A program made the translations under genes and the position numbers. From assembly GCA_938074045.1 (NCBI GenBank), contig CALJGI010000013.1, forward strand, positions 1 to 64,000: a stretch of DNA of 64,000 nt. Reading direction: 5' to 3'. Below, piece by piece: positions 1-64,000 of the stretch. Numbering within the stretch: the first letter of the stretch is position 1; every line of letters starts with the position of its first letter. The notes below the pieces were generated by a model. That model saw only the letters and a program-made list of their open reading frames with translations. It had not been told where the DNA came from and searched no databases. The DNA is from an uncultured Halieaceae bacterium. GTDB taxonomy: Bacteria > Pseudomonadota > Gammaproteobacteria > Pseudomonadales > Halieaceae.

Positions 1-2
1 TG

Positions 3-1349
3 CATGCTGTGATGGAGCGCGCTCTGGCCAAACTGGAGGGCGTTAGATTGCGTCTGGTGCTGGAGGAAACCTGGCTGGACCTGGGTGGGCCGGGTTGTGT
101 TGAAGGATCAGCCTATCTGGATGATGTGGAGGCTTTTTTCCATCGCCTGGAGGCCCTGGAGATAGAACAAAATTCATTAAATCCGATGATCCTGCAGCGT
201 GCTGTGGACAAACTCTACGCCAGGGAAAGAGTTCAACTGACGGGCGCAGAACTCAATTGCGCAGTCCAGATTATGACCCTGCACAAATCCAAGGGCCTGG
301 AGTTTGACTGGGTGGTGATCCCGGCGCTGGATCGCACGGGTGGGCGTGACAACAGGGCTATATTGGAGTGGCGAGATTACACCAGTGTCAGTGGGGCAAC
401 TGATCTGCTGTTGGCTGTGCGGGCCGGCGATAAGGCAGAGGAGGATTCTTCACTGTATTCCTGGCTACGCCATGACAGGTCGGCCCGGGCCCGACTGGAA
501 CAGCAGCGTCTTCTTTATGTTGGCATGTCCCGGGCGGCAAACCGACTGTTTTGCACCGCCTGTGTCACCAGAGATAACAAAGGGAACCTGCGCCGACCCG
601 CTGCAGATCAATTGCTGGCATGTGTTTGGGAGACCTTTGTCAGCGAGGCAGAAGAATCTGTGGCAGACGAGGTTATCGATATCCATGGTGATGAATCTGA
701 GCTGGCATACGGCGGTAATCGGATTCGCCGTCTCGAACTGAATAGTTTCACCGCCCCAATAATCAGCGCTGGTCGGGTTAACCGTTTCTGTCTGCAGGGA
801 TTGGCGCCGGATTTCGACTTCGAAGCGCGGGCGGTGGGTACCGCCATTCACGCAGTGTTGGAAGCCCTTGTGCTGGAGACCGTCCTACCGGAGTCATTGG
901 CCGTTAGGGGAGGCTGGCAGGGGCGGGTGGTGTCGTCGCTAGTGGCCTCAGGGTTGTCTGAAATGCGAGCTGTGGAGGCGTGTGCTGAAGTTTTTGAGCA
1001 CATAAACAAGGCGTTGTCGGATTCAACTGGGCGCTGGATACTCGACAATTCACATACGGAAAGTCACGTCGAATTTCCAGTGGAAATGTGGACTGGATCA
1101 GAGGTGCAATTATTCATCGTAGACCGCGTAATAGTTGTGGACGGAGAGCGCTGGATTATCGACTATAAAAGCAGCCGCCCCCGGGAAGGTGAAGATATCG
1201 ATTCCTTCTGCGACCATGAGCTGGCTAAGTATCGTTCGCAGCTGGAGCGCTATGCAGATGCCCTGAATAGATTAAAGCCCATGCCCACGCGTATGGCGCT
1301 GTATTTTACTGCGCTGGGTAAATTGGCAGAGCTACCTATTCCCGATTAA
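3..1349 (+). CDS. RecB/AddA-like UvrD-family helicase-nuclease, C-terminal part (5' end outside window)
   Basis: The frame is open to the left edge, so the gene starts before the window. What remains is the end of an SF1A (UvrD/RecB-type) helicase followed by a PD-(D/E)XK nuclease domain. Counting from the GTG at 9, a UvrD-type motif with TLHKSKGLEF lies near residues 87-104 and motif VI (RLLYVGMSRAANRL) near 165-180. The nuclease core is near residues 380-390 (IDYKSSRP, with the D and K of the fold). Such proteins process double-strand DNA ends for recombination. The stop overlaps the stop of the convergent oxidoreductase by 4 bases. The family is clear; whether it pairs with an AddB-like partner upstream cannot be seen. 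Confidence 0.85.
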   Translation, partial: HAVMERALAKLEGVRLRLVLEETWLDLGGPGCVEGSAYLDDVEAFFHRLEALEIEQNSLNPMILQRAVDKLYARERVQLTGAELNCAVQIMTLHKSKGLEFDWVVIPALDRTGGRDNRAILEWRDYTSVSGATDLLLAVRAGDKAEEDSSLYSWLRHDRSARARLEQQRLLYVGMSRAANRLFCTACVTRDNKGNLRRPAADQLLACVWETFVSEAEESVADEVIDIHGDESELAYGGNRIRRLELNSFTAPIISAGRVNRFCLQGLAPDFDFEARAVGTAIHAVLEALVLETVLPESLAVRGGWQGRVVSSLVASGLSEMRAVEACAEVFEHINKALSDSTGRWILDNSHTESHVEFPVEMWTGSEVQLFIVDRVIVVDGERWIIDYKSSRPREGEDIDSFCDHELAKYRSQLERYADALNRLKPMPTRMALYFTALGKLAELPIPD

Positions 1350-2203
1350 AAATTGTCTCTGGCGAACTGTTCGATGCCGTCCAATTTGAGCGCTATGTCC
1401 TGAGTGTCGCCGTGGTAGAACATCCATGGCATGGTGAGAATGTGTGTCACTCCAGCGGCCTCCAATCGCTCATATCCCGCTGCATCAAAGGCATCCATGG
1501 GTGTGGCCATCACATCAAAGGGTAGGTGGTCCCGTTTTTGCTCGCGTCGGTAGTTATGGATTCTCTCTATACTCTCGATTATGTCCGCGGAGGACTGCAA
1601 GTCAGTCAGCCAGCCATCACCCAGACGCGCCGCCCGTCGCAGGGCTGCATCTGAGATACCGCCTACCCAGACTGGAATTGGCGCAGTAGGGGCGGGATTC
1701 ATTTCCAGCCGATCAAATTGGTAAAATTCGCCGTCGAATTCCACCATATCGCCGCTCCAAAGTAGTTTCATTACGGTTAGCATTTCATCGGTTCTGCGAC
1801 CGCGTGTCTCAAATGCTTGTCCCATCAGACCGAACTCGTCCTTCGACCAACCAACCCCAATGGTGAGGGTAACCCGATTATTGGAGATTACCGCGGCCGT
1901 ACCTATGGCCTTGGCGGCGAGAAAGGGGTTGCGCATGGGTAATACGAACACATTATTGGTGAAGCGCATGTGCTCAGTTATAGCCGAAAGGGCTCCAATT
2001 GTGACCCAGGGGTCTGGCCAGTCTGTGTAGGCCTCCCATCGACGTGCGCCGTCTTCCGTGTAGGGATAGGGCGTACTGATAGTCTCGGGGTGCACTACAT
2101 GATCGGAAAAGGACATCGCCTCCCAGCCACATTGCTCAGCGACTGGAGCCATTTGCAAGAGATCGGACACACTGTTGAAGGATGTTGATAGTACATATTT
2201 CAT
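1346..2203 (-). CDS. LLM-class (luciferase-like) F420/flavin-dependent oxidoreductase
   Basis: A 285-residue luciferase-like TIM-barrel protein. Family features are the SFSDHVVHP segment near the N-terminus, the TNNVFVLPMRNP strand, the GVGWSKDEF loop and PIPVWVGG with RRAARLGDGW toward the C-terminus. This layout matches the F420-dependent LLM oxidoreductases that oxidise or reduce diverse small molecules. The cofactor (F420 or FMN) and the substrate cannot be decided from sequence. It stands alone with an AT-rich leader and no clear Shine-Dalgarno sequence before the ATG. Its end overlaps the helicase-nuclease stop by 4 bases, tail to tail. Confidence 0.8.
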   Translation of the reverse strand: MKYVLSTSFNSVSDLLQMAPVAEQCGWEAMSFSDHVVHPETISTPYPYTEDGARRWEAYTDWPDPWVTIGALSAITEHMRFTNNVFVLPMRNPFLAAKAIGTAAVISNNRVTLTIGVGWSKDEFGLMGQAFETRGRRTDEMLTVMKLLWSGDMVEFDGEFYQFDRLEMNPAPTAPIPVWVGGISDAALRRAARLGDGWLTDLQSSADIIESIERIHNYRREQKRDHLPFDVMATPMDAFDAAGYERLEAAGVTHILTMPWMFYHGDTQDIALKLDGIEQFARDNF

Positions 2204-2277
2204 ATATAAATGACTTTATAATTCAGTAGTTTACTTCGTTTATCTAATTTTATATATTAGGTTTTAATTGAGATGCT

Positions 2278-3447
2278 TTACCCACGATTTTTCAACGGAT
2301 CAGACAACTCCCAGAGGACAAATTTACGGTTTGATGCTAGCACAGAGGATTGCTCGAAGAGGTCTTTTATTCGCTGGTCGTAGCGCAAATGCCTGTTGAC
2401 CACCAGCCAGACCCTGCCTGAGTCCGAAAGTGCCTGAACTGATTGCTCCAATAGCCGCCATCCCAGAGTTTCATCAATGGCGAATTGTTGATGAAAGGGG
2501 GGGTTCAGCAGTATCAGATCCGGGCTGGGCCCGGCCAGCTTCAGCAGCCCATCGGATTGCATAGCCGAAACAGGGGCATGCAAATCGCTCGCCAGCACGC
2601 CGATATTCTCCCTTGCTGAAGCTATCGCCATTGCTGATTCATCCACCAGCTGGACAGACATTGGCTTGCACTGCAGTGCCACCGCCAGACCCAACACGCC
2701 ATTGCCGCAGCCAAGATCGACCACGTGTCCGACATCGGACACACGATGCAGATTGTCCAGTATCAGTCTGGCCCCGCCATCCAGTTGCTCTCGACTAAAA
2801 CAGCCTGGCGCTCCGGCGAGTTCGCAATCGAGATGGGGTACATGGCTATAGCGAAAGAATGGCAACGCTGTGGAGTTATCTTCGCGCACAGCGGGATTAT
2901 GCGAAATGAAGCAGTGGGCCTTGTAGCGGCCCGGAATTCTTTCAACGGGGCCAAAAGCCTGTTCCAGCATGGCCGGAATCCGCGAGCTGAGGTGTTTGTC
3001 CATACCCGCTGTAACGATGATGGCAGGTTGCGACAGGCTGGTGCGTAGCATAGCAAGCTGGTAGCCAAAGAGATCCAGTGATTTTGGCACCCGCAGCAAG
3101 ACCACCCGGAAATCTCCAGTGGGGCGCTGGTCCGCCGACACAAACTCTATGTCCGGTGAAAGGGCATTGCGTCTGATGTTGTCCCGTGTAGCCACTTCAC
3201 TGATACAGGAGTCAGTCCAGCTGCAGACTGTGTTGGCGCCACAGGCAAGTGCAAGTGCGCCGTGCTCGTCATTGACCACCAGCACCCGCTGATTGTGCAT
3301 GGGTACAGCGCCGACGAGTAGCCGGTCTGCGCCGTTGTAAGCTTTTAAGCTGCGGTTGCGCGTAGGGGGGTGGCGCTCCAGTCGCAATCCGGCGAACGCG
3401 TCATGGTCGGCTGCCGGTGAAACAGGGGGGTGTGTGCCTTCGCTCAT
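2278..3447 (-). CDS. rlmG: 23S rRNA m2G methyltransferase, RlmG/RsmC type
   Basis: A 389-residue two-domain methyltransferase. The N-terminal half is the degenerate, non-binding copy. The C-terminal half carries the SAM-binding motif VVDLGCGNGVLG and the base-methylation motif NPPF (about residue 313) followed by HQQ. The tail (VVNRHLRY, then LASNRKFVLWEL) resembles RlmG, which makes m2G1835 in 23S rRNA, more than RsmC, and the length fits RlmG (about 380). It lies 35 bases downstream of mltD on the same strand and may be read through from it. RsmC is the main alternative. Confidence 0.8.
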   Translation of the reverse strand: MSEGTHPPVSPAADHDAFAGLRLERHPPTRNRSLKAYNGADRLLVGAVPMHNQRVLVVNDEHGALALACGANTVCSWTDSCISEVATRDNIRRNALSPDIEFVSADQRPTGDFRVVLLRVPKSLDLFGYQLAMLRTSLSQPAIIVTAGMDKHLSSRIPAMLEQAFGPVERIPGRYKAHCFISHNPAVREDNSTALPFFRYSHVPHLDCELAGAPGCFSREQLDGGARLILDNLHRVSDVGHVVDLGCGNGVLGLAVALQCKPMSVQLVDESAMAIASARENIGVLASDLHAPVSAMQSDGLLKLAGPSPDLILLNPPFHQQFAIDETLGWRLLEQSVQALSDSGRVWLVVNRHLRYDQRIKDLFEQSSVLASNRKFVLWELSDPLKNRG

Positions 3448-3482
3448 GAGCGTGTTACCAACTCACCGCTGGTGGGGTCTGT

Positions 3483-4898
3483 TCAATCTGCCTTCCGGCG
3501 CTGACCAGGATAAAGCGCCAGAACCTGCCCCGGATGAATTGTGTCGCCGGTAGTGATTCCGTTCCAGGAGGCGAGGTTGCGCGGTGATGTGCCATAGATC
3601 CTGGCGATACTCCACAAGGAATCTCCCGATTTGACCGCATACTCAACCTTTTTCCGCTGTCCCGATGTCGGTGTGCCGCGATGGCGCGTCTCCAGTTGTT
3701 TCGCAAAGGCCAGGCTTTGCGCCGAACCCCGCGGGATCAGCAATGTATCTCCAGCTCGAATGCGATCTGATACGAGCTTATTGGATTGCCGAATCACTGC
3801 AACCGAAGTTTTGTGCTGGCTTGCTATACCGCTCAGCGTGTCTCCAGGGACAATTCGATACTGGTCCCAGGTGATTCTTTGGTCCGGATCCAGATCTGCA
3901 ATGTTGTGTTGAAACTGCAGCCCGGCGGCGATGGGTAACTGTAGCACGTGGGGACCGTCGGGCGGTGTTGCCCAACGTTCCAGTCCAGGATTGAGTTGGT
4001 GCAGATCCTGCAGACTGATGCCTGCCATGTCAGCAGCCATTGCCAAGTCCAACTGGCCACCGGTGTCTACCGGACCCCAGATCGGTTGGTCGGCAATAGA
4101 GGCCAGTTTTATGCCGTAGGCGCCCGGGTCGGAAATGATTTTACTCAGGGCGATCAGCTTCGGGATGTAGTTCTTTGTTTCCCGGGGCAAGGCCAAGGAC
4201 CAGTAATCCACCGGACGGTTGTGTTGGTCGTTGACCTCGATAGCGCGCCGCACCCGGCCGGGGCCACTGTTGTAGGCTGCCAGAGTCAGATACCAGTCGC
4301 CGGAAAAGTTGAGATTCAGCTGTTCGAAATAGCGAAGTGCTGCCAGTGTGGACTTCACCACATCTCGGCGGCCATCAAACCACCAGTTTTGTTCGAGCCC
4401 AAAATGACGCCCTGTGCCCGGCATAAACTGCCACAAGCCCGCCGCGCCACCGCTGGAATAGGCCAGAGGATCAAATCCGCTTTCGATTAGAGGCACAAGC
4501 GCCAGTTCCATGGGTAGTCCGCGTTGTTCAATCGTTGAGACGATGTGATGCAGATAAGGCGCGGCGCGTTCAGTGACTCGATAAATGTAGGCGGGGCGTG
4601 TTCGGTAGTGCTCCAGGTATTTCTCCACTCGAGGGTTATCCACGTGCTCCCAGTGCAGAGATTGCCCAATAAGGCTCCAGAGGTCGGTGTCCTCATCCGG
4701 TCCCGATGACAGGTTTACACCTTCGGAAGGTTCAAGCACGGCCTTTTGTTGATGGAGGTCATTGGATCCATCCGTCACCGCGTCAGCAGTCGGGTAATCA
4801 GGATGAGCAGGATGCTCGTCTTTCTGTAGCCCCAGGGAGCAACCAACCAGGGCCATAGTGAGGGCGACGAACAAGGTGTATTTTGGAATGATATTCAA
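3483..4898 (-). CDS. mltD: Membrane-bound lytic murein transglycosylase D (lipoprotein with two LysM domains)
   Basis: Cleaves peptidoglycan glycan strands to 1,6-anhydromuropeptides at the outer membrane. The SLT domain has the catalytic Glu in PLIESGFDP, then AAGLWQFMPGTG and the AAYNSGPGRV segment. Two LysM domains follow (YRIVPGDTLSGIA and YAVKSGDSLWSIA), ending near the C-terminus. No ATG precedes the lipoprotein signal. The TTG at 4898 gives MNIIPKYTLFVALTMALVGC, a 20-residue signal with lipobox LVGC, so I prefer it to the TTG at 4961, which adds 21 residues and puts a poor leader in front. In E. coli mltD is followed by gloB and yafS; here gloB is absent. Confidence 0.9.
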   Translation of the reverse strand: MNIIPKYTLFVALTMALVGCSLGLQKDEHPAHPDYPTADAVTDGSNDLHQQKAVLEPSEGVNLSSGPDEDTDLWSLIGQSLHWEHVDNPRVEKYLEHYRTRPAYIYRVTERAAPYLHHIVSTIEQRGLPMELALVPLIESGFDPLAYSSGGAAGLWQFMPGTGRHFGLEQNWWFDGRRDVVKSTLAALRYFEQLNLNFSGDWYLTLAAYNSGPGRVRRAIEVNDQHNRPVDYWSLALPRETKNYIPKLIALSKIISDPGAYGIKLASIADQPIWGPVDTGGQLDLAMAADMAGISLQDLHQLNPGLERWATPPDGPHVLQLPIAAGLQFQHNIADLDPDQRITWDQYRIVPGDTLSGIASQHKTSVAVIRQSNKLVSDRIRAGDTLLIPRGSAQSLAFAKQLETRHRGTPTSGQRKKVEYAVKSGDSLWSIARIYGTSPRNLASWNGITTGDTIHPGQVLALYPGQRRKAD

Positions 4899-4954
4899 GT
4901 CAGATAATCCGGAGCAGGTACGAAGGTTGTGTAGCTTGGCTTTCCCTGGCAAAT

Positions 4955-4983
4955 TTTCCAATAACCGGCTGGTGCGCTACTAT
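4955..4983 (+). promoter_or_regulatory. Possible sigma70 promoter for the yafS-rnhA-dnaQ chain
   Basis: TTTCCA (4955-4960) and TACTAT (4978-4983) are separated by 17 bases, about 65 bases before the yafS start, in the divergent gap with mltD. Each hexamer is an imperfect match, so this is a suggestion only. Confidence 0.3.
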
Positions 4984-5046
4984 GCGGCCAGTTCTTGGTG
5001 AACTGGCCAATCCAGATCTACCCGCTAATCAGGATACCGCCCGGCG

Positions 5047-5814
5047 ATGGATAGAAAGTTTATAGATTTTTCACAAAGACTGGAATCATGGTATGCCAGT
5101 AGGCGTGGGAAATATCTGGCTGGACTTGAACGGGAAGAGGTCAGTCGAAGTCTGGCGAAGGTCTACCGCGAACGCATGTTGTGCCTGAGTCCGGCACCCG
5201 TTGCCGAACTTTGCGCTGGTCAAACCACCGCGCAGCAGTATGTTCTCGCCGAGCAGGGCCAGTCGGGGGAAGCTGATCTGTACGCCGCTTACAGTGAATT
5301 GCCGCTGGCCAGCGGCTCTATAGATGTGGTGGTGTTACACCATGCGCTGGAGGCGTGCAGTAACCCGCATCAGCTGCTGCGGGAGGTGCAACGTGTGATT
5401 GCTCCCCGGGGACATCTCATCATCGTCTGTTTCAATCCCTGGAGTCTGCACGGGCTCTGGTCGTTTCTTACCCGTAAGTTCCCCAGTTCGGTTTGGCAGC
5501 AGTCCGCGATCGGACGTCGTCGCATCACGGACTGGTTGTCTTTGTTGGGTTTCGGCGTTGAGGCCGTCAGCCACGCCTACACGCTGCCACCGCCGGACGT
5601 GGAGCGTCTGTGGCACCGATTCTGTCGCGCCAACCGGTTTCTATCCCGTCACCGCTTGCCATTTGGTGGTGTGCAAATCTATCACGCCATCAGCCAGGAG
5701 CATGGTATGACCGCTTTGCGCCCGGATTGGCGGCCGGCAGCACCTCGTTTGGTTGGCCTGTCCGTGCCGCGGCCTGCGGTGAGTGCAGCGAGAGAGAGAA
5801 GCCCTTCGACGTGA
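5047..5814 (+). CDS. yafS: Class I SAM-dependent methyltransferase, YafS-like
   Basis: A 255-residue protein with a class I methyltransferase fold. PVAELCAGQ replaces the usual glycine-rich motif [11 protein letters not shown] is the motif after the third helix, and [17 protein letters not shown] is the post-core strand. E. coli yafS sits next to rnhA-dnaQ in the same way, which supports the name; the substrate of the family is unknown. Motif I lacks the typical GxGxG, so SAM binding may be altered. The stop TGA overlaps the GTG start of rnhA (GTGA), implying coupled translation. Confidence 0.75.
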
Positions 5815-6260
5815 AACAAGTAGAGATTTTTACCGACGGTGCCTGTCGTGGTAATCCCGGCCCTGGAGGCTGGGGTGTATTGCTCCGTATGGGCGATCGA
5901 GAAAAAACACTGCACGGCGGTGAGTGGGAAACCACCAATAATCGCATGGAGCTTCTGGCTGCGATTTGTGGTCTTGAGGCACTGAAGGAGCGCTGCAACG
6001 TGGTGCTGACCACGGATTCGCAATACGTGCGCAAAGGCATCACTGAGTGGCTGGCCAACTGGAAGCGCCGTAATTGGAAGACCGCCGCAAAAAAGCCGGT
6101 AAAGAATGTGGATTTGTGGCAGCGGCTTGATACCGCTGCGGCTGGGCATGATATCGACTGGCGTTGGGTGAAAGGCCATTCTGGCCATCGGGAAAACGAA
6201 ATCGCGGACAGTCTGGCCAATCTCGGTATTGATGAGCTGGATGCAGGAGAGGCCCCTTGA
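5811..6260 (+). CDS. rnhA: Ribonuclease HI
   Basis: Degrades the RNA strand of RNA-DNA hybrids. From the GTG at 5811 it is 149 residues, the normal family length. The DEDD catalytic set is visible: D9 in FTDGAC, E in NRMELL, D in TTDSQYV, and the final H and D in [11 protein letters not shown]. The open frame extends 67 codons further upstream inside yafS, but homology begins at [10 protein letters not shown] and the GTG overlaps the yafS stop. A purine-rich stretch (agagagagaag) sits just upstream as a ribosome site. Its end overlaps the dnaQ start (TTGA). Confidence 0.95.
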
Positions 6261-6967
6261 GACAGGTCGTACTGGATACTGAAACAACCGGTTTAGAGGT
6301 CAAGCAGGGCCATCGCATTATCGAGATCGGCTGTGTTGAGTTGATCAATCGTCGTTTGACGGGCCGTCACTATCATCAATACGTCAATCCGCAGCGTGCT
6401 GTGGACGAAGGCGCCTTGGCCGTCCACGGTATCGGCGATGACTTTCTCGCGGATAAGCCATTGTTTGCACAGGTTGCAGACGAGTTTATGGAGTTTGTAC
6501 AGGGCGCTGAGCTCGTCATTCATAACGCCCCCTTTGATCTGGGGTTCCTGGATGCGGAAATCCTGCGCTGTAGACCCGATACACCGACATTGGAGCAGCA
6601 GTATCAGATCGTCGATACCTTGATCATGGCGCGCCAGAAGCATCCCGGGCAGCGCAACAATCTGGATGCCCTGTGTACCCGCTATGGTGTCGACAACACC
6701 AAGCGCGACTTGCACGGCGCGTTGTTGGATGCCGAAATTCTGGCGGATGTTTTCCTGGCGATGACCGGCGGACAACGCGATCTTCTCGGTGGCCTGGGTG
6801 GCCAGGACGAGAGTGAGGGTATTATGAGTAGTACCGAGCGCCGAACACTGGAGCTCGACACCTCAAAGCTTCGGGTAATTGCAGCCAATACTGAGGAGTT
6901 GCAGGCGCATGAGCAGCGTCTGCAAGACATCGCTGCTGACGCCGGCACGGTGGTGTGGAGTGACTGA
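6257..6967 (+). CDS. dnaQ: DNA polymerase III epsilon subunit (3'-5' proofreading exonuclease)
   Basis: Proofreading subunit of the replicase. Exo I is VLDTETTG, Exo II is [13 protein letters not shown], and Exo III is [14 protein letters not shown] with the DEDDh histidine. At 236 residues it matches E. coli (243). The start is a TTG inside the rnhA stop, with a strong AGGAGAGG a few bases upstream, so the weak start codon is offset by a good ribosome site and coupling. The stretch GQRDLLG just after the nuclease domain could be the weak beta-clamp binding motif (inference). Same order as E. coli, but co-directional in one tight chain. Confidence 0.95.
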
Positions 6968-6997
6968 TTCCCAAACGGTCAGGTGACGCTGCACGAC

Positions 6998-8503
6998 CTA
7001 GAGCAGGTAGACCACAGCGCCTCCGCCTACAATGATCAAAACAAGCGTGTAGGGCAGTGCCATCCAGACCATGGTGCCATAGGACAATCTGATAAGAGGT
7101 GCCAGCGCCGAGGTCAGCAGAAACAGAAACGCCGCCTGGCCATTGGGTGTAGCGACGCTGGGCAGGTTGGTCCCCGTGTTGATGGCAACCGCGAGGCGTT
7201 CAAATTCATCGCGGTTAATGGTCCCTGCGTCGAGAGCGGCAACAATCTCGTTGATGTAGACGGTGGCCACGAACACGTTATCGCTGATCATCGACAAAAC
7301 ACCGTTGGCCAGGAAGAACACGGGAGTTCGAATATTGTCATCCATGGCCAGTACGTACACGATAGTGGGCTTGAATAGATGCTGATCGTGGATAACGGCC
7401 ACAATGGCAAAAAACACTACCAGCAGTGCGGTAAAGGGCAGAGCTTCCTCGAAGGCGTGACCAATGCGCTGTTCCTCGATAATGCCGTTGAATGCGGTCA
7501 GCAGAACTATCACCATTAGCCCGATAAGCCCGACGGCTGCAAGGTGGTTAGCCAGGGCGAATGCCAGAATGGCGGCCACCAGGCCCTGTACGATCAAGGT
7601 GGCGTTATATTTCTTTGTACGGCGTGATTCCTGATGCCTATTGTAGTCCTCCAGCACTTCGCGCACGTCGTCTGAGAGTTTGGTGCCATAACCAAACTTA
7701 CCGAAGTACTCCAGCGCGGCACAGGTAGCGAGGCCAGCTACCAGGGTGGGCATGGTGACCGGGCTCATGGCCCAGAAAAACGGCATAAAATCCCAGCCAA
7801 CTTTTTCCGCAATCAGCAGATTTTGCGGTTCGCCAACGAGAGTGCAGACACCACCTAGTGCAGTCCCTACGGCACCGTGCATCAACAGGCTGCGCAAGAA
7901 TGATCTGAATTGATCGAGGTCTTCGCGGTGATACTCGATCACACCACTGTCATCAAGATTGTCGTGATCATCGTGGTGCACTTTTTTGCCGGACGCGACC
8001 TTGTGATACACCGTGTAAAACCCGACCCCTACGGTAATCAGCACAGCTGTCACGGTCAGTGCATCCAGAAACGCCGATAGTACTGCTGCCGTGAATGAGA
8101 ACAGCAGCGACAGCAGCATCTTGGATTTTACGTTCAACAGAATCCGTGTAAACACGAATAACAACAGATCCTTCATAAAATAGATGCCCGCTACCATAAA
8201 CATCAACAGCAGGATGACATCGAAGTTGGCCACGGTTTCGTTGTAAACGCTCTGGGGGGAGGTCATGCCGATCACAACGGCTTCAATGGCCAATAGGCCG
8301 CCGGGTTGCAGCGGGTAGCATTTGAGCGCCAAGGCCAGGGTAAAAATGAATTCCAGTATCAATATCCAGCCGGTAACAAACGGCCCAACAACAAAGAGCA
8401 ATAGCGGATTCAGCACCAAAAAGGCTAAAATGGTGTACTTGTACCAAGGCGGGGCGTGTCCCAGAAAATTTGCTACAAATGCGTGTTGCATGGATTGAGC
8501 CAT
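6998..8503 (-). CDS. nhaB: Na+/H+ antiporter NhaB
   Basis: Inner-membrane sodium/proton antiporter of the ion transporter superfamily. The 501 residues contain about ten hydrophobic segments, with hallmarks [31 protein letters not shown] and [25 protein letters not shown]. coli NhaB is 513 residues. The ATG at 8503 has AGGAAGG five bases upstream; the longer frame to 8542 adds a charged, unconserved leader and was not used. It is convergent with dnaQ. It maintains low internal sodium, which fits a marine or saline habitat. Confidence 0.93.
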
Positions 8504-8542
8504 CGATGCCTTCCTGTGAATCCTTTTATCTGACTTTACCAA

Positions 8543-8561
8543 TCCTGGCTCTGACCCAGGA
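8543..8561 (-). other. Short hairpin in the nhaB leader
   Basis: TCCTGG and CCAGGA form a 6-bp stem around a 7-base loop about 40 bases before the nhaB start. There is no T-run. It may be chance or part of a 5' untranslated leader. Confidence 0.25.
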
Positions 8562-8661
8562 TGGAGCTTATCGCGGAGTTTACGACAATGTTAATAAGAA
8601 GCGTAGGGGTGATGAGACCTGACTCCGTTCTATCTCTGCCTGTGAGGGAGTGCCAATACTG

Positions 8662-9495
8662 ATGGCAGGATTACAAAAGACGCGGTTCGCGGTGGGGAAT
8701 ACCCCCGCAGACATATCCATCGATGCTGTATTCTTGCTGTTTCAAGGTGATCGTATTCTTACCAGCATGAGGAATCCTGAGCCGATGCCACTGCACCGGA
8801 CTGCTTTCGATCAGCTTGAGTCAGATCCTGATTGCACACATTTTTTGGGTTACTGGGATGGTCATGCCTGCTACGCCAGTGCCTATATGCAAATTCCCGC
8901 CTTCGACGCCATGCAATACAGCCTGGGCAGTCTCTATCAATTGCTGGGTCGGGTGGATGACGAGCTCTTCGCCCTGGCGGGACGTGGTCTGCAGGTAGTC
9001 AACTGGTATTACGATCACCAGTACTGCGGGCGTTGCGGACAAGCTATGGTTGTGCACCACACTGACCGGGCCATGACTTGCAAGCCATGCCGGCAAATGC
9101 TCTATCCCCGGTTAACTCCCGCCATTATAGTCTTGGTGACCCGGGGAGACGAAATGTTACTGGCACGGAACCACAATTTTCCCGAGGGCCTGTACAGTAC
9201 GCTGGCCGGATTTGTCGAGCCGGGAGAAACCTCTGAACAATGTGTCTATCGAGAGGTGCTGGAGGAAACCGGGATACAGGTCCGGGGCATTGAGTATTTT
9301 GGATCACAGTCCTGGCCCTTTCCATCACAGCTGATGCTTGGATTCTTTGCCCGCTACGAGTCTGGCGACATCGTTCCAGAGGACGGGGAAATAGCAGACG
9401 CGCAGTGGTTCTCACGGGAGCAGATGCCAGTGACACCACCGCGGCATGCGATTTCTGGGCAATTAATTGAGGCATTCCTCGATACCCTGAGCTGA
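8662..9495 (+). CDS. nudC: NADH pyrophosphatase / NAD-capped RNA hydrolase NudC
   Basis: Hydrolyses NAD(H) and removes NAD caps from RNA. It has an N-terminal domain, a zinc ribbon (CGRCG ... CKPC), then the Nudix box GFVEPGETSEQCVYREVLEETG and the NudC signature SQSWPFPSQLM. About 277 residues from the ATG at 8662; a GTG at 8650 is also possible but overlaps its own ribosome site (TGAGGGAG, 8643-8650). E. coli NudC is 257 residues. Divergent from nhaB with a 146-base gap between the chosen starts. Confidence 0.93.
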   Translation: MAGLQKTRFAVGNTPADISIDAVFLLFQGDRILTSMRNPEPMPLHRTAFDQLESDPDCTHFLGYWDGHACYASAYMQIPAFDAMQYSLGSLYQLLGRVDDELFALAGRGLQVVNWYYDHQYCGRCGQAMVVHHTDRAMTCKPCRQMLYPRLTPAIIVLVTRGDEMLLARNHNFPEGLYSTLAGFVEPGETSEQCVYREVLEETGIQVRGIEYFGSQSWPFPSQLMLGFFARYESGDIVPEDGEIADAQWFSREQMPVTPPRHAISGQLIEAFLDTLS

Positions 9496-9537
9496 TCACG
9501 TACGCCTTAAATTTTTTATACTACAGGAGATAGTTAA

Positions 9538-10596
9538 TTGGAGTATTTGGCTGAATATGGCATGTTTCTGGCTAAGGCCATCACCTTGGTGGTGGCCGTT
9601 CTGTTTGTAGTCGGCAGCATTGTCAGTCTGGGGCAGCGACATAGACCTGATCATGAAGGGCATCTGGAGGTCAGGCACCTGAATGAAAGATACAAGGCAC
9701 TGGCCGACTCCATCCGCGAGATTGTGCTCAATCCCGATGCACTCAAGCGTGAGACCAAGCAGGAAAAAAAGGATGAAAAAGCCCGCCTGAAAGCAGAGAA
9801 GAAAGCCGGCAAAAAAGGCAATAATGCAGTAGAGATTGCCAAACGCCGCGTTTTTGTATTGAACTTTGACGGGGATATGCGGGCCTCTGCCACCGATGCA
9901 TTACGCGAGGAAATTTCTGCTGTGCTCAGAATGGCAGTCAGTAGCGATGAGGTGTTACTGCGACTGGAAAGCGGCGGTGGTCTAGTGCACAGCTATGGTT
10001 TGGCCGCCAGCCAGGTTCGGCGGGTTGTTGATCAAGGCGTGCCCCTGACCGTGTCGGTAGACAAGGTCGCAGCAAGTGGGGGCTATATGATGGCCTGCGT
10101 GGCAAACCGCATTATCGCAGCCCCCTTTGCTGTAATCGGATCGATCGGGGTACTGGCACAGATCCCCAATTTCCATCGTCTATTGAAGGACAACAAGATC
10201 GATCTGGAACTGCACACAGCGGGAGAGCACAAACGGACCCTGACTATGTTTGGTGAAAATACCGAGAGCGCCAGAGAGAAATTTCTGGAAGAGCTTGAGG
10301 ATACACATCAGCTGTTTAAATCTTTTGTGTCTGAAAACAGACCTCAAGTTGACATCGCCAGTGTCGCAACCGGTGAGGTATGGTTCGGTCAAAGGGCGCT
10401 TGAAAATCAGCTTGTTGATGAATTGAAAACCAGTGACAGCTACATTTGTGAAGCAATTGAAGACGCAGAAGTTTACGAACTGCGCTATGTTCACCGCCGG
10501 AGTTGGCAGGAAAAACTTGGCTTTGGTGTGGAAGGTGCGATCGAAAGAATCGGCACCAAGCTCTGGTACAAGGCCGGTGAACAGCCTCGATGGTAG
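9538..10596 (+). CDS. sohB: SohB-type signal peptide peptidase / S49 inner-membrane protease
   Basis: Membrane-anchored serine protease of family S49. A hydrophobic anchor occupies about residues 8-32, followed by a lysine-rich stretch (about 70-98) and the protease domain. The nucleophile Ser lies in KVAASGGYMMAC, with AVIGSIGVLAQ after it. 352 residues, like E. coli SohB (349). The start is TTG, chosen because AGGAGA (9525-9530) lies 7 bases upstream and no ATG is near. The next gene starts inside its end (ATGGTAG), suggesting coupling. Confidence 0.9.
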   Translation: MEYLAEYGMFLAKAITLVVAVLFVVGSIVSLGQRHRPDHEGHLEVRHLNERYKALADSIREIVLNPDALKRETKQEKKDEKARLKAEKKAGKKGNNAVEIAKRRVFVLNFDGDMRASATDALREEISAVLRMAVSSDEVLLRLESGGGLVHSYGLAASQVRRVVDQGVPLTVSVDKVAASGGYMMACVANRIIAAPFAVIGSIGVLAQIPNFHRLLKDNKIDLELHTAGEHKRTLTMFGENTESAREKFLEELEDTHQLFKSFVSENRPQVDIASVATGEVWFGQRALENQLVDELKTSDSYICEAIEDAEVYELRYVHRRSWQEKLGFGVEGAIERIGTKLWYKAGEQPRW

Positions 10597-11924
10597 AGCT
10601 AAAATCTGATTGGAACAGGCAATTGCCTGTCGGCCGGGACAGGCGGGTTCAGACAGCCCGTGATGCTGGCAGGGTCGGATTACTGGCCACGCTGCGCGCC
10701 AGTGAAATGTTTATGCGGGTATCACCCCGCGCCATTCGTTGGTTGTGGCAGCGGCGACGCCCACAGCCAGCAGAGCTGCGTGGCTTATTTGAAGATATGG
10801 GCGCCACCTATATCAAACTGGGGCAACTGATAGCGAGTTCTCCAAGCTTGTTTCCGCGGGAGTATGTGGAAGAGTTTTCTCGTTGCCTGGATCGGTCTCC
10901 CGCTATCCCCTTCAGGCGCATTCGACGAATCATAGAAACCGATCTCGGTTGCACGCTGGATGGAATGTACGAGTGGGTTGACGAAGAGCCGCTTGCGACC
11001 GCTTCCATCGCCCAGGTGCACGCCGCGCGCATGCACGGTGGTCGCGATGTTGTGATTAAAGTTCAAAAGCCCGGTGTGCAGGATCTTTTGTCTTCGGATA
11101 TGAATTTCCTGTTTATCATTACCCGGGTGGTTGAAATCATCTCTCCGGGTATGAAGCGCGAATCGATTACCGGTATCGTCGAAGAGCTGTACCAATCGAT
11201 GCTCGATGAATGCGACTTTATCAAAGAGGCGAATAATCTGCTGGTGTTCAGAGAGTTCCTGAACGAACAGCAAACCACCTCTGTAGTGGTGCCCATGCCC
11301 CACCTGGAGGCCTGCGGCCGGCAGGTGCTCACCATGGATCGCCTGTTCGGCAGGCCGTTGACCGATGAATCGGTGTTTGCCGAATCACAGGATCTCGCGG
11401 GCGCTGTGATGGATGGTCTGGAATTGTGGTTCCATAGCCTGATCGCCTGTGATTTTTTTCACGCCGATTTACATAATGGCAATCTGTTGTTGCTGGACGA
11501 TGGGCGTCTGGGTTTTATCGATTTCGGTCTGGTGGGGCGCGTTCCAAGGGACCACTGGACATTGATGGCATCCTTGCTGACAGCGCTGGGCCAGCAGGAT
11601 GCAGCAACCGTTGCACACTGCTTGTGCGAGGTGGGTATGACCGCCGACGGTACGTCCAAGGAGGCACTGGCGAGGGATATCGACCACCTGTTCAAGCAGG
11701 TTGGCGGCTTGGACAGCGGGCCTGACCTGGGGCTCGATTCCGTGAATGGTCTGTTGCTGGAGTTGGCGACCATAGGCGCAAACCACGGGGTGCGCTTTCC
11801 GCGGCAATTTTCATTGGTGCTGAAACAGTTGCTCTATTTTGATCGATTCATCAATTATTTTCAGGAGACGGGCGCCCACTATCGTGCACCCGACTGGATG
11901 GCAGACGGAGGTCAGAACCGTTGA
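10590..11924 (+). CDS. ABC1/UbiB-family atypical kinase
   Basis: A 444-residue AarF/ABC1 kinase. The KxGQ motif is in TYIKLGQLIAS, the Ala-rich loop in TASIAQVHAA, the ATP-site Lys in VVIKVQKPG, the catalytic loop in HADLHNGN and the metal site in FIDFGLVG. These proteins act in ubiquinone or lipid metabolism as ATPases or kinases. It is shorter than E. coli UbiB (546) and lacks an obvious C-terminal membrane anchor, and it is not next to ubiE or ubiJ, so it is likely a paralogue rather than UbiB itself. Overlaps sohB by 7 bases and tesB by 4. Confidence 0.85.
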   Translation: MVELKSDWNRQLPVGRDRRVQTARDAGRVGLLATLRASEMFMRVSPRAIRWLWQRRRPQPAELRGLFEDMGATYIKLGQLIASSPSLFPREYVEEFSRCLDRSPAIPFRRIRRIIETDLGCTLDGMYEWVDEEPLATASIAQVHAARMHGGRDVVIKVQKPGVQDLLSSDMNFLFIITRVVEIISPGMKRESITGIVEELYQSMLDECDFIKEANNLLVFREFLNEQQTTSVVVPMPHLEACGRQVLTMDRLFGRPLTDESVFAESQDLAGAVMDGLELWFHSLIACDFFHADLHNGNLLLLDDGRLGFIDFGLVGRVPRDHWTLMASLLTALGQQDAATVAHCLCEVGMTADGTSKEALARDIDHLFKQVGGLDSGPDLGLDSVNGLLLELATIGANHGVRFPRQFSLVLKQLLYFDRFINYFQETGAHYRAPDWMADGGQNR

Positions 11925-12745
11925 CGGACATTAGCAGCTTCATGGAACTGGAGCGTATTGAAGACAATATATTTCGCGGCGACAGTCAGGATCTCAATAC
12001 CGGACAGGTATACGGGGGTCAGGTGTTGGGGCAAGCTCTGGTTGCCGCGCAGCACACGGTTGAAGAGCAGGCCTTACATTCGGTTCACGCCTACTTTTTG
12101 CGCCGCGGCGATGTGACAACGCCCATCGTATACGAAGTGGATCGCAGCAGAGACGGGCGCAGCTTTGCGGCGCGGCGGGTTATCGCAATCCAGCACGGTC
12201 GGCCTATCTTTACGCTATCGGCGAGCTTCCAGATTCCGGAGGATGGGCTGGACTATTCCGAACCACTGGAAAATATACCCGCGATACCTGAGGCAATTGA
12301 TGCCGATGTCGAGAATGCCCCGACTCGTCCCTCGGCATACGCCGACATCAGGCCGGTTTCCCGGAAGCTGGCACCGGACCCCAATGGCTTTCAGTGGTGG
12401 ATTCGCGGCAGAACAGAGGGTGATTTGACGGATGCCATGCACAAGGCCGTTTTTGCCTATATGTCGGATTTTGGGCTGCTGGGATCTACCCTTATCCCCC
12501 ATGGTTATGGCATGGGTCGGGATCGCGCGCGCAGGATCAAGGAAATCGTGTTAGCGTCGGTGGATCACGCCATCTGGTTTCATCGTCCTTTTCGGGCCAA
12601 CGACTGGTTGTTGTATGAATGCACCCCGATTTCTACATCCGGTGCCCGTGGGTTGGCCAGCGGCAAGGTATACAACGAAGAGGGGGTGCTGGTCGCGACG
12701 ACGATTCAAGAGGGTTTGATTCGTCCGCGAACTCTGAAAAAATAG
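11921..12745 (+). CDS. tesB: Acyl-CoA thioesterase II
   Basis: Double hot-dog thioesterase that releases fatty acids from acyl-CoA. The first hot dog has GQVYGGQVLGQALVAA and the second SVDHAIWFHRPFRANDW, which holds the catalytic Asp; later Thr and Gln candidates lie in STSGARG and TIQEGLIR. 274 residues, near E. coli TesB (286). The TTG start lies in the upstream stop (TTGA). Third member of the sohB-ABC1-tesB chain. Confidence 0.92.
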   Translation: MTDISSFMELERIEDNIFRGDSQDLNTGQVYGGQVLGQALVAAQHTVEEQALHSVHAYFLRRGDVTTPIVYEVDRSRDGRSFAARRVIAIQHGRPIFTLSASFQIPEDGLDYSEPLENIPAIPEAIDADVENAPTRPSAYADIRPVSRKLAPDPNGFQWWIRGRTEGDLTDAMHKAVFAYMSDFGLLGSTLIPHGYGMGRDRARRIKEIVLASVDHAIWFHRPFRANDWLLYECTPISTSGARGLASGKVYNEEGVLVATTIQEGLIRPRTLKK

Positions 12746-12803
12746 GCGTGGCACGGCCAACTTCCACACATATGGTTAACTCAGGTTACTTGGACAGACA
12801 TAC

Positions 12804-13838
12804 ATGAAGCATTTTCGGTTTTCTTTTGCGTTTACTGCGCTTTGTCTGGCACTGGGCTGGTGGTGGGGTGTAGAAGGTACCAAACCACTCATCGAGGTAA
12901 TGACCCTGGTTGTGATCCTGGGTGTGCTGGAAATCAGTTTGTCCTTTGACAATGCCGTGGTAAACGCATCCGTGCTGAAAGACATGGATGAAAGGTGGCA
13001 ACGCTATTTTTTGACCTGGGGCATTCTCATCGCAGTATTTGGCATGCGTCTGGTTTTCCCGGTATTAATTGTGGCCGTTACCACCGGGCAGGACCCGGGT
13101 ACTGTGATAGACATGGCGCTTCATGACCCTGATGAGTATTCACACCACCTGGAAACGTCACATATTGAAGTTTCCGCTTTCGGTGGTACGTTCCTGCTAC
13201 TTATTTTCCTCACATTTATATTTGATGAAAGCAAAACACTGCACTGGTTGGGTAAGGTGGAAGCAAAATTGGCGGATATCGGAAAATTGCAGTCTGTGGA
13301 GATTGTTATAGCTCTGCTGGCTCTGCTGTTCGCGCAGATGTTTCTGCCGGTGGAGGACCAGGTTGGCGCACTAATATACGGCTTATGCGGGGTCATTCTC
13401 TTTGTCATGATCGACAGCCTGTCCTCCAGTCTGAATCCGGAAAGTGCCGATGCGGTTAAGCGCGGTGGTGCCATGGGATTTATTTATCTCGAGGTACTTG
13501 ATGCCTCATTTTCCTTTGACGGCGTGCTCGGTGCATTCGCGATTACCAATGACATAGTGATCATCATGTTGGGGCTGGCCATCGGTGCCATGTATGTACG
13601 CAGCATGACCGTGTATCTGGTCAGAGTGGGCACACTCGAAGAGTATGCATTCCTTGAGCATGGCGCTCACTACGCGATAGGGGCATTGGCGGTGATAATG
13701 CTGCTGGCCATGACCATTGAAATTCACGAGGTGCTGACAGGTTTGATTGGTGTGACCTTGATTGGATTGTCACTCGTATCCTCGATTATCTACAAACGTG
13801 AAACCGCGGTTGTTCGCAAAGCACCACGCCGGTTATAA
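12804..13838 (+). CDS. DUF475 / TerC-like integral membrane protein
   Basis: A 344-residue membrane protein with about nine hydrophobic segments. It has two related acidic motifs, LEISLSFDNAVVNA near the start and DASFSFDGVLGAF past the middle, a pattern of the TerC/DUF475 families, where such pairs are thought to bind metal ions. TerC-like proteins are linked to metal export and tellurite phenotypes; no function is proven for DUF475. It stands alone after tesB with 58 bases between them. Confidence 0.8.
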   Translation: MKHFRFSFAFTALCLALGWWWGVEGTKPLIEVMTLVVILGVLEISLSFDNAVVNASVLKDMDERWQRYFLTWGILIAVFGMRLVFPVLIVAVTTGQDPGTVIDMALHDPDEYSHHLETSHIEVSAFGGTFLLLIFLTFIFDESKTLHWLGKVEAKLADIGKLQSVEIVIALLALLFAQMFLPVEDQVGALIYGLCGVILFVMIDSLSSSLNPESADAVKRGGAMGFIYLEVLDASFSFDGVLGAFAITNDIVIIMLGLAIGAMYVRSMTVYLVRVGTLEEYAFLEHGAHYAIGALAVIMLLAMTIEIHEVLTGLIGVTLIGLSLVSSIIYKRETAVVRKAPRRL

Positions 13839-13865
13839 GGCCGCAATTTTTAAGGAAGTACAACG

Positions 13866-15653
13866 ATGACTGAGATGGCAACGCGACTGCAGTCGGTGCG
13901 AGCCGAATTGGAGAATCAGGGGCTCGATGCGTTGTTCGTGCCGCGCGCTGATGAGTTCCTCGGCGAGTATATTCCCGATTACAACGAACGCATGTGCTGG
14001 ATCAGTGGATTTACCGGGTCGGCAGGCATGGTGCTGGTGGCCCGAGAAGCCGCGGCGGTATTTGTTGATGGCCGTTACACAGTTCAAGTGCGTCAGCAGG
14101 TTGATGAATCTCTGTTTGATATAGAAAAACTGGAAGAGGGCGCGGCTACCGACTGGTTGAAAGGCGCACTCCCCGGCAAAGCCCGGGTCGGTGTTGACCC
14201 CCGGCTCCACACCAGAAAAGCCATGGCCGCTATTGCCAAAAGTCTGCAGACCTCAGGTATCGAAATCGTCGCCATTGAGCGCAACCCCATCGATGTATGC
14301 TGGCTGGATCGGCCCCAGGCAGACGTATTGAAAGCACTGTTGCTATCTGAGCGTTACACCGGTGAAAGCAGTGCTTCCAAGCGTGCACGTATCGGCGGGC
14401 AAGTTGAACAACTGGGTGCCGACAAGGCGCTGATTTTTGCGCCTGATTCGGTGGCCTGGCTACTGAATATCCGCGGTCGCGATATTCCTTCACTGCCGAT
14501 TGTTTTGGGCCATGCGCTACTGGATACAAAAGGTAATTTGGAGTTGTACGCTGATCCAGGGAAGATCCCCGAGGGTTTTGACGAGCACGTGGGTGACGGT
14601 GTTCGGGTACGAGACCTGGCGGAACTGGAGCAGGCGCTGCAGGCTCAGAGCGGGCAACGGGTTCTGGTCGATCCGGATACAGCCAATGCCTGGTGTCAGA
14701 TGACACTGGAACAGCATGGTGCAACGCTGGTGTCGGCACAAGATCCTGTGATTATGCCCAAGGCCTGCAAAAATGCCGTCGAGGTCGATGGCATGCGCGC
14801 GGCACACCTGAGAGACGGCGTCGCTGAAGTGCAATTCCTGGCCTGGCTGGATCGTGAAGTTGCAGCGGGCAAATTACACGATGAGGCAGCGCTGTCAGAT
14901 CAATTGTTTGTCTTCAGATCGGCGCAGGAAGACTTCCAGGAGGTCAGTTTTTCAACGATCTCCGCTGCAGGCGGCAATGCGGCCATGTGTCATTACAACC
15001 ACCTGAATGGCGAGCCGGCCAGACTGGAATTGAATAGTGTCTACCTGGTGGACAGCGGTGGGCAGTATCTCGATGGCACTACTGACATAACGCGCACGGT
15101 GGCTATCGGTGCGCCCGATGACGAAATCAAGCGTATGTTTACCCTGGTGCTCAAGGGGCATATCGCACTGGATCAGGCGCGCTTCCCTGTGGGCACTACT
15201 GGCACTCAGCTGGATGTGCTGGCGCGGCAGTTTCTGTGGCAAGAAGGGCTGGATTACGATCATGGCACAGGACATGGTGTAGGTGCATTTCTCAGTGTGC
15301 ACGAAGGGCCTCAGCGGATTGGCAAACAGCACAATGCCACCGCCCTGAATGTCGGAATGATCATCAGTAATGAACCCGGATACTACAAGACCGATCGCTA
15401 CGGTATACGGTGCGAGAATCTCGTCGTCGTTACGGAGCTGCAGCGGCATGAGGACCCCGATGCGCCCAGCATGCTCGGTTTCGAAGCTATTACCTTGGCG
15501 CCCTTTGATCTCAGGATGGTTGATGATTCATTGCTGGACCAGGACGAACGTCGTTGGTTGAATGAATATCATGATAAAGTCAGAGAAAGTATTTCACCGT
15601 TTTTAAACGAGGCGGATCAAGCCTGGTTGGCGGACGCCACGCGGGTGATTTAA
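13866..15653 (+). CDS. Xaa-Pro aminopeptidase (M24B)
   Basis: Metallo-aminopeptidase removing N-terminal residues before proline. The N-terminal half has two creatinase-like domains. The C-terminal pita-bread domain shows the five metal ligands: D in LVDSGGQY, D in GTTDITRTV, H in GVGAFLSVHEGP, E in ISNEPGYY and E in IRCENLVVV. At 595 residues it resembles the long three-domain form (eukaryotic APP1 type, also common in gammaproteobacteria), not E. coli PepP (441). AAGGAAG precedes the ATG. Confidence 0.93.
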   Translation: MTEMATRLQSVRAELENQGLDALFVPRADEFLGEYIPDYNERMCWISGFTGSAGMVLVAREAAAVFVDGRYTVQVRQQVDESLFDIEKLEEGAATDWLKGALPGKARVGVDPRLHTRKAMAAIAKSLQTSGIEIVAIERNPIDVCWLDRPQADVLKALLLSERYTGESSASKRARIGGQVEQLGADKALIFAPDSVAWLLNIRGRDIPSLPIVLGHALLDTKGNLELYADPGKIPEGFDEHVGDGVRVRDLAELEQALQAQSGQRVLVDPDTANAWCQMTLEQHGATLVSAQDPVIMPKACKNAVEVDGMRAAHLRDGVAEVQFLAWLDREVAAGKLHDEAALSDQLFVFRSAQEDFQEVSFSTISAAGGNAAMCHYNHLNGEPARLELNSVYLVDSGGQYLDGTTDITRTVAIGAPDDEIKRMFTLVLKGHIALDQARFPVGTTGTQLDVLARQFLWQEGLDYDHGTGHGVGAFLSVHEGPQRIGKQHNATALNVGMIISNEPGYYKTDRYGIRCENLVVVTELQRHEDPDAPSMLGFEAITLAPFDLRMVDDSLLDQDERRWLNEYHDKVRESISPFLNEADQAWLADATRVI

Positions 15654-15681
15654 CCCCTATGTAGCGTAAGGAGAAATGCCC

Positions 15682-16284
15682 ATGAGTCAGCAGGAAATTC
15701 AAGAGCTGGAGATGGAGTTGTACGAAAAAACACTCCTTCTTCATGAGCTCAAAAAACAGGCCGATCCGGTTGAAGTTCCAGATTACTTATTCAATACGCT
15801 GAGTGGTTCGGTACTGCTATCTGAACTTTTTGCGGGTCACGATACACTGCTGGCTATTCATAATATGGGGCAGGGCTGCCGCTACTGCATGGTCTGGGCG
15901 GATGGCTTAAACGGTTTTTTGCCACACCTGGAATCAGCCATGTCTGTTGTTATGCTTTCAAGGGACGATCCCGCAACTCAGCAGCGCTATGCTAATTCAC
16001 GTCAGTGGCGGTTCCGTATGGCCTCCCACGGTGGTGGAAACTACATCAGCGAACAGACCGTCCATGAAGGTGGGCAGAATACCCCTGGAGTAGTCTGCTA
16101 TAAGCGGGAAGGCGACAAGATAGTGCGCACCCATTCCGCAGAATTCGGCCCGGGTGACCTCTACTGCTCGATGTGGAACTACCTGGCCCTGGCCGGCCTG
16201 GATAGTGAGGCCTTCACGCCCCAGTATAATTATTGGCGGCGTCCTGCCAAGCTGGATGACGGCGGCGCCAATATTCTTGACTGA
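15682..16284 (+). CDS. DUF899-family thioredoxin-like protein
   Basis: About 200 residues with a thioredoxin-like fold predicted from NMGQGCRYCMVWADG (a CxxC pair) and the later GPGDLYCSMWNYL segment, as in DUF899 proteins. These are predicted dithiol-disulfide oxidoreductases with no proven role. The ATG at 15682 has GGAG eight bases upstream; the ATG at 15676 is only two bases from it. The downstream acetyltransferase begins inside its last codons. Confidence 0.75.
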   Translation: MSQQEIQELEMELYEKTLLLHELKKQADPVEVPDYLFNTLSGSVLLSELFAGHDTLLAIHNMGQGCRYCMVWADGLNGFLPHLESAMSVVMLSRDDPATQQRYANSRQWRFRMASHGGGNYISEQTVHEGGQNTPGVVCYKREGDKIVRTHSAEFGPGDLYCSMWNYLALAGLDSEAFTPQYNYWRRPAKLDDGGANILD

Positions 16285-16696
16285 CTCGATTACCTGCTTT
16301 CAACCGGCTGACACAGCGCCTGTCATCGAACTCTGGCAGACCTGCGGGCTGGTGGTTCCCTGGAACGACCCGCATCTGGACATCGCCAGAAAATTGGCCC
16401 GGGGTGCTGATCTGTTCCTGGTGGGACGCCGTGACAATGAACTGGTGGCGACGGTCATGGGTGGTTATGACGGCCACCGAGGCTGGGTGAATTATCTGGC
16501 TGTGTCTGAAGCCTGCCGTGGGCAGCGGTGGGGAAGGAAAATGATGGAGGCAGTCGAGGTCAGGCTGATCGCACTCGGCTGCCCCAAATTGAATTTACAG
16601 GTACGTGGCAGTAACGCCGATGTGATCGCTTTTTATGAGGCGTTGGGCTATACGTTGGATGATGTAGTCAGCCTGGGCAAGCGACTACAGGGCTGA
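16277..16696 (+). CDS. GNAT-family acetyltransferase, YpeA-like
   Basis: The conserved part begins at about 16277 (TTG), overlapping the DUF899 stop, giving 139 residues. It matches E. coli YpeA in layout: VPWNDPHLDIARKL near the start, ATVMGGYDGHRGWVNYLAV, the acetyl-CoA loop ACRGQRWGRKMM, and ALGCPKLNLQV then SLGKRL at the end. The substrate is unknown. The open frame reaches back to 16154 but that part lies inside DUF899 and is not conserved. The start codon is uncertain because no good ribosome site is seen. Confidence 0.78.
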   Translation: MTDSITCFQPADTAPVIELWQTCGLVVPWNDPHLDIARKLARGADLFLVGRRDNELVATVMGGYDGHRGWVNYLAVSEACRGQRWGRKMMEAVEVRLIALGCPKLNLQVRGSNADVIAFYEALGYTLDDVVSLGKRLQG

Positions 16697-16731
16697 GCTG
16701 GCCGCTGTTGATAACATTACGGAGAACAAGA

Positions 16732-17514
16732 ATGTCACTATTAAGAGAACGAGTCGCTGTTGTCACCGGCGCTGCATCCGGCATCGGCCTGGCCTGTGCC
16801 ATTCGATATGCAAAAGAAGGTGCCACTGTGGTGGGTCTGGACCTGCAGGAAACGGCAGATTTTCAGGCGGTTGTCGCGCTGAGTGCGCAAAGTTATCTGC
16901 TCGCCATGGATGTGACTTCGTCGGAGGCACAGGCTGACGCCTTCGCTGACATCAAGGCCAGGTTCGGTCGCGTTGATATCCTGCTCACCGCGGCGGGGGT
17001 CGGTGCGGGTGGGCCCGTTCACTCTCTGGAGGATGATGATTGGGACAGGGTGATTAATATAAATCTTCGCGGTACCTATCTCTCGGTCAAACAGGCACTG
17101 GGGCCAATGATGGAACAACGTTCCGGCAGCATCATCACCATTGCCAGCGTTGAGGGTCTCAACGGCACCGAAGGTGGCAGTGCTTACAACGCCTCAAAGG
17201 GCGGTGTTGTTCTGTTGAGCAAAAATATTGCGATTGATTACGGCCGCATGGGCATTCGCTGTAACGCCATTTGCCCGGGTTTTATAGAAACCCCAATGCT
17301 CAATGAGGTCATGGATCTCGTTCCCGCTGTTAAGGACGATGTGATCAGAGAAACCAAGTTAGGCAGACTCGGACGGCCCGAGGAGATTGCCGGCGCGGCC
17401 GCTTTTCTCGCCTCCGATGATGCATCCTTTGTGACGGGGCATGCCATGGTTGTTGACGGGGGCTATACCGCCGGGCATAGCCATGGCATCGTGGAAATGA
17501 TGGGGCTCACCTGA
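16732..17514 (+). CDS. Short-chain dehydrogenase/reductase (SDR)
   Basis: Classical 260-residue SDR. The cofactor loop is TGAASGIGLA, the NNAG position reads TAAGVGAG, the active site is Ser in ITIASVEG with YNASK, and the end has GHAMVVDGGYTAGH. Asp in GLDLQE after the second strand suggests NAD(H). The ATG at 16732 has GGAG seven bases upstream; the longer frame to 16708 was rejected. Followed by a second SDR after 65 bases. Substrate unknown. Confidence 0.85.
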   Translation: MSLLRERVAVVTGAASGIGLACAIRYAKEGATVVGLDLQETADFQAVVALSAQSYLLAMDVTSSEAQADAFADIKARFGRVDILLTAAGVGAGGPVHSLEDDDWDRVININLRGTYLSVKQALGPMMEQRSGSIITIASVEGLNGTEGGSAYNASKGGVVLLSKNIAIDYGRMGIRCNAICPGFIETPMLNEVMDLVPAVKDDVIRETKLGRLGRPEEIAGAAAFLASDDASFVTGHAMVVDGGYTAGHSHGIVEMMGLT

Positions 17515-17579
17515 GTACAAGTGCGATAGCGCATCATTGGACACAACCTACAGCGAACCAGTTTTAGGGAGAGATCACC

Positions 17580-18449
17580 TTGAAGGAATTTGACGGAAAA
17601 ACTGCAGTCATCACCGGTGGGGCAGGCGGTATAGGTCTCGCGTTGGCGCGGGCGGCTCTGGATCGAGATATGAGAGTCGTTATTGCCGATATCAGTGCTG
17701 ACGCACTGGCGTCAGCACGGACCACGCTGAAGGCCGGGGACAATCTTCTTACGGTTGAAACCGACGTCGCTGTTCCGGCCTCAATGGACAATCTGGCTGA
17801 ACAGACGAGAGCCCGATTTGGAACGGCCCAGTTACTGTTTAACAACGCCGGGGTTTCTGGCGGTGGTCCGTTGTGGGAACAGGGCATAGAGGATTGGAAT
17901 TGGGTCTTGGGGATCAACCTGAATGGGGTGCTACACGGTATTCGCAGTTTTACTCAGGGAATGATCGATGCCGGGGAGGGACATATTGTCAACACAGCAT
18001 CTATCGCCGGGCTTATCTCAGCTCCATCCACGGGAAGTTATACCGCGACCAAGCATGCGGTAGTGGCGCTTTCTGAAGTGTTATTCGGCGATTTGCGCAA
18101 CGCCGGTGCCAATGTGGGTGTTTCGGTGCTCTGTCCTTCCTACGTCAATACGCCGATTTATGCCTCCGGTCAGAACAGTCCTGGCAACAAACCCGAAGAG
18201 CTGACAGAAGAACAGAAGCAGGCCCAGGAAGAGTTGCATGGCCTGGCAAAATCTATCTTTGATCACGCCATGCCCCCTGCGGTGGTGGCGGAGCAGGTTT
18301 TCGCGGCAATCAGTGAAGAACGATTCTATATACTAACCCACCCCGAGGGCACCAAGTCCCTGGTTGAGCAGCGTGTCGGCGCTATTTTGGAAGATGGGTT
18401 GCCCTCTGTGAATGGCCCGGAGGACTATCCTCTGGACTGGTCTGAGTAG
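17580..18449 (+). CDS. Short-chain dehydrogenase/reductase (SDR)
   Basis: 289-residue SDR with TGGAGGIGLA, NNAGVSGGG, Ser in NTASIAG and YTATK. The insert after the substrate loop (about residues 196-225, rich in Glu and Gln) and the tail VNGPEDYPLDW are typical of the SDR group often annotated as 'SDR family NAD(P)-dependent oxidoreductase' near fatty-acid or steroid genes. Asp in VIADISAD suggests NAD(H). TTG start with AGGGAGAG just upstream. Convergent with the sugar dehydrogenase. Confidence 0.85.
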   Translation: MKEFDGKTAVITGGAGGIGLALARAALDRDMRVVIADISADALASARTTLKAGDNLLTVETDVAVPASMDNLAEQTRARFGTAQLLFNNAGVSGGGPLWEQGIEDWNWVLGINLNGVLHGIRSFTQGMIDAGEGHIVNTASIAGLISAPSTGSYTATKHAVVALSEVLFGDLRNAGANVGVSVLCPSYVNTPIYASGQNSPGNKPEELTEEQKQAQEELHGLAKSIFDHAMPPAVVAEQVFAAISEERFYILTHPEGTKSLVEQRVGAILEDGLPSVNGPEDYPLDWSE

Positions 18450-18458
18450 CGGGGTGGG

Positions 18459-19391
18459 CTAGAAGGCTTCAGCACTGGTCCGCACCGCCAGACTCAGCGC
18501 TTCTTCGACAAGTTGCAGGGGCTTGAAATCGAAATCTGAAGTCCCTGAAGCGATCAGATCAGAGAATCTACGGTAGATACGCGGGTATTCACCCTGCAGC
18601 GGAACCGAGAAGCCCGCTGTGGTTTTTCCGACACCATTGATGGTTAATTGCGTCCCTCCCTCTGAAAGAACCAACCGTCCCTTGTCTGATGTGATGCGAA
18701 TGTCCCAGATTTGACCACCGCGTCGACGCCAGTCAAAACTGGCCTGCCCCAGAATTCGATTGCGCGTTGCCAGTTCCAGTGTTGCAGCTATGGCAGTGTC
18801 CCGGTTTGCCGGAATCACGAGCAAAGCTGCAGCAATAGTGATCTCCCATGGTAGGATTTCAGTCAGGATTGCCAGTGCATTGATGCCTGGGTCAAAGACG
18901 CCAAACCCTCCGGGCTGCCATATCCACTCCTGATCTGGGTGCCAGATGCGGACGTCTTCTTCCCATTGTACCTCGATTGTCTGTAACTCAGTGTCTGCCA
19001 ACCAATTCCGGGCTGCGTCCACGGCCGACGACTCCCGGGAATGCCAACTGGCATAGAGAGACACCCCGAACATGGCCGCCTGGTCAATTAGTTCTTTACA
19101 CTCTCCCACCGTGACGGCAGGAGGTTTTTCCAGCAGCACGTGTTTACCGTGCTGTATACACTGCATGGCAATTTCGGTTCTGGGGGCAGGGGGAGTGCAA
19201 ATAGCCACGGTTGAGATATCTGGTCGCGCACTCAGTAGTTCACCTACGGAGGTGAAATTATGGATGCCTGATACAGAATCAACAGGCGAGACGGTCGCGG
19301 CGAGCTCCCATTCGCCTGACTGATGAATGGCTGGTATATGCTGGGATTTGGCGACTTCACCAATGCCTATCAGGGCAATTGCCTTGGTCAT
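18459..19391 (-). CDS. Gfo/Idh/MocA-family sugar dehydrogenase (D-galactose 1-dehydrogenase type)
   Basis: 310-residue oxidoreductase with an N-terminal NAD(P) site (LIGIGEVAKSQHIPAI), the family motif EKPPA and a C-terminal segment EWIWQPGGFGVFDPGINAL that I associate with D-galactose / L-arabinose 1-dehydrogenases. These oxidise aldoses to lactones. It is divergent from xylBA, with 190 bases between starts, so joint control and a role in pentose or hexose use are likely (inference). The exact sugar is not fixed by sequence. Confidence 0.78.
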   Translation of the reverse strand: MTKAIALIGIGEVAKSQHIPAIHQSGEWELAATVSPVDSVSGIHNFTSVGELLSARPDISTVAICTPPAPRTEIAMQCIQHGKHVLLEKPPAVTVGECKELIDQAAMFGVSLYASWHSRESSAVDAARNWLADTELQTIEVQWEEDVRIWHPDQEWIWQPGGFGVFDPGINALAILTEILPWEITIAAALLVIPANRDTAIAATLELATRNRILGQASFDWRRRGGQIWDIRITSDKGRLVLSEGGTQLTINGVGKTTAGFSVPLQGEYPRIYRRFSDLIASGTSDFDFKPLQLVEEALSLAVRTSAEAF

Positions 19392-19581
19392 GAAGGACTA
19401 CTCATTTAGCAGGTTGCCGCAGGATAGTAGCAAAGGAATCATCGATCCTAAAAATATGTGCTGCTTGTCGCGTGGGTAGAGCGGTTTTCTTGTGATAAAA
19501 GACTATCAGTTCTCAATCAAATACTCCCTAGCGGGGGTGTAGCAAGCTGCATACACTGCAGCGTAAGGAGGAATACCATCT

Positions 19582-21069
19582 ATGAGCCTTTACCTAGGCA
19601 TTGATATTGGCACCCAGAGTGTCAAGACAATCGTCTACGATGCGGAGGAACGTCGTCCACTGTCCATCGAATCTGCTACGCTGGACCTGATTAGTGACAG
19701 CGACGGCACCCGTGAGCAACGCGCCAGTTGGTGGGTTGATGCACTGCAGCTATGCCTTTCCAGAGTAGACTCGGGGGTGAGGCAGGCCATCAGTGCCATG
19801 GGGGTCTCCGGGCAACAGCATGGCTTTGTTCCTTTGTCAGTGACAGGGGAGGTTCTTACACCCGTGAAGTTGTGGTGCGATACCGCGACTGAGCCTGAGT
19901 GCCGGCAGATAACCCAGGCCTTCGGTGATGAAACCAGCTGCATCGAACAGGTCGGTAACGCCATTTTGACCGGCTATACCGCGCCCAAAATACGTTGGAT
20001 GAAAAACCACCGGCCGGATGAATACAGCCGTCTGGCAACTATCCTGTTGCCCCACGATTACATCAATTACTACCTGACCGGCGAATTGGCCATGGAATAT
20101 GGCGACGCCTCTGGAACCGGGTTGCTGGACATCCGTGAGCGGCGCTGGCATCAGGGCATGCTTGCTGCCGTAGATGCTGAGCGGGACCTGGCTCAGTGCC
20201 TGCCGCCTTTGCTGGCAGCGGATGCCACACTGGGGCAATTGCGCCCGGACGTTGCCGCTGAACTGGGTTTACCGGTCGGGATTCCTGTCTCGACCGGTGG
20301 CGGGGACAATATGATGGCAGCCATCGGCACAGGCAACGTTGTAGCCGGGCACCTGACGGTGAGTATGGGCACTTCCGGGACGTTGTTTACATACTCCGAC
20401 AAACCGCTGATTGATACCGCAGGACAGGTGGCCGCATTCTGTTCTTCCTCGGGAGGTTGGTTGCCGCTGTTGTGCACCATGAATTGCACGGTTTCCACAG
20501 AGCTAACCCGCGCCGCGTTTGGTATTCAGCTTGACGAGCTCGACCGACGTGTGGCTGCGGTACCCGCCGGGGCCAATGGGGTGATGACCCTGCCATTTTT
20601 CAATGGCGAGAGAACACCGAATCTGCCCGATGCCAAGGGCACAATTTTTGGCCTGGATGAGGGCAATTATTCCGCCGACAATTTGCTGAGATCTGCCATG
20701 GAGTCAGCGGTGTATGGATTGAGAGCTGGGCTCGAGGCCTTTCGTCAGCACCAGTGCGAAGTAAGTGAGCTGCGCCTCACCGGTGGTGGCGCCCGCAGCG
20801 CAGCCTGGCGAATAATCGTCGCTGATGTGTTTAATTTACCGGTTACCGTTCAGCGTATCGACGAGGGTGCAGCTTTTGGCGCTGCATTACAGGCGATGTG
20901 GATGCATCAGTCTTCGTCACTAGCGGAATTGGTGCACGAACATGTTGAGGTGGATGAGGCAAGTACCTGTGAGCCGGATGGCGAGCAGTCGGCGCGTTAC
21001 GACGAATATTATCGGGAGTATTTGCGTCATAGCGACGCGGTAACTTCTCTCTACAGCAAGCACCACTAA
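19582..21069 (+). CDS. xylB: Xylulokinase
   Basis: FGGY-family kinase, 495 residues, phosphorylating D-xylulose. The phosphate-1 loop is [16 protein letters not shown], then [10 protein letters not shown] (substrate site), [11 protein letters not shown], the catalytic Asp in [13 protein letters not shown] and the ATP-site [19 protein letters not shown] precedes the ATG. It is followed after 14 bases by xylA, giving the core xylose pathway (isomerase then kinase) in reverse order. Confidence 0.93.
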
Positions 21070-21083
21070 AAAGGACGAAACAA

Positions 21084-22418
21084 ATGTCACGAAGCATTTT
21101 TGTTGGCGATCGAGAGTATTTTCCGGGCGTTAAGAGTGTTCCCTTTGAGGGCCGGGAATCGGATAATCCGCTGGCTTTCAAGTTCTATGATAGCGACAAG
21201 GTGGTTGGTGACAAAACCATGGAAGAGCATCTTCGTTTTGCCGTCTGCTACTGGCATACATTCTGCGCCAGGGGCAGCGACCCCTTTGGCGGCGATACGC
21301 AAGTATTCGCCTGGGATGAGCCAGAGCAGCCAATGGCGGCGGCGCGCGCGAAAATGGATGCGGCATTTGAGTTCTTTACCAAATTGGGTGTTCCCTATTA
21401 CTGTTTTCACGACCGCGATATGGCACCGGAAGGTGCGTCAGTAGCCGAGTCGGAACAGAATCTGGCGACCATGGTTGAGTTGGCCGCTGAACGCCAGCAG
21501 GAAACGGGGATGAAGCTGCTGTGGGGAACTGCAAACGTCTTCAGCCATCCACGCTATATGAACGGAGCGGCCACCAACCCAGAACTCAATGTTGTCGCCC
21601 ATGCCGGAGCACAGATCAAGGCGGCGCTGGACGCCACTGTTGCCCTGGGTGGTGAAAACTATGTGTTCTGGGGTGGCAGGGAAGGCTATGTGAGTCTCTT
21701 TAACAGCAATACCGCACGGGAGCAGGAACATCTTGCCCGCATGCTGCAGATGGCGCGTGATTACGGCCGTAGCATCGGCTTTAGCGGCACTTTCCTTGTT
21801 GAACCCAAGCCAATGGAGCCCACCAAACACCAGTACGATTTCGATGCTCAGACAGTGATTGGTTTCTTGCGTCACCATGGTCTAGCAGGAGACTTCAAAG
21901 TTAATGTTGAAGCGAATCACGCCACACTGGCGGGACATTCCTTCGCCCATGAACTGCGCATGTGTGCTGACGCCGGCTTACTTGGCAGCATCGATGCCAA
22001 TCGCGGCGACCCTCAGAATGGCTGGGATACCGATCAGTTCCCCACAGACCTGTATGACGCCGTGGGCGCCATGTTACAGGTATTAGAGGCGGGGGGGCTC
22101 GGTTCAGGTGGGCTCAATTTTGATGCCCGAACTCGCCGGGAATCCACCGACATGGAAGATATCTTTCTCGGTCACATAGGTGGCATGGATACCTTTGCAC
22201 GCGGCCTTGAAGTGGCCCACGCACTGATCGAAAAAGGTGGTCTTAACCGATCCCGGGATGCACGTTACGACAGCTTCAATGACGGGCAGGGCGCTCAATT
22301 TGAAGCAGGAGAACTGAAGTTGGAAGATTTGCGCGACCTGGCAGCCGCTGTCGGTGAAATTAGCCCAATCAGTGGTAAACAAGAGCAGGTAGAAAACCTT
22401 ATAAACCAGTATATTTAA
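21084..22418 (+). CDS. xylA: Xylose isomerase
   Basis: Converts D-xylose to D-xylulose. 444 residues, class II length. Active-site His-Asp pair in [11 protein letters not shown], the WGGREGY turn, metal ligands in [30 protein letters not shown] and [25 protein letters not shown] lies before the ATG. No xylose transporter or XylR regulator is in the window, so uptake and control must be encoded elsewhere. Confidence 0.95.
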
Positions 22419-22432
22419 GGTTTGCGCCAGAC

Positions 22433-22456
22433 CCCGGACACAACGGTGTGTTCGGG
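22433..22456 (+). repeat. Strong intercistronic hairpin after xylA
   Basis: CCCGGACACA and TGTGTTCGGG pair over 10 positions (one G-U) around an ACGG loop, 14 bases after the xylA stop and 19 before the next start. There is no T-run, so it looks more like an RNA-stabilising or rho-dependent element than an intrinsic terminator. Confidence 0.55.
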
Positions 22457-22475
22457 ACAGGCCAGGGTTTCGTTT

Positions 22476-23516
22476 ATGCAGACAATTCCAGACCACGTAG
22501 ATGCCATCACAGCGCATTGGCTTAGCGCTGTTTTGGGTGACTCAGTCAGTGCGGTCAGTGTGGTCGATTCCCATTCAGGGACCACAGGGCGTGCCATTAT
22601 CGAGCTGAGCCGTGAGCACGGCAGTCAGTTACCCACTCGAATGTTTGTAAAGTTACCGCCAACCGACCCCCTGCAAAAACAATTTGTTACCACTATGGGC
22701 ATGGGACGACGTGAGGCCATGTTCTACCAACAGCTGGCCCCGGAGGTCCCGGTACGGGTGCCGCGTTGTTACCACGCCGACTGCGATGATTCCGGCGAAG
22801 CGTATATCATGCTGCTGGAGCACCTTGATGACAGCGCTTGTACCTACCGCAACGCGAAAAAGCGCTACTCCCGGAACTACATCTGTCAGGTGCTGGACGC
22901 CTTTGCTCGGCTGCACGCTGCGTATTGGGAGTCCCCCAGGTTTTTGACTGACCTGTCCTGGGTACAACCACCAACGCTGCACGAGGTGGGGCCGCAGTTA
23001 GTGGCGCGGGCACTGGAGCAGCATGCCGATGCAATGCACGGTGTTTTCAGATCACTGGCAGAGCTCTATATTGCCGAGTTTGAGGCCATCGGTTCCCTGT
23101 GGCAGGTGGGTGTGCGAACCCTGGTGCACGGCGATGTACACGATGGCAATATGTTTTTTGATCAGGACGAACCAGGATTTCTGGACTGGGCGATAGCATC
23201 CCGAGCCCCTGGCATGCGCGATGTCGCTTACTTTCTGGCGGCTACGTTGAAGCCGGAAGATCAGACGGCCTGGGGCCGCGGTCTGATTGCGCACTACCGA
23301 CAACAGCTATTGGCAAATGGTGCTGATGCTCCTTCAGAGGACGAACTTTGGCAGCAATACCAGTGGCATGCGGCCTATGTCTGGGTGGGCGCAACCTGTA
23401 CCCTCGCCATGGGGGATGAGTGGCAACCGCTAAATTATTCGCTGGCCTCACTGAAGCGTCTGCATACAGCGCTGGATAGCTTGGGCAGCGTGGGCGCCAT
23501 TCGTGCCGCGCTGTGA
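22476..23516 (+). CDS. Phosphotransferase family protein (APH / ecdysteroid-kinase-like)
   Basis: 346-residue kinase-fold protein. It shows the N-lobe strand TRMFVKLPP, the hinge ILLEHLDDSA, the catalytic loop LVHGDVHDGNMF and the metal motif FLDWAIASRAPGMRDVAYFL. This matches aminoglycoside-phosphotransferase-like and ecdysteroid kinase-like families, which in such bacteria often lie in catabolic clusters with SDRs; the substrate is unknown. I use the ATG at 22476; the earlier frame start at 22422 lies under the hairpin. Confidence 0.78.
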   Translation: MQTIPDHVDAITAHWLSAVLGDSVSAVSVVDSHSGTTGRAIIELSREHGSQLPTRMFVKLPPTDPLQKQFVTTMGMGRREAMFYQQLAPEVPVRVPRCYHADCDDSGEAYIMLLEHLDDSACTYRNAKKRYSRNYICQVLDAFARLHAAYWESPRFLTDLSWVQPPTLHEVGPQLVARALEQHADAMHGVFRSLAELYIAEFEAIGSLWQVGVRTLVHGDVHDGNMFFDQDEPGFLDWAIASRAPGMRDVAYFLAATLKPEDQTAWGRGLIAHYRQQLLANGADAPSEDELWQQYQWHAAYVWVGATCTLAMGDEWQPLNYSLASLKRLHTALDSLGSVGAIRAAL

Positions 23517-23534
23517 TTTGGATTGAGAGGAAAA

Positions 23535-24296
23535 ATGGAATACGACAAGCGTTTTCAGGACAAAGTAGTGCTGGTAACCGGTGGCAGCCGGGGATTGGGG
23601 AAAGCCATCTGCACCGGTTTTGCCGCTGCTGGTGCGAGGGTAGTGGTGTCCAGTCGCAAACTGGAGAGCTGTGAAGCCCTGGCGGACGAGATTCGGGCGG
23701 CAGGCGGTGATGCCATCGCCATCGCTGCGCACGTCGGCGATATCAATAGCCTGGATGCGCTAATAGAGGGTACGTACAAACACTATGGCAGGCTGGATAT
23801 TTTGATTAATAACGCGGGCACCAATATCGCCATGGGGCCGCTCTCTGACTTAAGTCCGGAGCAATACGACAAAATGTATCAGATCAATCAGCGTGGGCCC
23901 TGGTATCTGGCCTCCCGGATCGCGCCGCGAATGGGCGAGCAGGGCGGTGGCTGCATGATCAATCTGCTTTCAGTCGCCGCGGTCAAACCACCGGCGTACA
24001 TGGGGTTTTACGCATCCACCAAGGCCGCGCTCGAGGCAATGACCAAGGTTATGGCCCAGGAGTGGGCGGGTTTGAATATTCGGGTTAACGGTCTCGCTCC
24101 TGGAACCTATCACTCAGATCTAACGGATAGCGCGCTGGCGAAGATCCCGAATTTTGAGGAAGGTATCTATGCCAACCAGTTGATTCAGCGCATCGCCGAG
24201 GCTGACGAAATTCTAAAACCGATTTTTTATCTCGCTGATGATTCCTACACCACCGGGATTACATTGGTTGCTGATGCCGGTATGACCGCCATGTAG
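23535..24296 (+). CDS. Short-chain dehydrogenase/reductase (SDR)
   Basis: 253-residue classical SDR with TGGSRGLGKA, NNAGTNIAMG, Ser in NLLSVAAV and YASTK, ending GITLVADAGMTAM. Arg in SSRKLE after strand 2 suggests NADP(H). ATG at 23535 with AGAGG just upstream; a TTG at 23523 is a weaker choice. It begins 18 bases after the phosphotransferase, likely the same transcript. A terminator hairpin follows its stop. Confidence 0.85.
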   Translation: MEYDKRFQDKVVLVTGGSRGLGKAICTGFAAAGARVVVSSRKLESCEALADEIRAAGGDAIAIAAHVGDINSLDALIEGTYKHYGRLDILINNAGTNIAMGPLSDLSPEQYDKMYQINQRGPWYLASRIAPRMGEQGGGCMINLLSVAAVKPPAYMGFYASTKAALEAMTKVMAQEWAGLNIRVNGLAPGTYHSDLTDSALAKIPNFEEGIYANQLIQRIAEADEILKPIFYLADDSYTTGITLVADAGMTAM

Positions 24297-24298
24297 GG

Positions 24299-24330
24299 GA
24301 GCAGGCGTCTTATTTTGCCTGCTCTTTCTC
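24299..24330 (+). terminator. Rho-independent terminator after the SDR gene
   Basis: GAGCAGGC (24299-24306) and GCCTGCTC (24317-24324) form a perfect 8-bp stem with a 10-base loop, followed by TTTCTC. It overlaps the last codons of the convergent CMD gene, so the two transcripts share this spot. Confidence 0.75.
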
Positions 24331-24687
24331 AGCCTCAGCGATTGCCTCTTCCATCGGTCCCAGCATGGCCGCGGCGCGGGGATATCCACAATACTGCGCA
24401 ATAAACAGGTGTAGTTCCCTGGCATCTTCCGCGGTCATTTCTCCACGTTTCAAGGAGGCTTTGATCTGGATTTTGAAGGTTGTTGTTTCCCCCTGGGCGG
24501 CAATCATGCCCAGCAACATAATACGCTTGTCACGCATGGATAAGACGTCCCGGGTCCAGACCTCCGCAAACAGCTGCTGCAACATGATGTCGGTAAAGGC
24601 GTAACCTTCTGGCGGCACTACCACGTCACCGGCATACACATCGTGAATTTTTTCTTCACCGCGGTCGCGGCGTTCCTTATCAATCAT
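24310..24687 (-). CDS. Carboxymuconolactone decarboxylase (CMD) family protein
   Basis: 125-residue all-helical CMD/AhpD-fold protein. FAEVWTRDVLSMRDKRIMLLG and ETTTFKIQIKASLKRGEMTAEDARELHLFIAQYCGYPRA-type segments match the family core. No CxxC redox pair is present, so a peroxidase (AhpD) role is unlikely; a decarboxylase/lactone or unknown role is more likely. Last gene of the minus-strand run marR - hydroxylase - CMD, 48 bases after the hydroxylase gene. Confidence 0.8.
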   Translation of the reverse strand: MIDKERRDRGEEKIHDVYAGDVVVPPEGYAFTDIMLQQLFAEVWTRDVLSMRDKRIMLLGMIAAQGETTTFKIQIKASLKRGEMTAEDARELHLFIAQYCGYPRAAAMLGPMEEAIAEAEKEQAK

Positions 24688-24734
24688 AAATCTCTACCTT
24701 GTGTTAGCGATGAGTGAAGGGGGCAGGGAACTGC

Positions 24735-25463
24735 TTAATCCAATGTGCCAAACAGCTTGTCGTAAAACAGCGTAATCGTCGCGTAATTGCCCTTGTGCAT
24801 ATTTTCGTGGTGCACGTGGTGCTTGGCTGTAATCCAGCTCAGCGTCTTAAAGGGGAAATAGGGCAGATCACAGAAGGTGTGATTGATCTGGTTTAACTGA
24901 AAAAATATCACAAAGGTCACGACGATGGTGGCGAGATGAAATGGCCCCATAAGCGCCACCAGTACAACAATAGAGCCCATGTAGAGTGCCAGACCGATAA
25001 AAGTCTCGGTGGGGTGCACGTAATGCGCATCCAGATAGGTGGGGGTGCGCGCCTGATGGTGCACGGCATGTATCTGCCGCATGGGACCATTGCCATGAAA
25101 CCAGAAACGGTGGGACAGGTAGTAAAAAAAGTCGTAGAACATCAGCAGGATAAATATATCCAGCAACACCTCCCATAATGGCTGGGGCGTGAGAGTCACA
25201 CAAAAAGGGAGAATGAGTACAAAGAAAGTAACGTTACAGGTCAGCCCGACTTTCTGACTGGCCCTGACCATCGGTGGATACTTTTCCACCTGCCATTTTT
25301 TCTTGTCCTCTGTGCGGTTGTACTCACGCATTTTTTCCAGCGCCGGCACTTTGAAGACCAGCCATTTTCCGACTTTCGAAATGGCGACAATACAGGCCAG
25401 AGAGAGCAGTGCGCCCTGCCAGTTGTAGTGTTCCAGTAATGTTGTAAGCCAATCGCTGTTCAT
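24735..25463 (-). CDS. Sterol desaturase / fatty-acid hydroxylase family protein
   Basis: 242-residue membrane di-iron enzyme. Several hydrophobic segments flank the histidine clusters HRFWFH, HAVHH and HHVHHEN, with a further His in NHTFCD. The family hydroxylates or desaturates sterols, carotenoids and lipids. The gene starts 4 bases after the tandem MarR stop, so regulator and enzyme are surely co-transcribed. The substrate is unknown. Confidence 0.85.
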   Translation of the reverse strand: MNSDWLTTLLEHYNWQGALLSLACIVAISKVGKWLVFKVPALEKMREYNRTEDKKKWQVEKYPPMVRASQKVGLTCNVTFFVLILPFCVTLTPQPLWEVLLDIFILLMFYDFFYYLSHRFWFHGNGPMRQIHAVHHQARTPTYLDAHYVHPTETFIGLALYMGSIVVLVALMGPFHLATIVVTFVIFFQLNQINHTFCDLPYFPFKTLSWITAKHHVHHENMHKGNYATITLFYDKLFGTLD

Positions 25464-25467
25464 GCTC

Positions 25468-26526
25468 TTATCCCGCGTTTATTTCCGGGTTCAGCAGGCG
25501 TTGTGCCAGTGCACGGCTGCCCTCTGCTCCCAACTGCTGGTGAAGTTGTTGCGCCAGTTTTTCAATATCGTGGACGTCTCCGTTGCCGAAGACGCCCTGT
25601 TCGATTTGTAATGCCGTATACAGTCGACGAAACGTGTCTTTAAGTCTGCTAATTGCCGCTTTGCTGGTCATAGCAGAAAATTCGGCTTCCAGCTGATTAA
25701 CACTGGCGATAGAGTCAGCCATCAGTTGCGTACCAAGGTCTGTGAACTTGAGCAAAACCTGCCGTGTATCTGTAGGATCGACGTCGCGTCGAAGATATCC
25801 GAGGTTTTCGAGCTCGGATGCCGTGGCGCTGATAGCCTGTTTACTCACATCCTGAATTTTCGCGATCTGTTGAATCTTTCCGCCCGGCTGTCCAATCAGG
25901 GTCAGCACCTGGCCGAACGATAGCTGCAAGTCGGGGTGGCCCTTCTCGCGTGTTAACACCATTAGGCGTAACACAATGTAATCGCTAAGGCGCGGCAGCA
26001 ATGCCCCCAGGGACCCCGTTGCGAGACCGGATTGCTCTTCCCGAACACGGCCTGGCGCCAGATGGTTCTGAATAACCTGCAGTGTGTTGCGTGCGTCCTC
26101 CATGACCGCAGGGGCGGTCAATCGGGCAAATTCCCTGTCCAGATCCGATACAACGAGCAGCCCATCCTTTCTCAGTTTTTTACCGCTATCCGTTAGTAGC
26201 AGTAATGTGGCCCGCCCATCATCGGGGTCGGGTGTGCGGGCAATATAGCCTGCTGCCTCCAATTGATTGGCCGCCTGGTTACAGGCCTGCCTGGAAATAC
26301 CCAATATGCCCGCCAGATCCGACGGGCGCCGTCCCCTGTGTCCAATCAGAGTGATATAGGGTGCAAAAGCCAGGCGAAGATTCTGATGTCCACAATCTTG
26401 CTGCAGCGTGCGCATCATCTCCGTTTGCATATGGCGACTCACGCCCAGAATGTGGCGGGAGAAGTTGTCGCGATAGGCGTCCCAAACGGTTTTGCCGTTC
26501 ACGGATGGTAGTACTGAAGCGCTCAT
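25468..26526 (-). CDS. Tandem MarR-family regulator (two MarR domains in one chain)
   Basis: 352 residues, about twice a normal MarR (140-170). Domain 1 has its winged helix at about residues 60-115 (LAGILGISRQACNQAANQLEAAGYI, then DGRATLLLLTDSG). Domain 2 repeats it at about 215-285 (IAKIQDVSKQAISATASELENLGYL, then DTRQVLLKFTDLG). MarR proteins act as dimers, so this chain may be a built-in pseudodimer (inference). GTG at 26529 is followed by ATG at 26526, used here. A palindrome lies just upstream (26546-26562), suggesting control of itself and of the divergent dehydrogenase. Confidence 0.85.
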   Translation of the reverse strand: MSASVLPSVNGKTVWDAYRDNFSRHILGVSRHMQTEMMRTLQQDCGHQNLRLAFAPYITLIGHRGRRPSDLAGILGISRQACNQAANQLEAAGYIARTPDPDDGRATLLLLTDSGKKLRKDGLLVVSDLDREFARLTAPAVMEDARNTLQVIQNHLAPGRVREEQSGLATGSLGALLPRLSDYIVLRLMVLTREKGHPDLQLSFGQVLTLIGQPGGKIQQIAKIQDVSKQAISATASELENLGYLRRDVDPTDTRQVLLKFTDLGTQLMADSIASVNQLEAEFSAMTSKAAISRLKDTFRRLYTALQIEQGVFGNGDVHDIEKLAQQLHQQLGAEGSRALAQRLLNPEINAG

Positions 26527-26545
26527 CACATTAAAGTAAACCTAT

Positions 26546-26562
26546 ATTGACATAGAGTCAAT
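26546..26562. promoter_or_regulatory. Probable MarR operator palindrome
   Basis: ATTGACATAGAGTCAAT is a perfect 6-bp inverted repeat with a 5-base spacer in the divergent gap. A third half-site (TTGAC, 26568-26572) follows. Spacing and position fit a MarR-type operator covering both promoters. Confidence 0.6.
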
Positions 26563-26567
26563 CTACC

Positions 26568-26597
26568 TTGACATAAAACAAAGGCCATCGTTACACT
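26568..26597 (+). promoter_or_regulatory. Probable sigma70 promoter for the dehydrogenase-ALDH-SDR operon
   Basis: TTGACA (26568-26573, consensus) and TACACT (26592-26597) are 18 bases apart, next to the palindrome and about 45 bases before the first gene. Confidence 0.45.
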
Positions 26598-26643
26598 GCT
26601 CAACTGTTCACAGGCTTAGGCCTCACCAGATGGAGAGATGCAA

Positions 26644-27519
26644 GTGAGCGAAAAACTCAAGGTAGGGTTTATAGGGCTGGGCAATATTGGTAAACCCATC
26701 GCTATGCGATTGATCGGCGATTCCTTTCAGGCTTGTGTTTACGACGTTTATCAACCTGCAGTAGATGAGCTGGTCTCCGCCGGGGCCATGGCTTGTGGCT
26801 CGGCGACCGAGCTTGCGCGGGCATGCTCCCATATCGGAATTTGCGTTCGTGACGATGAGCAGGTGGAGGGATTGTTGTATGGCGAGGGCGGAATCCTGGC
26901 CAACGCTGGTGCCGGCACACTGGTTGCCATTCACAGCACGGTGACGCAGGCCAATTTACTGAAATGGGCGGGTGATGCGAGGGAGAGTGGGATTCGCCTC
27001 ATTGATGCGCCAATTACCGGTGGTGCTCGGCGGGCCGACGATGGCACTCTCTGCTATATGGTGGGTGGCGATGCGGCAGACGTTGAAGCCGGTACTCCAG
27101 TATTTTCCACGTCGGGCGAGAAAATAGTGCATGCCGGTCCACTGGGTTCCGGTATCGCCTTAAAGCTTTGCAATAACTTCATTCAGTACACGGAGTTTGT
27201 TGCCATGGCCGAGGCCACACGCCTGGCGGAAGCCTGTGGGTTGTCCATCGATGTGCTGCGTGAAGTGGGTTTATCCAATGGCGTCGTCAACGAACAAATG
27301 CATATGTTTGTCAGCGGACGCAATGCGCTGGCGGGAAACTGCAGTGACGAAGAGATGGACCAATTCTTTGGTGCCATGGGGCGGCTGGGGCACAAAGACC
27401 TTGAATGCGCCATCGCGACGGCCGCAGACAGACAGGTGACCTTACCCACGGCAGAATTTATTCGAGATCGAATCGAAAAAGTGTTCCTGGCGAAAGACGA
27501 ATCCAGGCCAGTGGCATAG
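26644..27519 (+). CDS. NAD(P)-dependent beta-hydroxyacid dehydrogenase (3-hydroxyisobutyrate dehydrogenase-like)
   Basis: 291-residue member of the beta-hydroxyacid dehydrogenase family. Dinucleotide site VGFIGLGNIGKPIAMRL, substrate motif DAPITGGARRADDGTL, and catalytic Lys in GSGIALKLCNNF. It oxidises a beta-hydroxy acid to a semialdehyde. The ATG at 26638 is only two bases from GGAG; the GTG at 26644 is eight bases from it and is preferred. First gene of a run with ALDH and two SDRs. Confidence 0.85.
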   Translation: MSEKLKVGFIGLGNIGKPIAMRLIGDSFQACVYDVYQPAVDELVSAGAMACGSATELARACSHIGICVRDDEQVEGLLYGEGGILANAGAGTLVAIHSTVTQANLLKWAGDARESGIRLIDAPITGGARRADDGTLCYMVGGDAADVEAGTPVFSTSGEKIVHAGPLGSGIALKLCNNFIQYTEFVAMAEATRLAEACGLSIDVLREVGLSNGVVNEQMHMFVSGRNALAGNCSDEEMDQFFGAMGRLGHKDLECAIATAADRQVTLPTAEFIRDRIEKVFLAKDESRPVA

Positions 27520-27531
27520 CAGGAGCAGGTA

Positions 27532-28995
27532 ATGAACCCCGAAAATCGACTATTTATCGATGGGAGGTTGGTAGAGGCCGTTTCCGGCAAGACCTACCAG
27601 AATATTAACCCCGCGACTGAAGAAGTGATGGGGGAGGTGGCTGATGCCGGGCCAGAGGATATGGAACTCGCCATTGCTGCTGCGCGCCGTGCCTTTGACG
27701 AGACCGGTTGGTCAACTGACCACAACTTTCGACATCGGTGTCTGCAACAACTGAAGGATGGCTTGCGCGCGGTCGAAGAGGATTTTAAACAACAAATCGC
27801 CGCCGAGACCGGGGCGCCCATGGCGATCTGCGGCAGCATGGGGCCGCAGTGTGAGCTTCCCATCGGATTTATCGACTATTCACTGGCCAGTCTGCCCAAT
27901 TATGAGTGGAGTCGGGATATTGGACTCTCGGAAATGATGGGTGGCAAAAGTCGGCGCCTGGTGGAGAAGGAGGCTATCGGCGTCGTGGCCTGCGTGACGC
28001 CCTGGAATGTACCGCTGCAGATCAACCTGGCGAAATGCATTCCAGCACTGGCCGCGGGCTGCACCGTCATTTTGAAGGCGGCACCCGATACACCCTGGTC
28101 AGCCACTATGCTGGGCCGGGTAGTGAAGGAGTACACAGATATTCCCCCTGGCGTATTCAACGTGATCACCGCCGAAGAGCCACGGCTTGTGGGAGATCAA
28201 CTGGTAAGCGATCCGCGGGTTGATATGGTGTCCTTTACCGGCTCCACGGCGGTGGGTAAACACATTATGGCCCGGGCCTCTGAGACGGTGAAAAAAGTGT
28301 TTCTGGAGCTGGGTGGCAAGTCGGCCAATATTATGTTGGATGACGCCGATCTCAGCGCCAGCCTGCTCAGTTGCCTGGCGGTGTGTTTTCACGCCGGGCA
28401 GGGTTGCGCCCTCAACACACGTCTATTGATTCCGCGTTCGCGTCAGAGCGAAGTCGAAGAGCTACTACAAACCTACTTTGGTTTTATTCAATACGGCGAC
28501 CCATCCTCGGACAGCCAGATTATGGGCCCGTTGGTGAATGCTCGTCAGCGGGAGCGGGTGCTGGCGTACATAGAAAAGGGCAAGGAGGAGGGCGCTCGGC
28601 TATTGTTGGGTGGCGGCGTGCCGGATCATCTGGATAAGGGTTATTACGTTCAACCCACCGTCTTTGTCGATGTCAGCAATGGCATGACGATTGCCCGGGA
28701 GGAAATCTTTGGTCCGGTGCTGGCGGTGATTGCCTATGATGATGAGGAGGAGGCGATTCGCATTGCCAATGACTCTGATTTTGGTCTCTCGGGTAGCGTC
28801 TGGTCAGCCAGCGAAGAGCGTGCCCTGTCGGTAGCCCGCCGTATTCGCACCGGAACCATTAACGTTAACGGCGGAAATTTCTACGCCGCAGACGCTCCCT
28901 TTGGGGGCTATAAACAGAGCGGTATCGGACGTGAAATGGGTCGTGAGGGTTTCGAGGAATACCTGGAAACAAAGACGATAGCGATCGGCGCATGA
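27532..28995 (+). CDS. NAD(P)-dependent aldehyde dehydrogenase
   Basis: 487-residue ALDH superfamily enzyme. PWNVPLQINLAK and the Rossmann turn FTGSTAVGK, general-base Glu in LELGGKSANI, catalytic Cys in AGQGCALNT, and EEIFGPVLAV then APFGGYKQSGIGREMG at the end. It oxidises an aldehyde, plausibly the product of the neighbouring dehydrogenases. Begins 12 bases after the hydroxyacid dehydrogenase and overlaps the next SDR by 4 (ATGA). Confidence 0.92.
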   Translation: MNPENRLFIDGRLVEAVSGKTYQNINPATEEVMGEVADAGPEDMELAIAAARRAFDETGWSTDHNFRHRCLQQLKDGLRAVEEDFKQQIAAETGAPMAICGSMGPQCELPIGFIDYSLASLPNYEWSRDIGLSEMMGGKSRRLVEKEAIGVVACVTPWNVPLQINLAKCIPALAAGCTVILKAAPDTPWSATMLGRVVKEYTDIPPGVFNVITAEEPRLVGDQLVSDPRVDMVSFTGSTAVGKHIMARASETVKKVFLELGGKSANIMLDDADLSASLLSCLAVCFHAGQGCALNTRLLIPRSRQSEVEELLQTYFGFIQYGDPSSDSQIMGPLVNARQRERVLAYIEKGKEEGARLLLGGGVPDHLDKGYYVQPTVFVDVSNGMTIAREEIFGPVLAVIAYDDEEEAIRIANDSDFGLSGSVWSASEERALSVARRIRTGTINVNGGNFYAADAPFGGYKQSGIGREMGREGFEEYLETKTIAIGA

Positions 28996-29759
28996 ATACC
29001 AAAATTGAGGGCAGGGTTTATGTTGTTACCGGTGGATCGAAGGGTTTCGGATTCGCCATTGCCAATTGTCTGGTTCAGTTGGGTGCCAGGGTTGCGCTGC
29101 TCAGCCGCAGCGCCACACTTCTTGAGCAGGCGGTCGACATGCTGGGTCGTGAAAACGCCCGCGCATTGGTAGCTGACGTATCCAGCCGGGAAGACCTATG
29201 TGCGGCCTTTGCCGAGGCAAAAGAACATTATGGCCGGCTGGATGGCCTGATAAACAACGCCGGGGTGGCGCGCCCAAACAAGGTGGAAAACCTGGTAGAG
29301 GAAGAGGTGATTACACAGGTAACGACGAATTACCTGGGTACTGTATTCGCCTGCCAGGCGGCGATCCCGCTGCTGCGAGGCGGAGATAATCCGAGAATCA
29401 TCAATATTTCTTCCGCCTCAGCCCACCATTACGACGAGTTCAGTCATCTTTCGATATACGCTTCCACCAAGGCGGCGGTTGAACGATTCAGCCGGGATCT
29501 GGCGGTAGAACTTCAGCCGGATGGTATCGGCGTAACCTGTATTCGTCCTGGCGGTGCGGACACTGATTTTGCGGCGGATTGGGACCCGGAGGCGCTGATG
29601 GCTGGGTTCGAAGCCTGGCGAGAGCAGGGCACTTACATGGCCACGGGCATGGAACCTGCTCAAGTGGGCGATGCTGTGGCCTATGCGTTGGCACAGCCAC
29701 CGGGTGTAGCGGTTGATCTGCTGGAGATTCGACCCAATCAACGTGCTGCAAAACCGTAA
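28992..29759 (+). CDS. Short-chain dehydrogenase/reductase (SDR)
   Basis: 255-residue SDR. TGGSKGFGFA, NNAGVARPN, Ser in NISSASAHH and YASTK. Arg in LLSRSAT after strand 2 hints at NADP(H). The ATG overlaps the ALDH stop (ATGA). The tail ends soon after LLEIRPNQ as in many classical SDRs of the 3-oxoacyl reductase type. Substrate unknown. Confidence 0.85.
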   Translation: MNTKIEGRVYVVTGGSKGFGFAIANCLVQLGARVALLSRSATLLEQAVDMLGRENARALVADVSSREDLCAAFAEAKEHYGRLDGLINNAGVARPNKVENLVEEEVITQVTTNYLGTVFACQAAIPLLRGGDNPRIINISSASAHHYDEFSHLSIYASTKAAVERFSRDLAVELQPDGIGVTCIRPGGADTDFAADWDPEALMAGFEAWREQGTYMATGMEPAQVGDAVAYALAQPPGVAVDLLEIRPNQRAAKP

Positions 29760-29783
29760 ACCAACACGAAACGAGAGCTTTAT

Positions 29784-30605
29784 ATGAGCAATATATTGGG
29801 ATACCAGGGTAAAAGGGTGGTTATCACCGGCGCGGCTTCCGGTATGGGCCAGGCCGCCGCACAGTTATTGGTGGATGTGGGTGCTGAGGTATATGCACTG
29901 GATATTGCACCGATTTCAGTAGCCGTCACGCAGGATATTCAGGCTGACATGAAAAGTGTGACGGACCTCGATGCCGCTATCGCGGAACTTCCTGGCGATA
30001 TTTATGCCTTGTTTAACTGCGCCGGCGTACCCAGTCCACCAATCAGCGCGCAGGATGCCGTCCTGATCAATTTCAGCGGCATGCGATACCTCACAGATGC
30101 ATTGATACCCAGGATCAGTGAGGGTGGTGCCATCGCCTCCATTGCCTCCACGGCCGGTATGGGATGGAAGCCAAAGCTCGCAGGCGTAAGGGAATTCCTG
30201 GCGTTGGACAATTCACTGGAGGCGGCAACTAACTGGATACAAGCTCATCCAGAGTCCTGCGCTGATGGCTATGGGTTTTCCAAACAGTGCATGATTGTGT
30301 ACACCATGAGTATGGCAAAGGATCTCGCTGCCGGCGGCATTCGTATCAACTGCATTTCTCCATCTCCCACGGACAGTGCGTTTATGGACAAGCTCAAGGG
30401 CGAAGGCCAGATCCCCGACGAAGCCATTGATTTGTTTTTACCCTCCAATGGTCGTTATGCGACTGCCGAGGATATGGCTGAGCCACTCGTTTATCTGAAC
30501 AGCAAGATGGCGCGCTTTATCAGCGGCATTAACATTCCCGTCGACTATGGATACTGCGCTGAGGTGACTATGGGGCAAAGGGACGATCTTTTCGGGATTG
30601 CGTGA
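29784..30605 (+). CDS. Short-chain dehydrogenase/reductase, hydroxysteroid-dehydrogenase-like
   Basis: 273-residue SDR with TGAASGMGQAAA, NCAGVPSPP, Ser in ASIASTAGMGW and YGFSK, a long insert between Ser and Tyr (ANWIQAHPESCADG) and NIPVDYGYCAEV at the end. The insert and the short middle region recall 3-alpha-hydroxysteroid dehydrogenases of the HsdA type. With the sterol-desaturase-like gene nearby this hints at alicyclic or steroid substrates (inference). Last gene of the plus-strand run. Confidence 0.82.
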   Translation: MSNILGYQGKRVVITGAASGMGQAAAQLLVDVGAEVYALDIAPISVAVTQDIQADMKSVTDLDAAIAELPGDIYALFNCAGVPSPPISAQDAVLINFSGMRYLTDALIPRISEGGAIASIASTAGMGWKPKLAGVREFLALDNSLEAATNWIQAHPESCADGYGFSKQCMIVYTMSMAKDLAAGGIRINCISPSPTDSAFMDKLKGEGQIPDEAIDLFLPSNGRYATAEDMAEPLVYLNSKMARFISGINIPVDYGYCAEVTMGQRDDLFGIA

Positions 30606-30694
30606 TTGCGGCTTACTGCTCCTGTTCCCGTTAACGGCTCTTACAACATACGCATCAGCACCCCGGTCAGTTCTGATACCGATATGCAACTGCG

Positions 30695-30710
30695 CATAAT
30701 GTATATTATG
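30695..30710. repeat. Operator-like palindrome CATAAT-N4-ATTATG
   Basis: A perfect 6-bp inverted repeat with a 4-base spacer, followed by an AT-rich stretch. It lies between convergent genes where no promoter is expected. Confidence 0.4.
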
Positions 30711-30885
30711 TTAAATAGGTTATTTAAGCTGGCATATAAGAGCAAAGGTCTAGCACTCCCCCGATAGGTGAGAAATAAATTATTACCTGGCTAGCAGCTG
30801 TTTGGTGCGGTCCATTCATGTTTGCGTCGGTAAGTACAGCGCTTAGCAACCCCGATTGCAGATGTAGCAAGCTAATTTGTAACAA

Positions 30886-30933
30886 AGCCCCGCCTACGCG
30901 CTGTGAGGGCGCGAAAAACGCGAACGCAGGGCT
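30886..30933 (-). terminator. Possible terminator of the TonB receptor gene
   Basis: Read on the minus strand, AGCCC (16 bases past the stop) pairs with GGGCT after an inner CGCGC/GCGCG hairpin, and TTTGTT follows the outer stem. The stem is interrupted, so efficiency is uncertain. Confidence 0.35.
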
Positions 30934-30948
30934 GTTTCGTTCTATGGG

Positions 30949-33198
30949 CTAGAAGGAAAACTTGGCGCGTATTCCGTAGTATCGCTGAGAATTGCGAGTG
31001 AAAACGTTGGTTATGGCCGTGGCGCTGCCATAGAGTGCTCGCAAGTCTGCTATACCGGATCGGTAATTTTCATCCGTAGCGTTGTTTACAAATAACGTGA
31101 TTCGGTAGCGATCGTTGTCTCTCTCGTTGATCCCAACACTGAAGTCAAGTACCCCGTAGCTGTCCTCTCCCGTCAGCGGGTTCTGGGTGAGATCGAAACC
31201 AACCTCATCTTGCCAAACCCAGGATGCTGTCAAGAAAGCATAGAATGGCATGCTTTCCATAGACACCTGATAATCGGCCAGAATGCTATATTTCCATTCC
31301 GGGGAATTGGGCAGATCACCACCGGAAATATCCTGTACACCGCCAACGCAACCCTGCTCCAGCGTTTGCCCTGCGAAGCAATTTGCCCCGTCGAACTTCT
31401 TGATGGTGGCATCAATATAGGCCGCGCCAAACGTCAGGCTGAGATTATCGCCAATCAGTGCAGCTCCCTCCAGTTCAATACCCTGAGTCTCCAAAGAGCC
31501 TACATTGTTGATACTTACCAACAGACTTCCGTCGGGCAATAACAGTGTGCTCTGGGCTTGATAGTCCTGGTACTCTGTGTAAAAGGCGGTAGCATTCAGC
31601 TGCACACGGTTATCCATAAACGTGCTCTTTATCCCTATCTCGTATGCATCAGAGGTTTCTGGTGCTACTGGATTGTCTGCCTTCAACTGAGTAAAGCCGC
31701 TGGTCATATCGTAGGCCTGCCCCTTGTAGCCCTTGGCGTAACGCGCATAAAGCATGGTGTCATCAGCCAAAAAATGCTGTAGTGAAATATTGCCTAATAC
31801 CTCGGTGTCACTGTCATTGGCGGCCACCTGGCTGGGCGGTGCCAGGCCGCCGTCGGAGTAATCAACTGTGATCTCCTCATCGTTCCAGCGTAAGCCAGCA
31901 GTAACGCTTGTTGTATCGCTGAACCGCCAGGTCGCCTGACCAAAAAGTGCTATGCTCTCGGTAGCCACTGTACCTGCCCAGTCAGAGTTGATAATGGGTG
32001 CACGGAAGAAGCTTCTATCGGTTTCGGCGTCGGCGTAATAAAATCCCACAACATAATCGTAGTTGTCGTAAGAAGGCGAGCTCAACCGGAACTCCTGTGA
32101 CACAAAATCGGTCTCGGTAACCGATTCAGAGGCGATACCCCCGGAGGAAGCACCTCCTGTCACGGCTGCCAGAACATCTGCATTTGAAAAATCGACATCG
32201 CCGTCATTGAAGTACTCCCATTTATCCACGGCGGTGATCGAGGTTAACGTGAAATCTCCCAAGCCGACATTGAGTCGCAGGTTTACGCCACTATTATCAG
32301 TCCCGTCCACAGGGCCATCCTCTGAGCGAAAGTCCAGGTTTTCATCGGAGGGAGTAATGCCAGGGGCCACTTCATCCGGGACAAAGCCGAAAACCTTGGC
32401 TGCAGGATCCAGCTCATTCCAGGTAAGTGCACAGCAAGTGGATTTATCTTCTGAGTAATAGGCTGACAAGGTAGCATCCATGGTATCAGAGACATCCCAT
32501 CTCAGCTTGGCCCGCACCCCCTGACTTTCTTCACCGTTGACATCCTCGCCGGTGCTCAGATTATTAACGAACCCATCCCTGTCACTCCAGTTACCGGTGA
32601 TTCTGTATCCCAGAGAATCACTTATTGGCCCTGAAATAGAGCCTAAAAAGCGCTGCTCGTTATCATCCGTAAATGCTACTTCAACGGAACCCTCAAATTC
32701 CTCTGCCGGGCCCTTGGTAACAATACTGAGAACGCCCGCTGAAGCACTCTTCCCAAACAAAGTACTTTGGGGGCCGCGCAACACTTCAATACGTTCGATA
32801 TCGACCAGATTGCCAATGGATTGACCAGCCTGCACGGTCGATACATCGTCGATTATGACTGCGACACTCTGCTCAACACCAACGCTGAATACATTGGTGC
32901 CGATACCGCGAAGACGAAAACCGCTGTTCTGTTTATTATCACTGACTCCTACTGTCAGGGAAGGTGCCAATTTCACCAGATCCTGGGTCTGGGTAATCCC
33001 CATTTGATCGATCATACCTGAGGAGATCGCCGTCAATGCTACGGGGACATCCTGCGCACTTTGGGAACGCTTCTGTGCCGTGACAATGACCTCCTCCAAT
33101 TCGCGACTTTGAGCTAGCGCTGCGGAAGATAGAAAGGTTGTCGCCAGGGCCAGGGTTACAGCCGACGTAAGAGTGGATCGTGTGGCAATGGGAGTCAT
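30949..33198 (-). CDS. TonB-dependent outer-membrane receptor
   Basis: 749-residue TonB-dependent transporter. A signal peptide (about residues 1-29, ending AALA) is followed by the TonB box LEEVIVTAQKR, a plug domain (RGIGTN, VLRGPQSTLFGKSASAGVLSI) and a 22-strand barrel ending in a terminal Phe (RAKFSF). This subgroup, common in sphingomonads and OM60-type gammaproteobacteria, imports varied organic compounds; the ligand is not evident. The ATG at 33198 has GGAG six bases upstream, better than 33210. It is downstream of the BtuB-like receptor with a 269-base gap. Confidence 0.9.
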   Translation of the reverse strand: MTPIATRSTLTSAVTLALATTFLSSAALAQSRELEEVIVTAQKRSQSAQDVPVALTAISSGMIDQMGITQTQDLVKLAPSLTVGVSDNKQNSGFRLRGIGTNVFSVGVEQSVAVIIDDVSTVQAGQSIGNLVDIERIEVLRGPQSTLFGKSASAGVLSIVTKGPAEEFEGSVEVAFTDDNEQRFLGSISGPISDSLGYRITGNWSDRDGFVNNLSTGEDVNGEESQGVRAKLRWDVSDTMDATLSAYYSEDKSTCCALTWNELDPAAKVFGFVPDEVAPGITPSDENLDFRSEDGPVDGTDNSGVNLRLNVGLGDFTLTSITAVDKWEYFNDGDVDFSNADVLAAVTGGASSGGIASESVTETDFVSQEFRLSSPSYDNYDYVVGFYYADAETDRSFFRAPIINSDWAGTVATESIALFGQATWRFSDTTSVTAGLRWNDEEITVDYSDGGLAPPSQVAANDSDTEVLGNISLQHFLADDTMLYARYAKGYKGQAYDMTSGFTQLKADNPVAPETSDAYEIGIKSTFMDNRVQLNATAFYTEYQDYQAQSTLLLPDGSLLVSINNVGSLETQGIELEGAALIGDNLSLTFGAAYIDATIKKFDGANCFAGQTLEQGCVGGVQDISGGDLPNSPEWKYSILADYQVSMESMPFYAFLTASWVWQDEVGFDLTQNPLTGEDSYGVLDFSVGINERDNDRYRITLFVNNATDENYRSGIADLRALYGSATAITNVFTRNSQRYYGIRAKFSF

Positions 33199-33467
33199 AA
33201 TTATCTCCATGTGATCGACGCGTTTGCGAAACTGGGAGGTGCATCTATTTTTAGGATTATCATATCTGTGTCATATACGTTAACTCGCAACAACACTGGT
33301 GTGATTCGATTGTGCTGAGTCTTTGTAGATACTAACAATGATAGCGCCTCACCAGAAACTACGTCAGGAGCTGGTTTAGGCATATTGGTATAGAATGTTA
33401 GTATCGAAGATGAAAGGACCGGTTCCGCAGCTGGTAGAGGCGGGAAAATTGGAAGTTGTGGGATCGT

Positions 33468-35378
33468 CTAGAATGAAGCTGTCAGCCCCAGCCTAATAAC
33501 TCTGCCGGGCGCTGGAAAGCCCACTGCGGTCTCGTAGGAAGAATCAAAAACGTTATCAAGGGACAAATGCCATTCAAGCTTTTCAGACATAGACCAACTG
33601 GCACTGAAATCGGTTCTGGTGAATGAATCAAGCCGACGAATGAGCTCTGATCCCGTATGCCGACTGACCGCCCATTGCTTACCCGAGTACTGAATATCGA
33701 CGCTTGCCAACAAACTTGAAAGAACCTGCCAACTTACAGAAAGCCCCCCTTTTCGTTCTGGGCGGCCAGTTAACACCGTATTCTGGCCCCTCAGATTGAA
33801 ATCTGTGCGCGTCAGGTGGCCAGACACCTCCAGATTTAAAGCCGGGCGCCATAGCATGCCCAGTGAATAGCCCCGTGTCTCAATGCGACTGCGATTGACG
33901 TTACGGAAAGTACTTTCGTCAAAATCGACAAGATTCTGATAGTCGTTACTGAATATCGAGGAATTCAGCTGCCAATCAGGATGCGGCGACCAATTGACGG
34001 AAATATCCAGACTTTCAACGGTTTCAGGCTGCAGATCTGGATTACCCACCAGCGTGTGACCCAGTGCAAAAAAACTGGGTAGTTTAAAAGCTTCTCCCCA
34101 ATTTATAGCCAGGCTCGTATCGGGAGAAAACTCGTAGCGAAGGCCGATGCCGCTTGAAAGCTCATCCCCAAATCCCTCAGGGTCATCCTGTCTTACCGTG
34201 GCTTGCAAGGACAACTCATCCAGTGGCATGGAGTGTAGCGCCGCAAAATAGCCCATGCTCTGGCGCTTCAACTGGAAATCGGTCGAAAATCTGGTGCCAA
34301 AATAATCTAGAAATCCGACGCTTTTACCGTCATCAAGTTTGTAGTCGACACCCAGTACGACATTCGCGCCTGTCGAAAAGCGAAAAGTGTTAGCCCATTG
34401 CGCAATAGACCTGGTGAAGTCGGTATCAGATGCATTGGGTGGTACTTCCAGAAACGGAGAAATACCCGGGGAATCTGTGTTTTCCGTTCGGTCGACTCGA
34501 CTTAGTTTCACACTGGAGGACCATTTATCTCCCATTTTGGTCCGCCAGAAAGCAGACAAAGACTGCTCCTCATAATCGCTATCATCTAACTCTCTGCTGG
34601 TTGCATAGGCAACGCCACCGCTCTGTTCGGGAAAACTTTTACGCGATCCATCAACCACGCCAGCCTGGATATCAACGCTGTGATCGTCACCAATCCAGCC
34701 GAAATGGAACCTCGCGGAACGGTTATCTCTGGAGCTGAAACGAGAGCCAACCCCGGAATCCTGCGCGCCGACAACCATGCTGTAATTGAAATCCTGGGAT
34801 ACTCCACCCAGTCGGGCCGTAATGTTGGAGTAGGAAGATGAGCCACCCTCGATAAAAACCTGTTGTTGCAAATCCTGGTTCGAATTACGAGTAAAAACTT
34901 GTATCACCCCCGCCAAGGCGTCAGAGCCGTATATGGCAGACTGTGCACCGTACACAAGTTCGATTCGTTCTATTTGAGACGCCTGAATATTGCCGAAATC
35001 AAAACCGCCGCCGCGGGTATTGGTCGGGTCATTAACAGGTACGCCATCAATAAGAACCAGGGTGAAATTCGACTCAGCTCCGCGAATGGAGACGGCCGTG
35101 AGCCCTCCAGGGCCACCCTGCTCTTCTACCAGCACACCAGGAAGCGTTTTCAGCAGGTCCGCCACGCTACTCTTATGCAGTGCTGCAATCTGGTTAGAAT
35201 CCAGTATCGATACTACAGCGGTGGTCTCTCTGCTTGCGTCGTAACTACCAGTCACGATAATAGATTCTGGCTGGCTGCCGTATTGCGCATGGGCCATAAA
35301 ACCTACACTGAACAGAAGTAGTCCGATATAGAATTGGCTAAGAGGCATAGAGACCAGTAGACCTGGGCGCTGGCACAT
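33468..35378 (-). CDS. TonB-dependent receptor, BtuB/CirA-like
   Basis: 636-residue TonB-dependent receptor. Signal peptide ending AHAQ at about residue 31, TonB box ESIIVTGSY, plug with LPGVLVEEQGG, SIRGAESNFTLVLIDGVPVND and YGAQSAIYGSDALAGVIQV, then a barrel ending in Phe (GLTASF). The compact size resembles BtuB, but no cobalamin genes or B12 riboswitch are near. Its ATG overlaps by one base the stop of the upstream fusion dehydrogenase (TAATG), so the two are translationally coupled. That points to a substrate shared with the dehydrogenase rather than B12. Confidence 0.88.
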   Translation of the reverse strand: MCQRPGLLVSMPLSQFYIGLLLFSVGFMAHAQYGSQPESIIVTGSYDASRETTAVVSILDSNQIAALHKSSVADLLKTLPGVLVEEQGGPGGLTAVSIRGAESNFTLVLIDGVPVNDPTNTRGGGFDFGNIQASQIERIELVYGAQSAIYGSDALAGVIQVFTRNSNQDLQQQVFIEGGSSSYSNITARLGGVSQDFNYSMVVGAQDSGVGSRFSSRDNRSARFHFGWIGDDHSVDIQAGVVDGSRKSFPEQSGGVAYATSRELDDSDYEEQSLSAFWRTKMGDKWSSSVKLSRVDRTENTDSPGISPFLEVPPNASDTDFTRSIAQWANTFRFSTGANVVLGVDYKLDDGKSVGFLDYFGTRFSTDFQLKRQSMGYFAALHSMPLDELSLQATVRQDDPEGFGDELSSGIGLRYEFSPDTSLAINWGEAFKLPSFFALGHTLVGNPDLQPETVESLDISVNWSPHPDWQLNSSIFSNDYQNLVDFDESTFRNVNRSRIETRGYSLGMLWRPALNLEVSGHLTRTDFNLRGQNTVLTGRPERKGGLSVSWQVLSSLLASVDIQYSGKQWAVSRHTGSELIRRLDSFTRTDFSASWSMSEKLEWHLSLDNVFDSSYETAVGFPAPGRVIRLGLTASF

Positions 35379-38300
35379 TAATCCACTACACGCTCTGCTG
35401 GTATTTTTTGTCCTTCCCGGTGCAGAATCAGGCTATTTACAGTGCCGTCTTCATCAATGACAAACTCGAACTTGGCGCTCTCACTTCCCATTTTGGCGAA
35501 AAAGATGCTGTCAGTACCCGCGACTGGGTCCAGCTTGCCACCCCCGTACATGGGTACATCAATATGCAGCCCATCAACTTCCTCAGTGACGGTGAGCTTC
35601 AGGAAACTCACAGAATATTTGCCAATAAAACGATCGAAGCCACGATCAATTTTTACACCTTCCAGTTCCTTGACGGTCCATGGCGTCTTTCTGCCCGCCG
35701 TCTCGCGTCGTATGCTTGCAACCTTGTCTGTATCAACCGGGTCAGCCGTATTTCCCCAGCTGCGGCGCACATAAGTCATCAAACCAGCCAGCGTTGTATC
35801 GCTGAGAGCAGGTAGATGGCCATGTGCTGGCATGATGCCGTTAAACACCTCGCCATTGACCTCCACGGGACCAGCCATTCCCTGCAATATGATACGACCC
35901 AACCATTCCGCGGGACCTGTAACCCAGGACACACCAGCAAGCGCAGGAGCCAGACCCGGTCGACCTGCACCATCATCGCCATGGCAGGCGGCGCACTGAC
36001 TGTAAAACGCCTCTCCTAATTTCATGCGCTCCAGTTGCTCAGGACTGAGTGGTTTGATGCCAAGCGCCAGTTCATCTCCCGGCCATGTATATGCTGCTCT
36101 GGCTTGCAGCCGGGTGTTCCACAGTGAATTAGTTTCACTGATGGTGGCGTCTCGGAAAATGGGCGGCGCTTCTGCCAACATGGCAGGCTGAAAGTCCTTC
36201 GCATTTATGACTGAGGTGAAACCATTCAGCAGTGCAATCTGCTGCCAGTCATTTTTACCAACCCGGGACGCCGTAAACTGCAGCAGGCCCAGCAGTGCTT
36301 CGGGAGCCGCATTAGTTGCCGTCAAATCACCGCGGAGCGTACGGTAGGCATTGGCAGACAAGCGCTGTAACAAGCTACTCATGCTATCAGATCGCGCGGC
36401 AGCAGCGGGGGCATCGACCAGTATCTCAAGAAATTCCAACTCTTGTCCGGCGACGGCACGACTGACCGCCTGCTGAATATATTCACTCGACGCTCTGTCG
36501 TTCAGTAAATGCAGCAATCGTTGCTGGATGGCGGGAGATTTCGCATGGTCGACAGCGGCAAACGCCAACTGCATTGCAACGCGCTCGTCGAGTAACTTCG
36601 GATCACTCAAGATTGCAACAAGGTCCTCCGACCGCAGCAAAGACTGTCCAGCGCGGAGCGCCTGAACCTGCCGGTTAGGATCTTCCATGCTGAGCAGTTC
36701 CAGTAACATATTCCGGGTAAGCTCTCCCCTCCCCTCCAGTGTCCAGATGGCATGCAGTGCCGGTATGGTGGGCTTGGCTCTGGCGATATCAAACAGCGAT
36801 TCTTGCAAATCTTCAGCGCGTGACAGAAGTAATCGCTGAGCGGTATCCCTGGTCCAACCATTGCTGTGGCTGAGTGCTGCCAATAATCTCTGGGGGCCAG
36901 CATCGCCCAGGGATTGGTCCGAACCAGTGTCACTGCCCTCCGAATGTCGCACCCGCCAGATCCGACCCATACCAAGGGGTTGTTCTAACTGTCGTTCAAA
37001 AATCTGCTCACGCAATTCATCAGTAAGATAGTGGTCTTCCTGCACTATGCCGCGATACATATCAATTATGTAAAGGGAGCCATCCGGCCCATTCATCGCA
37101 TCAACAGGTCGAAATCGCTCATCTGTTGATCCAAGAAAATCTCTCTGACCCCACTCAGCGTCCTCGTAGAGCTGCTGCGTGGCCGTAATTTCCAGCCCCT
37201 TATCCTGTACATAAAATTGAGCAACCACGTTGCCTGCCACCTCTGGCACATATACATGGCCCACGGGTGATGCCGGAAATTGATCTCCCCGGTAGTACAC
37301 AAGCCCACTTACTCCAGTGGCTTTGTTGAGACGACCGTCAGGACGTAACGTCCCTTCAAGATACGCCCTGTTAACGCCGGGATTCACCCGCACGGTGAAG
37401 ACCCGCGCAGGGTTAGTGAGGTTGACCCCCAGTCCCTGAGTGGATGACAGCGTGCGCCCGGACACCAGGTCCTCTGCCTGGAAAAAATCGGCCTGTAGCC
37501 AGGTAGAGTTGTGATTGTAGAACCAGCGACCGTAATTGTCCTTTGTTATGCCCCATTGACCGCGGAACAGCCCTTCCCTTTCTTCGAGCGCTCCATCAGC
37601 CAGCCGCAGACTTCGGGTCGACTTGCTGTTATACAGCCAGTTGTCCAGTCCCTGCCGCAAACCATTTTCCATGTGCTCCACATTGGCATTTCCAACATCG
37701 GTGGCATACCCGCCGACGGATTTTTTGGATGTACACAAGGCATCTCTGGTAGGTAGCTCACAGAGCCAGAGCGTAGGCGGCTCAGCAATCAGAATGCCTT
37801 CATTCACGACAGCAATGGCGCGCGGATTAACCAGCCCATCGAGAAACACCTCACTCTTGTCCATGCGCCCATCGCGGTCTGTATCTTCCAGTCGCACAAT
37901 GCGTCCAACGGGCTCTTCACTGCCGGTGCCGTAGGCATCGGGCATATATCCGCGCAATTCAACCACATATAGACGACCCCACTCATCCCAGGCCATGGCG
38001 ACCGGATCCTCAACGAGTGGCTCAGCGGCAACTAATTCAATTTCATAACCCGGCGCGATACGGAAGCGGCTCAAGGCTTCTTCAGGCGTCAAGACGGGGG
38101 CTGGCTCATTGTCCAGGGTCTGGTAAAAGGCCGGCTCTGAGCTGGCTTCCTTTAACGCAGCCCAACTTAGCTGTGTTATCTCGTAATCCTCATCACAGCG
38201 TCCCGGCTTGATGTGCAACTGCCCGCTTAATGCCAGATCTGCATGCATTCCACGGATGGCATCGACTTCATTAACACTCACAACCGCTTCGTTATCCCGA

Positions 38301-39295
38301 AGTACTGCTTTCACTATGAGCTGATCCGAAGGCGATAAATCAACGGAGGTCATCTCGCCTACGCCATCATTGTTGACGAATTGTGACTCTACTCGGTCCT
38401 GAAAAAGCCTGACCTCCACGAAAGAATGATTACCACTACCCTCTCCCGCCGGTTTGCGTAGCAATAAAGTCGCGGGCTCCGCGCAGGCGGGTAACTCCAG
38501 TGCAATTGCAGCATTACCAAGCTCTCGTTTGCTGCGATACCAGGCCGGTTCGACGTCACTGGCGACCAGCAAGCCGGTTTCGGTGAAAGGCATATCCCGG
38601 TCAAGCCACTGCTCGGCCGCAAGCATGCTTTTACTTTCACCAAGTCCAGGTAGCTCCATAATCCGAATATTGCGCCACCGCATGATACCTATATCGCCGG
38701 CGTGAACCTGCAGTGCGATAAATCCACTGGCATCTACCGCATCGATGAGGTCAGCGGCGGGAACACCATTTATCCAGGTCTTCAGAATGGGACCGCGGGC
38801 CTCAATTTCCACGTCATTCCAATCGTCCAGTTTGATAGCTGCCCGCGCAGCATCATTCTCGTTCAGCCTGGCCAGCCAGCCTCGTCGAGCTTCGTCGTAT
38901 ATGCCACCACTCCAGGCGCGGTCCGAGTGATCGAGCTCATATTGGTAGCCATAGGCACGTCCGTCGCCATCACGCTGAGCAGAGCGAAACAGCACGCCTG
39001 AATTGCCGAGTTCGTCCCAGCGCATCTGCATCTTTAGTGAAAAATTGGCAAACTCTGCCTCGGTGCGCAGAAACGTATTACCACCAGGACCGTGATGGCC
39101 GACTATTTCATCACCTCTGGCTGCGAAGGTTGATTCTCCACCTATGACCCGCCAACCGTCGAGATTCTTGCCGTTATACAGCGCCCGATAGCCCTCCTCC
39201 AGTTCCGGTGTTTCTGTGTCGCCGGTGAAGCTGATGTACCAAGCACCCAGAACCGCGGCTACGACGACCAGTAGTCCGAGAATACGTCTATTCAA
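35378..39295 (-). CDS. Fusion protein: DUF1080 domain, PVC-type membrane-bound dehydrogenase, helical repeats, cytochrome c
   Basis: About 1305 residues. Numbering from the upstream TTG at 39364: membrane segment 28-44; DUF1080 (concanavalin-like, 3-keto-glycoside hydrolase group) about 57-238 (LYNGKNLDGWR, NSGVLFRS); a second beta domain 240-405; PVC-type sugar-dehydrogenase-like propeller about 430-810; HEAT-like helices about 825-1060; cytochrome c 1113-1200 with CAACH (C1124, C1127, H1128) and axial Met in GIMPAHG; a C-terminal beta domain 1240-1328. No ATG exists near the start; TTG at 39295 gives NRRILGLLVV directly as anchor with AGGA ten bases upstream. Likely a periplasmic oxidase of a sugar-like substrate passing electrons to heme. 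Coupled to the next receptor by TAATG. Confidence 0.8.
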   Translation of the reverse strand: MNRRILGLLVVVAAVLGAWYISFTGDTETPELEEGYRALYNGKNLDGWRVIGGESTFAARGDEIVGHHGPGGNTFLRTEAEFANFSLKMQMRWDELGNSGVLFRSAQRDGDGRAYGYQYELDHSDRAWSGGIYDEARRGWLARLNENDAARAAIKLDDWNDVEIEARGPILKTWINGVPAADLIDAVDASGFIALQVHAGDIGIMRWRNIRIMELPGLGESKSMLAAEQWLDRDMPFTETGLLVASDVEPAWYRSKRELGNAAIALELPACAEPATLLLRKPAGEGSGNHSFVEVRLFQDRVESQFVNNDGVGEMTSVDLSPSDQLIVKAVLRDNEAVVSVNEVDAIRGMHADLALSGQLHIKPGRCDEDYEITQLSWAALKEASSEPAFYQTLDNEPAPVLTPEEALSRFRIAPGYEIELVAAEPLVEDPVAMAWDEWGRLYVVELRGYMPDAYGTGSEEPVGRIVRLEDTDRDGRMDKSEVFLDGLVNPRAIAVVNEGILIAEPPTLWLCELPTRDALCTSKKSVGGYATDVGNANVEHMENGLRQGLDNWLYNSKSTRSLRLADGALEEREGLFRGQWGITKDNYGRWFYNHNSTWLQADFFQAEDLVSGRTLSSTQGLGVNLTNPARVFTVRVNPGVNRAYLEGTLRPDGRLNKATGVSGLVYYRGDQFPASPVGHVYVPEVAGNVVAQFYVQDKGLEITATQQLYEDAEWGQRDFLGSTDERFRPVDAMNGPDGSLYIIDMYRGIVQEDHYLTDELREQIFERQLEQPLGMGRIWRVRHSEGSDTGSDQSLGDAGPQRLLAALSHSNGWTRDTAQRLLLSRAEDLQESLFDIARAKPTIPALHAIWTLEGRGELTRNMLLELLSMEDPNRQVQALRAGQSLLRSEDLVAILSDPKLLDERVAMQLAFAAVDHAKSPAIQQRLLHLLNDRASSEYIQQAVSRAVAGQELEFLEILVDAPAAAARSDSMSSLLQRLSANAYRTLRGDLTATNAAPEALLGLLQFTASRVGKNDWQQIALLNGFTSVINAKDFQPAMLAEAPPIFRDATISETNSLWNTRLQARAAYTWPGDELALGIKPLSPEQLERMKLGEAFYSQCAACHGDDGAGRPGLAPALAGVSWVTGPAEWLGRIILQGMAGPVEVNGEVFNGIMPAHGHLPALSDTTLAGLMTYVRRSWGNTADPVDTDKVASIRRETAGRKTPWTVKELEGVKIDRGFDRFIGKYSVSFLKLTVTEEVDGLHIDVPMYGGGKLDPVAGTDSIFFAKMGSESAKFEFVIDEDGTVNSLILHREGQKIPAERVVD

Positions 39296-39426
39296 GAGAT
39301 TATTATCCTGTGCCGAGTGCGTGCGGGTGGGTTGAGCTAATCTGTGGAAACAATGATACCGCAACTGGGAATTACAGGTAAGATACGCGGTTTAGAACAC
39401 TGACCCAAAGATAGACAGGACGACTC

Positions 39427-42024
39427 ATGGCCAAGCGTATTTACCTCTTCAGTGAAGGGAATAAGGACGATCGGGATCTGCTGGGTGGCAAAGGGGCCAA
39501 CCTCTGCGAAATGACAGCCATGGGTTTGCCGGTTCCTTACGGCTTTGTGATTACTACCCAGACCTGCCGAGAATTCTTCAAACTGGGAAACCGTCTACCC
39601 GCTGACCTTGCGACGGAATACCGCGTCGCTCTGCGTCTGGTCGAAGACCGCATGGGCGCGCGCTTCGGCGATGCCAGCAACCCCTTGCTCTTTTCTGTTC
39701 GGTCGGGCGCGCCGGTATCCATGCCCGGCATGATGGATACAGTGTTAAATCTGGGTTTGAACGACGATATTGCCGATGGCATGGGAGCACGCACCGAAAA
39801 CCCCCGCTTCGCCTATGATTGCTATCGGCGCTTTATCCAGATGTTCGCCAATGTCGTCATGGATGTCGATGGCGATCTCTTTGAAAACGATCTTCGCGAA
39901 TACAAGACAGCCGCTGGAAAAGTACTGGATACAGAGTTGACTGCGGAGGACTGGCAACACGTGGTCACCCGATTTCAGCGTATTGTCAGTATTCCGCAGG
40001 ACCCCTACCAGCAGCTGGAGATGGCCATTGAGGCTGTGTTCCGATCCTGGCATACCCCCAGGGCCATTGTTTATCGAGAAATGAATAATATTCCGGAAAA
40101 TGTGGGTACAGCCGTAAATGTCCAGGCCATGGTGTTTGGCAATTTTGGGGAGGATTCGGGTTCAGGAGTTGCATTTACAAGAAATCCTGCCACGGGAGCC
40201 AAAGAGTTTTTCGGTGAGTTTTTGTTCAACGCAGCAGGTGAGGATGTAGTTGCTGGAATCAGAACCCCGGAGCCCATAACTGCCTTGCAGAGCCGTCTGC
40301 CTGAGGTCTATGACGAACTCTTGGCAACCCAGACCAGATTGGAGCAGCACTATAGAGATATGCAGGATATCGAGTTCACCGTGCAGGAGGGTCGTTTTTT
40401 TATGCTGCAAACCCGTGGCGGGAAACGAACCGGCAGAGCTTCTGTGAAGATCGCGGTGGAAATGGAACATGAAGGCCTGATCAGTGAAAAAGAGGCATTG
40501 ATGCGTGTATCGCCTGAGCATGTCGAATCATTTCTGCACCCCATGGTCGATCCTGAGGCCAAAAAAGAGATTATCGCCCGCGGTCTGCCCGCTTCTCCCG
40601 GGGGTGCCACCGGCGCTGTTGTGTTTTCCGCTGACGAGGCGGTGCGTGTTCATGGTGAAGGCAGGACGGTGATACTTGTCCGCCGGGAGACTACACCCGA
40701 GGACATACATGGCATGAAGGTTGCCGCTGGTATTTTGACGGAACTAGGCGGTATGACCTCTCACGCGGCGGTAGTCGCTCGTGGTATGGGGGTTTGCGCT
40801 ATTACAGGCTGTGGCGAATTGGCGATTAATCATGATACCGGGGTGGTTAATACGGCGGATGGTGTCAGTTTTGCGCGGGGCGACATTATCACCCTGGATG
40901 GCTCTACCGGCGAAGTTATGCTGGGGGATATTCCGAAAACAGAGGCCGCCTCCAGCGAAGACTTTCAAACCCTGTTGTCCTGGGCGGACAAGTACCGGCG
41001 TCTGAAGGTTCGCGCCAATGCGGAAACCAAGGAGGATGCGGCAAGAGCTCTGGAACTGGGTGCTGAGGGCATAGGGCTGTGCCGAACCGAGCATATGTTT
41101 TTTGAAGAGGATCGCATCGACATCATGCGCGCCATGATTTTGTCTTCGACGCGCGAGGAACGACAGAGCCACCTCGACAAGTTACTGGTCTTTCAGAAGT
41201 CGGATATGAAAGACCTTTTTACAGTAATGAATGATTTACCGGTCACCGTGCGCCTGCTCGATCCGCCTCTGCACGAATTCCTGCCCCATGACGCGGCGGA
41301 TGTCGCCGCCCTGGCACAGAGACTGGGTAAGCCTGTAGAGGAGATCGCGGCAACTGCACGCGATCTGCAGGAGGTTAATCCCATGCTGGGGTTCCGCGGT
41401 TGCCGCCTGTCCATCGTCTATCCCGAAATCACAGAAATGCAGGTACAGGCAATCATCGGTGCGGCAGTTGAACTGCATCAGGAAGGCCTGCGTCCACGCC
41501 CAGAAATTATGGTGCCACTGGTTGTTAATGTCAGGGAAATACGCCTGATAACCGAGGTGATTGACCGCAGTATTCGTAAGGTCTTCGAAGAGAAAGGGGT
41601 GTCAATTCCCTATCGCGTGGGCACTATGATGGAGACGCCCCGGGCCACGCTGGGTGCAGATCGCCTGGCTCCAGCGGTTGAATTCATGAGCTTTGGCACC
41701 AATGACCTGACCCAGATGACTTATGGTTTTTCCCGGGATGACGTCGGTAAATTTGTGCCGGCCTATCTGGAAAAGAAAATCATCGAACAGGATCCCTTTG
41801 TATCACTGGATCAGCGTGCGGTCGGTCGCCTGATGGAGATGGCCGTGCGCGAGAGTCGCCGGGTGAAAAAAGGTATTAAATACGGTATCTGTGGCGAGCA
41901 CGGTGGTGACCCCAGGTCCATACAGTTCTGCCACGAACTGGGGCTGGATTATGTTTCCTGCAGCCCCTTTCGAGTCCCCGTGGCGCGCATTGCTGCGGCC
42001 CAGGCCAATGTAGGCGATGGCTGA
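39427..42024 (+). CDS. ppdK: Pyruvate, phosphate dikinase
   Basis: Interconverts pyruvate + ATP + Pi and PEP + AMP + PPi. 865 residues, full length. N-terminal ATP-grasp (LLGGKGANLCEM, SVRSGAPVSMPGMMDT), phosphohistidine domain with catalytic His in GGMTSHAAVVARGMG, and PEP/pyruvate barrel with GLCRTEHMFF and active-site Cys in YGICGEHGGDP. AGGACGA precedes the ATG. It stands alone, divergent from the fusion dehydrogenase. Supports gluconeogenic growth or a PPi-linked glycolysis. Confidence 0.96.
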   Translation: MAKRIYLFSEGNKDDRDLLGGKGANLCEMTAMGLPVPYGFVITTQTCREFFKLGNRLPADLATEYRVALRLVEDRMGARFGDASNPLLFSVRSGAPVSMPGMMDTVLNLGLNDDIADGMGARTENPRFAYDCYRRFIQMFANVVMDVDGDLFENDLREYKTAAGKVLDTELTAEDWQHVVTRFQRIVSIPQDPYQQLEMAIEAVFRSWHTPRAIVYREMNNIPENVGTAVNVQAMVFGNFGEDSGSGVAFTRNPATGAKEFFGEFLFNAAGEDVVAGIRTPEPITALQSRLPEVYDELLATQTRLEQHYRDMQDIEFTVQEGRFFMLQTRGGKRTGRASVKIAVEMEHEGLISEKEALMRVSPEHVESFLHPMVDPEAKKEIIARGLPASPGGATGAVVFSADEAVRVHGEGRTVILVRRETTPEDIHGMKVAAGILTELGGMTSHAAVVARGMGVCAITGCGELAINHDTGVVNTADGVSFARGDIITLDGSTGEVMLGDIPKTEAASSEDFQTLLSWADKYRRLKVRANAETKEDAARALELGAEGIGLCRTEHMFFEEDRIDIMRAMILSSTREERQSHLDKLLVFQKSDMKDLFTVMNDLPVTVRLLDPPLHEFLPHDAADVAALAQRLGKPVEEIAATARDLQEVNPMLGFRGCRLSIVYPEITEMQVQAIIGAAVELHQEGLRPRPEIMVPLVVNVREIRLITEVIDRSIRKVFEEKGVSIPYRVGTMMETPRATLGADRLAPAVEFMSFGTNDLTQMTYGFSRDDVGKFVPAYLEKKIIEQDPFVSLDQRAVGRLMEMAVRESRRVKKGIKYGICGEHGGDPRSIQFCHELGLDYVSCSPFRVPVARIAAAQANVGDG

Positions 42025-42034
42025 GCCGAGAGAC

Positions 42035-42368
42035 TCATCCCAGCACGAAGGCGTTGCGTTTATTGCGTTCAGAATACCGAAAATAACCGGCATAAAACCC
42101 TTCGTCACGGTGACCTGGAGCATATTCGTCCGCATCTGCCAGTTTCAGGACCTTGGCATAGATTTGCTGTATCTGCTCTTCTGTCTTGCAGGAGAAGTTG
42201 ATTATGATGCTGTTAGATACCGTGGCCGGTTGCCGATTAAAGAGTCGCGCCAGAGCAAAGGCTGACATTGCGCCATTTACAGTCCAGAGAATCTATAATT
42301 GATCATGCATCATATTGCGCAGCGGTCTGCTCGAGGTTATTGGCTCCTACCTTGGTGTAGCCTATCAT
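42035..42368 (-). pseudogene. Decayed VOC (glyoxalase/bleomycin-resistance) family gene
   Basis: Two pieces of one VOC domain lie in different frames. From ATG 42368 the frame reads MIGYTKVGANNLEQTAAQYDA, the usual VOC N-terminus, then stops at TGA 42303-42305. The remainder is in a second frame, open from a TAG at 42293-42295 to 42035, with NRQPATVSNS, EEQIQQIYAKVLKLAD and EGFYAGYFRYSERNKRNAFVLG, the family C-terminus. About 15-20 residues between the pieces are missing. The span is not a multiple of three. It ends 10 bases after ppdK. Confidence 0.75.
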
Positions 42369-42437
42369 GACACTTCTTTCCTATCTGAAGTATCGCGGCC
42401 GCTGATCCCGCGGTCATCTACCCTATATGCAGGCTTT

Positions 42438-43184
42438 ATGAAAAACAACGCTACAGATATCCACGTCCCCGAGGAATTAAAGCGCGGTGCATTGAAACCG
42501 GATGAAGAGCGCTACATTGACAGCGGTGCTCACCTATTGCGACGGATACCGGAATGGCTGGGCTGTGGAAGTCTTGAAGACAAGAACATACTCGATGTTG
42601 GCTGTGGCACCAAATTCACCCAGGCGATTTTACGCGACGAAATATTGGTCAAGTCATACACGGGTATCGATGTGTATCAGCCCATGATTGAACATTTGAG
42701 CACAACTGTTGCAGATCCCAGATTTCATTACCACCACATGGACACTCACAACGAAATGTACAACACCAGTGGGCAGCCTCTCACACCGGATACTCGCCTT
42801 CCTTGTGCGGAACAATCCTTTGATATCATCTGCTTGTTCTCTGTTTTCACACACCTGGCCCCGCATGATTATCGCGCGATGCTGCAAGCGCTTCGCCCTT
42901 ACGTAAAACCAAGCGGTCAGTTGATATACAGTCTATATCTCGACGAACTCACGTCGGGTGGTCACGGCCTTATCAATTCCATTGTCGCCAAACACGACTT
43001 GAAGGACTGGCAGCCCAGCGGGGAGCCTTTCCGGGACGCCTTTCCAGGAAAGCCATTGCAATGGGCCCTGTACTCACGTGAGCATGCGCTCGAGCTAATA
43101 GAGAGTACGGGCTGCTGGGCTGTCGATAGCATCAATGAACCCGAAGAGCATATTCAGCACTTTATTGTCTGTACCCCGAAATAG
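42438..43184 (+). CDS. Class I SAM-dependent methyltransferase
   Basis: 248 residues from the ATG at 42438. Motif I is ILDVGCGTKFTQAIL, the acidic end of strand 2 is TGIDVYQPM, motif IV-like DIICLFSVFTHL and the post motif YVKPSGQLIYSLY. Substrate unknown. The longer frame from 42315 would run over the VOC remnant and adds an unconserved leader. No close operon partner. Confidence 0.75.
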   Translation: MKNNATDIHVPEELKRGALKPDEERYIDSGAHLLRRIPEWLGCGSLEDKNILDVGCGTKFTQAILRDEILVKSYTGIDVYQPMIEHLSTTVADPRFHYHHMDTHNEMYNTSGQPLTPDTRLPCAEQSFDIICLFSVFTHLAPHDYRAMLQALRPYVKPSGQLIYSLYLDELTSGGHGLINSIVAKHDLKDWQPSGEPFRDAFPGKPLQWALYSREHALELIESTGCWAVDSINEPEEHIQHFIVCTPK

Positions 43185-43255
43185 AATGGCGGATTATGCA
43201 TTGGGATGCATGCTGCTACACTGGCGTTGATTTAGACAGCAACGGGAGAATAATC

Positions 43256-43855
43256 ATGGACTTTTCTGGCATCATTTTTTGGCTGGTACTGCTCGGTCTG
43301 ATTTTTTATGTCGTCGGGATATATAATCAGCTGATCACGCTGAAAAACCGTTACGAAAATGCATTCTCACAGATTGAGGTGCAGTTAAAGCGCCGGTATG
43401 ACCTCATACCCAATCTGGTGGAAACAGCAAAGGGCTATTTAAGTCACGAAAGAGAGACTCTGGAGGGTGTCATAGCTGCTCGCAATGAAGCCATGGCTAT
43501 GCTGAAGGCGGCAGCAGCGAGTGGAGCTGCCGGCCGCGATATACAGAAACTGGCTGGTGCGGAAACATCGCTGCAAGGTGCGTTGGGAAAACTCAACGTT
43601 GTGGTCGAGGCCTACCCTGATCTCAAAGCCAACGAAAATATGATGCAGCTGAACGAAGAGTTGACCACCACTGAAAATCGTGTCGCATTCGCCCGCCAGG
43701 CATTCAACGATTCGGTTACGGGCTATAACACCTATCGTCAGACTTTTCCCCCGGTGTTCTTCGCGGGATTTTTTGGGCATAGAGAAGATGCATCACTACT
43801 GGAATTTGCCGATTCCGAAGCGATTCAGGAAGCGCCCAAAGTATCTTTTTCCTGA
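43256..43855 (+). CDS. LemA family protein
   Basis: 199-residue LemA protein: N-terminal membrane anchor (about residues 4-24), then a helical domain with NRYENAFSQIEVQLKRRYDLIPNLVETA, ERETLEGVIAARNEA and the TTTENRVAFARQAFNDSVTGYN signature. The ATG at 43256 has GGGAG seven bases upstream. LemA genes often pair with an M48 peptidase or a TPM-domain protein; here the M48 gene starts 25 bases later. Function of LemA is poorly known; envelope stress is suspected. Confidence 0.92.
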   Translation: MDFSGIIFWLVLLGLIFYVVGIYNQLITLKNRYENAFSQIEVQLKRRYDLIPNLVETAKGYLSHERETLEGVIAARNEAMAMLKAAAASGAAGRDIQKLAGAETSLQGALGKLNVVVEAYPDLKANENMMQLNEELTTTENRVAFARQAFNDSVTGYNTYRQTFPPVFFAGFFGHREDASLLEFADSEAIQEAPKVSFS

Positions 43856-43880
43856 CTCTCCTCGCAGGAATACACGCTGA

Positions 43881-45878
43881 GTGAATTTCTTCGAACAACA
43901 GGATGAAGCCCGTCGCAACACCAAGTGGCTGTTACTTCTTTTTGTAGCTGCCGTCATCTTGTTGATCGGCATCACCAACATCGTGATTGCCACCTTTTTT
44001 GTCTTTGGGCCTGGCATTGCCTATGGCCAGAACACCTTCTATTGGATAACGGCTGTCGTAGTAGGAAGCATCAGTATCGCCATTCTCGCGCGTTGGATGG
44101 AGCTTTCCCGCGGCGGTGTAGTGGTCGCCGAGGGTTTGGGTGGGATACCTATACAACCCAACACTGATAACCCTGATGAAAAACGCTGCCTCAATGTGGT
44201 GGCGGAAATGGCACTTGCTTCAGGTATGCCTGTACCCGAGGTGTATGTGCTGGACGACCAGATTAGTTTAAACGCATTCGCAGCAGGCACCAGCCCTGCA
44301 GACGCGGTCATCGGCGTCACACGAGGTGCGGTCGAGCAGTTTGATCGCGAGCAGTTACAGGGTGTGATCGGCCACGAATTCAGTCATATACTGAATGGGG
44401 ACATGTGCCTGAACATTCGCCTGATGGCATTGTTGCGAGGCATAACCTTTATCAGTGATTTTGGCCAATTGTCACTGAGTTCTAATCGACGTCGCTATCG
44501 AAGTAGCAGCAGTAGAGAATCCAATGCACACGCGCTGGGTCTTGCTCTGCTGGTGATCGGATGGCTTGGTTCGCTGTTCGCGAATTGGATCAAGGCCATT
44601 ATCAGTCGCCAACGAGAATTTCTGGCGGACGCTTCAGCTGTTCAGTTCACGCGGAACCCCCAGGGAATTGCCAACGCCCTAAAACTGATTGCTGGTTATA
44701 GTCGAGGAACAGCAGTGATGAGCCCGGGTGCGTCCGAAGCCAGCCATCTTTTTATTGCTCCGGCGCTGTCTTCATTGTTTCAGGTGTTTGCCACTCATCC
44801 GCCACTTGATGTCAGAATCCGACGTCTTGAGCCCAGTTGGGATGGCGAATACATTGAACGAACAGTGAGTTTACGTTTGAAGGAAGATGGCCGGCACAGC
44901 TCGGTGGATCTAGAATCGGAACACGCACGCCCCGGAACCATTCACGCACCACTGGATCAGGATGTGATGGTCGCCATAGGTGCGGGTATTGCCCACGCGC
45001 TGTCAGGTCAGGCACCACTACCCTCTGTTGACTCCACTAACCTTGAGGGTGCGGTTGACCATGAAGAGTCAGGCGAGGAAGTAAAGCCGACAGCTGATGG
45101 GGCCGCCTATCAGCCTCCGCCAATAGTTCTCAATGATGAGGGTCTGCCGCGACGCTTGGCCAATCTTGCCAGAGAGCCCTTTGGCGCTATGGCACTGTGT
45201 GTTGGAATGATCGTATCCACCGATAATCAACAGCGCGACAGTCAGATCAAGCTGGTTGAGCGCTGCGGGATTAAAGGACTGAGTCTTCATGTTCGGCAAC
45301 TGGCCGACGATTTAGCCGATATATCAGACGAATACCGCTTGCCCCTGATTGAGTTGTGCCTTCCCTCGCTCAAGCTCATGTCCGCGCAGCAATATAAGAC
45401 ATTTCGCGAGTTGCTGCTGGCAGTTTCTCGCAGCGACAAACGTATTGAATTGTTTGAATGGTGCCTCTATCAACTACTAACTCATTATCTGAACCCCGGG
45501 TACGGCCTTGCCCGCACACAACGCAGCCGCTATAAAAAAGTTGTTGAGGTCAAAGACGCCTGCCAGTTGGTACTCTCGCTGCTCGCGTACGCGGGTCACT
45601 CGGATCCACAAGCGGCCAGCGATGCGTTTACATCGGCCATGGTCAGTCTGGACCATGCGAACACCTGCATCCTGCCTGAGGAAGAGTGCGTACTCGAGAA
45701 TTTCAGCACGGCGGTCAACCGGCTCGGGCAGTGCTATCCACTGCTGAAACCCAGAATTATCAAAAGCATGTTGGCTTGTATTTATCACAATCAGGAACTG
45801 CAGGCACGGGAAGTGGAAATTATTACCAGCATCGCTGCCGCTATGGATTGCCCATTACCTGATCTCAAGCTGGAGTAA
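43881..45878 (+). CDS. M48-family membrane metallopeptidase with long C-terminal extension
   Basis: 665 residues. Two membrane segments (about 15-45 and 52-72) precede the zinc site HEFSH (165-169), a further hydrophobic stretch near 230, and the third ligand Glu in RQREFLADASA. The peptidase ends near 330 (THPPLDVRIRRLEP). About 300 residues follow, including a helical segment (LIELCLPSLKLM ... FRELLLAVSRSDKRIELFEW) that looks TerB-like to me (inference). HtpX homologues are only about 290 residues. GTG start, co-directional with lemA. Confidence 0.88.
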   Translation: MNFFEQQDEARRNTKWLLLLFVAAVILLIGITNIVIATFFVFGPGIAYGQNTFYWITAVVVGSISIAILARWMELSRGGVVVAEGLGGIPIQPNTDNPDEKRCLNVVAEMALASGMPVPEVYVLDDQISLNAFAAGTSPADAVIGVTRGAVEQFDREQLQGVIGHEFSHILNGDMCLNIRLMALLRGITFISDFGQLSLSSNRRRYRSSSSRESNAHALGLALLVIGWLGSLFANWIKAIISRQREFLADASAVQFTRNPQGIANALKLIAGYSRGTAVMSPGASEASHLFIAPALSSLFQVFATHPPLDVRIRRLEPSWDGEYIERTVSLRLKEDGRHSSVDLESEHARPGTIHAPLDQDVMVAIGAGIAHALSGQAPLPSVDSTNLEGAVDHEESGEEVKPTADGAAYQPPPIVLNDEGLPRRLANLAREPFGAMALCVGMIVSTDNQQRDSQIKLVERCGIKGLSLHVRQLADDLADISDEYRLPLIELCLPSLKLMSAQQYKTFRELLLAVSRSDKRIELFEWCLYQLLTHYLNPGYGLARTQRSRYKKVVEVKDACQLVLSLLAYAGHSDPQAASDAFTSAMVSLDHANTCILPEEECVLENFSTAVNRLGQCYPLLKPRIIKSMLACIYHNQELQAREVEIITSIAAAMDCPLPDLKLE

Positions 45879-45884
45879 AGCTGT

Positions 45885-46688
45885 ATGTCATATGTCAAGG
45901 TAGAGAAGCCCCGCCCACACACCACGGTAATCACGCTCAATCGGCCAGAGAGAATGAATGCGATGGCATTTGATGTGATGGTGCCGTTTCGCGACGCTCT
46001 CCAGGAGGTCAGCTTTGACAATGACACCCGGGTTGTCATTGTGACGGGCGCCGGACACGGCTTCTGTGCAGGTGCAGATCTGGAGGACCCAGGCTGGTTG
46101 GATATTTTCGATGGGTTGACCATGCCAGGCATCGCCAGACGAGCAATGAAAGTGCTTGAAGATGTCATCAAGTCCATTCGAGACATGCATCAGCCGGTCA
46201 TTGGAGCCGTGAATGGAGCCGCTATTGGAGGTGGATTTTGTCTGGCCATGGCGACGGATATTCGTCTGGCGGCTGAATCCGCCTATTTCCGGCCAGCGGG
46301 CATCAACAATGGACTGACATCGGCGGAATTGGGATTAAGTTATTTGCTGCCCCGATCTATCGGCGCTTCACGGGCATTCGAAATAATGTTGACCGGGCGG
46401 GATGTCGATGCCCTGGAGGCCGAGCGTATCGGAATGGTTTCCCGCGTACTCCCGGATGCTGAATTACTGGACGCCTGCTTTGAAGTGGCCGATCGGATCA
46501 TCGGCCTGTCCCAGGTGGGTGTGGAGTTGAGCAAACAGATTTTGTCGGCGGGTCTGGAAGCGGGTAGTCTGCATTCACATATGAATCATGAGGGGCACGC
46601 CCAGTTGTTTGTGCGTATGACAACGCAAAATTTTGAGGAGGCGATAAAAGCCCGAAAACAGGGTCGAGCACCACACTTTAAGGATTGA
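45885..46688 (+). CDS. Enoyl-CoA hydratase/isomerase family protein
   Basis: 267-residue crotonase. N-terminal ITLNRPERMNAMAF, oxyanion-hole segments AGHGFCAGADL and GAAIGGGFCLAMATD, and a catalytic-type Glu in GLTSAELGLSYLLPR. It hydrates or isomerises an acyl-CoA; the exact reaction is open. It begins 6 bases after the M48 gene and converges on the aminotransferase. Confidence 0.88.
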   Translation: MSYVKVEKPRPHTTVITLNRPERMNAMAFDVMVPFRDALQEVSFDNDTRVVIVTGAGHGFCAGADLEDPGWLDIFDGLTMPGIARRAMKVLEDVIKSIRDMHQPVIGAVNGAAIGGGFCLAMATDIRLAAESAYFRPAGINNGLTSAELGLSYLLPRSIGASRAFEIMLTGRDVDALEAERIGMVSRVLPDAELLDACFEVADRIIGLSQVGVELSKQILSAGLEAGSLHSHMNHEGHAQLFVRMTTQNFEEAIKARKQGRAPHFKD

Positions 46689-46700
46689 CGGGTTGCTGCT

Positions 46701-48068
46701 TCAAACTTCCTCTGTGCCGGCGGCCACGGCAGATATACTTTCCCCCAGCGCATTGATCACCGAATCGATCTCGTCCTGGGTAACGGTGAACGGCATGGCC
46801 AATTGGATGGTATCTCCGCCGTAGCGCACGTAAAAACCGCGACGCCACATGGCCATTGCTATTTGATAAGGACGCAGAGCAGGCTCTCCGGGTGCGTGTT
46901 CAATGGAATACCCGGCGGCCAGTCCGTAGTTTCTAATATCGGTTATTAGAGGCAATCCGCGTAAACTGTGTACCGCTTCTTCAAATAGCGGAGCGATGGT
47001 AGCCACACGTTTTATGATTTGCTCGTTTTCCAGTACACCAAGGGTCGCCAATCCTGCAGCACATGCCAATGGATGCGCGGAATAGGTGTATCCGTGTGGG
47101 AGCTCCAGCATATAATCAGGACCGCCCTCCTCCATAAAACAGTCGTAGATATCCTGCCGGGCGATCACGGCTCCCATGGGCACTGCGCCATTGGTCAGCT
47201 GTTTGGCGGTTGTCATCAAATCAGGAACAACATCGAAGGCCTCTGCTCCGGTGCGAGCACCCATGCGGCCATAGCCGGTGATAACCTCATCAAAGATCAG
47301 CAAAATGTCGTGTTGCGTGCAGATATCGCGCAATTTTTGCAGGTAACCCATTGGCGGCACGATGACCCCGGCTGAACCGGACATGGGTTCCACAATGACC
47401 GCCGCGATGGTGCTGGCATCATATATGGTGATGATATCCAATAAGCGATCCGCCAACTCTGCGCCCTGCTCCGGCATTCCCCGGGAAAACTCCATCCCTG
47501 GCAATTGGGTGTGAGGAAGATGTACTGCCTCTATCCCCTGGCCGTAGAGAACACGGTTTGCAGGTAGCCCGCCGACACTGATACCTCCGTAGTTTACGCC
47601 ATGGTAGCCCTTGGCCCGCCCAACCATGCGGGTTTTTTCGGCGCGTCCCTGCTTACGCCAGTATGCCCGGGCAATCTTCAGCGCCGAGTCCACCGACTCC
47701 GAACCCGAGCCGGTGAAGAAAACGCGGTTTAATCCGGTTGGCATAAATTCCGTGACGCGGTGCGCCAGTTCAAAGGCTTTGGGCTGGCCGAATTGGAACG
47801 CCGGTGAGTAATCCAGTGTTGTCACCTGCTGGCTGATGGCCGCAGTGATCGCAGGGTGTGCATGCCCCAGACCGCAGGTCCACAGGCCACACAGACCATC
47901 GAAAATACGACGACCTTCGGCATCCGTATAGTAGTGGCCATCTGCCGCAACCAGCATACGCGGGTCACGCTTGAACTGCCGATTGGCTGTGAATGGCATC
48001 CAGTAGGCATCCAGTTGATCCTGAGAAAGCCCGGCGCGGGGGTCGTGAAACGCAGTCATCTTATTCAT
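46701..48068 (-). CDS. Class III PLP aminotransferase (omega-amino acid:pyruvate type)
   Basis: 455-residue fold-type I transaminase. Substrate/PLP segments LCGLWTCGLGHAHP, TGSGSESVDSALKIARAYW, the PLP Asp in LIFDEVITGYGRMG and PLP Lys in TTAKQLTNGAVPMGAV. The family includes beta-alanine:pyruvate and taurine transaminases. Divergent from a LysR regulator with AT-rich direct repeats between them, which suggests it is the regulator's target. Starts at GTG/ATG near 48068; a nearby internal ATG (48062) is also possible. Confidence 0.9.
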   Translation of the reverse strand: MNKMTAFHDPRAGLSQDQLDAYWMPFTANRQFKRDPRMLVAADGHYYTDAEGRRIFDGLCGLWTCGLGHAHPAITAAISQQVTTLDYSPAFQFGQPKAFELAHRVTEFMPTGLNRVFFTGSGSESVDSALKIARAYWRKQGRAEKTRMVGRAKGYHGVNYGGISVGGLPANRVLYGQGIEAVHLPHTQLPGMEFSRGMPEQGAELADRLLDIITIYDASTIAAVIVEPMSGSAGVIVPPMGYLQKLRDICTQHDILLIFDEVITGYGRMGARTGAEAFDVVPDLMTTAKQLTNGAVPMGAVIARQDIYDCFMEEGGPDYMLELPHGYTYSAHPLACAAGLATLGVLENEQIIKRVATIAPLFEEAVHSLRGLPLITDIRNYGLAAGYSIEHAPGEPALRPYQIAMAMWRRGFYVRYGGDTIQLAMPFTVTQDEIDSVINALGESISAVAAGTEEV

Positions 48069-48111
48069 AGACCTAGTATAAACCCAACAATTAGGTGTAT
48101 AAATACTCAGT

Positions 48112-48135
48112 TTTCATATTTAAGTTTCATATTTA
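48112..48135. repeat. Exact direct repeat in the aminotransferase-LysR gap
   Basis: TTTCATATTTA occurs at 48112-48122 and again at 48125-48135, a 13-base period. It lies 27 bases before the LysR start and 44 before the aminotransferase. It could be a regulator site or a promoter-associated AT tract. Confidence 0.5.
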
Positions 48136-48161
48136 TCAAACATAAGGTGCTTTAGACCGCT

Positions 48162-49088
48162 ATGAAGAAAGCGCTGCTTGGCCAGTTGGCAGACACCGAC
48201 ATCAGACTACTCAGAATTTTTCGGGTGGTGGCAGATTGCGGAGGTTTCACCGCAGCTGAGTTGGAACTGAATATTGGTCGTTCGACCATCAGTCGGCATA
48301 TTAAAGATCTCGAAACACGACTGGGAGTAGTCCTCTGCCGGCGCGGTCGTGGTGGATTTGCGCTGACCAGTGAGGGTCGCCAGGTCTATGAAGCCACTCT
48401 GCGTGTAATGTCCGCCATCGATGATTTCCGGGGTGAAATAAGTATTATTCAATCGGATTTGAGCGGGACTCTGGTACTCGCCCTGTTTGATAAAACAGTG
48501 ACTAATCCGGACGCTGCCATCACGGCAGCCCTGGCTCTTTTTGATGAATCCGCACCGTTGGCAGATATAGAGATTCATGTACAACCCCTCAATGAAATTG
48601 AGCGTGGCGTCATCGACGGCAAATACCATGTGGGTATAATTCCGGGCCATCGCGCCTCGTCAAGTCTCCTCTACACAGAACTGTTCAACGAATGCGTTTC
48701 ACTGTACTGCGGTGCCAGTCACCCTTTCTATGACCGTCTTTCGACAATTACTGACAGGGATATCGCCGCGACACACTACGCCGGTCTGGGCTACCATTCT
48801 CCCAATATGGAGTTGGGTCATCGCCTGGGATTGGTCCGGAAAGCAACCGCCTATGACCAGGAAGCAGTCGCCCACCTGATTCTGTCCGGACGCTACCTCG
48901 GCCACTTACCCGAACACTATGCGCTGGCCTTTGAAGAGGAGAAAAAAATGCGGGCCATTACCTTGCCTGACTACAGCTATAACTGCCCTTTCTTCGCTAT
49001 CGTGCGACGCGAGCCGGTCATGTCACCCCTGGCCAGTCGTTTTCTTGAGTCACTGGTAGAGTGCCACCACAATAAAAAGCAGAGGTGA
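48162..49088 (+). CDS. LysR-family transcriptional regulator
   Basis: 308 residues. The winged helix-turn-helix at about 20-75 (GGFTAAELELNIGRSTISRHIKDLE, then RRGRGGFALTSEG) is followed by a periplasmic-binding-like effector domain (about 95-300). Divergent from the aminotransferase, the usual LysR layout, so control of amine or amino-acid use is likely. The hypothetical membrane gene starts 9 bases after it. Confidence 0.9.
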   Translation: MKKALLGQLADTDIRLLRIFRVVADCGGFTAAELELNIGRSTISRHIKDLETRLGVVLCRRGRGGFALTSEGRQVYEATLRVMSAIDDFRGEISIIQSDLSGTLVLALFDKTVTNPDAAITAALALFDESAPLADIEIHVQPLNEIERGVIDGKYHVGIIPGHRASSSLLYTELFNECVSLYCGASHPFYDRLSTITDRDIAATHYAGLGYHSPNMELGHRLGLVRKATAYDQEAVAHLILSGRYLGHLPEHYALAFEEEKKMRAITLPDYSYNCPFFAIVRREPVMSPLASRFLESLVECHHNKKQR

Positions 49089-49097
49089 TACACTGCG

Positions 49098-49988
49098 ATG
49101 ATGTCTACTCGGGTCTCTATGCAAGGTACTGCGGCGGAAAAACCACAGCAGAGCTCTTCTGGCACTGACTATTTGGAAGTCGTCCGTGCAGTGCCCCCCA
49201 ATCGGGGACGTTTTATTGCGCCGCTGGAGTCGGACTGGAGGATATTATTTGGTGTAACAATATCCCTTATATATTTGTTTTTAATGACATTATATGTTTC
49301 TGATTCTGTAGGCCTGTCGCTGTTCTGGGATTTACCTGTCGAATTGATGGGCAGTTTTCTCGAGGGTGCCTTCGCACCACTGGCCTTTCTATGGCTGGTA
49401 ATCGGCTATTTTCTGCAAAAGAAGGAGCTGATGCAGAATACCGAAGCAATGAAGATGCAATTCATTGAGATACAGAAGTCGGCGCATCAATCCGAGCGCC
49501 AGGCGGAGTCCATCGCTGCGTCTGAGATGCACCAGAGAAGGGAGTCATTCCTGCGTATTGCGGAGGCCGTTGACCGGCAACTGGGCTCGATAATAGGTAT
49601 GTTGTTCATATCGAGCCAGAGTGGGGCACAAAACGCTGGTATCGTCACCCAGGAAGAAATTGCACAAATGTGGGCCACCAGTGGTGGTTCAAACCACGAG
49701 GCCTTTGCCCGGGCCTTACTGCGCGTGCTGCTAACCAGTTCGCCCGAATATCGCTATAAGGTACTTTACGGCACCGCCATCCGCACCCGTCATAGTGAAA
49801 ACTTTATTTTCAATTTCGAGAGAATGATGAAGGCCGCCAGGGCCTGTGATGATGATGGTATCATCGCTGATGCCTTGTCAGGCAACGCCCACGGTTTTGT
49901 TTACGATCGCATAATTGAAACTCGGCGCAACGTCCCGCCAGGTATTACACACGGCGTATATGACTACGACCCGGATTGTCGGGACTGA
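49098..49988 (+). CDS. Unrecognised membrane protein
   Basis: 296 residues, not recognised. Two hydrophobic segments (about 47-70 and 82-110) are followed by a probable coiled coil (KKELMQNTEAMKMQFIEIQK, about 113-150) and a soluble helical domain to the end. The middle has FLRIAEAVDRQLGSIIGMLF and a later ALLRVLLTSSPEYRYKVLY. The topology is like some phage-defence or sensor proteins but no catalytic motif is visible. It follows LysR by 9 bases and its end overlaps the convergent cyclotransferase by 25 bases. Confidence 0.7.
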   Translation: MMSTRVSMQGTAAEKPQQSSSGTDYLEVVRAVPPNRGRFIAPLESDWRILFGVTISLIYLFLMTLYVSDSVGLSLFWDLPVELMGSFLEGAFAPLAFLWLVIGYFLQKKELMQNTEAMKMQFIEIQKSAHQSERQAESIAASEMHQRRESFLRIAEAVDRQLGSIIGMLFISSQSGAQNAGIVTQEEIAQMWATSGGSNHEAFARALLRVLLTSSPEYRYKVLYGTAIRTRHSENFIFNFERMMKAARACDDDGIIADALSGNAHGFVYDRIIETRRNVPPGITHGVYDYDPDCRD

Positions 49989-50509
49989 CGCAGGACCAGT
50001 TCAGCCAGCTCAAATACGTGGGCGTCGTGAGTTTCCAACTCCCGTAATGCCTGGGCAAGATCCAGCAGGTAATCGCTGTTACGACCGCTAGGGCCTTCTG
50101 ATGCAGCGATTTGCGCGGCCATGAGATGGATATCGTCATCTCCCAGCCAGGCAAAGTTTCCTGCGGGCGCGATGTATACCACACCATCCACCTCCGCACC
50201 CCTAGCAAGCGAGATGCGAACAGGGTAACGCTCGTAGCCGTTCTTTTCACGATGATCGAGGTGGGTAAATACGAGCGGCTCAATTTTCAACGCTATACCA
50301 TCGCAACGTTCACCGGGTGCAGGTTCAAGTGTCACCACTCTGCCCGGGGCGGACTGAGTGCCGCGATGATCATGGGAACCCTGCCAGAAACGTCGGCGCC
50401 AGGACTGGATTGAAGCGCGCTGCTGCTCGAGTATTGGAAAATCAATATGGTGTATCAGCGAGCCGTAGCCAAACAGCCAGACAGGTTCTGCAGAGGGAGG
50501 ATATGACAT
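49964..50509 (-). CDS. ChaC-like gamma-glutamylcyclotransferase
   Basis: 181 residues. The family signature FGYGSLI lies at the N-terminus, with SWRRRFWQGSHDHRG after it and the probable catalytic Glu in DHREKNGYER. ChaC enzymes cleave glutathione to 5-oxoproline and Cys-Gly. Downstream of the cold-shock gene on the same strand, separated by a terminator. Fits with gor in the same window as glutathione metabolism, but not linked. Confidence 0.85.
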   Translation of the reverse strand: MSYPPSAEPVWLFGYGSLIHHIDFPILEQQRASIQSWRRRFWQGSHDHRGTQSAPGRVVTLEPAPGERCDGIALKIEPLVFTHLDHREKNGYERYPVRISLARGAEVDGVVYIAPAGNFAWLGDDDIHLMAAQIAASEGPSGRNSDYLLDLAQALRELETHDAHVFELAELVLRQSRQSGS

Positions 50510-50533
50510 TGGTCAGAATTCAGGCGTACAAAT

Positions 50534-50561
50534 ACCGACAGCCCCTCTCGAGGCTGCCGGT
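50534..50561 (-). terminator. Terminator after the cold-shock gene
   Basis: On the minus strand ACCGGCAGCC pairs with GGCTGTCGGT over 10 positions (one G-U) with an 8-base loop, followed by ATTTGT. It lies about 60 bases after the csp stop. Confidence 0.65.
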
Positions 50562-50620
50562 GAGAATTCTATGCTTAGAGCTGCTAGACCGATGTGATCT
50601 ATGTGTGCAGCTGGCTTTTT

Positions 50621-50824
50621 CTAAATGGGTACGACGTTTTCCGCCTGTGGACCCTTTTGCCCTTGAGTCACGTCCATAGTGACTTTTTGTCCTTCTTGAA
50701 GAGATTTGAATCCTTCAGAAGAGATTGCGCTGTAATGAACGAAAACGTCCGCGCCACCTTCTTGCTCAATAAAACCAAAACCCTTGCTATCGTTGAACCA
50801 CTTCACTGTACCAGTTACTGACAT
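50621..50824 (-). CDS. Cold-shock protein, CspA family
   Basis: 67-residue single-stranded nucleic-acid binding protein. RNP1 is KGFGFI and RNP2 is VFVHY, within [17 protein letters not shown] and [10 protein letters not shown]. Length and sequence match CspA/CspE-type chaperones of RNA. AGAGGT lies six bases before the ATG. An upstream gap of about 150 bases may be its leader; which Csp paralogue and whether it is cold-induced cannot be told. Confidence 0.95.
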
Positions 50825-50976
50825 ATCTACCTCTAATCTTTATTTTCGACCCAGTTGCAGGTCGTCTGACCCAGAGCTTACACCCCGGACTCGGTATCAT
50901 ACGCTGGCGTGTACTCATAATTCAGATGAAATAGTGTGAAAATTACCGATTTATACCAATCAGTTGAAAGCTGATC
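50825..50976 (-). promoter_or_regulatory. Leader and promoter region of the cold-shock gene
   Basis: About 150 AT-rich bases with no ORF between the csp start and the remnant gene. CspA-type genes often have long structured leaders, so this is probably transcribed. No promoter hexamers stand out. Confidence 0.35.
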
Positions 50977-51230
50977 TCAACCTGCCTGTCGCAGCCGCAA
51001 TACCTTTATCAGTCCCAGTATGGAGGCGGCGACCCAAAAAACTTCAACGGCCAACCCGGCCAGGCTGAAATGCACAAGCAAACTGGCAAGTATCAAGCAG
51101 GCGCCGCATAAATTCGCAACATTTTAGACATTGGTTTCCGCGGCCAGAACGCCGGTTTGGAGCATTAGTAATCCTATAGAATCAGGCCGGTTCCTGCTAA
51201 CCCTGCCGCATCGACTGCCAGGTACCACAT
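50977..51230 (-). pseudogene. Decayed small membrane-protein gene (CBU_0592-like)
   Basis: From ATG 51230 the frame reads MWYLAVDAAGLAGTGLIL, then TAG (51174-51176). A second frame continues the protein: LLMLQTGVLAAETNV, an in-frame TAA (51124-51126), then NVANLCGACLILASLLVHF and AVEVFWVAASILGLIKVLR to a TGA at 50977-50979. Both pieces match the order of small two- or three-helix membrane proteins annotated as CBU_0592 family. One frameshift and one nonsense change. It begins 3 bases after the phzF stop, so it was once the next gene of that operon. Confidence 0.65.
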
Positions 51231-51233
51231 CCC

Positions 51234-52052
51234 TCAAGCAGATCCGGCAGCGGACTGATCTAGTTCGAAGTAACCCTTGATAACTGTTATAGCATCGCCG
51301 GTCATCTCAACTCTGCCCTCCACCAGACGGCAGTGCAATGAGCCTCCGCGCTGTGAAACCTGGTGGGCTAATATTTCACAATGCCCAAGTCGCTTACCCC
51401 AATAGGGGACCAGTACACAATGTATGGAGCCTGTCACCGGGTCTTCTGGAATGCCGAAACCCGGAGCAAAGTAACGTGACACGCAATCGGAGTTATCGCC
51501 CGGAGCTGTCACAACGACACCATGCTCCAGTTTCGTCAACTGCCCCATATCAGGGACCAGAGAACGGACACATGTCTCGTCGCGAAAAACGGCATAATAA
51601 TTGCGTCCTGATGCATCCAGCATCAGCGATTCCGGAGTAGCGCCGAGGCCCTGAATCAATGCTTTGGGGACCGAATCCAGCACGCTGGCCTCCGCGGCCG
51701 GAAAATTCAGCGTCAACCGCTGCTCTGTGCGAGTTACTTGCAGTTCTCCGCTTTTTGTCTCAAATAGCAAAATGTCGGCATGATCGCCCAGTTCGGTCAT
51801 TAATATGTGGGCGCTGGCGAGCGTCGCATGCCCACACAGGTCGACTTCAATCGTAGGGGTAAACCAGCGCAGCTGATAATGCCCCTCTCCTCCCACCAGA
51901 AAAGCGGTTTCAGAGAGATTGTTCTCCGCCGCAATACTCTGCAGTACAGCACTGTCCAACCATTGGTGCAACGGCATGACGGCGGCAGGGTTGCCACTGA
52001 ACGCCTGATCGCTGAATGCGTCGACTTGGAAAAAAGGAATATGCAGGGTCAT
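51234..52052 (-). CDS. PhzF-family epimerase/isomerase
   Basis: 272 residues from ATG 52052. Diaminopimelate-epimerase-like fold: FQVDAFSDQAFSGNPAAVM at the start, active Glu in ENNLSETAFLV, then DLCGHATLASAHIL and DPVTGSIHCVL. PhzF isomerises trans-2,3-dihydro-3-hydroxyanthranilate in phenazine makers, but most homologues elsewhere are of unknown role, and no phenazine genes are present. The frame extends to 52169 but homology starts at MTLHIPFFQ. Confidence 0.85.
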   Translation of the reverse strand: MTLHIPFFQVDAFSDQAFSGNPAAVMPLHQWLDSAVLQSIAAENNLSETAFLVGGEGHYQLRWFTPTIEVDLCGHATLASAHILMTELGDHADILLFETKSGELQVTRTEQRLTLNFPAAEASVLDSVPKALIQGLGATPESLMLDASGRNYYAVFRDETCVRSLVPDMGQLTKLEHGVVVTAPGDNSDCVSRYFAPGFGIPEDPVTGSIHCVLVPYWGKRLGHCEILAHQVSQRGGSLHCRLVEGRVEMTGDAITVIKGYFELDQSAAGSA

Positions 52053-52141
52053 TGTTTTCTCACTTGCAGCAGCAGCGCAACATTTTAGCGAAAGCGCCAG
52101 TGACCTGTAAGGCCAGAGATAAAAAATGCTAGGATTGCCGC

Positions 52142-52570
52142 ATGACCAGCCGCCAACCACGATCACCAATTGAATACTTCCTGCTTGCCCTCGGTTGGAT
52201 CAGTGTGACGCTGGGGGTGATTGGTATTTTTTTACCCATCATGCCTACCACACCATTCTTATTGCTGGCGGCCTGGTGTTTTGCGCGCTCGTCCGAGCGA
52301 TTTCATAGTTGGTTGCTTAATCATCCGCGACTGGGCCCGACAGTACAGGCATGGCAAAGCGGAGAAGGTCTGCCACGCAAGTTGCGCAACAGAATTCTAT
52401 TTTTGTTGTGGTTCAGCCTTTTCTGTACCAGCCTGATCCTGTCCAACTGGTGGTATCCAGCTGGATATATTGTAGAGGGTGGCCTACTGACTCTTGGCCT
52501 GGTGCTAGTGGGCGCAATAGTCACAACTTATATGATGCTATTGCCGATATGTGATCAAACTGATGCCTGA
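52142..52570 (+). CDS. DUF454 (YbaN-like) inner-membrane protein
   Basis: 142-residue membrane protein. Signature LGWISVTLGVIGIFLPIMPTTPFLLLAAWCFARSSERFHSWL-type N-terminus with two helices, and HPRLGPTVQAW, then two more hydrophobic segments. E. coli YbaN belongs here; no function is known. Divergent from phzF with about 90 bases between starts. Confidence 0.85.
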   Translation: MTSRQPRSPIEYFLLALGWISVTLGVIGIFLPIMPTTPFLLLAAWCFARSSERFHSWLLNHPRLGPTVQAWQSGEGLPRKLRNRILFLLWFSLFCTSLILSNWWYPAGYIVEGGLLTLGLVLVGAIVTTYMMLLPICDQTDA

Positions 52571-52671
52571 ATCGGCGAACTTTTTGCCTGCTTTCTCCTC
52601 TAATCAGGGACTATGCCTGCACTCAAGGTGGGGGTACACTGCGTTTAATACTGTCAGGAATGTATTTCACT

Positions 52672-54789
52672 ATGCGATCTGTTAAAGCGCCGTTCTTAAC
52701 CGGACCAGCACTTTGTGCTTTCTTACTGCTCACGCCAGACCTCACTCTTGCACTGGTGGAACCTCAGGAGAGCCAGCAGGTCACGGCCCGGGAGCTTGTT
52801 GAAAAGCTGGAGTCCAGGCACTACTCGAAGCAAAAACTGGATAATTCATTATCCACTGAATTCTTTGATAATTATGTGGACAGCATCGATCCAGCACGCC
52901 TTTATTTTCTAGCCGGGGATCTAGAGGAATTCGAAAAATATCGTTTCAATCTGGACGATTTTATGCGGAAAGGTGATCTTACTCCGGGCTTTGAGTTATT
53001 TAACCGCTACCAGGAACGTGTAACTGCCCGGCTGAAGGCCATCGTCGATGGATTGGCAGAACGAGTAGATGGCTTTGATTTTAACCGTGAAGAAAGTATT
53101 GCTCTTGATAACAGTCACCGGGACTGGGCACGGTCTGAAACAGAATTGGCGGATCGCTGGCGCAAGCACATCAAGAATCAAGCGCTGGGTCTGAAAATAG
53201 CCGGCAAGACTAATGAAGGTATTGTGGAAACCCTTGAGCGGCGCTATAACAACCAACTGCACCGGGTGCAGCAGTTTAATGCACAGGACGCATTTCAGCT
53301 GTATGCCAATGCACTGACCGAGCTCTACGACCCGCACACGAACTACTTATCACCACGCAGTAGCGAGAATTTCGACATCACCATGCGGCTCTCGCTCGAA
53401 GGTATTGGCGCTGTTTTACAGTTGGAGGATGAATACACCCGAGTCAGAGAAATCATCCCTGCGGGCCCTGCTGACAAACAAGGTGAGTTACAACCCTCCG
53501 ACCGGATCACGGGCGTTGCACAGGGGGAAACTGGAGATTTCGTGGATGTTATTGGCTGGCGTCTAGATGAGGTGGTTGAATTGATTCGTGGGCCCAAGGA
53601 CAGCACTGTTCGCCTGCAGGTTATCCCGGCTGGGGAGCTGACGCCTGATGCGAGCAAGACTATCAAAATTGTGCGAAACAAAGTAAAGCTGGAAGAGCAG
53701 AGTGCGCAGAAGGAGCTTATAGAGGTTGAGGGCAGTGACGGTCCGATGCAGCTTGGTGTCATTAAAATTCCAAAGTTTTACATCGATTTCGAGGCCATGC
53801 GCCGTGGTGAGCCTGACTACAAAAGCACCACCAGAGACGTCAAAGCATTGCTGGATGAACTGGTAGCGGATGGCGCACAGGGGATTGTGATCGACCTCAG
53901 AAATAATGGCGGCGGGTCACTGCAGGAAGCCAACGATCTGACCGGGTTGTTTATCGAGTATGGTCCCACCGTGCAGATTAGGCACTCATCCAGCAAGGTC
54001 TTTCGCGACGGCAAGCGTTTGCGCTCGACCTATTATGAGGGTCCACTGGCCGTCCTGATCAACCGTCTCAGCGCCTCTGCCTCGGAGATTTTTGCGGGTG
54101 CAATTCAGGATTATCAGCGGGGTGTCGTGGTCGGAGCTCAGTCATTCGGCAAGGGAACGGTGCAGACGTTGATACCGCTTACCGATGGGCAGCTAAAACT
54201 TACGGAATCGAAGTTTTATCGTATATCAGGTGATAGCACGCAACATCGTGGAGTCATCCCGGACATTGAACTCCCCTCCCTTTATGACAAAGATGAGATA
54301 GGTGAGAGTGCGCTTGATCATGCGCTGAGCTGGGATCAGATCAACCCGGTGCGTCACAAGCAATACCACGATATTGACAGCATAGTCCCTGCCCTCGCAG
54401 ATTTGTTTGATCAGCGCTCGCGTTCTGACCCGGACCTTATTTACCTGGAACAGCAGATAGATCTGCTGGAAGAAGTATCTACAATTGAAACTGTCAGCCT
54501 TCGCGAAGAGGCCAGAATCCGGTCGCGTGACGAACGCAAGGAGCGCACGCTGGCCCTGGAAAACAAGAGACGTGGCGCAAAAGGGCTGAAATTACTCGAG
54601 ACTCTGGATTCTGAGGAGGATGAAGCGGCCGACACAGCAACGGATACGGAATCCGGGGAAGAATTCAGTTCGGCAGAGGTCATACTGGATGCAGCCGGAC
54701 GGATTCTGGTGGACAGTATATTTCTGCAAAACCAGCGTTTTATCGCTGAGGTGCTTGAGCATGATTCTACCGCCCAAAGCACCAATTGA
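52672..54789 (+). CDS. prc: C-terminal processing peptidase (tail-specific protease)
   Basis: Periplasmic S41 serine protease acting on C-terminal tails and on peptidoglycan hydrolases. 705 residues from ATG 52672. Signal peptide (to about residue 27), N-terminal Tsp domain, PDZ (LEGIGAVLQLEDEYTRVREI), S41 core with catalytic Ser in RLSASASEIFAGAI and Lys in SFGKGTVQTL, and the C-terminal DUF3340 helical domain. The ATG at 52660 is only one base after AGGA, so the later ATG is preferred. Length is like E. coli Prc (682). Confidence 0.93.
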   Translation: MRSVKAPFLTGPALCAFLLLTPDLTLALVEPQESQQVTARELVEKLESRHYSKQKLDNSLSTEFFDNYVDSIDPARLYFLAGDLEEFEKYRFNLDDFMRKGDLTPGFELFNRYQERVTARLKAIVDGLAERVDGFDFNREESIALDNSHRDWARSETELADRWRKHIKNQALGLKIAGKTNEGIVETLERRYNNQLHRVQQFNAQDAFQLYANALTELYDPHTNYLSPRSSENFDITMRLSLEGIGAVLQLEDEYTRVREIIPAGPADKQGELQPSDRITGVAQGETGDFVDVIGWRLDEVVELIRGPKDSTVRLQVIPAGELTPDASKTIKIVRNKVKLEEQSAQKELIEVEGSDGPMQLGVIKIPKFYIDFEAMRRGEPDYKSTTRDVKALLDELVADGAQGIVIDLRNNGGGSLQEANDLTGLFIEYGPTVQIRHSSSKVFRDGKRLRSTYYEGPLAVLINRLSASASEIFAGAIQDYQRGVVVGAQSFGKGTVQTLIPLTDGQLKLTESKFYRISGDSTQHRGVIPDIELPSLYDKDEIGESALDHALSWDQINPVRHKQYHDIDSIVPALADLFDQRSRSDPDLIYLEQQIDLLEEVSTIETVSLREEARIRSRDERKERTLALENKRRGAKGLKLLETLDSEEDEAADTATDTESGEEFSSAEVILDAAGRILVDSIFLQNQRFIAEVLEHDSTAQSTN

Positions 54790-54804
54790 GTTAGATGCGT
54801 CCGC

Positions 54805-56166
54805 TCAGCCGTATTGCGCGCTGGGTTGGCGCATGGTGACAAATTCTTCAGCAGCAGTAGGATGAATACCGACCGTACTATCAAAAATCGCTTTGGTTGC
54901 CCCCGCTTTCATGGCTACCGCCATCCCCTGAACGATTTCACCCGCATCAGCACCGATCATGTGTATACCGATCACCCGGTCACTGTCACGATCTACCAAT
55001 AGTTTCATCAGTGTGCGTTCGTCACTTCCGCTGACAGTGTGCTTAAGGTGACGAAATTCAGACTTAAATACATCAACTCGTGGAAATTGATCCCTGGCGG
55101 CTTCCTCTGAGAGTCCCACCGTTGCCATGTTGGGCTGACTGAAAACAGCCGTGGCAATGTAGTCATAGTCTACAGTTGCCGGCACTGCACCAAATAGTGT
55201 CTCGACCAGTGCCATACCCTCCGCAAGCGCAACCGGGGTCAATTCGATTCCCCCTTTGACATCGCCAATGGCGTAGATGCCCTTCTCGTCCGTGGCAAAG
55301 TATTCATCGACTATGATTGAGCCGTTTTCACGAAGTTTTACATTGACTGTTTCCAGGCCAAGATCATCCGTCATGGCCCGGCGCCCGGTAGCGTAAAGGA
55401 CGAGGTCCGTCTCTATAACGTCGCCGCCATCCAAATGGACTTCATAAGCATCACCCTCAGACACAATCTTGGCAACATTGCTGTTGAAGACGAGATCAAT
55501 ACCTTTCTTGGTCATTTCAGCGGCCAGGAAATCTCGACAGTCCTGATCGAATCCGCGTAAAAACAGGGGCCCCCTGTAAAGTTGAGTGACATCGACTCCG
55601 AGACCGTGAAGAATCCCGGCAAATTCAACTGCGATGTAACCACCACCCACCACAACGACTCGTTTCGGCAGTGATTCCAGAAAGAACATGTCGTTGGATG
55701 TCTTTACATATTCGCTGCCGTGAAATTCAGGTACATAGGGCCATCCCCCCGTCGCAACCAGAATATTCTTGCAACGGTAGGTGATGCCTTTCACGCTGAC
55801 GCAATGGGGTCCCTCTATTCGGGCTCGGCCCTCAAACTGCTTGACGCCAGCATCCGACAGGAGACGATCATAAACGCCGTTTAGTCGCGCTATTTCTTCT
55901 GATTTGTTGTCTCTCAGGCGAGCCCAATCCAAGGGCTCTGCATTGACGTCCCAGCCATAGTTGCGCGCCTGCTCAAAGTCTTCACGGTAGTGAGAGGCGT
56001 ACACAAATAATTTCTTGGGTACACAACCCACATTTACGCAGGTTCCCCCTAGATACCTTTCTTCTGCACAGGCTACCCGGACACCCCTCGCCGCGGCCAT
56101 GCGCGCCGCCCGGACGCCGCCAGATCCCGCTCCGATTACAAACAAATCGTAATCATAATCAATCAC
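54805..56166 (-). CDS. gor: Glutathione-disulfide reductase
   Basis: Reduces oxidised glutathione with NADPH. 453 residues. FAD site VIGAGSGGVRAARMAA, redox pair in GGTCVNVGCVPKK, NAD(P) site VVVGGGYIAVEFAGIL, second FAD site IYAIGDVKGG and dimer-face HPTAAEEFVTM with the catalytic His. Convergent with prc. 49 bases upstream of it on the same strand is the cysG end. Confidence 0.93.
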   Translation of the reverse strand: MIDYDYDLFVIGAGSGGVRAARMAAARGVRVACAEERYLGGTCVNVGCVPKKLFVYASHYREDFEQARNYGWDVNAEPLDWARLRDNKSEEIARLNGVYDRLLSDAGVKQFEGRARIEGPHCVSVKGITYRCKNILVATGGWPYVPEFHGSEYVKTSNDMFFLESLPKRVVVVGGGYIAVEFAGILHGLGVDVTQLYRGPLFLRGFDQDCRDFLAAEMTKKGIDLVFNSNVAKIVSEGDAYEVHLDGGDVIETDLVLYATGRRAMTDDLGLETVNVKLRENGSIIVDEYFATDEKGIYAIGDVKGGIELTPVALAEGMALVETLFGAVPATVDYDYIATAVFSQPNMATVGLSEEAARDQFPRVDVFKSEFRHLKHTVSGSDERTLMKLLVDRDSDRVIGIHMIGADAGEIVQGMAVAMKAGATKAIFDSTVGIHPTAAEEFVTMRQPSAQYG

Positions 56167-56215
56167 TGTATTCTCCTGGTTAAGGTCTATGGGGTGATTT
56201 CACCGCGAGCATTAG

Positions 56216-57622
56216 TCAGTTGTTTCCAGAGTTGGTTCCAAACCAGCGCAAACTCTCGTGCAGCGAAACAACCTGTCCCACGATAATAAGTGTGGGTGCC
56301 CGGACTTCGGCGGTTTTAACCAGGTCAGGCAGACTAGCTAATGAAGCGGCTAGCACACGCTGCTCTGGCAATGTGCCACGTTCAATCAGTGCAGCTGGTA
56401 GCGTGGGACTTGCGCCCGCGGCAATCAGTTTGTCACAAATGGTCTCAAGTCCACTGAGCCCCATGTAGAACACAACAGTTTGATTTTCCGCAACTAGTTC
56501 CTGCCAGGGCAGATCCAGCGAACCATCCTTTAAGTGGCCCGTTACAAAGCGCACAGATTGGGCGCAGTCACGATGGGTTAAGGGTATTCCTGCATAGCAG
56601 GCGCAGCCTGATGCCGCCGTCACACCAGGAATGACCTGGAAAGGTATGCGTTCTCGGGCCAGCAAATCGATTTCTTCCCCGCCACGACCAAAAACAAAGG
56701 GGTCACCACCCTTCAGACGGACCACGCAATTCCCCTGTTGCGCCAAGCTTAACAGTAACTCATTGATTTCCGATTGTGGCAGCGTATGTTCACTTGCTGC
56801 TTTACCGACGTATATTTTCTCGGCATCACGTCTCGCCAGATCGACGATTTCTGGTGCAACAAGCCGGTCGTACAAGACAAAGTCGGCCCGTTGAATAACG
56901 CGATGTGCCTTAAAAGTCAGCAGATCCGGATCGCCCGGCCCTGCACCAACTAAATATACCTCGCCAACCGGAGGTTCACTGGAGGCGGATGAATGTCGTT
57001 CAAGGGCCCGCAAAAACAGTGCTTCAGCTCTTTGCTCCTGACCGGAAAGAACCGCAGCAGCACTTGGGCCCTCTACGACCTCCTCCCACAGCAGACGCCT
57101 CCGCCTGTCATCCAATGTCGCAGTTGCTACCAGGTCTCGCATTGAGCCGAGGAACTCAGCGAGACGGCCATAAGCGGCGGGCAGTGTGCGTTCTAAAAGG
57201 TTGCGTACTGAACGGGATAGCACCGGACTGGTACCCGCCGAGGAAATCGCCACGAGCAAAGGAGAACGATCAACAACGGCGGGAACAATGAAATTGCACA
57301 GCTCAGGTCGATCCACCACATTGATCAGAATGCCGGCAGCAGCGGCGTTTTTGGCAACCTGTACATTGGTCTCCTGGCAATTCGTTGCTGCAATAACCAA
57401 CCAGCGGGATAGGAGATCAACATCGCGGTAGCCTCGCTGCACGACGGCTATTTGTTCAAGCTTCGCCATCTTGTGTAGTGCACTGTCTATCTCGGGCGCG
57501 ACCAGCGTCACGGCAGCACCGGATCGCAGCAGCATATCTACTTTACGGGCAGCGACCTTGCCACCGCCGACAACCAGTACGTCGCGGCCCTCTAGATTCA
57601 GGAAAGCTGGGTAATAATCCAT
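56216..57622 (-). CDS. cysG: Siroheme synthase (trifunctional)
   Basis: Makes siroheme from uroporphyrinogen III. 468 residues. N-terminal dehydrogenase/chelatase domain (VVGGGKVAARKVDMLL, then SSAGTSPVLSRSVRN) and C-terminal SAM methyltransferase (VYLVGAGPGDPDLLT, RLKGGDPFVFGRGGEE, PGVTAASGCA). E. coli CysG is 457. It starts 7 bases after serS, part of the ftsK-lolA-rarA-crcB-serS-cysG order. Confidence 0.95.
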   Translation of the reverse strand: MDYYPAFLNLEGRDVLVVGGGKVAARKVDMLLRSGAAVTLVAPEIDSALHKMAKLEQIAVVQRGYRDVDLLSRWLVIAATNCQETNVQVAKNAAAAGILINVVDRPELCNFIVPAVVDRSPLLVAISSAGTSPVLSRSVRNLLERTLPAAYGRLAEFLGSMRDLVATATLDDRRRRLLWEEVVEGPSAAAVLSGQEQRAEALFLRALERHSSASSEPPVGEVYLVGAGPGDPDLLTFKAHRVIQRADFVLYDRLVAPEIVDLARRDAEKIYVGKAASEHTLPQSEINELLLSLAQQGNCVVRLKGGDPFVFGRGGEEIDLLARERIPFQVIPGVTAASGCACYAGIPLTHRDCAQSVRFVTGHLKDGSLDLPWQELVAENQTVVFYMGLSGLETICDKLIAAGASPTLPAALIERGTLPEQRVLAASLASLPDLVKTAEVRAPTLIIVGQVVSLHESLRWFGTNSGNN

Positions 57623-57629
57623 GCACCCG

Positions 57630-58925
57630 TTATTTCGAAAGAACCGTCACACCGCCCATGTAAGGGTGCAGTGCAGCAGGTATTGTGACCGTCCCATCCT
57701 CGTTTTGACCATTCTCCAGCAGTGCCACCAATGTCCTGCCCACGGCCAGTCCTGAACCGTTGAGTGTGTGCAGATATTCGGGCTTACCACTTTCGGGATT
57801 GCGCCAACGCGCCTTCATGCGCCGGGCCTGAAAGTCTCCAAAATTTGAGCAAGAGGATATCTCTCGGTAGGCGCTCTGTCCGGGCAACCAGACTTCCAGG
57901 TCGTGGGTACGCCGGGCGGAAAAACCGAGATCACCGCCACAGAGAAGAACCTTTCTATAGGGTAGTTCCAATCCCCGCAGGATACTCTCTGCGTGATTGG
58001 TCAATTCATCCAATCTGGCGTTGGAATCCGCTGGGCGGCACATCTGTACCAGTTCCACTTTCTCAAACTGGTGCTGCCGGATCATGCCGCGCGTATCCCG
58101 CCCATAGCTCCCCGCCTCGCTACGAAAACACGGGGTATGGCAGGCATATCGCAGGCCGGCACCCAATTCACCATCTTCTACTATTCGATCACGCACCAGG
58201 TTGGTCACGGGAACCTCTGCGGTAGGGATCAGATAATAGTCTGGGTCATGGTGCAATTTGAACAGGTCTTCGGCAAATTTCGGTAACTGCCCCGTACCAA
58301 ACAGCGCTTCGCTGTTGACGATATAAGGCACATAGACTTCGGAATAGCCATGATCTCGAGTATGCGTGTCCAGCATGTATTGAATCAATGCCCGATGCAG
58401 CCTGGCAAGCGGGCCATGCATCACTGAGAATCTGGATCCAGTGAGAGCGGTGGCGGCATCAAAGTCCAGCAGCCCCAGCGCATTTCCGATATCGACGTGA
58501 TCCAGCGGTTCGTAGTCGAACTCCGGTAGCTCACCCCAGCACAATAACTCAACGTTCGCAGACTCATCCTTGCCATCAGGTATGTCTGCATCCGGCAGGT
58601 TGGGCAGGCCTTGAATCAGATCATCCAGGTCTTGCTGGGCGCTTCGGGCCTCTGCGGTAGCATGATCCATTTGTGACTCTATACGCGCGAGGATCTCGTC
58701 AACCTGAGCCTTGGCGTCGTCTACGCTCACTCCTTCCTTGATCAATTCACCGACTCTGCGAGATGCAGACTTGCGCTCGGCCAGTAAATGTTGACTCTGT
58801 ATATCAGCCTCTCGACGACGCTGATCAAGCGCTCTGAAAGACTCGATATCGAAGACAATGCTGCGTTTGAGAAGTCGCTGGGCAACTTCGTCCGCATGTT
58901 GCCGCAAGTATTTAATATCGTGCAT
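57630..58925 (-). CDS. serS: Seryl-tRNA synthetase
   Basis: Class II aminoacyl-tRNA synthetase, 431 residues (E. coli 430). The N-terminal tRNA-binding coiled coil (about 25-105) precedes the catalytic core, with [10 protein letters not shown], motif 2 in [22 protein letters not shown] and motif 3 in [19 protein letters not shown] at 58925 begins MHDIKYLRQ; the longer frame to 58988 overlaps crcB and is unconserved. Confidence 0.97.
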
Positions 58926-58939
58926 GGGTCTGTATCCGT

Positions 58940-59314
58940 TTAAATCATTCTGGTCAGGGCAATCCCCAACCCTGCCGCCAATACGCAAATTATTACACTG
59001 CCAAGAGTGTAGGCAGTGGCTAGCCCCAGCTGACCATTCTCAAGCAGTGTGATCGTTTCCAGCGAAAAGGTGGAAAAAGTAGTAAAGGCACCGAGAAATC
59101 CTACCATGGCGATTGCGCGCCAATCTGAGTGAATCGCCGCCTTCTCGGCTATCAGGACGTACATTATACCGATGCAGAAAGAGCCTGCCAGATTTACCAG
59201 CAATGTTGCCCAGGGAAAGTGCCCCGGCAGGCTATTTTGAACATAAATGGATAGCAGATAACGGGCAACCGCTCCACCAGCGCCGCCGAGTGCGATGTAA
59301 AGCAGATGAATCAT
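58940..59314 (-). CDS. crcB: Fluoride ion channel CrcB
   Basis: 124-residue four-helix Fluc channel exporting fluoride. [13 protein letters not shown] at the start, [15 protein letters not shown] and the phenylalanine-box [15 protein letters not shown]. It lies 16 bases after rarA and just before serS, the order seen in pseudomonads. The upstream frame to 59647 is rarA read out of phase. No fluoride riboswitch is needed or seen as it lies inside the operon. Confidence 0.93.
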
Positions 59315-59330
59315 GCTGAATACCCGTCTT

Positions 59331-60653
59331 TCAGTAGCGCCGTATTGTACTTTTTTTGTCGGCTTCGCGCAGTCGTTCCAATTTATCGGCGATCCTGGCT
59401 TCCAATCCATTCTCTGTTGGAAAATAGAAGCGACTGGTGCTGAATGCCTCAGGGAAGTAATTTTCACCAGCGGCGTAGCTTCCCGGCTCATCGTGGGCGT
59501 AGCGATAATCGGCGCCGTGATCCATCTCCCTTGCCAGCGATGTCGGTGCATTGCGCAAATGTAGGGGCACCTCATCCGATGGGTTTTGTGCCACCAATTC
59601 ACTGGCGGCGTTGTACGCCGTGTAGACGGCATTACTCTTGGGTGCACAGGCCAGATAAAGAACGGCCTGTGCTAAGGCCAACTCGCCTTCAGGGGATCCC
59701 AATCGTTCTTGAACCTGCCAGGCATCCATGGACAGGCTCAGCCCCCGCGGATCGGCGTTGCCGATATCTTCGCTGGCCATCCGTACCAGACGGCGAGCGA
59801 TGTACAGCGGGTCGCACCCACCGTCCAACATACGGCAAAACCAATAGAGAGCGGCATCGGGTGAACTGCCGCGAATAGCTTTATGTAAAGCGCTTATCTG
59901 GTCGTAGAAAATATCCCCACCTTTGTCGAAACGGCGCAGCGAGCCCTGTAACACCTCTGTCAAAATGGCATCCATAGCCTCTTCATCCTGGCGAGAATCC
60001 AGTTCCGAACCGAGATCGAGGGCGACTTCCAACAGATTGATGGCTCTGCGGGCGTCACCATCTGCACCTTCAGCGAGACGTTGCAATTGCCCATCACTCA
60101 GTGCCTCACTCTCGATAGTGGACAGGGCCTGCCGGAGCACCCCGACCAGATTTTTGACTTCCAGGGATCGGAGTTTATACACCCGGCAGCGTGACAGCAG
60201 CGCATTGTTGAGTTCAAAGGAGGGATTTTCGGTGGTAGCACCGATAAATATCAGCGTACCGTCCTCAACATATGGCAGAAAGGCATCCTGCTGGGCCTTG
60301 TTGAAACGATGGACCTCATCGACAAACAAAATAGTTGGCTTGCCCGACGCTCGATACTGCTGCGCCTGAGCTACCGCCTCCCGAATATCCTTCACCCCAC
60401 CGAGTACGGCGGACAGAGCAATAAATTCGGCACCGGCGTGTGATGCAAGCATGCGAGCAAGGGTTGTCTTACCAACACCCGGTGGGCCCCACAACAGCAT
60501 GGAATGTAATTGACCGCCAGCGATTGCCTGCTGCAGTGGTTTTCCTATTTCGAGCAGATGTTCCTGACCACGGAACTCCTGCAAGGAACGTGGTCTGACA
60601 CGTGCCGCTAGAGGCTCATAGGGAGCGCTCGGGGCGAATAAGTCATCACTCAT
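59331..60653 (-). CDS. rarA: Replication-associated recombination protein RarA (MgsA)
   Basis: AAA+ ATPase acting at stalled forks with the clamp loader and SSB. 440 residues. Walker [15 protein letters not shown], Walker [12 protein letters not shown], sensor 1 [13 protein letters not shown], and the C-terminal tetramer domain with [12 protein letters not shown] and [12 protein letters not shown]. Overlaps the lolA end by 8 bases. Confidence 0.95.
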
Positions 60654-61272
60654 TTCGGATGATGTCTACGCCGGGTGGGATGTCGATCTGAAAGTCAGCC
60701 TCGCTGAGAGGCATCCCCGCGTGATCGATGGTCAAAGTAATACGGGTCAACTGGTTGAAGTTATCGACAACCTCTATGGCCTGGAGTTGATTACCCTCAA
60801 ATTGCAGGTTCATATGGCTGAATACTCGATTGACCGAAATCGGAATCAGACGAAAGCACGAATCCTTTTCACATGCCGTGGTGCTGTCTGTAACATCGAA
60901 ACGTGTTGCCAGTCCCTCACCACCGCTGCTCAGTAGTTGAGCCGGCGTAAATCCCGTGGTCAGCTCTGCCCTCTGCACAGTCACCTGCTCGAGGTCTTTA
61001 TCGTAATGAGTCAACTCGTTACTATCGGAGAGAAATATCTGGCTGTCTGGACTAACAATTTCCCAAAAGAAAAAACCCGGTTGCAGAAGCTTAAAATGCC
61101 CTGTGCTCTCTTCCAGTAATTCCTCTTCAAGGCCGAAGCTATGCTGGGTAAACTCGCCGCGCAGGGACTGAGTTTCCTGTAGCAGCCTGGTCAACTGATC
61201 AAGCGCAGTCTCTGCTGCTAATGCCTGTGCAGTACCAAAAAGCAGAATCAAGCAGTACAGCAATTTACTCAT
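60646..61272 (-). CDS. lolA: Outer-membrane lipoprotein carrier protein
   Basis: Periplasmic chaperone that carries lipoproteins from LolCDE to LolB. About 208 residues with signal peptide ending ALAAE. LRGEFTQ, PGFFFWEIVSPDSQIFLSDSNELTHYD and the end DFQIDIPPGVDII fit the family. The ATG at 61272 shares its A with the ftsK stop (TGATG). A GTG three bases earlier is possible. Confidence 0.93.
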   Translation of the reverse strand: MSKLLYCLILLFGTAQALAAETALDQLTRLLQETQSLRGEFTQHSFGLEEELLEESTGHFKLLQPGFFFWEIVSPDSQIFLSDSNELTHYDKDLEQVTVQRAELTTGFTPAQLLSSGGEGLATRFDVTDSTTACEKDSCFRLIPISVNRVFSHMNLQFEGNQLQAIEVVDNFNQLTRITLTIDHAGMPLSEADFQIDIPPGVDIIRNE

Positions 61273-63581
61273 CACTTTCCGAGCGGCGGAGGTGCCAGCA
61301 CTTCTCGCGCACCATTACTACCCATCTCGCTTACGACACCTGCAGCTTCCATTGTCTCAATCAACCGAGCGGCGCGGTTATAACCAATTCGCAGTTTACG
61401 CTGTACTGAGGAGATGGAAGCCCGACGACTCTCGGTGACATAGTGCACGGCTTCGTCATACAGCGCATCCCCTTCATCATCGGAACTCTCTACCGACATT
61501 CCAGGTACCGGGTCTGAGGCAGTGACAGCATCTAACAAACCATCGATATAGTTTGGTTCCCCTCGCCGTTTCCAGTCTGCGACTACGCGATGCACCTCTT
61601 CGTCAGAGCAAAATGCACCGTGAACCCTGATGGGAACCGCTGTTCCGGGAGGCAGGTACAACATATCGCCATGTCCCAGCAGCTGCTCTGCGCCGCCCTG
61701 ATCGAGAATGGTGCGGGAATCTACCTTGGATGAAACCTGGAAGGCAATGCGAGTGGGGACATTCGCCTTTATCAAGCCCGTGATAACGTCCACCGACGGT
61801 CGCTGCGTTGCAAGTATCAAGTGGATACCTGCAGCCCGCGCTTTCTGCGCAATGCGGGCAATCAGTTCTTCGACCTTCTTACCCACAATCATCATCATAT
61901 CGGCAAATTCATCGATGACCACAACAATCGATGGGAGATGTTCCAGTGGTGGCGCTTCTGGCTCTTCCTCACCTGCCATAAAGGCCTCGCTGGGAATAAA
62001 CAGCGGATCGGGTATTGGATTACCAGACTTTGCCGCATCCGCCACCTTCCGATTGAAGCCCGACAGGTTTCTAACTCCCATGGCAGCCATGAGCTTGTAG
62101 CGCCGTTCCATTTCCGCCACACACCAACGCAATCCATTTGCCGCGTCTTTCATATCGGTAATGACAGGTGTCAGCAAGTGAGGGATGCCGTCGTAGACCG
62201 AGAGCTCCAGCATTTTCGGATCGACCATGATCATGCGGACATCGGCCGGTGTAGACTTGTAAAGCATACTGAGAATCATGCTGTTGACACCCACCGACTT
62301 ACCAGAACCCGTCGTGCCGGCGACCAACAGATGGGGCATTTTGCCAAGATCAGCAACGATGGGGTCACCACCAATGTCATGACCAAGAGCCATGGTCAGT
62401 GGCGATCGCGCGCTATCGTAGGCCCGCGATGAGAGCACCTCCCGAAAATTAACTATCTCGCGGTCTTCATTGGGAATTTCAATCCCGATGACAGACTTGC
62501 CGGGTATGACTTCCACGACGCGAACGCTGATGACTGCCAGAGAGCGTGCGAGATCTTTCGCCAGATTGGAGATTTTACTGACCTTGACTCCTGCGGCTGG
62601 TTGAATCTCAAAGCGCGTAATAACAGGACCCGGATAAACCGCTACTACCTCTGCGGTGACACCGAAATCCGCCAGCTTAAGCTCGAGCAACTTCGACATA
62701 CCTTCCAGGGCTTCTGTCGAAAAACCACGACTGGGATCTTTAATCTGAACATCCAGTAAATCCAATGGCGGCAAGCTGCCAGTAACGGGGGCATCAAACA
62801 GCGGGACCTGACGCTCTTTTTCAACCCGCTCACTTTTTTCAACTCTCTTCTTTGGCGCTTCAATTTTCGGAGGTACGCGTTTCTTGTCCTTCTCTACGTG
62901 CTGTGTGATGACCGCCTGGCGCTCCTGCAAGGCTTTGCGCCTCTCTTTGGCATCTCGATATTGATCTATCCAGGCTCGTGAGCGTGAATAAGCCGTCCGA
63001 CTACTCTCAATGGCTACATGCCCCAGCCAGTCCATCAGCTTGAGCCAGGAAAAATCTGTGAAGATGGTAATGCCAAACAGGAATACGGGAACCAATATCA
63101 AGCGACTCCCTGAAACACTGAATGCCGAGGTAAACGCCGACGCCACGGCCTGGCCAAGTATGCCGCCCAGCCCCCCGGGTAATGTCGAGGCTCCGATGTC
63201 ATTCATGGCTGCCAGTGCAGTGCCGGCGACCAGGACTAAAATCAGCCCCAATATTCTGACTGCCAGGATAACACCGTCAAATTCAGCGTCTTCGTAGCGA
63301 TCTCTGAATAGCAGCCAGGCTCGGTAGGCCAGCATCAGGGGAACCAGATACGCCAGGTACCCTACCAGTGAAAAGCAAATGTCAGCCAGCCAGGCTCCCG
63401 CCGGGCCACCAGTGTTCATGACCTGGCCATTGCTGACTGCTCGAGACCATCCTGGATCAGTTGGGCTGTAGCTGATCAGCGATATGAAAACATACAGGCA
63501 AACACCGGACACACCAATAAAAGCGCCTTCGCGGAGGCGCAGGTGCAACGGGTCGCCGGTATTTTTGCTCACCTTCGCCAT
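61272..63581 (-). CDS. ftsK: DNA translocase FtsK
   Basis: Septal motor that pumps chromosome termini and activates XerCD. 769 residues from ATG 63581. Four membrane helices (about 20-175), a short basic linker, the motor with Walker [17 protein letters not shown] and Walker [14 protein letters not shown], and a C-terminal winged-helix gamma domain ([23 protein letters not shown]) that reads KOPS. The linker is short compared with E. coli FtsK (1329). A GTG at 63608 is less likely. Confidence 0.96.
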
Positions 63582-63616
63582 AGAAAGATTCCGTGGTGTA
63601 ATGTGCACTGGGCAGA

Positions 63617-63645
63617 TTGCATCAATTATCCACAGTTTTTATATT
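63617..63645 (+). promoter_or_regulatory. Possible promoter for trxB
   Basis: TTGCAT (63617-63622) and TATATT (63640-63645) are 17 bases apart in the trxB-ftsK divergent gap, giving a leader of about 115 bases. The -35 match is weak. Confidence 0.4.
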
Positions 63646-63707
63646 TATTTCAAAAACTTACGCCGGATTTAAAGATATTTTGTAGTTTTGGACAGTGATC
63701 CCTTTAA

Positions 63708-64000
<293 letters not shown>

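Follow-up and report, generated by a model that had tools for sequence, protein, structure and literature searches.

The fusion gene and its domain layout

The window considered here is a stretch of 64,000 nucleotides from an uncultured Halieaceae bacterium, in which the gene under study occupies positions 35378..39295 of the minus strand; the other window features given below with coordinates lie on this strand as well. It forms a single uninterrupted frame of 1305 aa with no internal stops, and is supported by matches to Pfam and NCBIfam and by full-length orthologs. From the N- to the C-terminus, the predicted protein runs through an anchor, a DUF1080 domain, a second jelly roll, a propeller, HEAT-like helices, a cytochrome c, and a DUF3471-like domain. 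An earlier sequence-only reading of this DNA had counted five segments, and while all of those listed were recovered, the count comes to seven, with the all-beta region of residues 213-388 having been missed. The presence of DUF1080, a PVC-type propeller, helices, and a cytochrome c in one frame, also claimed there, is confirmed by Pfam, by TIGR02604, and by the structural model, and the Pfam search matched both DUF1080 and the propeller (DUF7133).

The N-terminal signal anchor (residues 1-23; 39227..39295) begins with a TTG codon at 39295 and has no lipobox Cys. This start agrees with the orthologs, in which the majority start, MKK, lies right before the same hydrophobic stretch, and the membrane anchor that had been predicted is borne out by this segment and by the ortholog N-termini. 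A lipobox takes the place of the plain anchor in several relatives of the short form, i.e., without the DUF1080 module (loci L033, L037, L081, and L082). At the other end, a C-terminal beta domain (residues 1220-1292; 35420..35638) is suggested by the strands of the model and by a DUF3471 match that falls under the Pfam cut-off (E 9e-4), so that the last 90 residues, previously left unassigned, may now be placed, tentatively, as a DUF3471-like beta domain. The model of residues 390-1305 has a mean pLDDT of 83, and that of residues 20-800 reaches 68 overall, being good over the first 360 residues and poor over much of the propeller.

The DUF1080 domain (PF06439; residues 35-212; 38660..39193) belongs to the subfamily of the BT3469 N-domain (GYQYELDHSDRAWSGGIYDEARRGWL), and is recognized by Pfam as 3keto-disac_hyd with an E-value of 1e-37 and 130.2 bits, against a gathering cut-off of 26.8. 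This stretch matches PDB 4jqt with an E-value of 2e-42, and the fold comparison yielded a Z of 25.5 to 4jqt and of 20.7 to 9fbe (2.9 A, 175 residues), with the CBM66 module 4azz (Z 19.6) also among the nearest folds. In the long forms, the mean identity of the domain is 69.5%, and 65 of the 183 positions are invariant, among them the greater part of the polar stretch ELDHSDRAWSGGIYDEARRGW; conserved Asp, Glu, and Arg residues are also found in the GYQYELDHSDRAWSGGIYDEARR stretch of the N-terminal part. Both the Pfam family and the fold are shared with the BT3469-type proteins (4jqt) and with the DUF1080 eliminase/hydratases (9fbe, 8rr2, 8tda, and 8v31, as well as BT2157, 3osd).

The second jelly roll (residues 213-388; 38132..38659) is all-beta in the model, and no Pfam match was obtained for residues 226-385. 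The VIA alignment to the two-domain 4jqt, whose layout parallels the whole N-terminal part of the fusion, spans residues 14-363 of the model with an rmsd of 8.9. By hhalign, the region pairs with the first domain at an E-value of 0.001 over 166 of 180 columns (probability 21%), and its best pairing with whole double-DUF1080 proteins is weak (E 0.06). Identity among the orthologs is only 28% here, versus approximately 70% in the first domain, and the region is probably a degenerate second DUF1080-like domain. What distinguishes the fusion from the BT3469-type proteins and the DUF1080 hydratases is this decayed second domain and the joining of the pair to a propeller-cytochrome. The characterised DUF1080 enzymes, which are 3-keto-glycal hydratases, correspond, in the two-domain relatives, to the second domain and not to the first, which is the one that is intact in the fusion.

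The beta-propeller (residues 404-785; 36941..38086) matches DUF7133 in Pfam with an E-value of 3e-99 and the PVC-type heme-binding CxxCH protein family TIGR02604 with a score of 163.6, versus an NCBIfam cut-off of 122.2, and its mean identity in the long forms is 72%. It is followed by HEAT-like helical repeats (residues 800-1080; 36056..36898), a region that is all-helical by prediction and whose profile matches the alphaRep HEAT-like proteins. The monoheme cytochrome c domain (residues 1090-1200; 35696..36028) was matched by Pfam as Cytochrome_CBB3 at residues 1095-1176 (E 1e-6) and, by profile comparison, to the corresponding domain in a heme-Cu nitrite reductase (E 1e-21). It carries the CAACH heme motif (residues 1101-1105; 35981-35995) and the axial Met1155 (35831-35833), the latter aligning with the MP motif of the nitrite reductase domain. 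Both had been pointed out previously, and C1101, C1104, H1105, and M1155 proved to be invariant in the orthologs that cover these positions. The same order of propeller, HEAT-like helices, and C-terminal cytochrome c is found in the PVC-type CxxCH proteins (TIGR02604, DUF7133), such as Lac161_ORF7 (PMC5342196), to which the fusion adds the N-terminal DUF1080 and jelly roll domains and the C-terminal beta domain.

The propeller and its possible cofactor

In the VIA ranking of the propeller fold, the PQQ sugar dehydrogenases and AA12 come first, with a Z of 24.0 to the PQQ sugar dehydrogenase 3a9g (3.0 A, 271 residues) and of 23.9 to the AA12 6i1q, and the PQQ soluble sugar dehydrogenases and AA12 pyranose dehydrogenase together (3a9g, 2g8s, 6i1q, and 6jt5) fall at Z 23-24. 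The best Foldseek match is a virginiamycin B lyase. A common fold by itself shows no function. Some active-site landmarks also align, at very weak sequence similarity: H541 is aligned weakly, via a sugar-dehydrogenase-like protein of the same genome, with the His of IHNGGR in 3a9g, and R727-F-R729 is aligned, also weakly (E 8e-5), with the R-I-R of the E. coli aldose sugar dehydrogenase (Asd).

On the other hand, the PQQ-site Lys of Asd is not kept in the fusion propeller, which has E685/N689, R727 is replaced by Ala in two relatives, and PqqE was found above the cut-off in none of the 34 propeller carriers of the family. Given this absence of PqqE, PQQ would need to be imported by the carriers, or the cofactor would be another. 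The missing PqqE alone leaves a PQQ-dependent class possible, because E. coli has Asd together with the PQQ receptor PqqU. With the landmarks aligning in part, the Lys failing to align, and PqqE absent, PQQ is no more than a possible cofactor.

Distribution and history of the fusion

The fusion is not peculiar to this genome. Full-length orthologs at 51-62% identity are spread across the Halieaceae and two more families of the order, with Halioglobus and Haliea appearing in the record titles of relatives. Among the 140 genomes of the family, where E 1e-60 was the weakest match accepted for a carrier, the gene is present in 34 genomes and in 11 of the 28 genera, which include both full-length forms and short forms. 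At the level of the order, the full-length form occurs in genome G564, and G575 has two pieces at contig ends, while a phylum-wide sample of 398 genomes yielded matches at 1e-40 in just two others. The best plasmid relatives are from Gemmatirosa, Ketogulonicigenium, and Catenovulum, none of which spans 80% of the query.

Horizontal acquisition had been put forward in the sequence-only reading, and the evidence runs against it, given the GC content (54.5% in the fusion gene versus 53.6% in the window), the nearest relatives, which are of the same family and the same order, and the tree of the propeller-to-C-terminus part, in which the query falls within its family's clade. This placement, in a comparison whose genome-contig matches were gammaproteobacteria only, corresponds to the outcome that the earlier reading had set as refuting the acquisition. 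That this genome recently acquired a gene from Planctomycetes, Verrucomicrobia, or Bacteroidetes, the phyla from which the domain families are best known, is highly improbable, even with the patchy presence (34/140 family genomes) that such an event might explain, in view of the kinship of the closest relatives (51-62%), the agreement of both GC and GC3 with the window, and the conservation of the TonB neighbour. In composition, tree, and the relatives covered here, there is no sign of recent transfer from these phyla, and only an older transfer would be possible.

On the propeller-to-C-terminus tree, in which four rows have long branches, the long and short forms require 4 changes, with the starred branches forcing 3 for the long form, which points to more than one gain or loss of the DUF1080 module. 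In some lineages, the propeller-cytochrome is kept without the module. In the short clade formed by L034, L075, L076, and L077, three of the four still clearly show the final strand of the second jelly roll (YRIDDFEWFWLKE, for example, versus YEITQLSWAALKE in the query), and we read this remnant as the scar left by an in-frame deletion, so that the change in this clade was a loss. The unfused state is represented by three loci (L099, L100, and L122), where a DUF1080 gene that shares the GYQ.E.D.SDR.WSGG motif of the fusion lies directly before the propeller-cytochrome gene.

Neighbouring and partner genes

The stop codon of the fusion gene shares bases (TAATG) with the ATG of a BtuB-like TonB-dependent receptor gene (33468..35378), identified by Pfam and NCBIfam. 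Of the 34 stretches compared, 24 have a member of this receptor's cluster, mostly adjoining the propeller gene. This receptor was considered as a PQQ importer and rejected, being BtuB-like over its whole length (23% identity end to end) and PqqU-like only in part. A second TonB-dependent receptor (30949..33210), recognized by Pfam, falls in the same cluster as the receptors near the short-form propeller genes of L032, L079, and L080.

In many loci, the propeller gene adjoins a core operon composed of a GFO/IDH/MocA gene (MocA-A), an Nramp-like gene, and another GFO/IDH/MocA gene (MocA-B), often with a glucuronate isomerase, and some loci add UxaC, UxuB, GntR, sulfatase, and DUF3604 genes. In L099, these three core genes come after the propeller-cytochrome gene, and the core operon turns up again outside the family, elsewhere in the order (L119). 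The Nramp-like gene was found in 22 of the 140 family genomes, all but one of them (G029) propeller carriers, so that this transporter is present in 21/34 carriers versus 1/106 others (Fisher p 4e-15, uncorrected for kinship); UxaC is present in 21/34 versus 9/106 (p 1e-9, likewise uncorrected). In the genome studied here, the fusion and the two TonB receptors lie at the window locus, MocA-A/Nramp/MocA-B on contig C30, and UxuB/UxaC/UxuA on contig C22.

Where the propeller is absent (L038, L123, and L124), the core operon has a double-DUF1080 protein paired with a Tat-signal MocA oxidoreductase; G029, the one family genome with the Nramp-like gene but no propeller, shows this pairing. The best PDB matches of the Tat-signal MocA protein of L124 are the dehydrogenases 8tdf/8tdh (E 1e-29), and its double-DUF1080 protein matches 4jqt best, followed, via its second domain, by 8v31, 8rr2, and 3osd. 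One operon slot holds either the Tat-signal MocA oxidoreductase or the propeller-cytochrome. The short forms of L032, L079, and L080 adjoin a gene for a TIM-barrel protein whose N-terminus bears a Tat-like motif, RRQFL, the protein of L079 having 8tct/8tcd/8tcs as its best PDB matches, which suggests that here it is the cleaving partner that is swapped. The partners that stand in at these related loci thus resemble the oxidoreductase, the hydratase, and the TIM-barrel proteins of the 8tc-/8td-/8v31 group, of which the 8tc-/8td- entries come from work on how gut bacteria break down glycans by a route other than hydrolysis.

Proposed function

By computation, the oxidising partner of DUF1080 domains of this type alternates between the propeller and the Tat-signal MocA oxidoreductase. 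Given this swap in the core operon, the propeller-cytochrome may be read as a replacement glycoside 3-dehydrogenase, which would pass a 3-keto-glycoside to DUF1080. On balance, we favour the view that the fusion is a periplasmic, membrane-anchored enzyme that opens glycosides by oxidation and not by plain hydrolysis. The propeller would oxidise a ring hydroxyl of the glycoside, most likely at C3, in a substrate that is most likely a uronic-acid-containing or related oligosaccharide, with the electrons going first to the heme c that the chain itself carries and then into respiration. The 3-keto-glycoside product would reach the fused DUF1080 domain, which would cleave or rearrange the glycoside, and the partner MocA oxidoreductases would then reduce the freed keto-sugar and put it to use, together with the UxaC-UxuB-UxuA uronate pathway where this is present. 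We infer the catalysis, the C3 regiochemistry, the substrate, the cofactor, and the direction of flow along this route. The sugar oxidation, cleavage of the keto-product, and transfer to heme that had been predicted earlier are backed by the context of both the unfused loci (L099, L100, and L122) and the MocA-paired loci (L038, L123, and L124). We know of no member of this propeller subfamily that has been assayed as a dehydrogenase.

A logic of oxidation, cleavage, and reduction similar to that of the proposed route is found in the 8tc-/8td-/8v31 proteins and in Caulobacter, with LacABC and a DUF1080 gene, CCNA_01705, on which, alongside a periplasmic lactose 3-dehydrogenase, the use of lactose depends (PMC9007349). 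LacABC and the MocA-type proteins of the PDB entries are separate oxidoreductases, whereas in the fusion a propeller-cytochrome is joined to DUF1080. For the proposal count the propeller fold, which is nearest to the PQQ sugar dehydrogenases, and the DUF1080 fold, which is near the 3-keto-glycoside eliminase/hydratases, as well as the aligned landmarks H541 and R727-F-R729, the unfused loci, the swaps of the oxidising and the cleaving partner, the co-occurrence of the propeller with the transporter and UxaC, and the published work on Lac161_ORF7 and CCNA_01705. Counted against it are the cofactor site (PQQ-site Lys not conserved, R727 as Ala in two relatives, PqqE in 0/34), the match of the hydratases to the second DUF1080 domain, decayed here, the several gains or losses of the DUF1080 module, the location of the partner genes on other contigs in this genome, and the report of Lac161_ORF7 as a galactosidase and not an oxidase (PMC5342196).

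In purified form, this Verrucomicrobial propeller-HEAT-cytochrome c protein liberated glucose from lactose, with a Km of 1.8 mM (PMC5342196). As the same parts were there reported as a lactose-cleaving beta-galactosidase, and a virginiamycin B lyase is the best Foldseek match, the propeller itself could be a glycoside hydrolase or lyase, with the cytochrome structural or regulatory. We hold this to be quite improbable, considering the first rank of the PQQ sugar dehydrogenases and AA12 in VIA, the invariant heme ligands, and the position of the propeller in the operon place of the MocA oxidoreductase; the Lac161_ORF7 assay, moreover, followed glucose release only, so a prior oxidation is possible (PMC5342196). 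The propeller-cytochrome may also be a dehydrogenase to which DUF1080 and jelly roll 2 serve as carbohydrate-binding modules, holding the substrate near the propeller, with the cleavage performed by other proteins or ensuing spontaneously once the 3-keto group has formed. The invariant positions of the first domain, most of ELDHSDRAWSGGIYDEARRGW among them, and the related stand-alone DUF1080 gene that adjoins the propeller in L099, L100, and L122 make this rather unlikely, even if the CBM66 fold (4azz, Z 19.6), the match of the characterised hydratases to the other domain, the dispensability of the module, and the stand-alone DUF1080 genes near the fusion in L029, L030, L067, and L069 would agree with it.

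It is conceivable, albeit doubtful, that the widespread PVC-type propeller-cytochromes are respiratory glycoside 3-dehydrogenases, of which one is, in this gammaproteobacterial order, fused to its own cleaving domain; a single chain would then oxidise the sugar, open the glycosidic bond, and supply the heme with electrons, with a cofactor that would be imported or other than PQQ. Should the partner swap hold true, one such propeller-cytochrome family would gain a testable function, that of a respiratory, hydrolysis-free opening of glycosides, and the bacteria concerned also have sulfatases and uronate genes in the propeller loci.

Among the propeller-cytochrome relatives that lack the DUF1080 module (the short forms), those of loci L034, L075, L076, and L077 apparently retain one piece of the DUF1080/jelly-roll module that they have lost, namely its final beta strand. 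This is clear in three of the four, and the strand appears to be the scar of an in-frame deletion. In three loci, the short-form propeller gene is adjoined by a TIM-barrel gene (L032:7165, L079:7408, and L080:11498) with its top PDB matches in the 8tc- series; the L079 copy is assigned to PF01261, and its top matches are 8tct, 8tcd, and 8tcs.

In the core operon, the Nramp-like transporter (L065:5192-6568 and orthologs, with the own-genome copy in L149, contig C30) presents SGPGW at the position of the DPGN motif of Nramp proteins, and no MPH motif was seen. Rather than a metal, its cargo may be a sugar or keto-sugar.

The window's own genome, G000, encodes another DUF1080 protein (L001, C29:4703-5344; open frame of 1066 aa), in which this domain is C-terminal and is preceded by a different N-terminal half, with no evident cytochrome. 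G000 also encodes a sugar-dehydrogenase-like propeller (L104:5626-6816, contig C31), and no PqqE was found above the cut-off in this genome. In genome G343, where DUF1080 and the propeller form an unfused pair, a second large protein with repeat-like helices and a CxxCH motif (L100:4313-7741, 1142 aa) is encoded just upstream of that pair.
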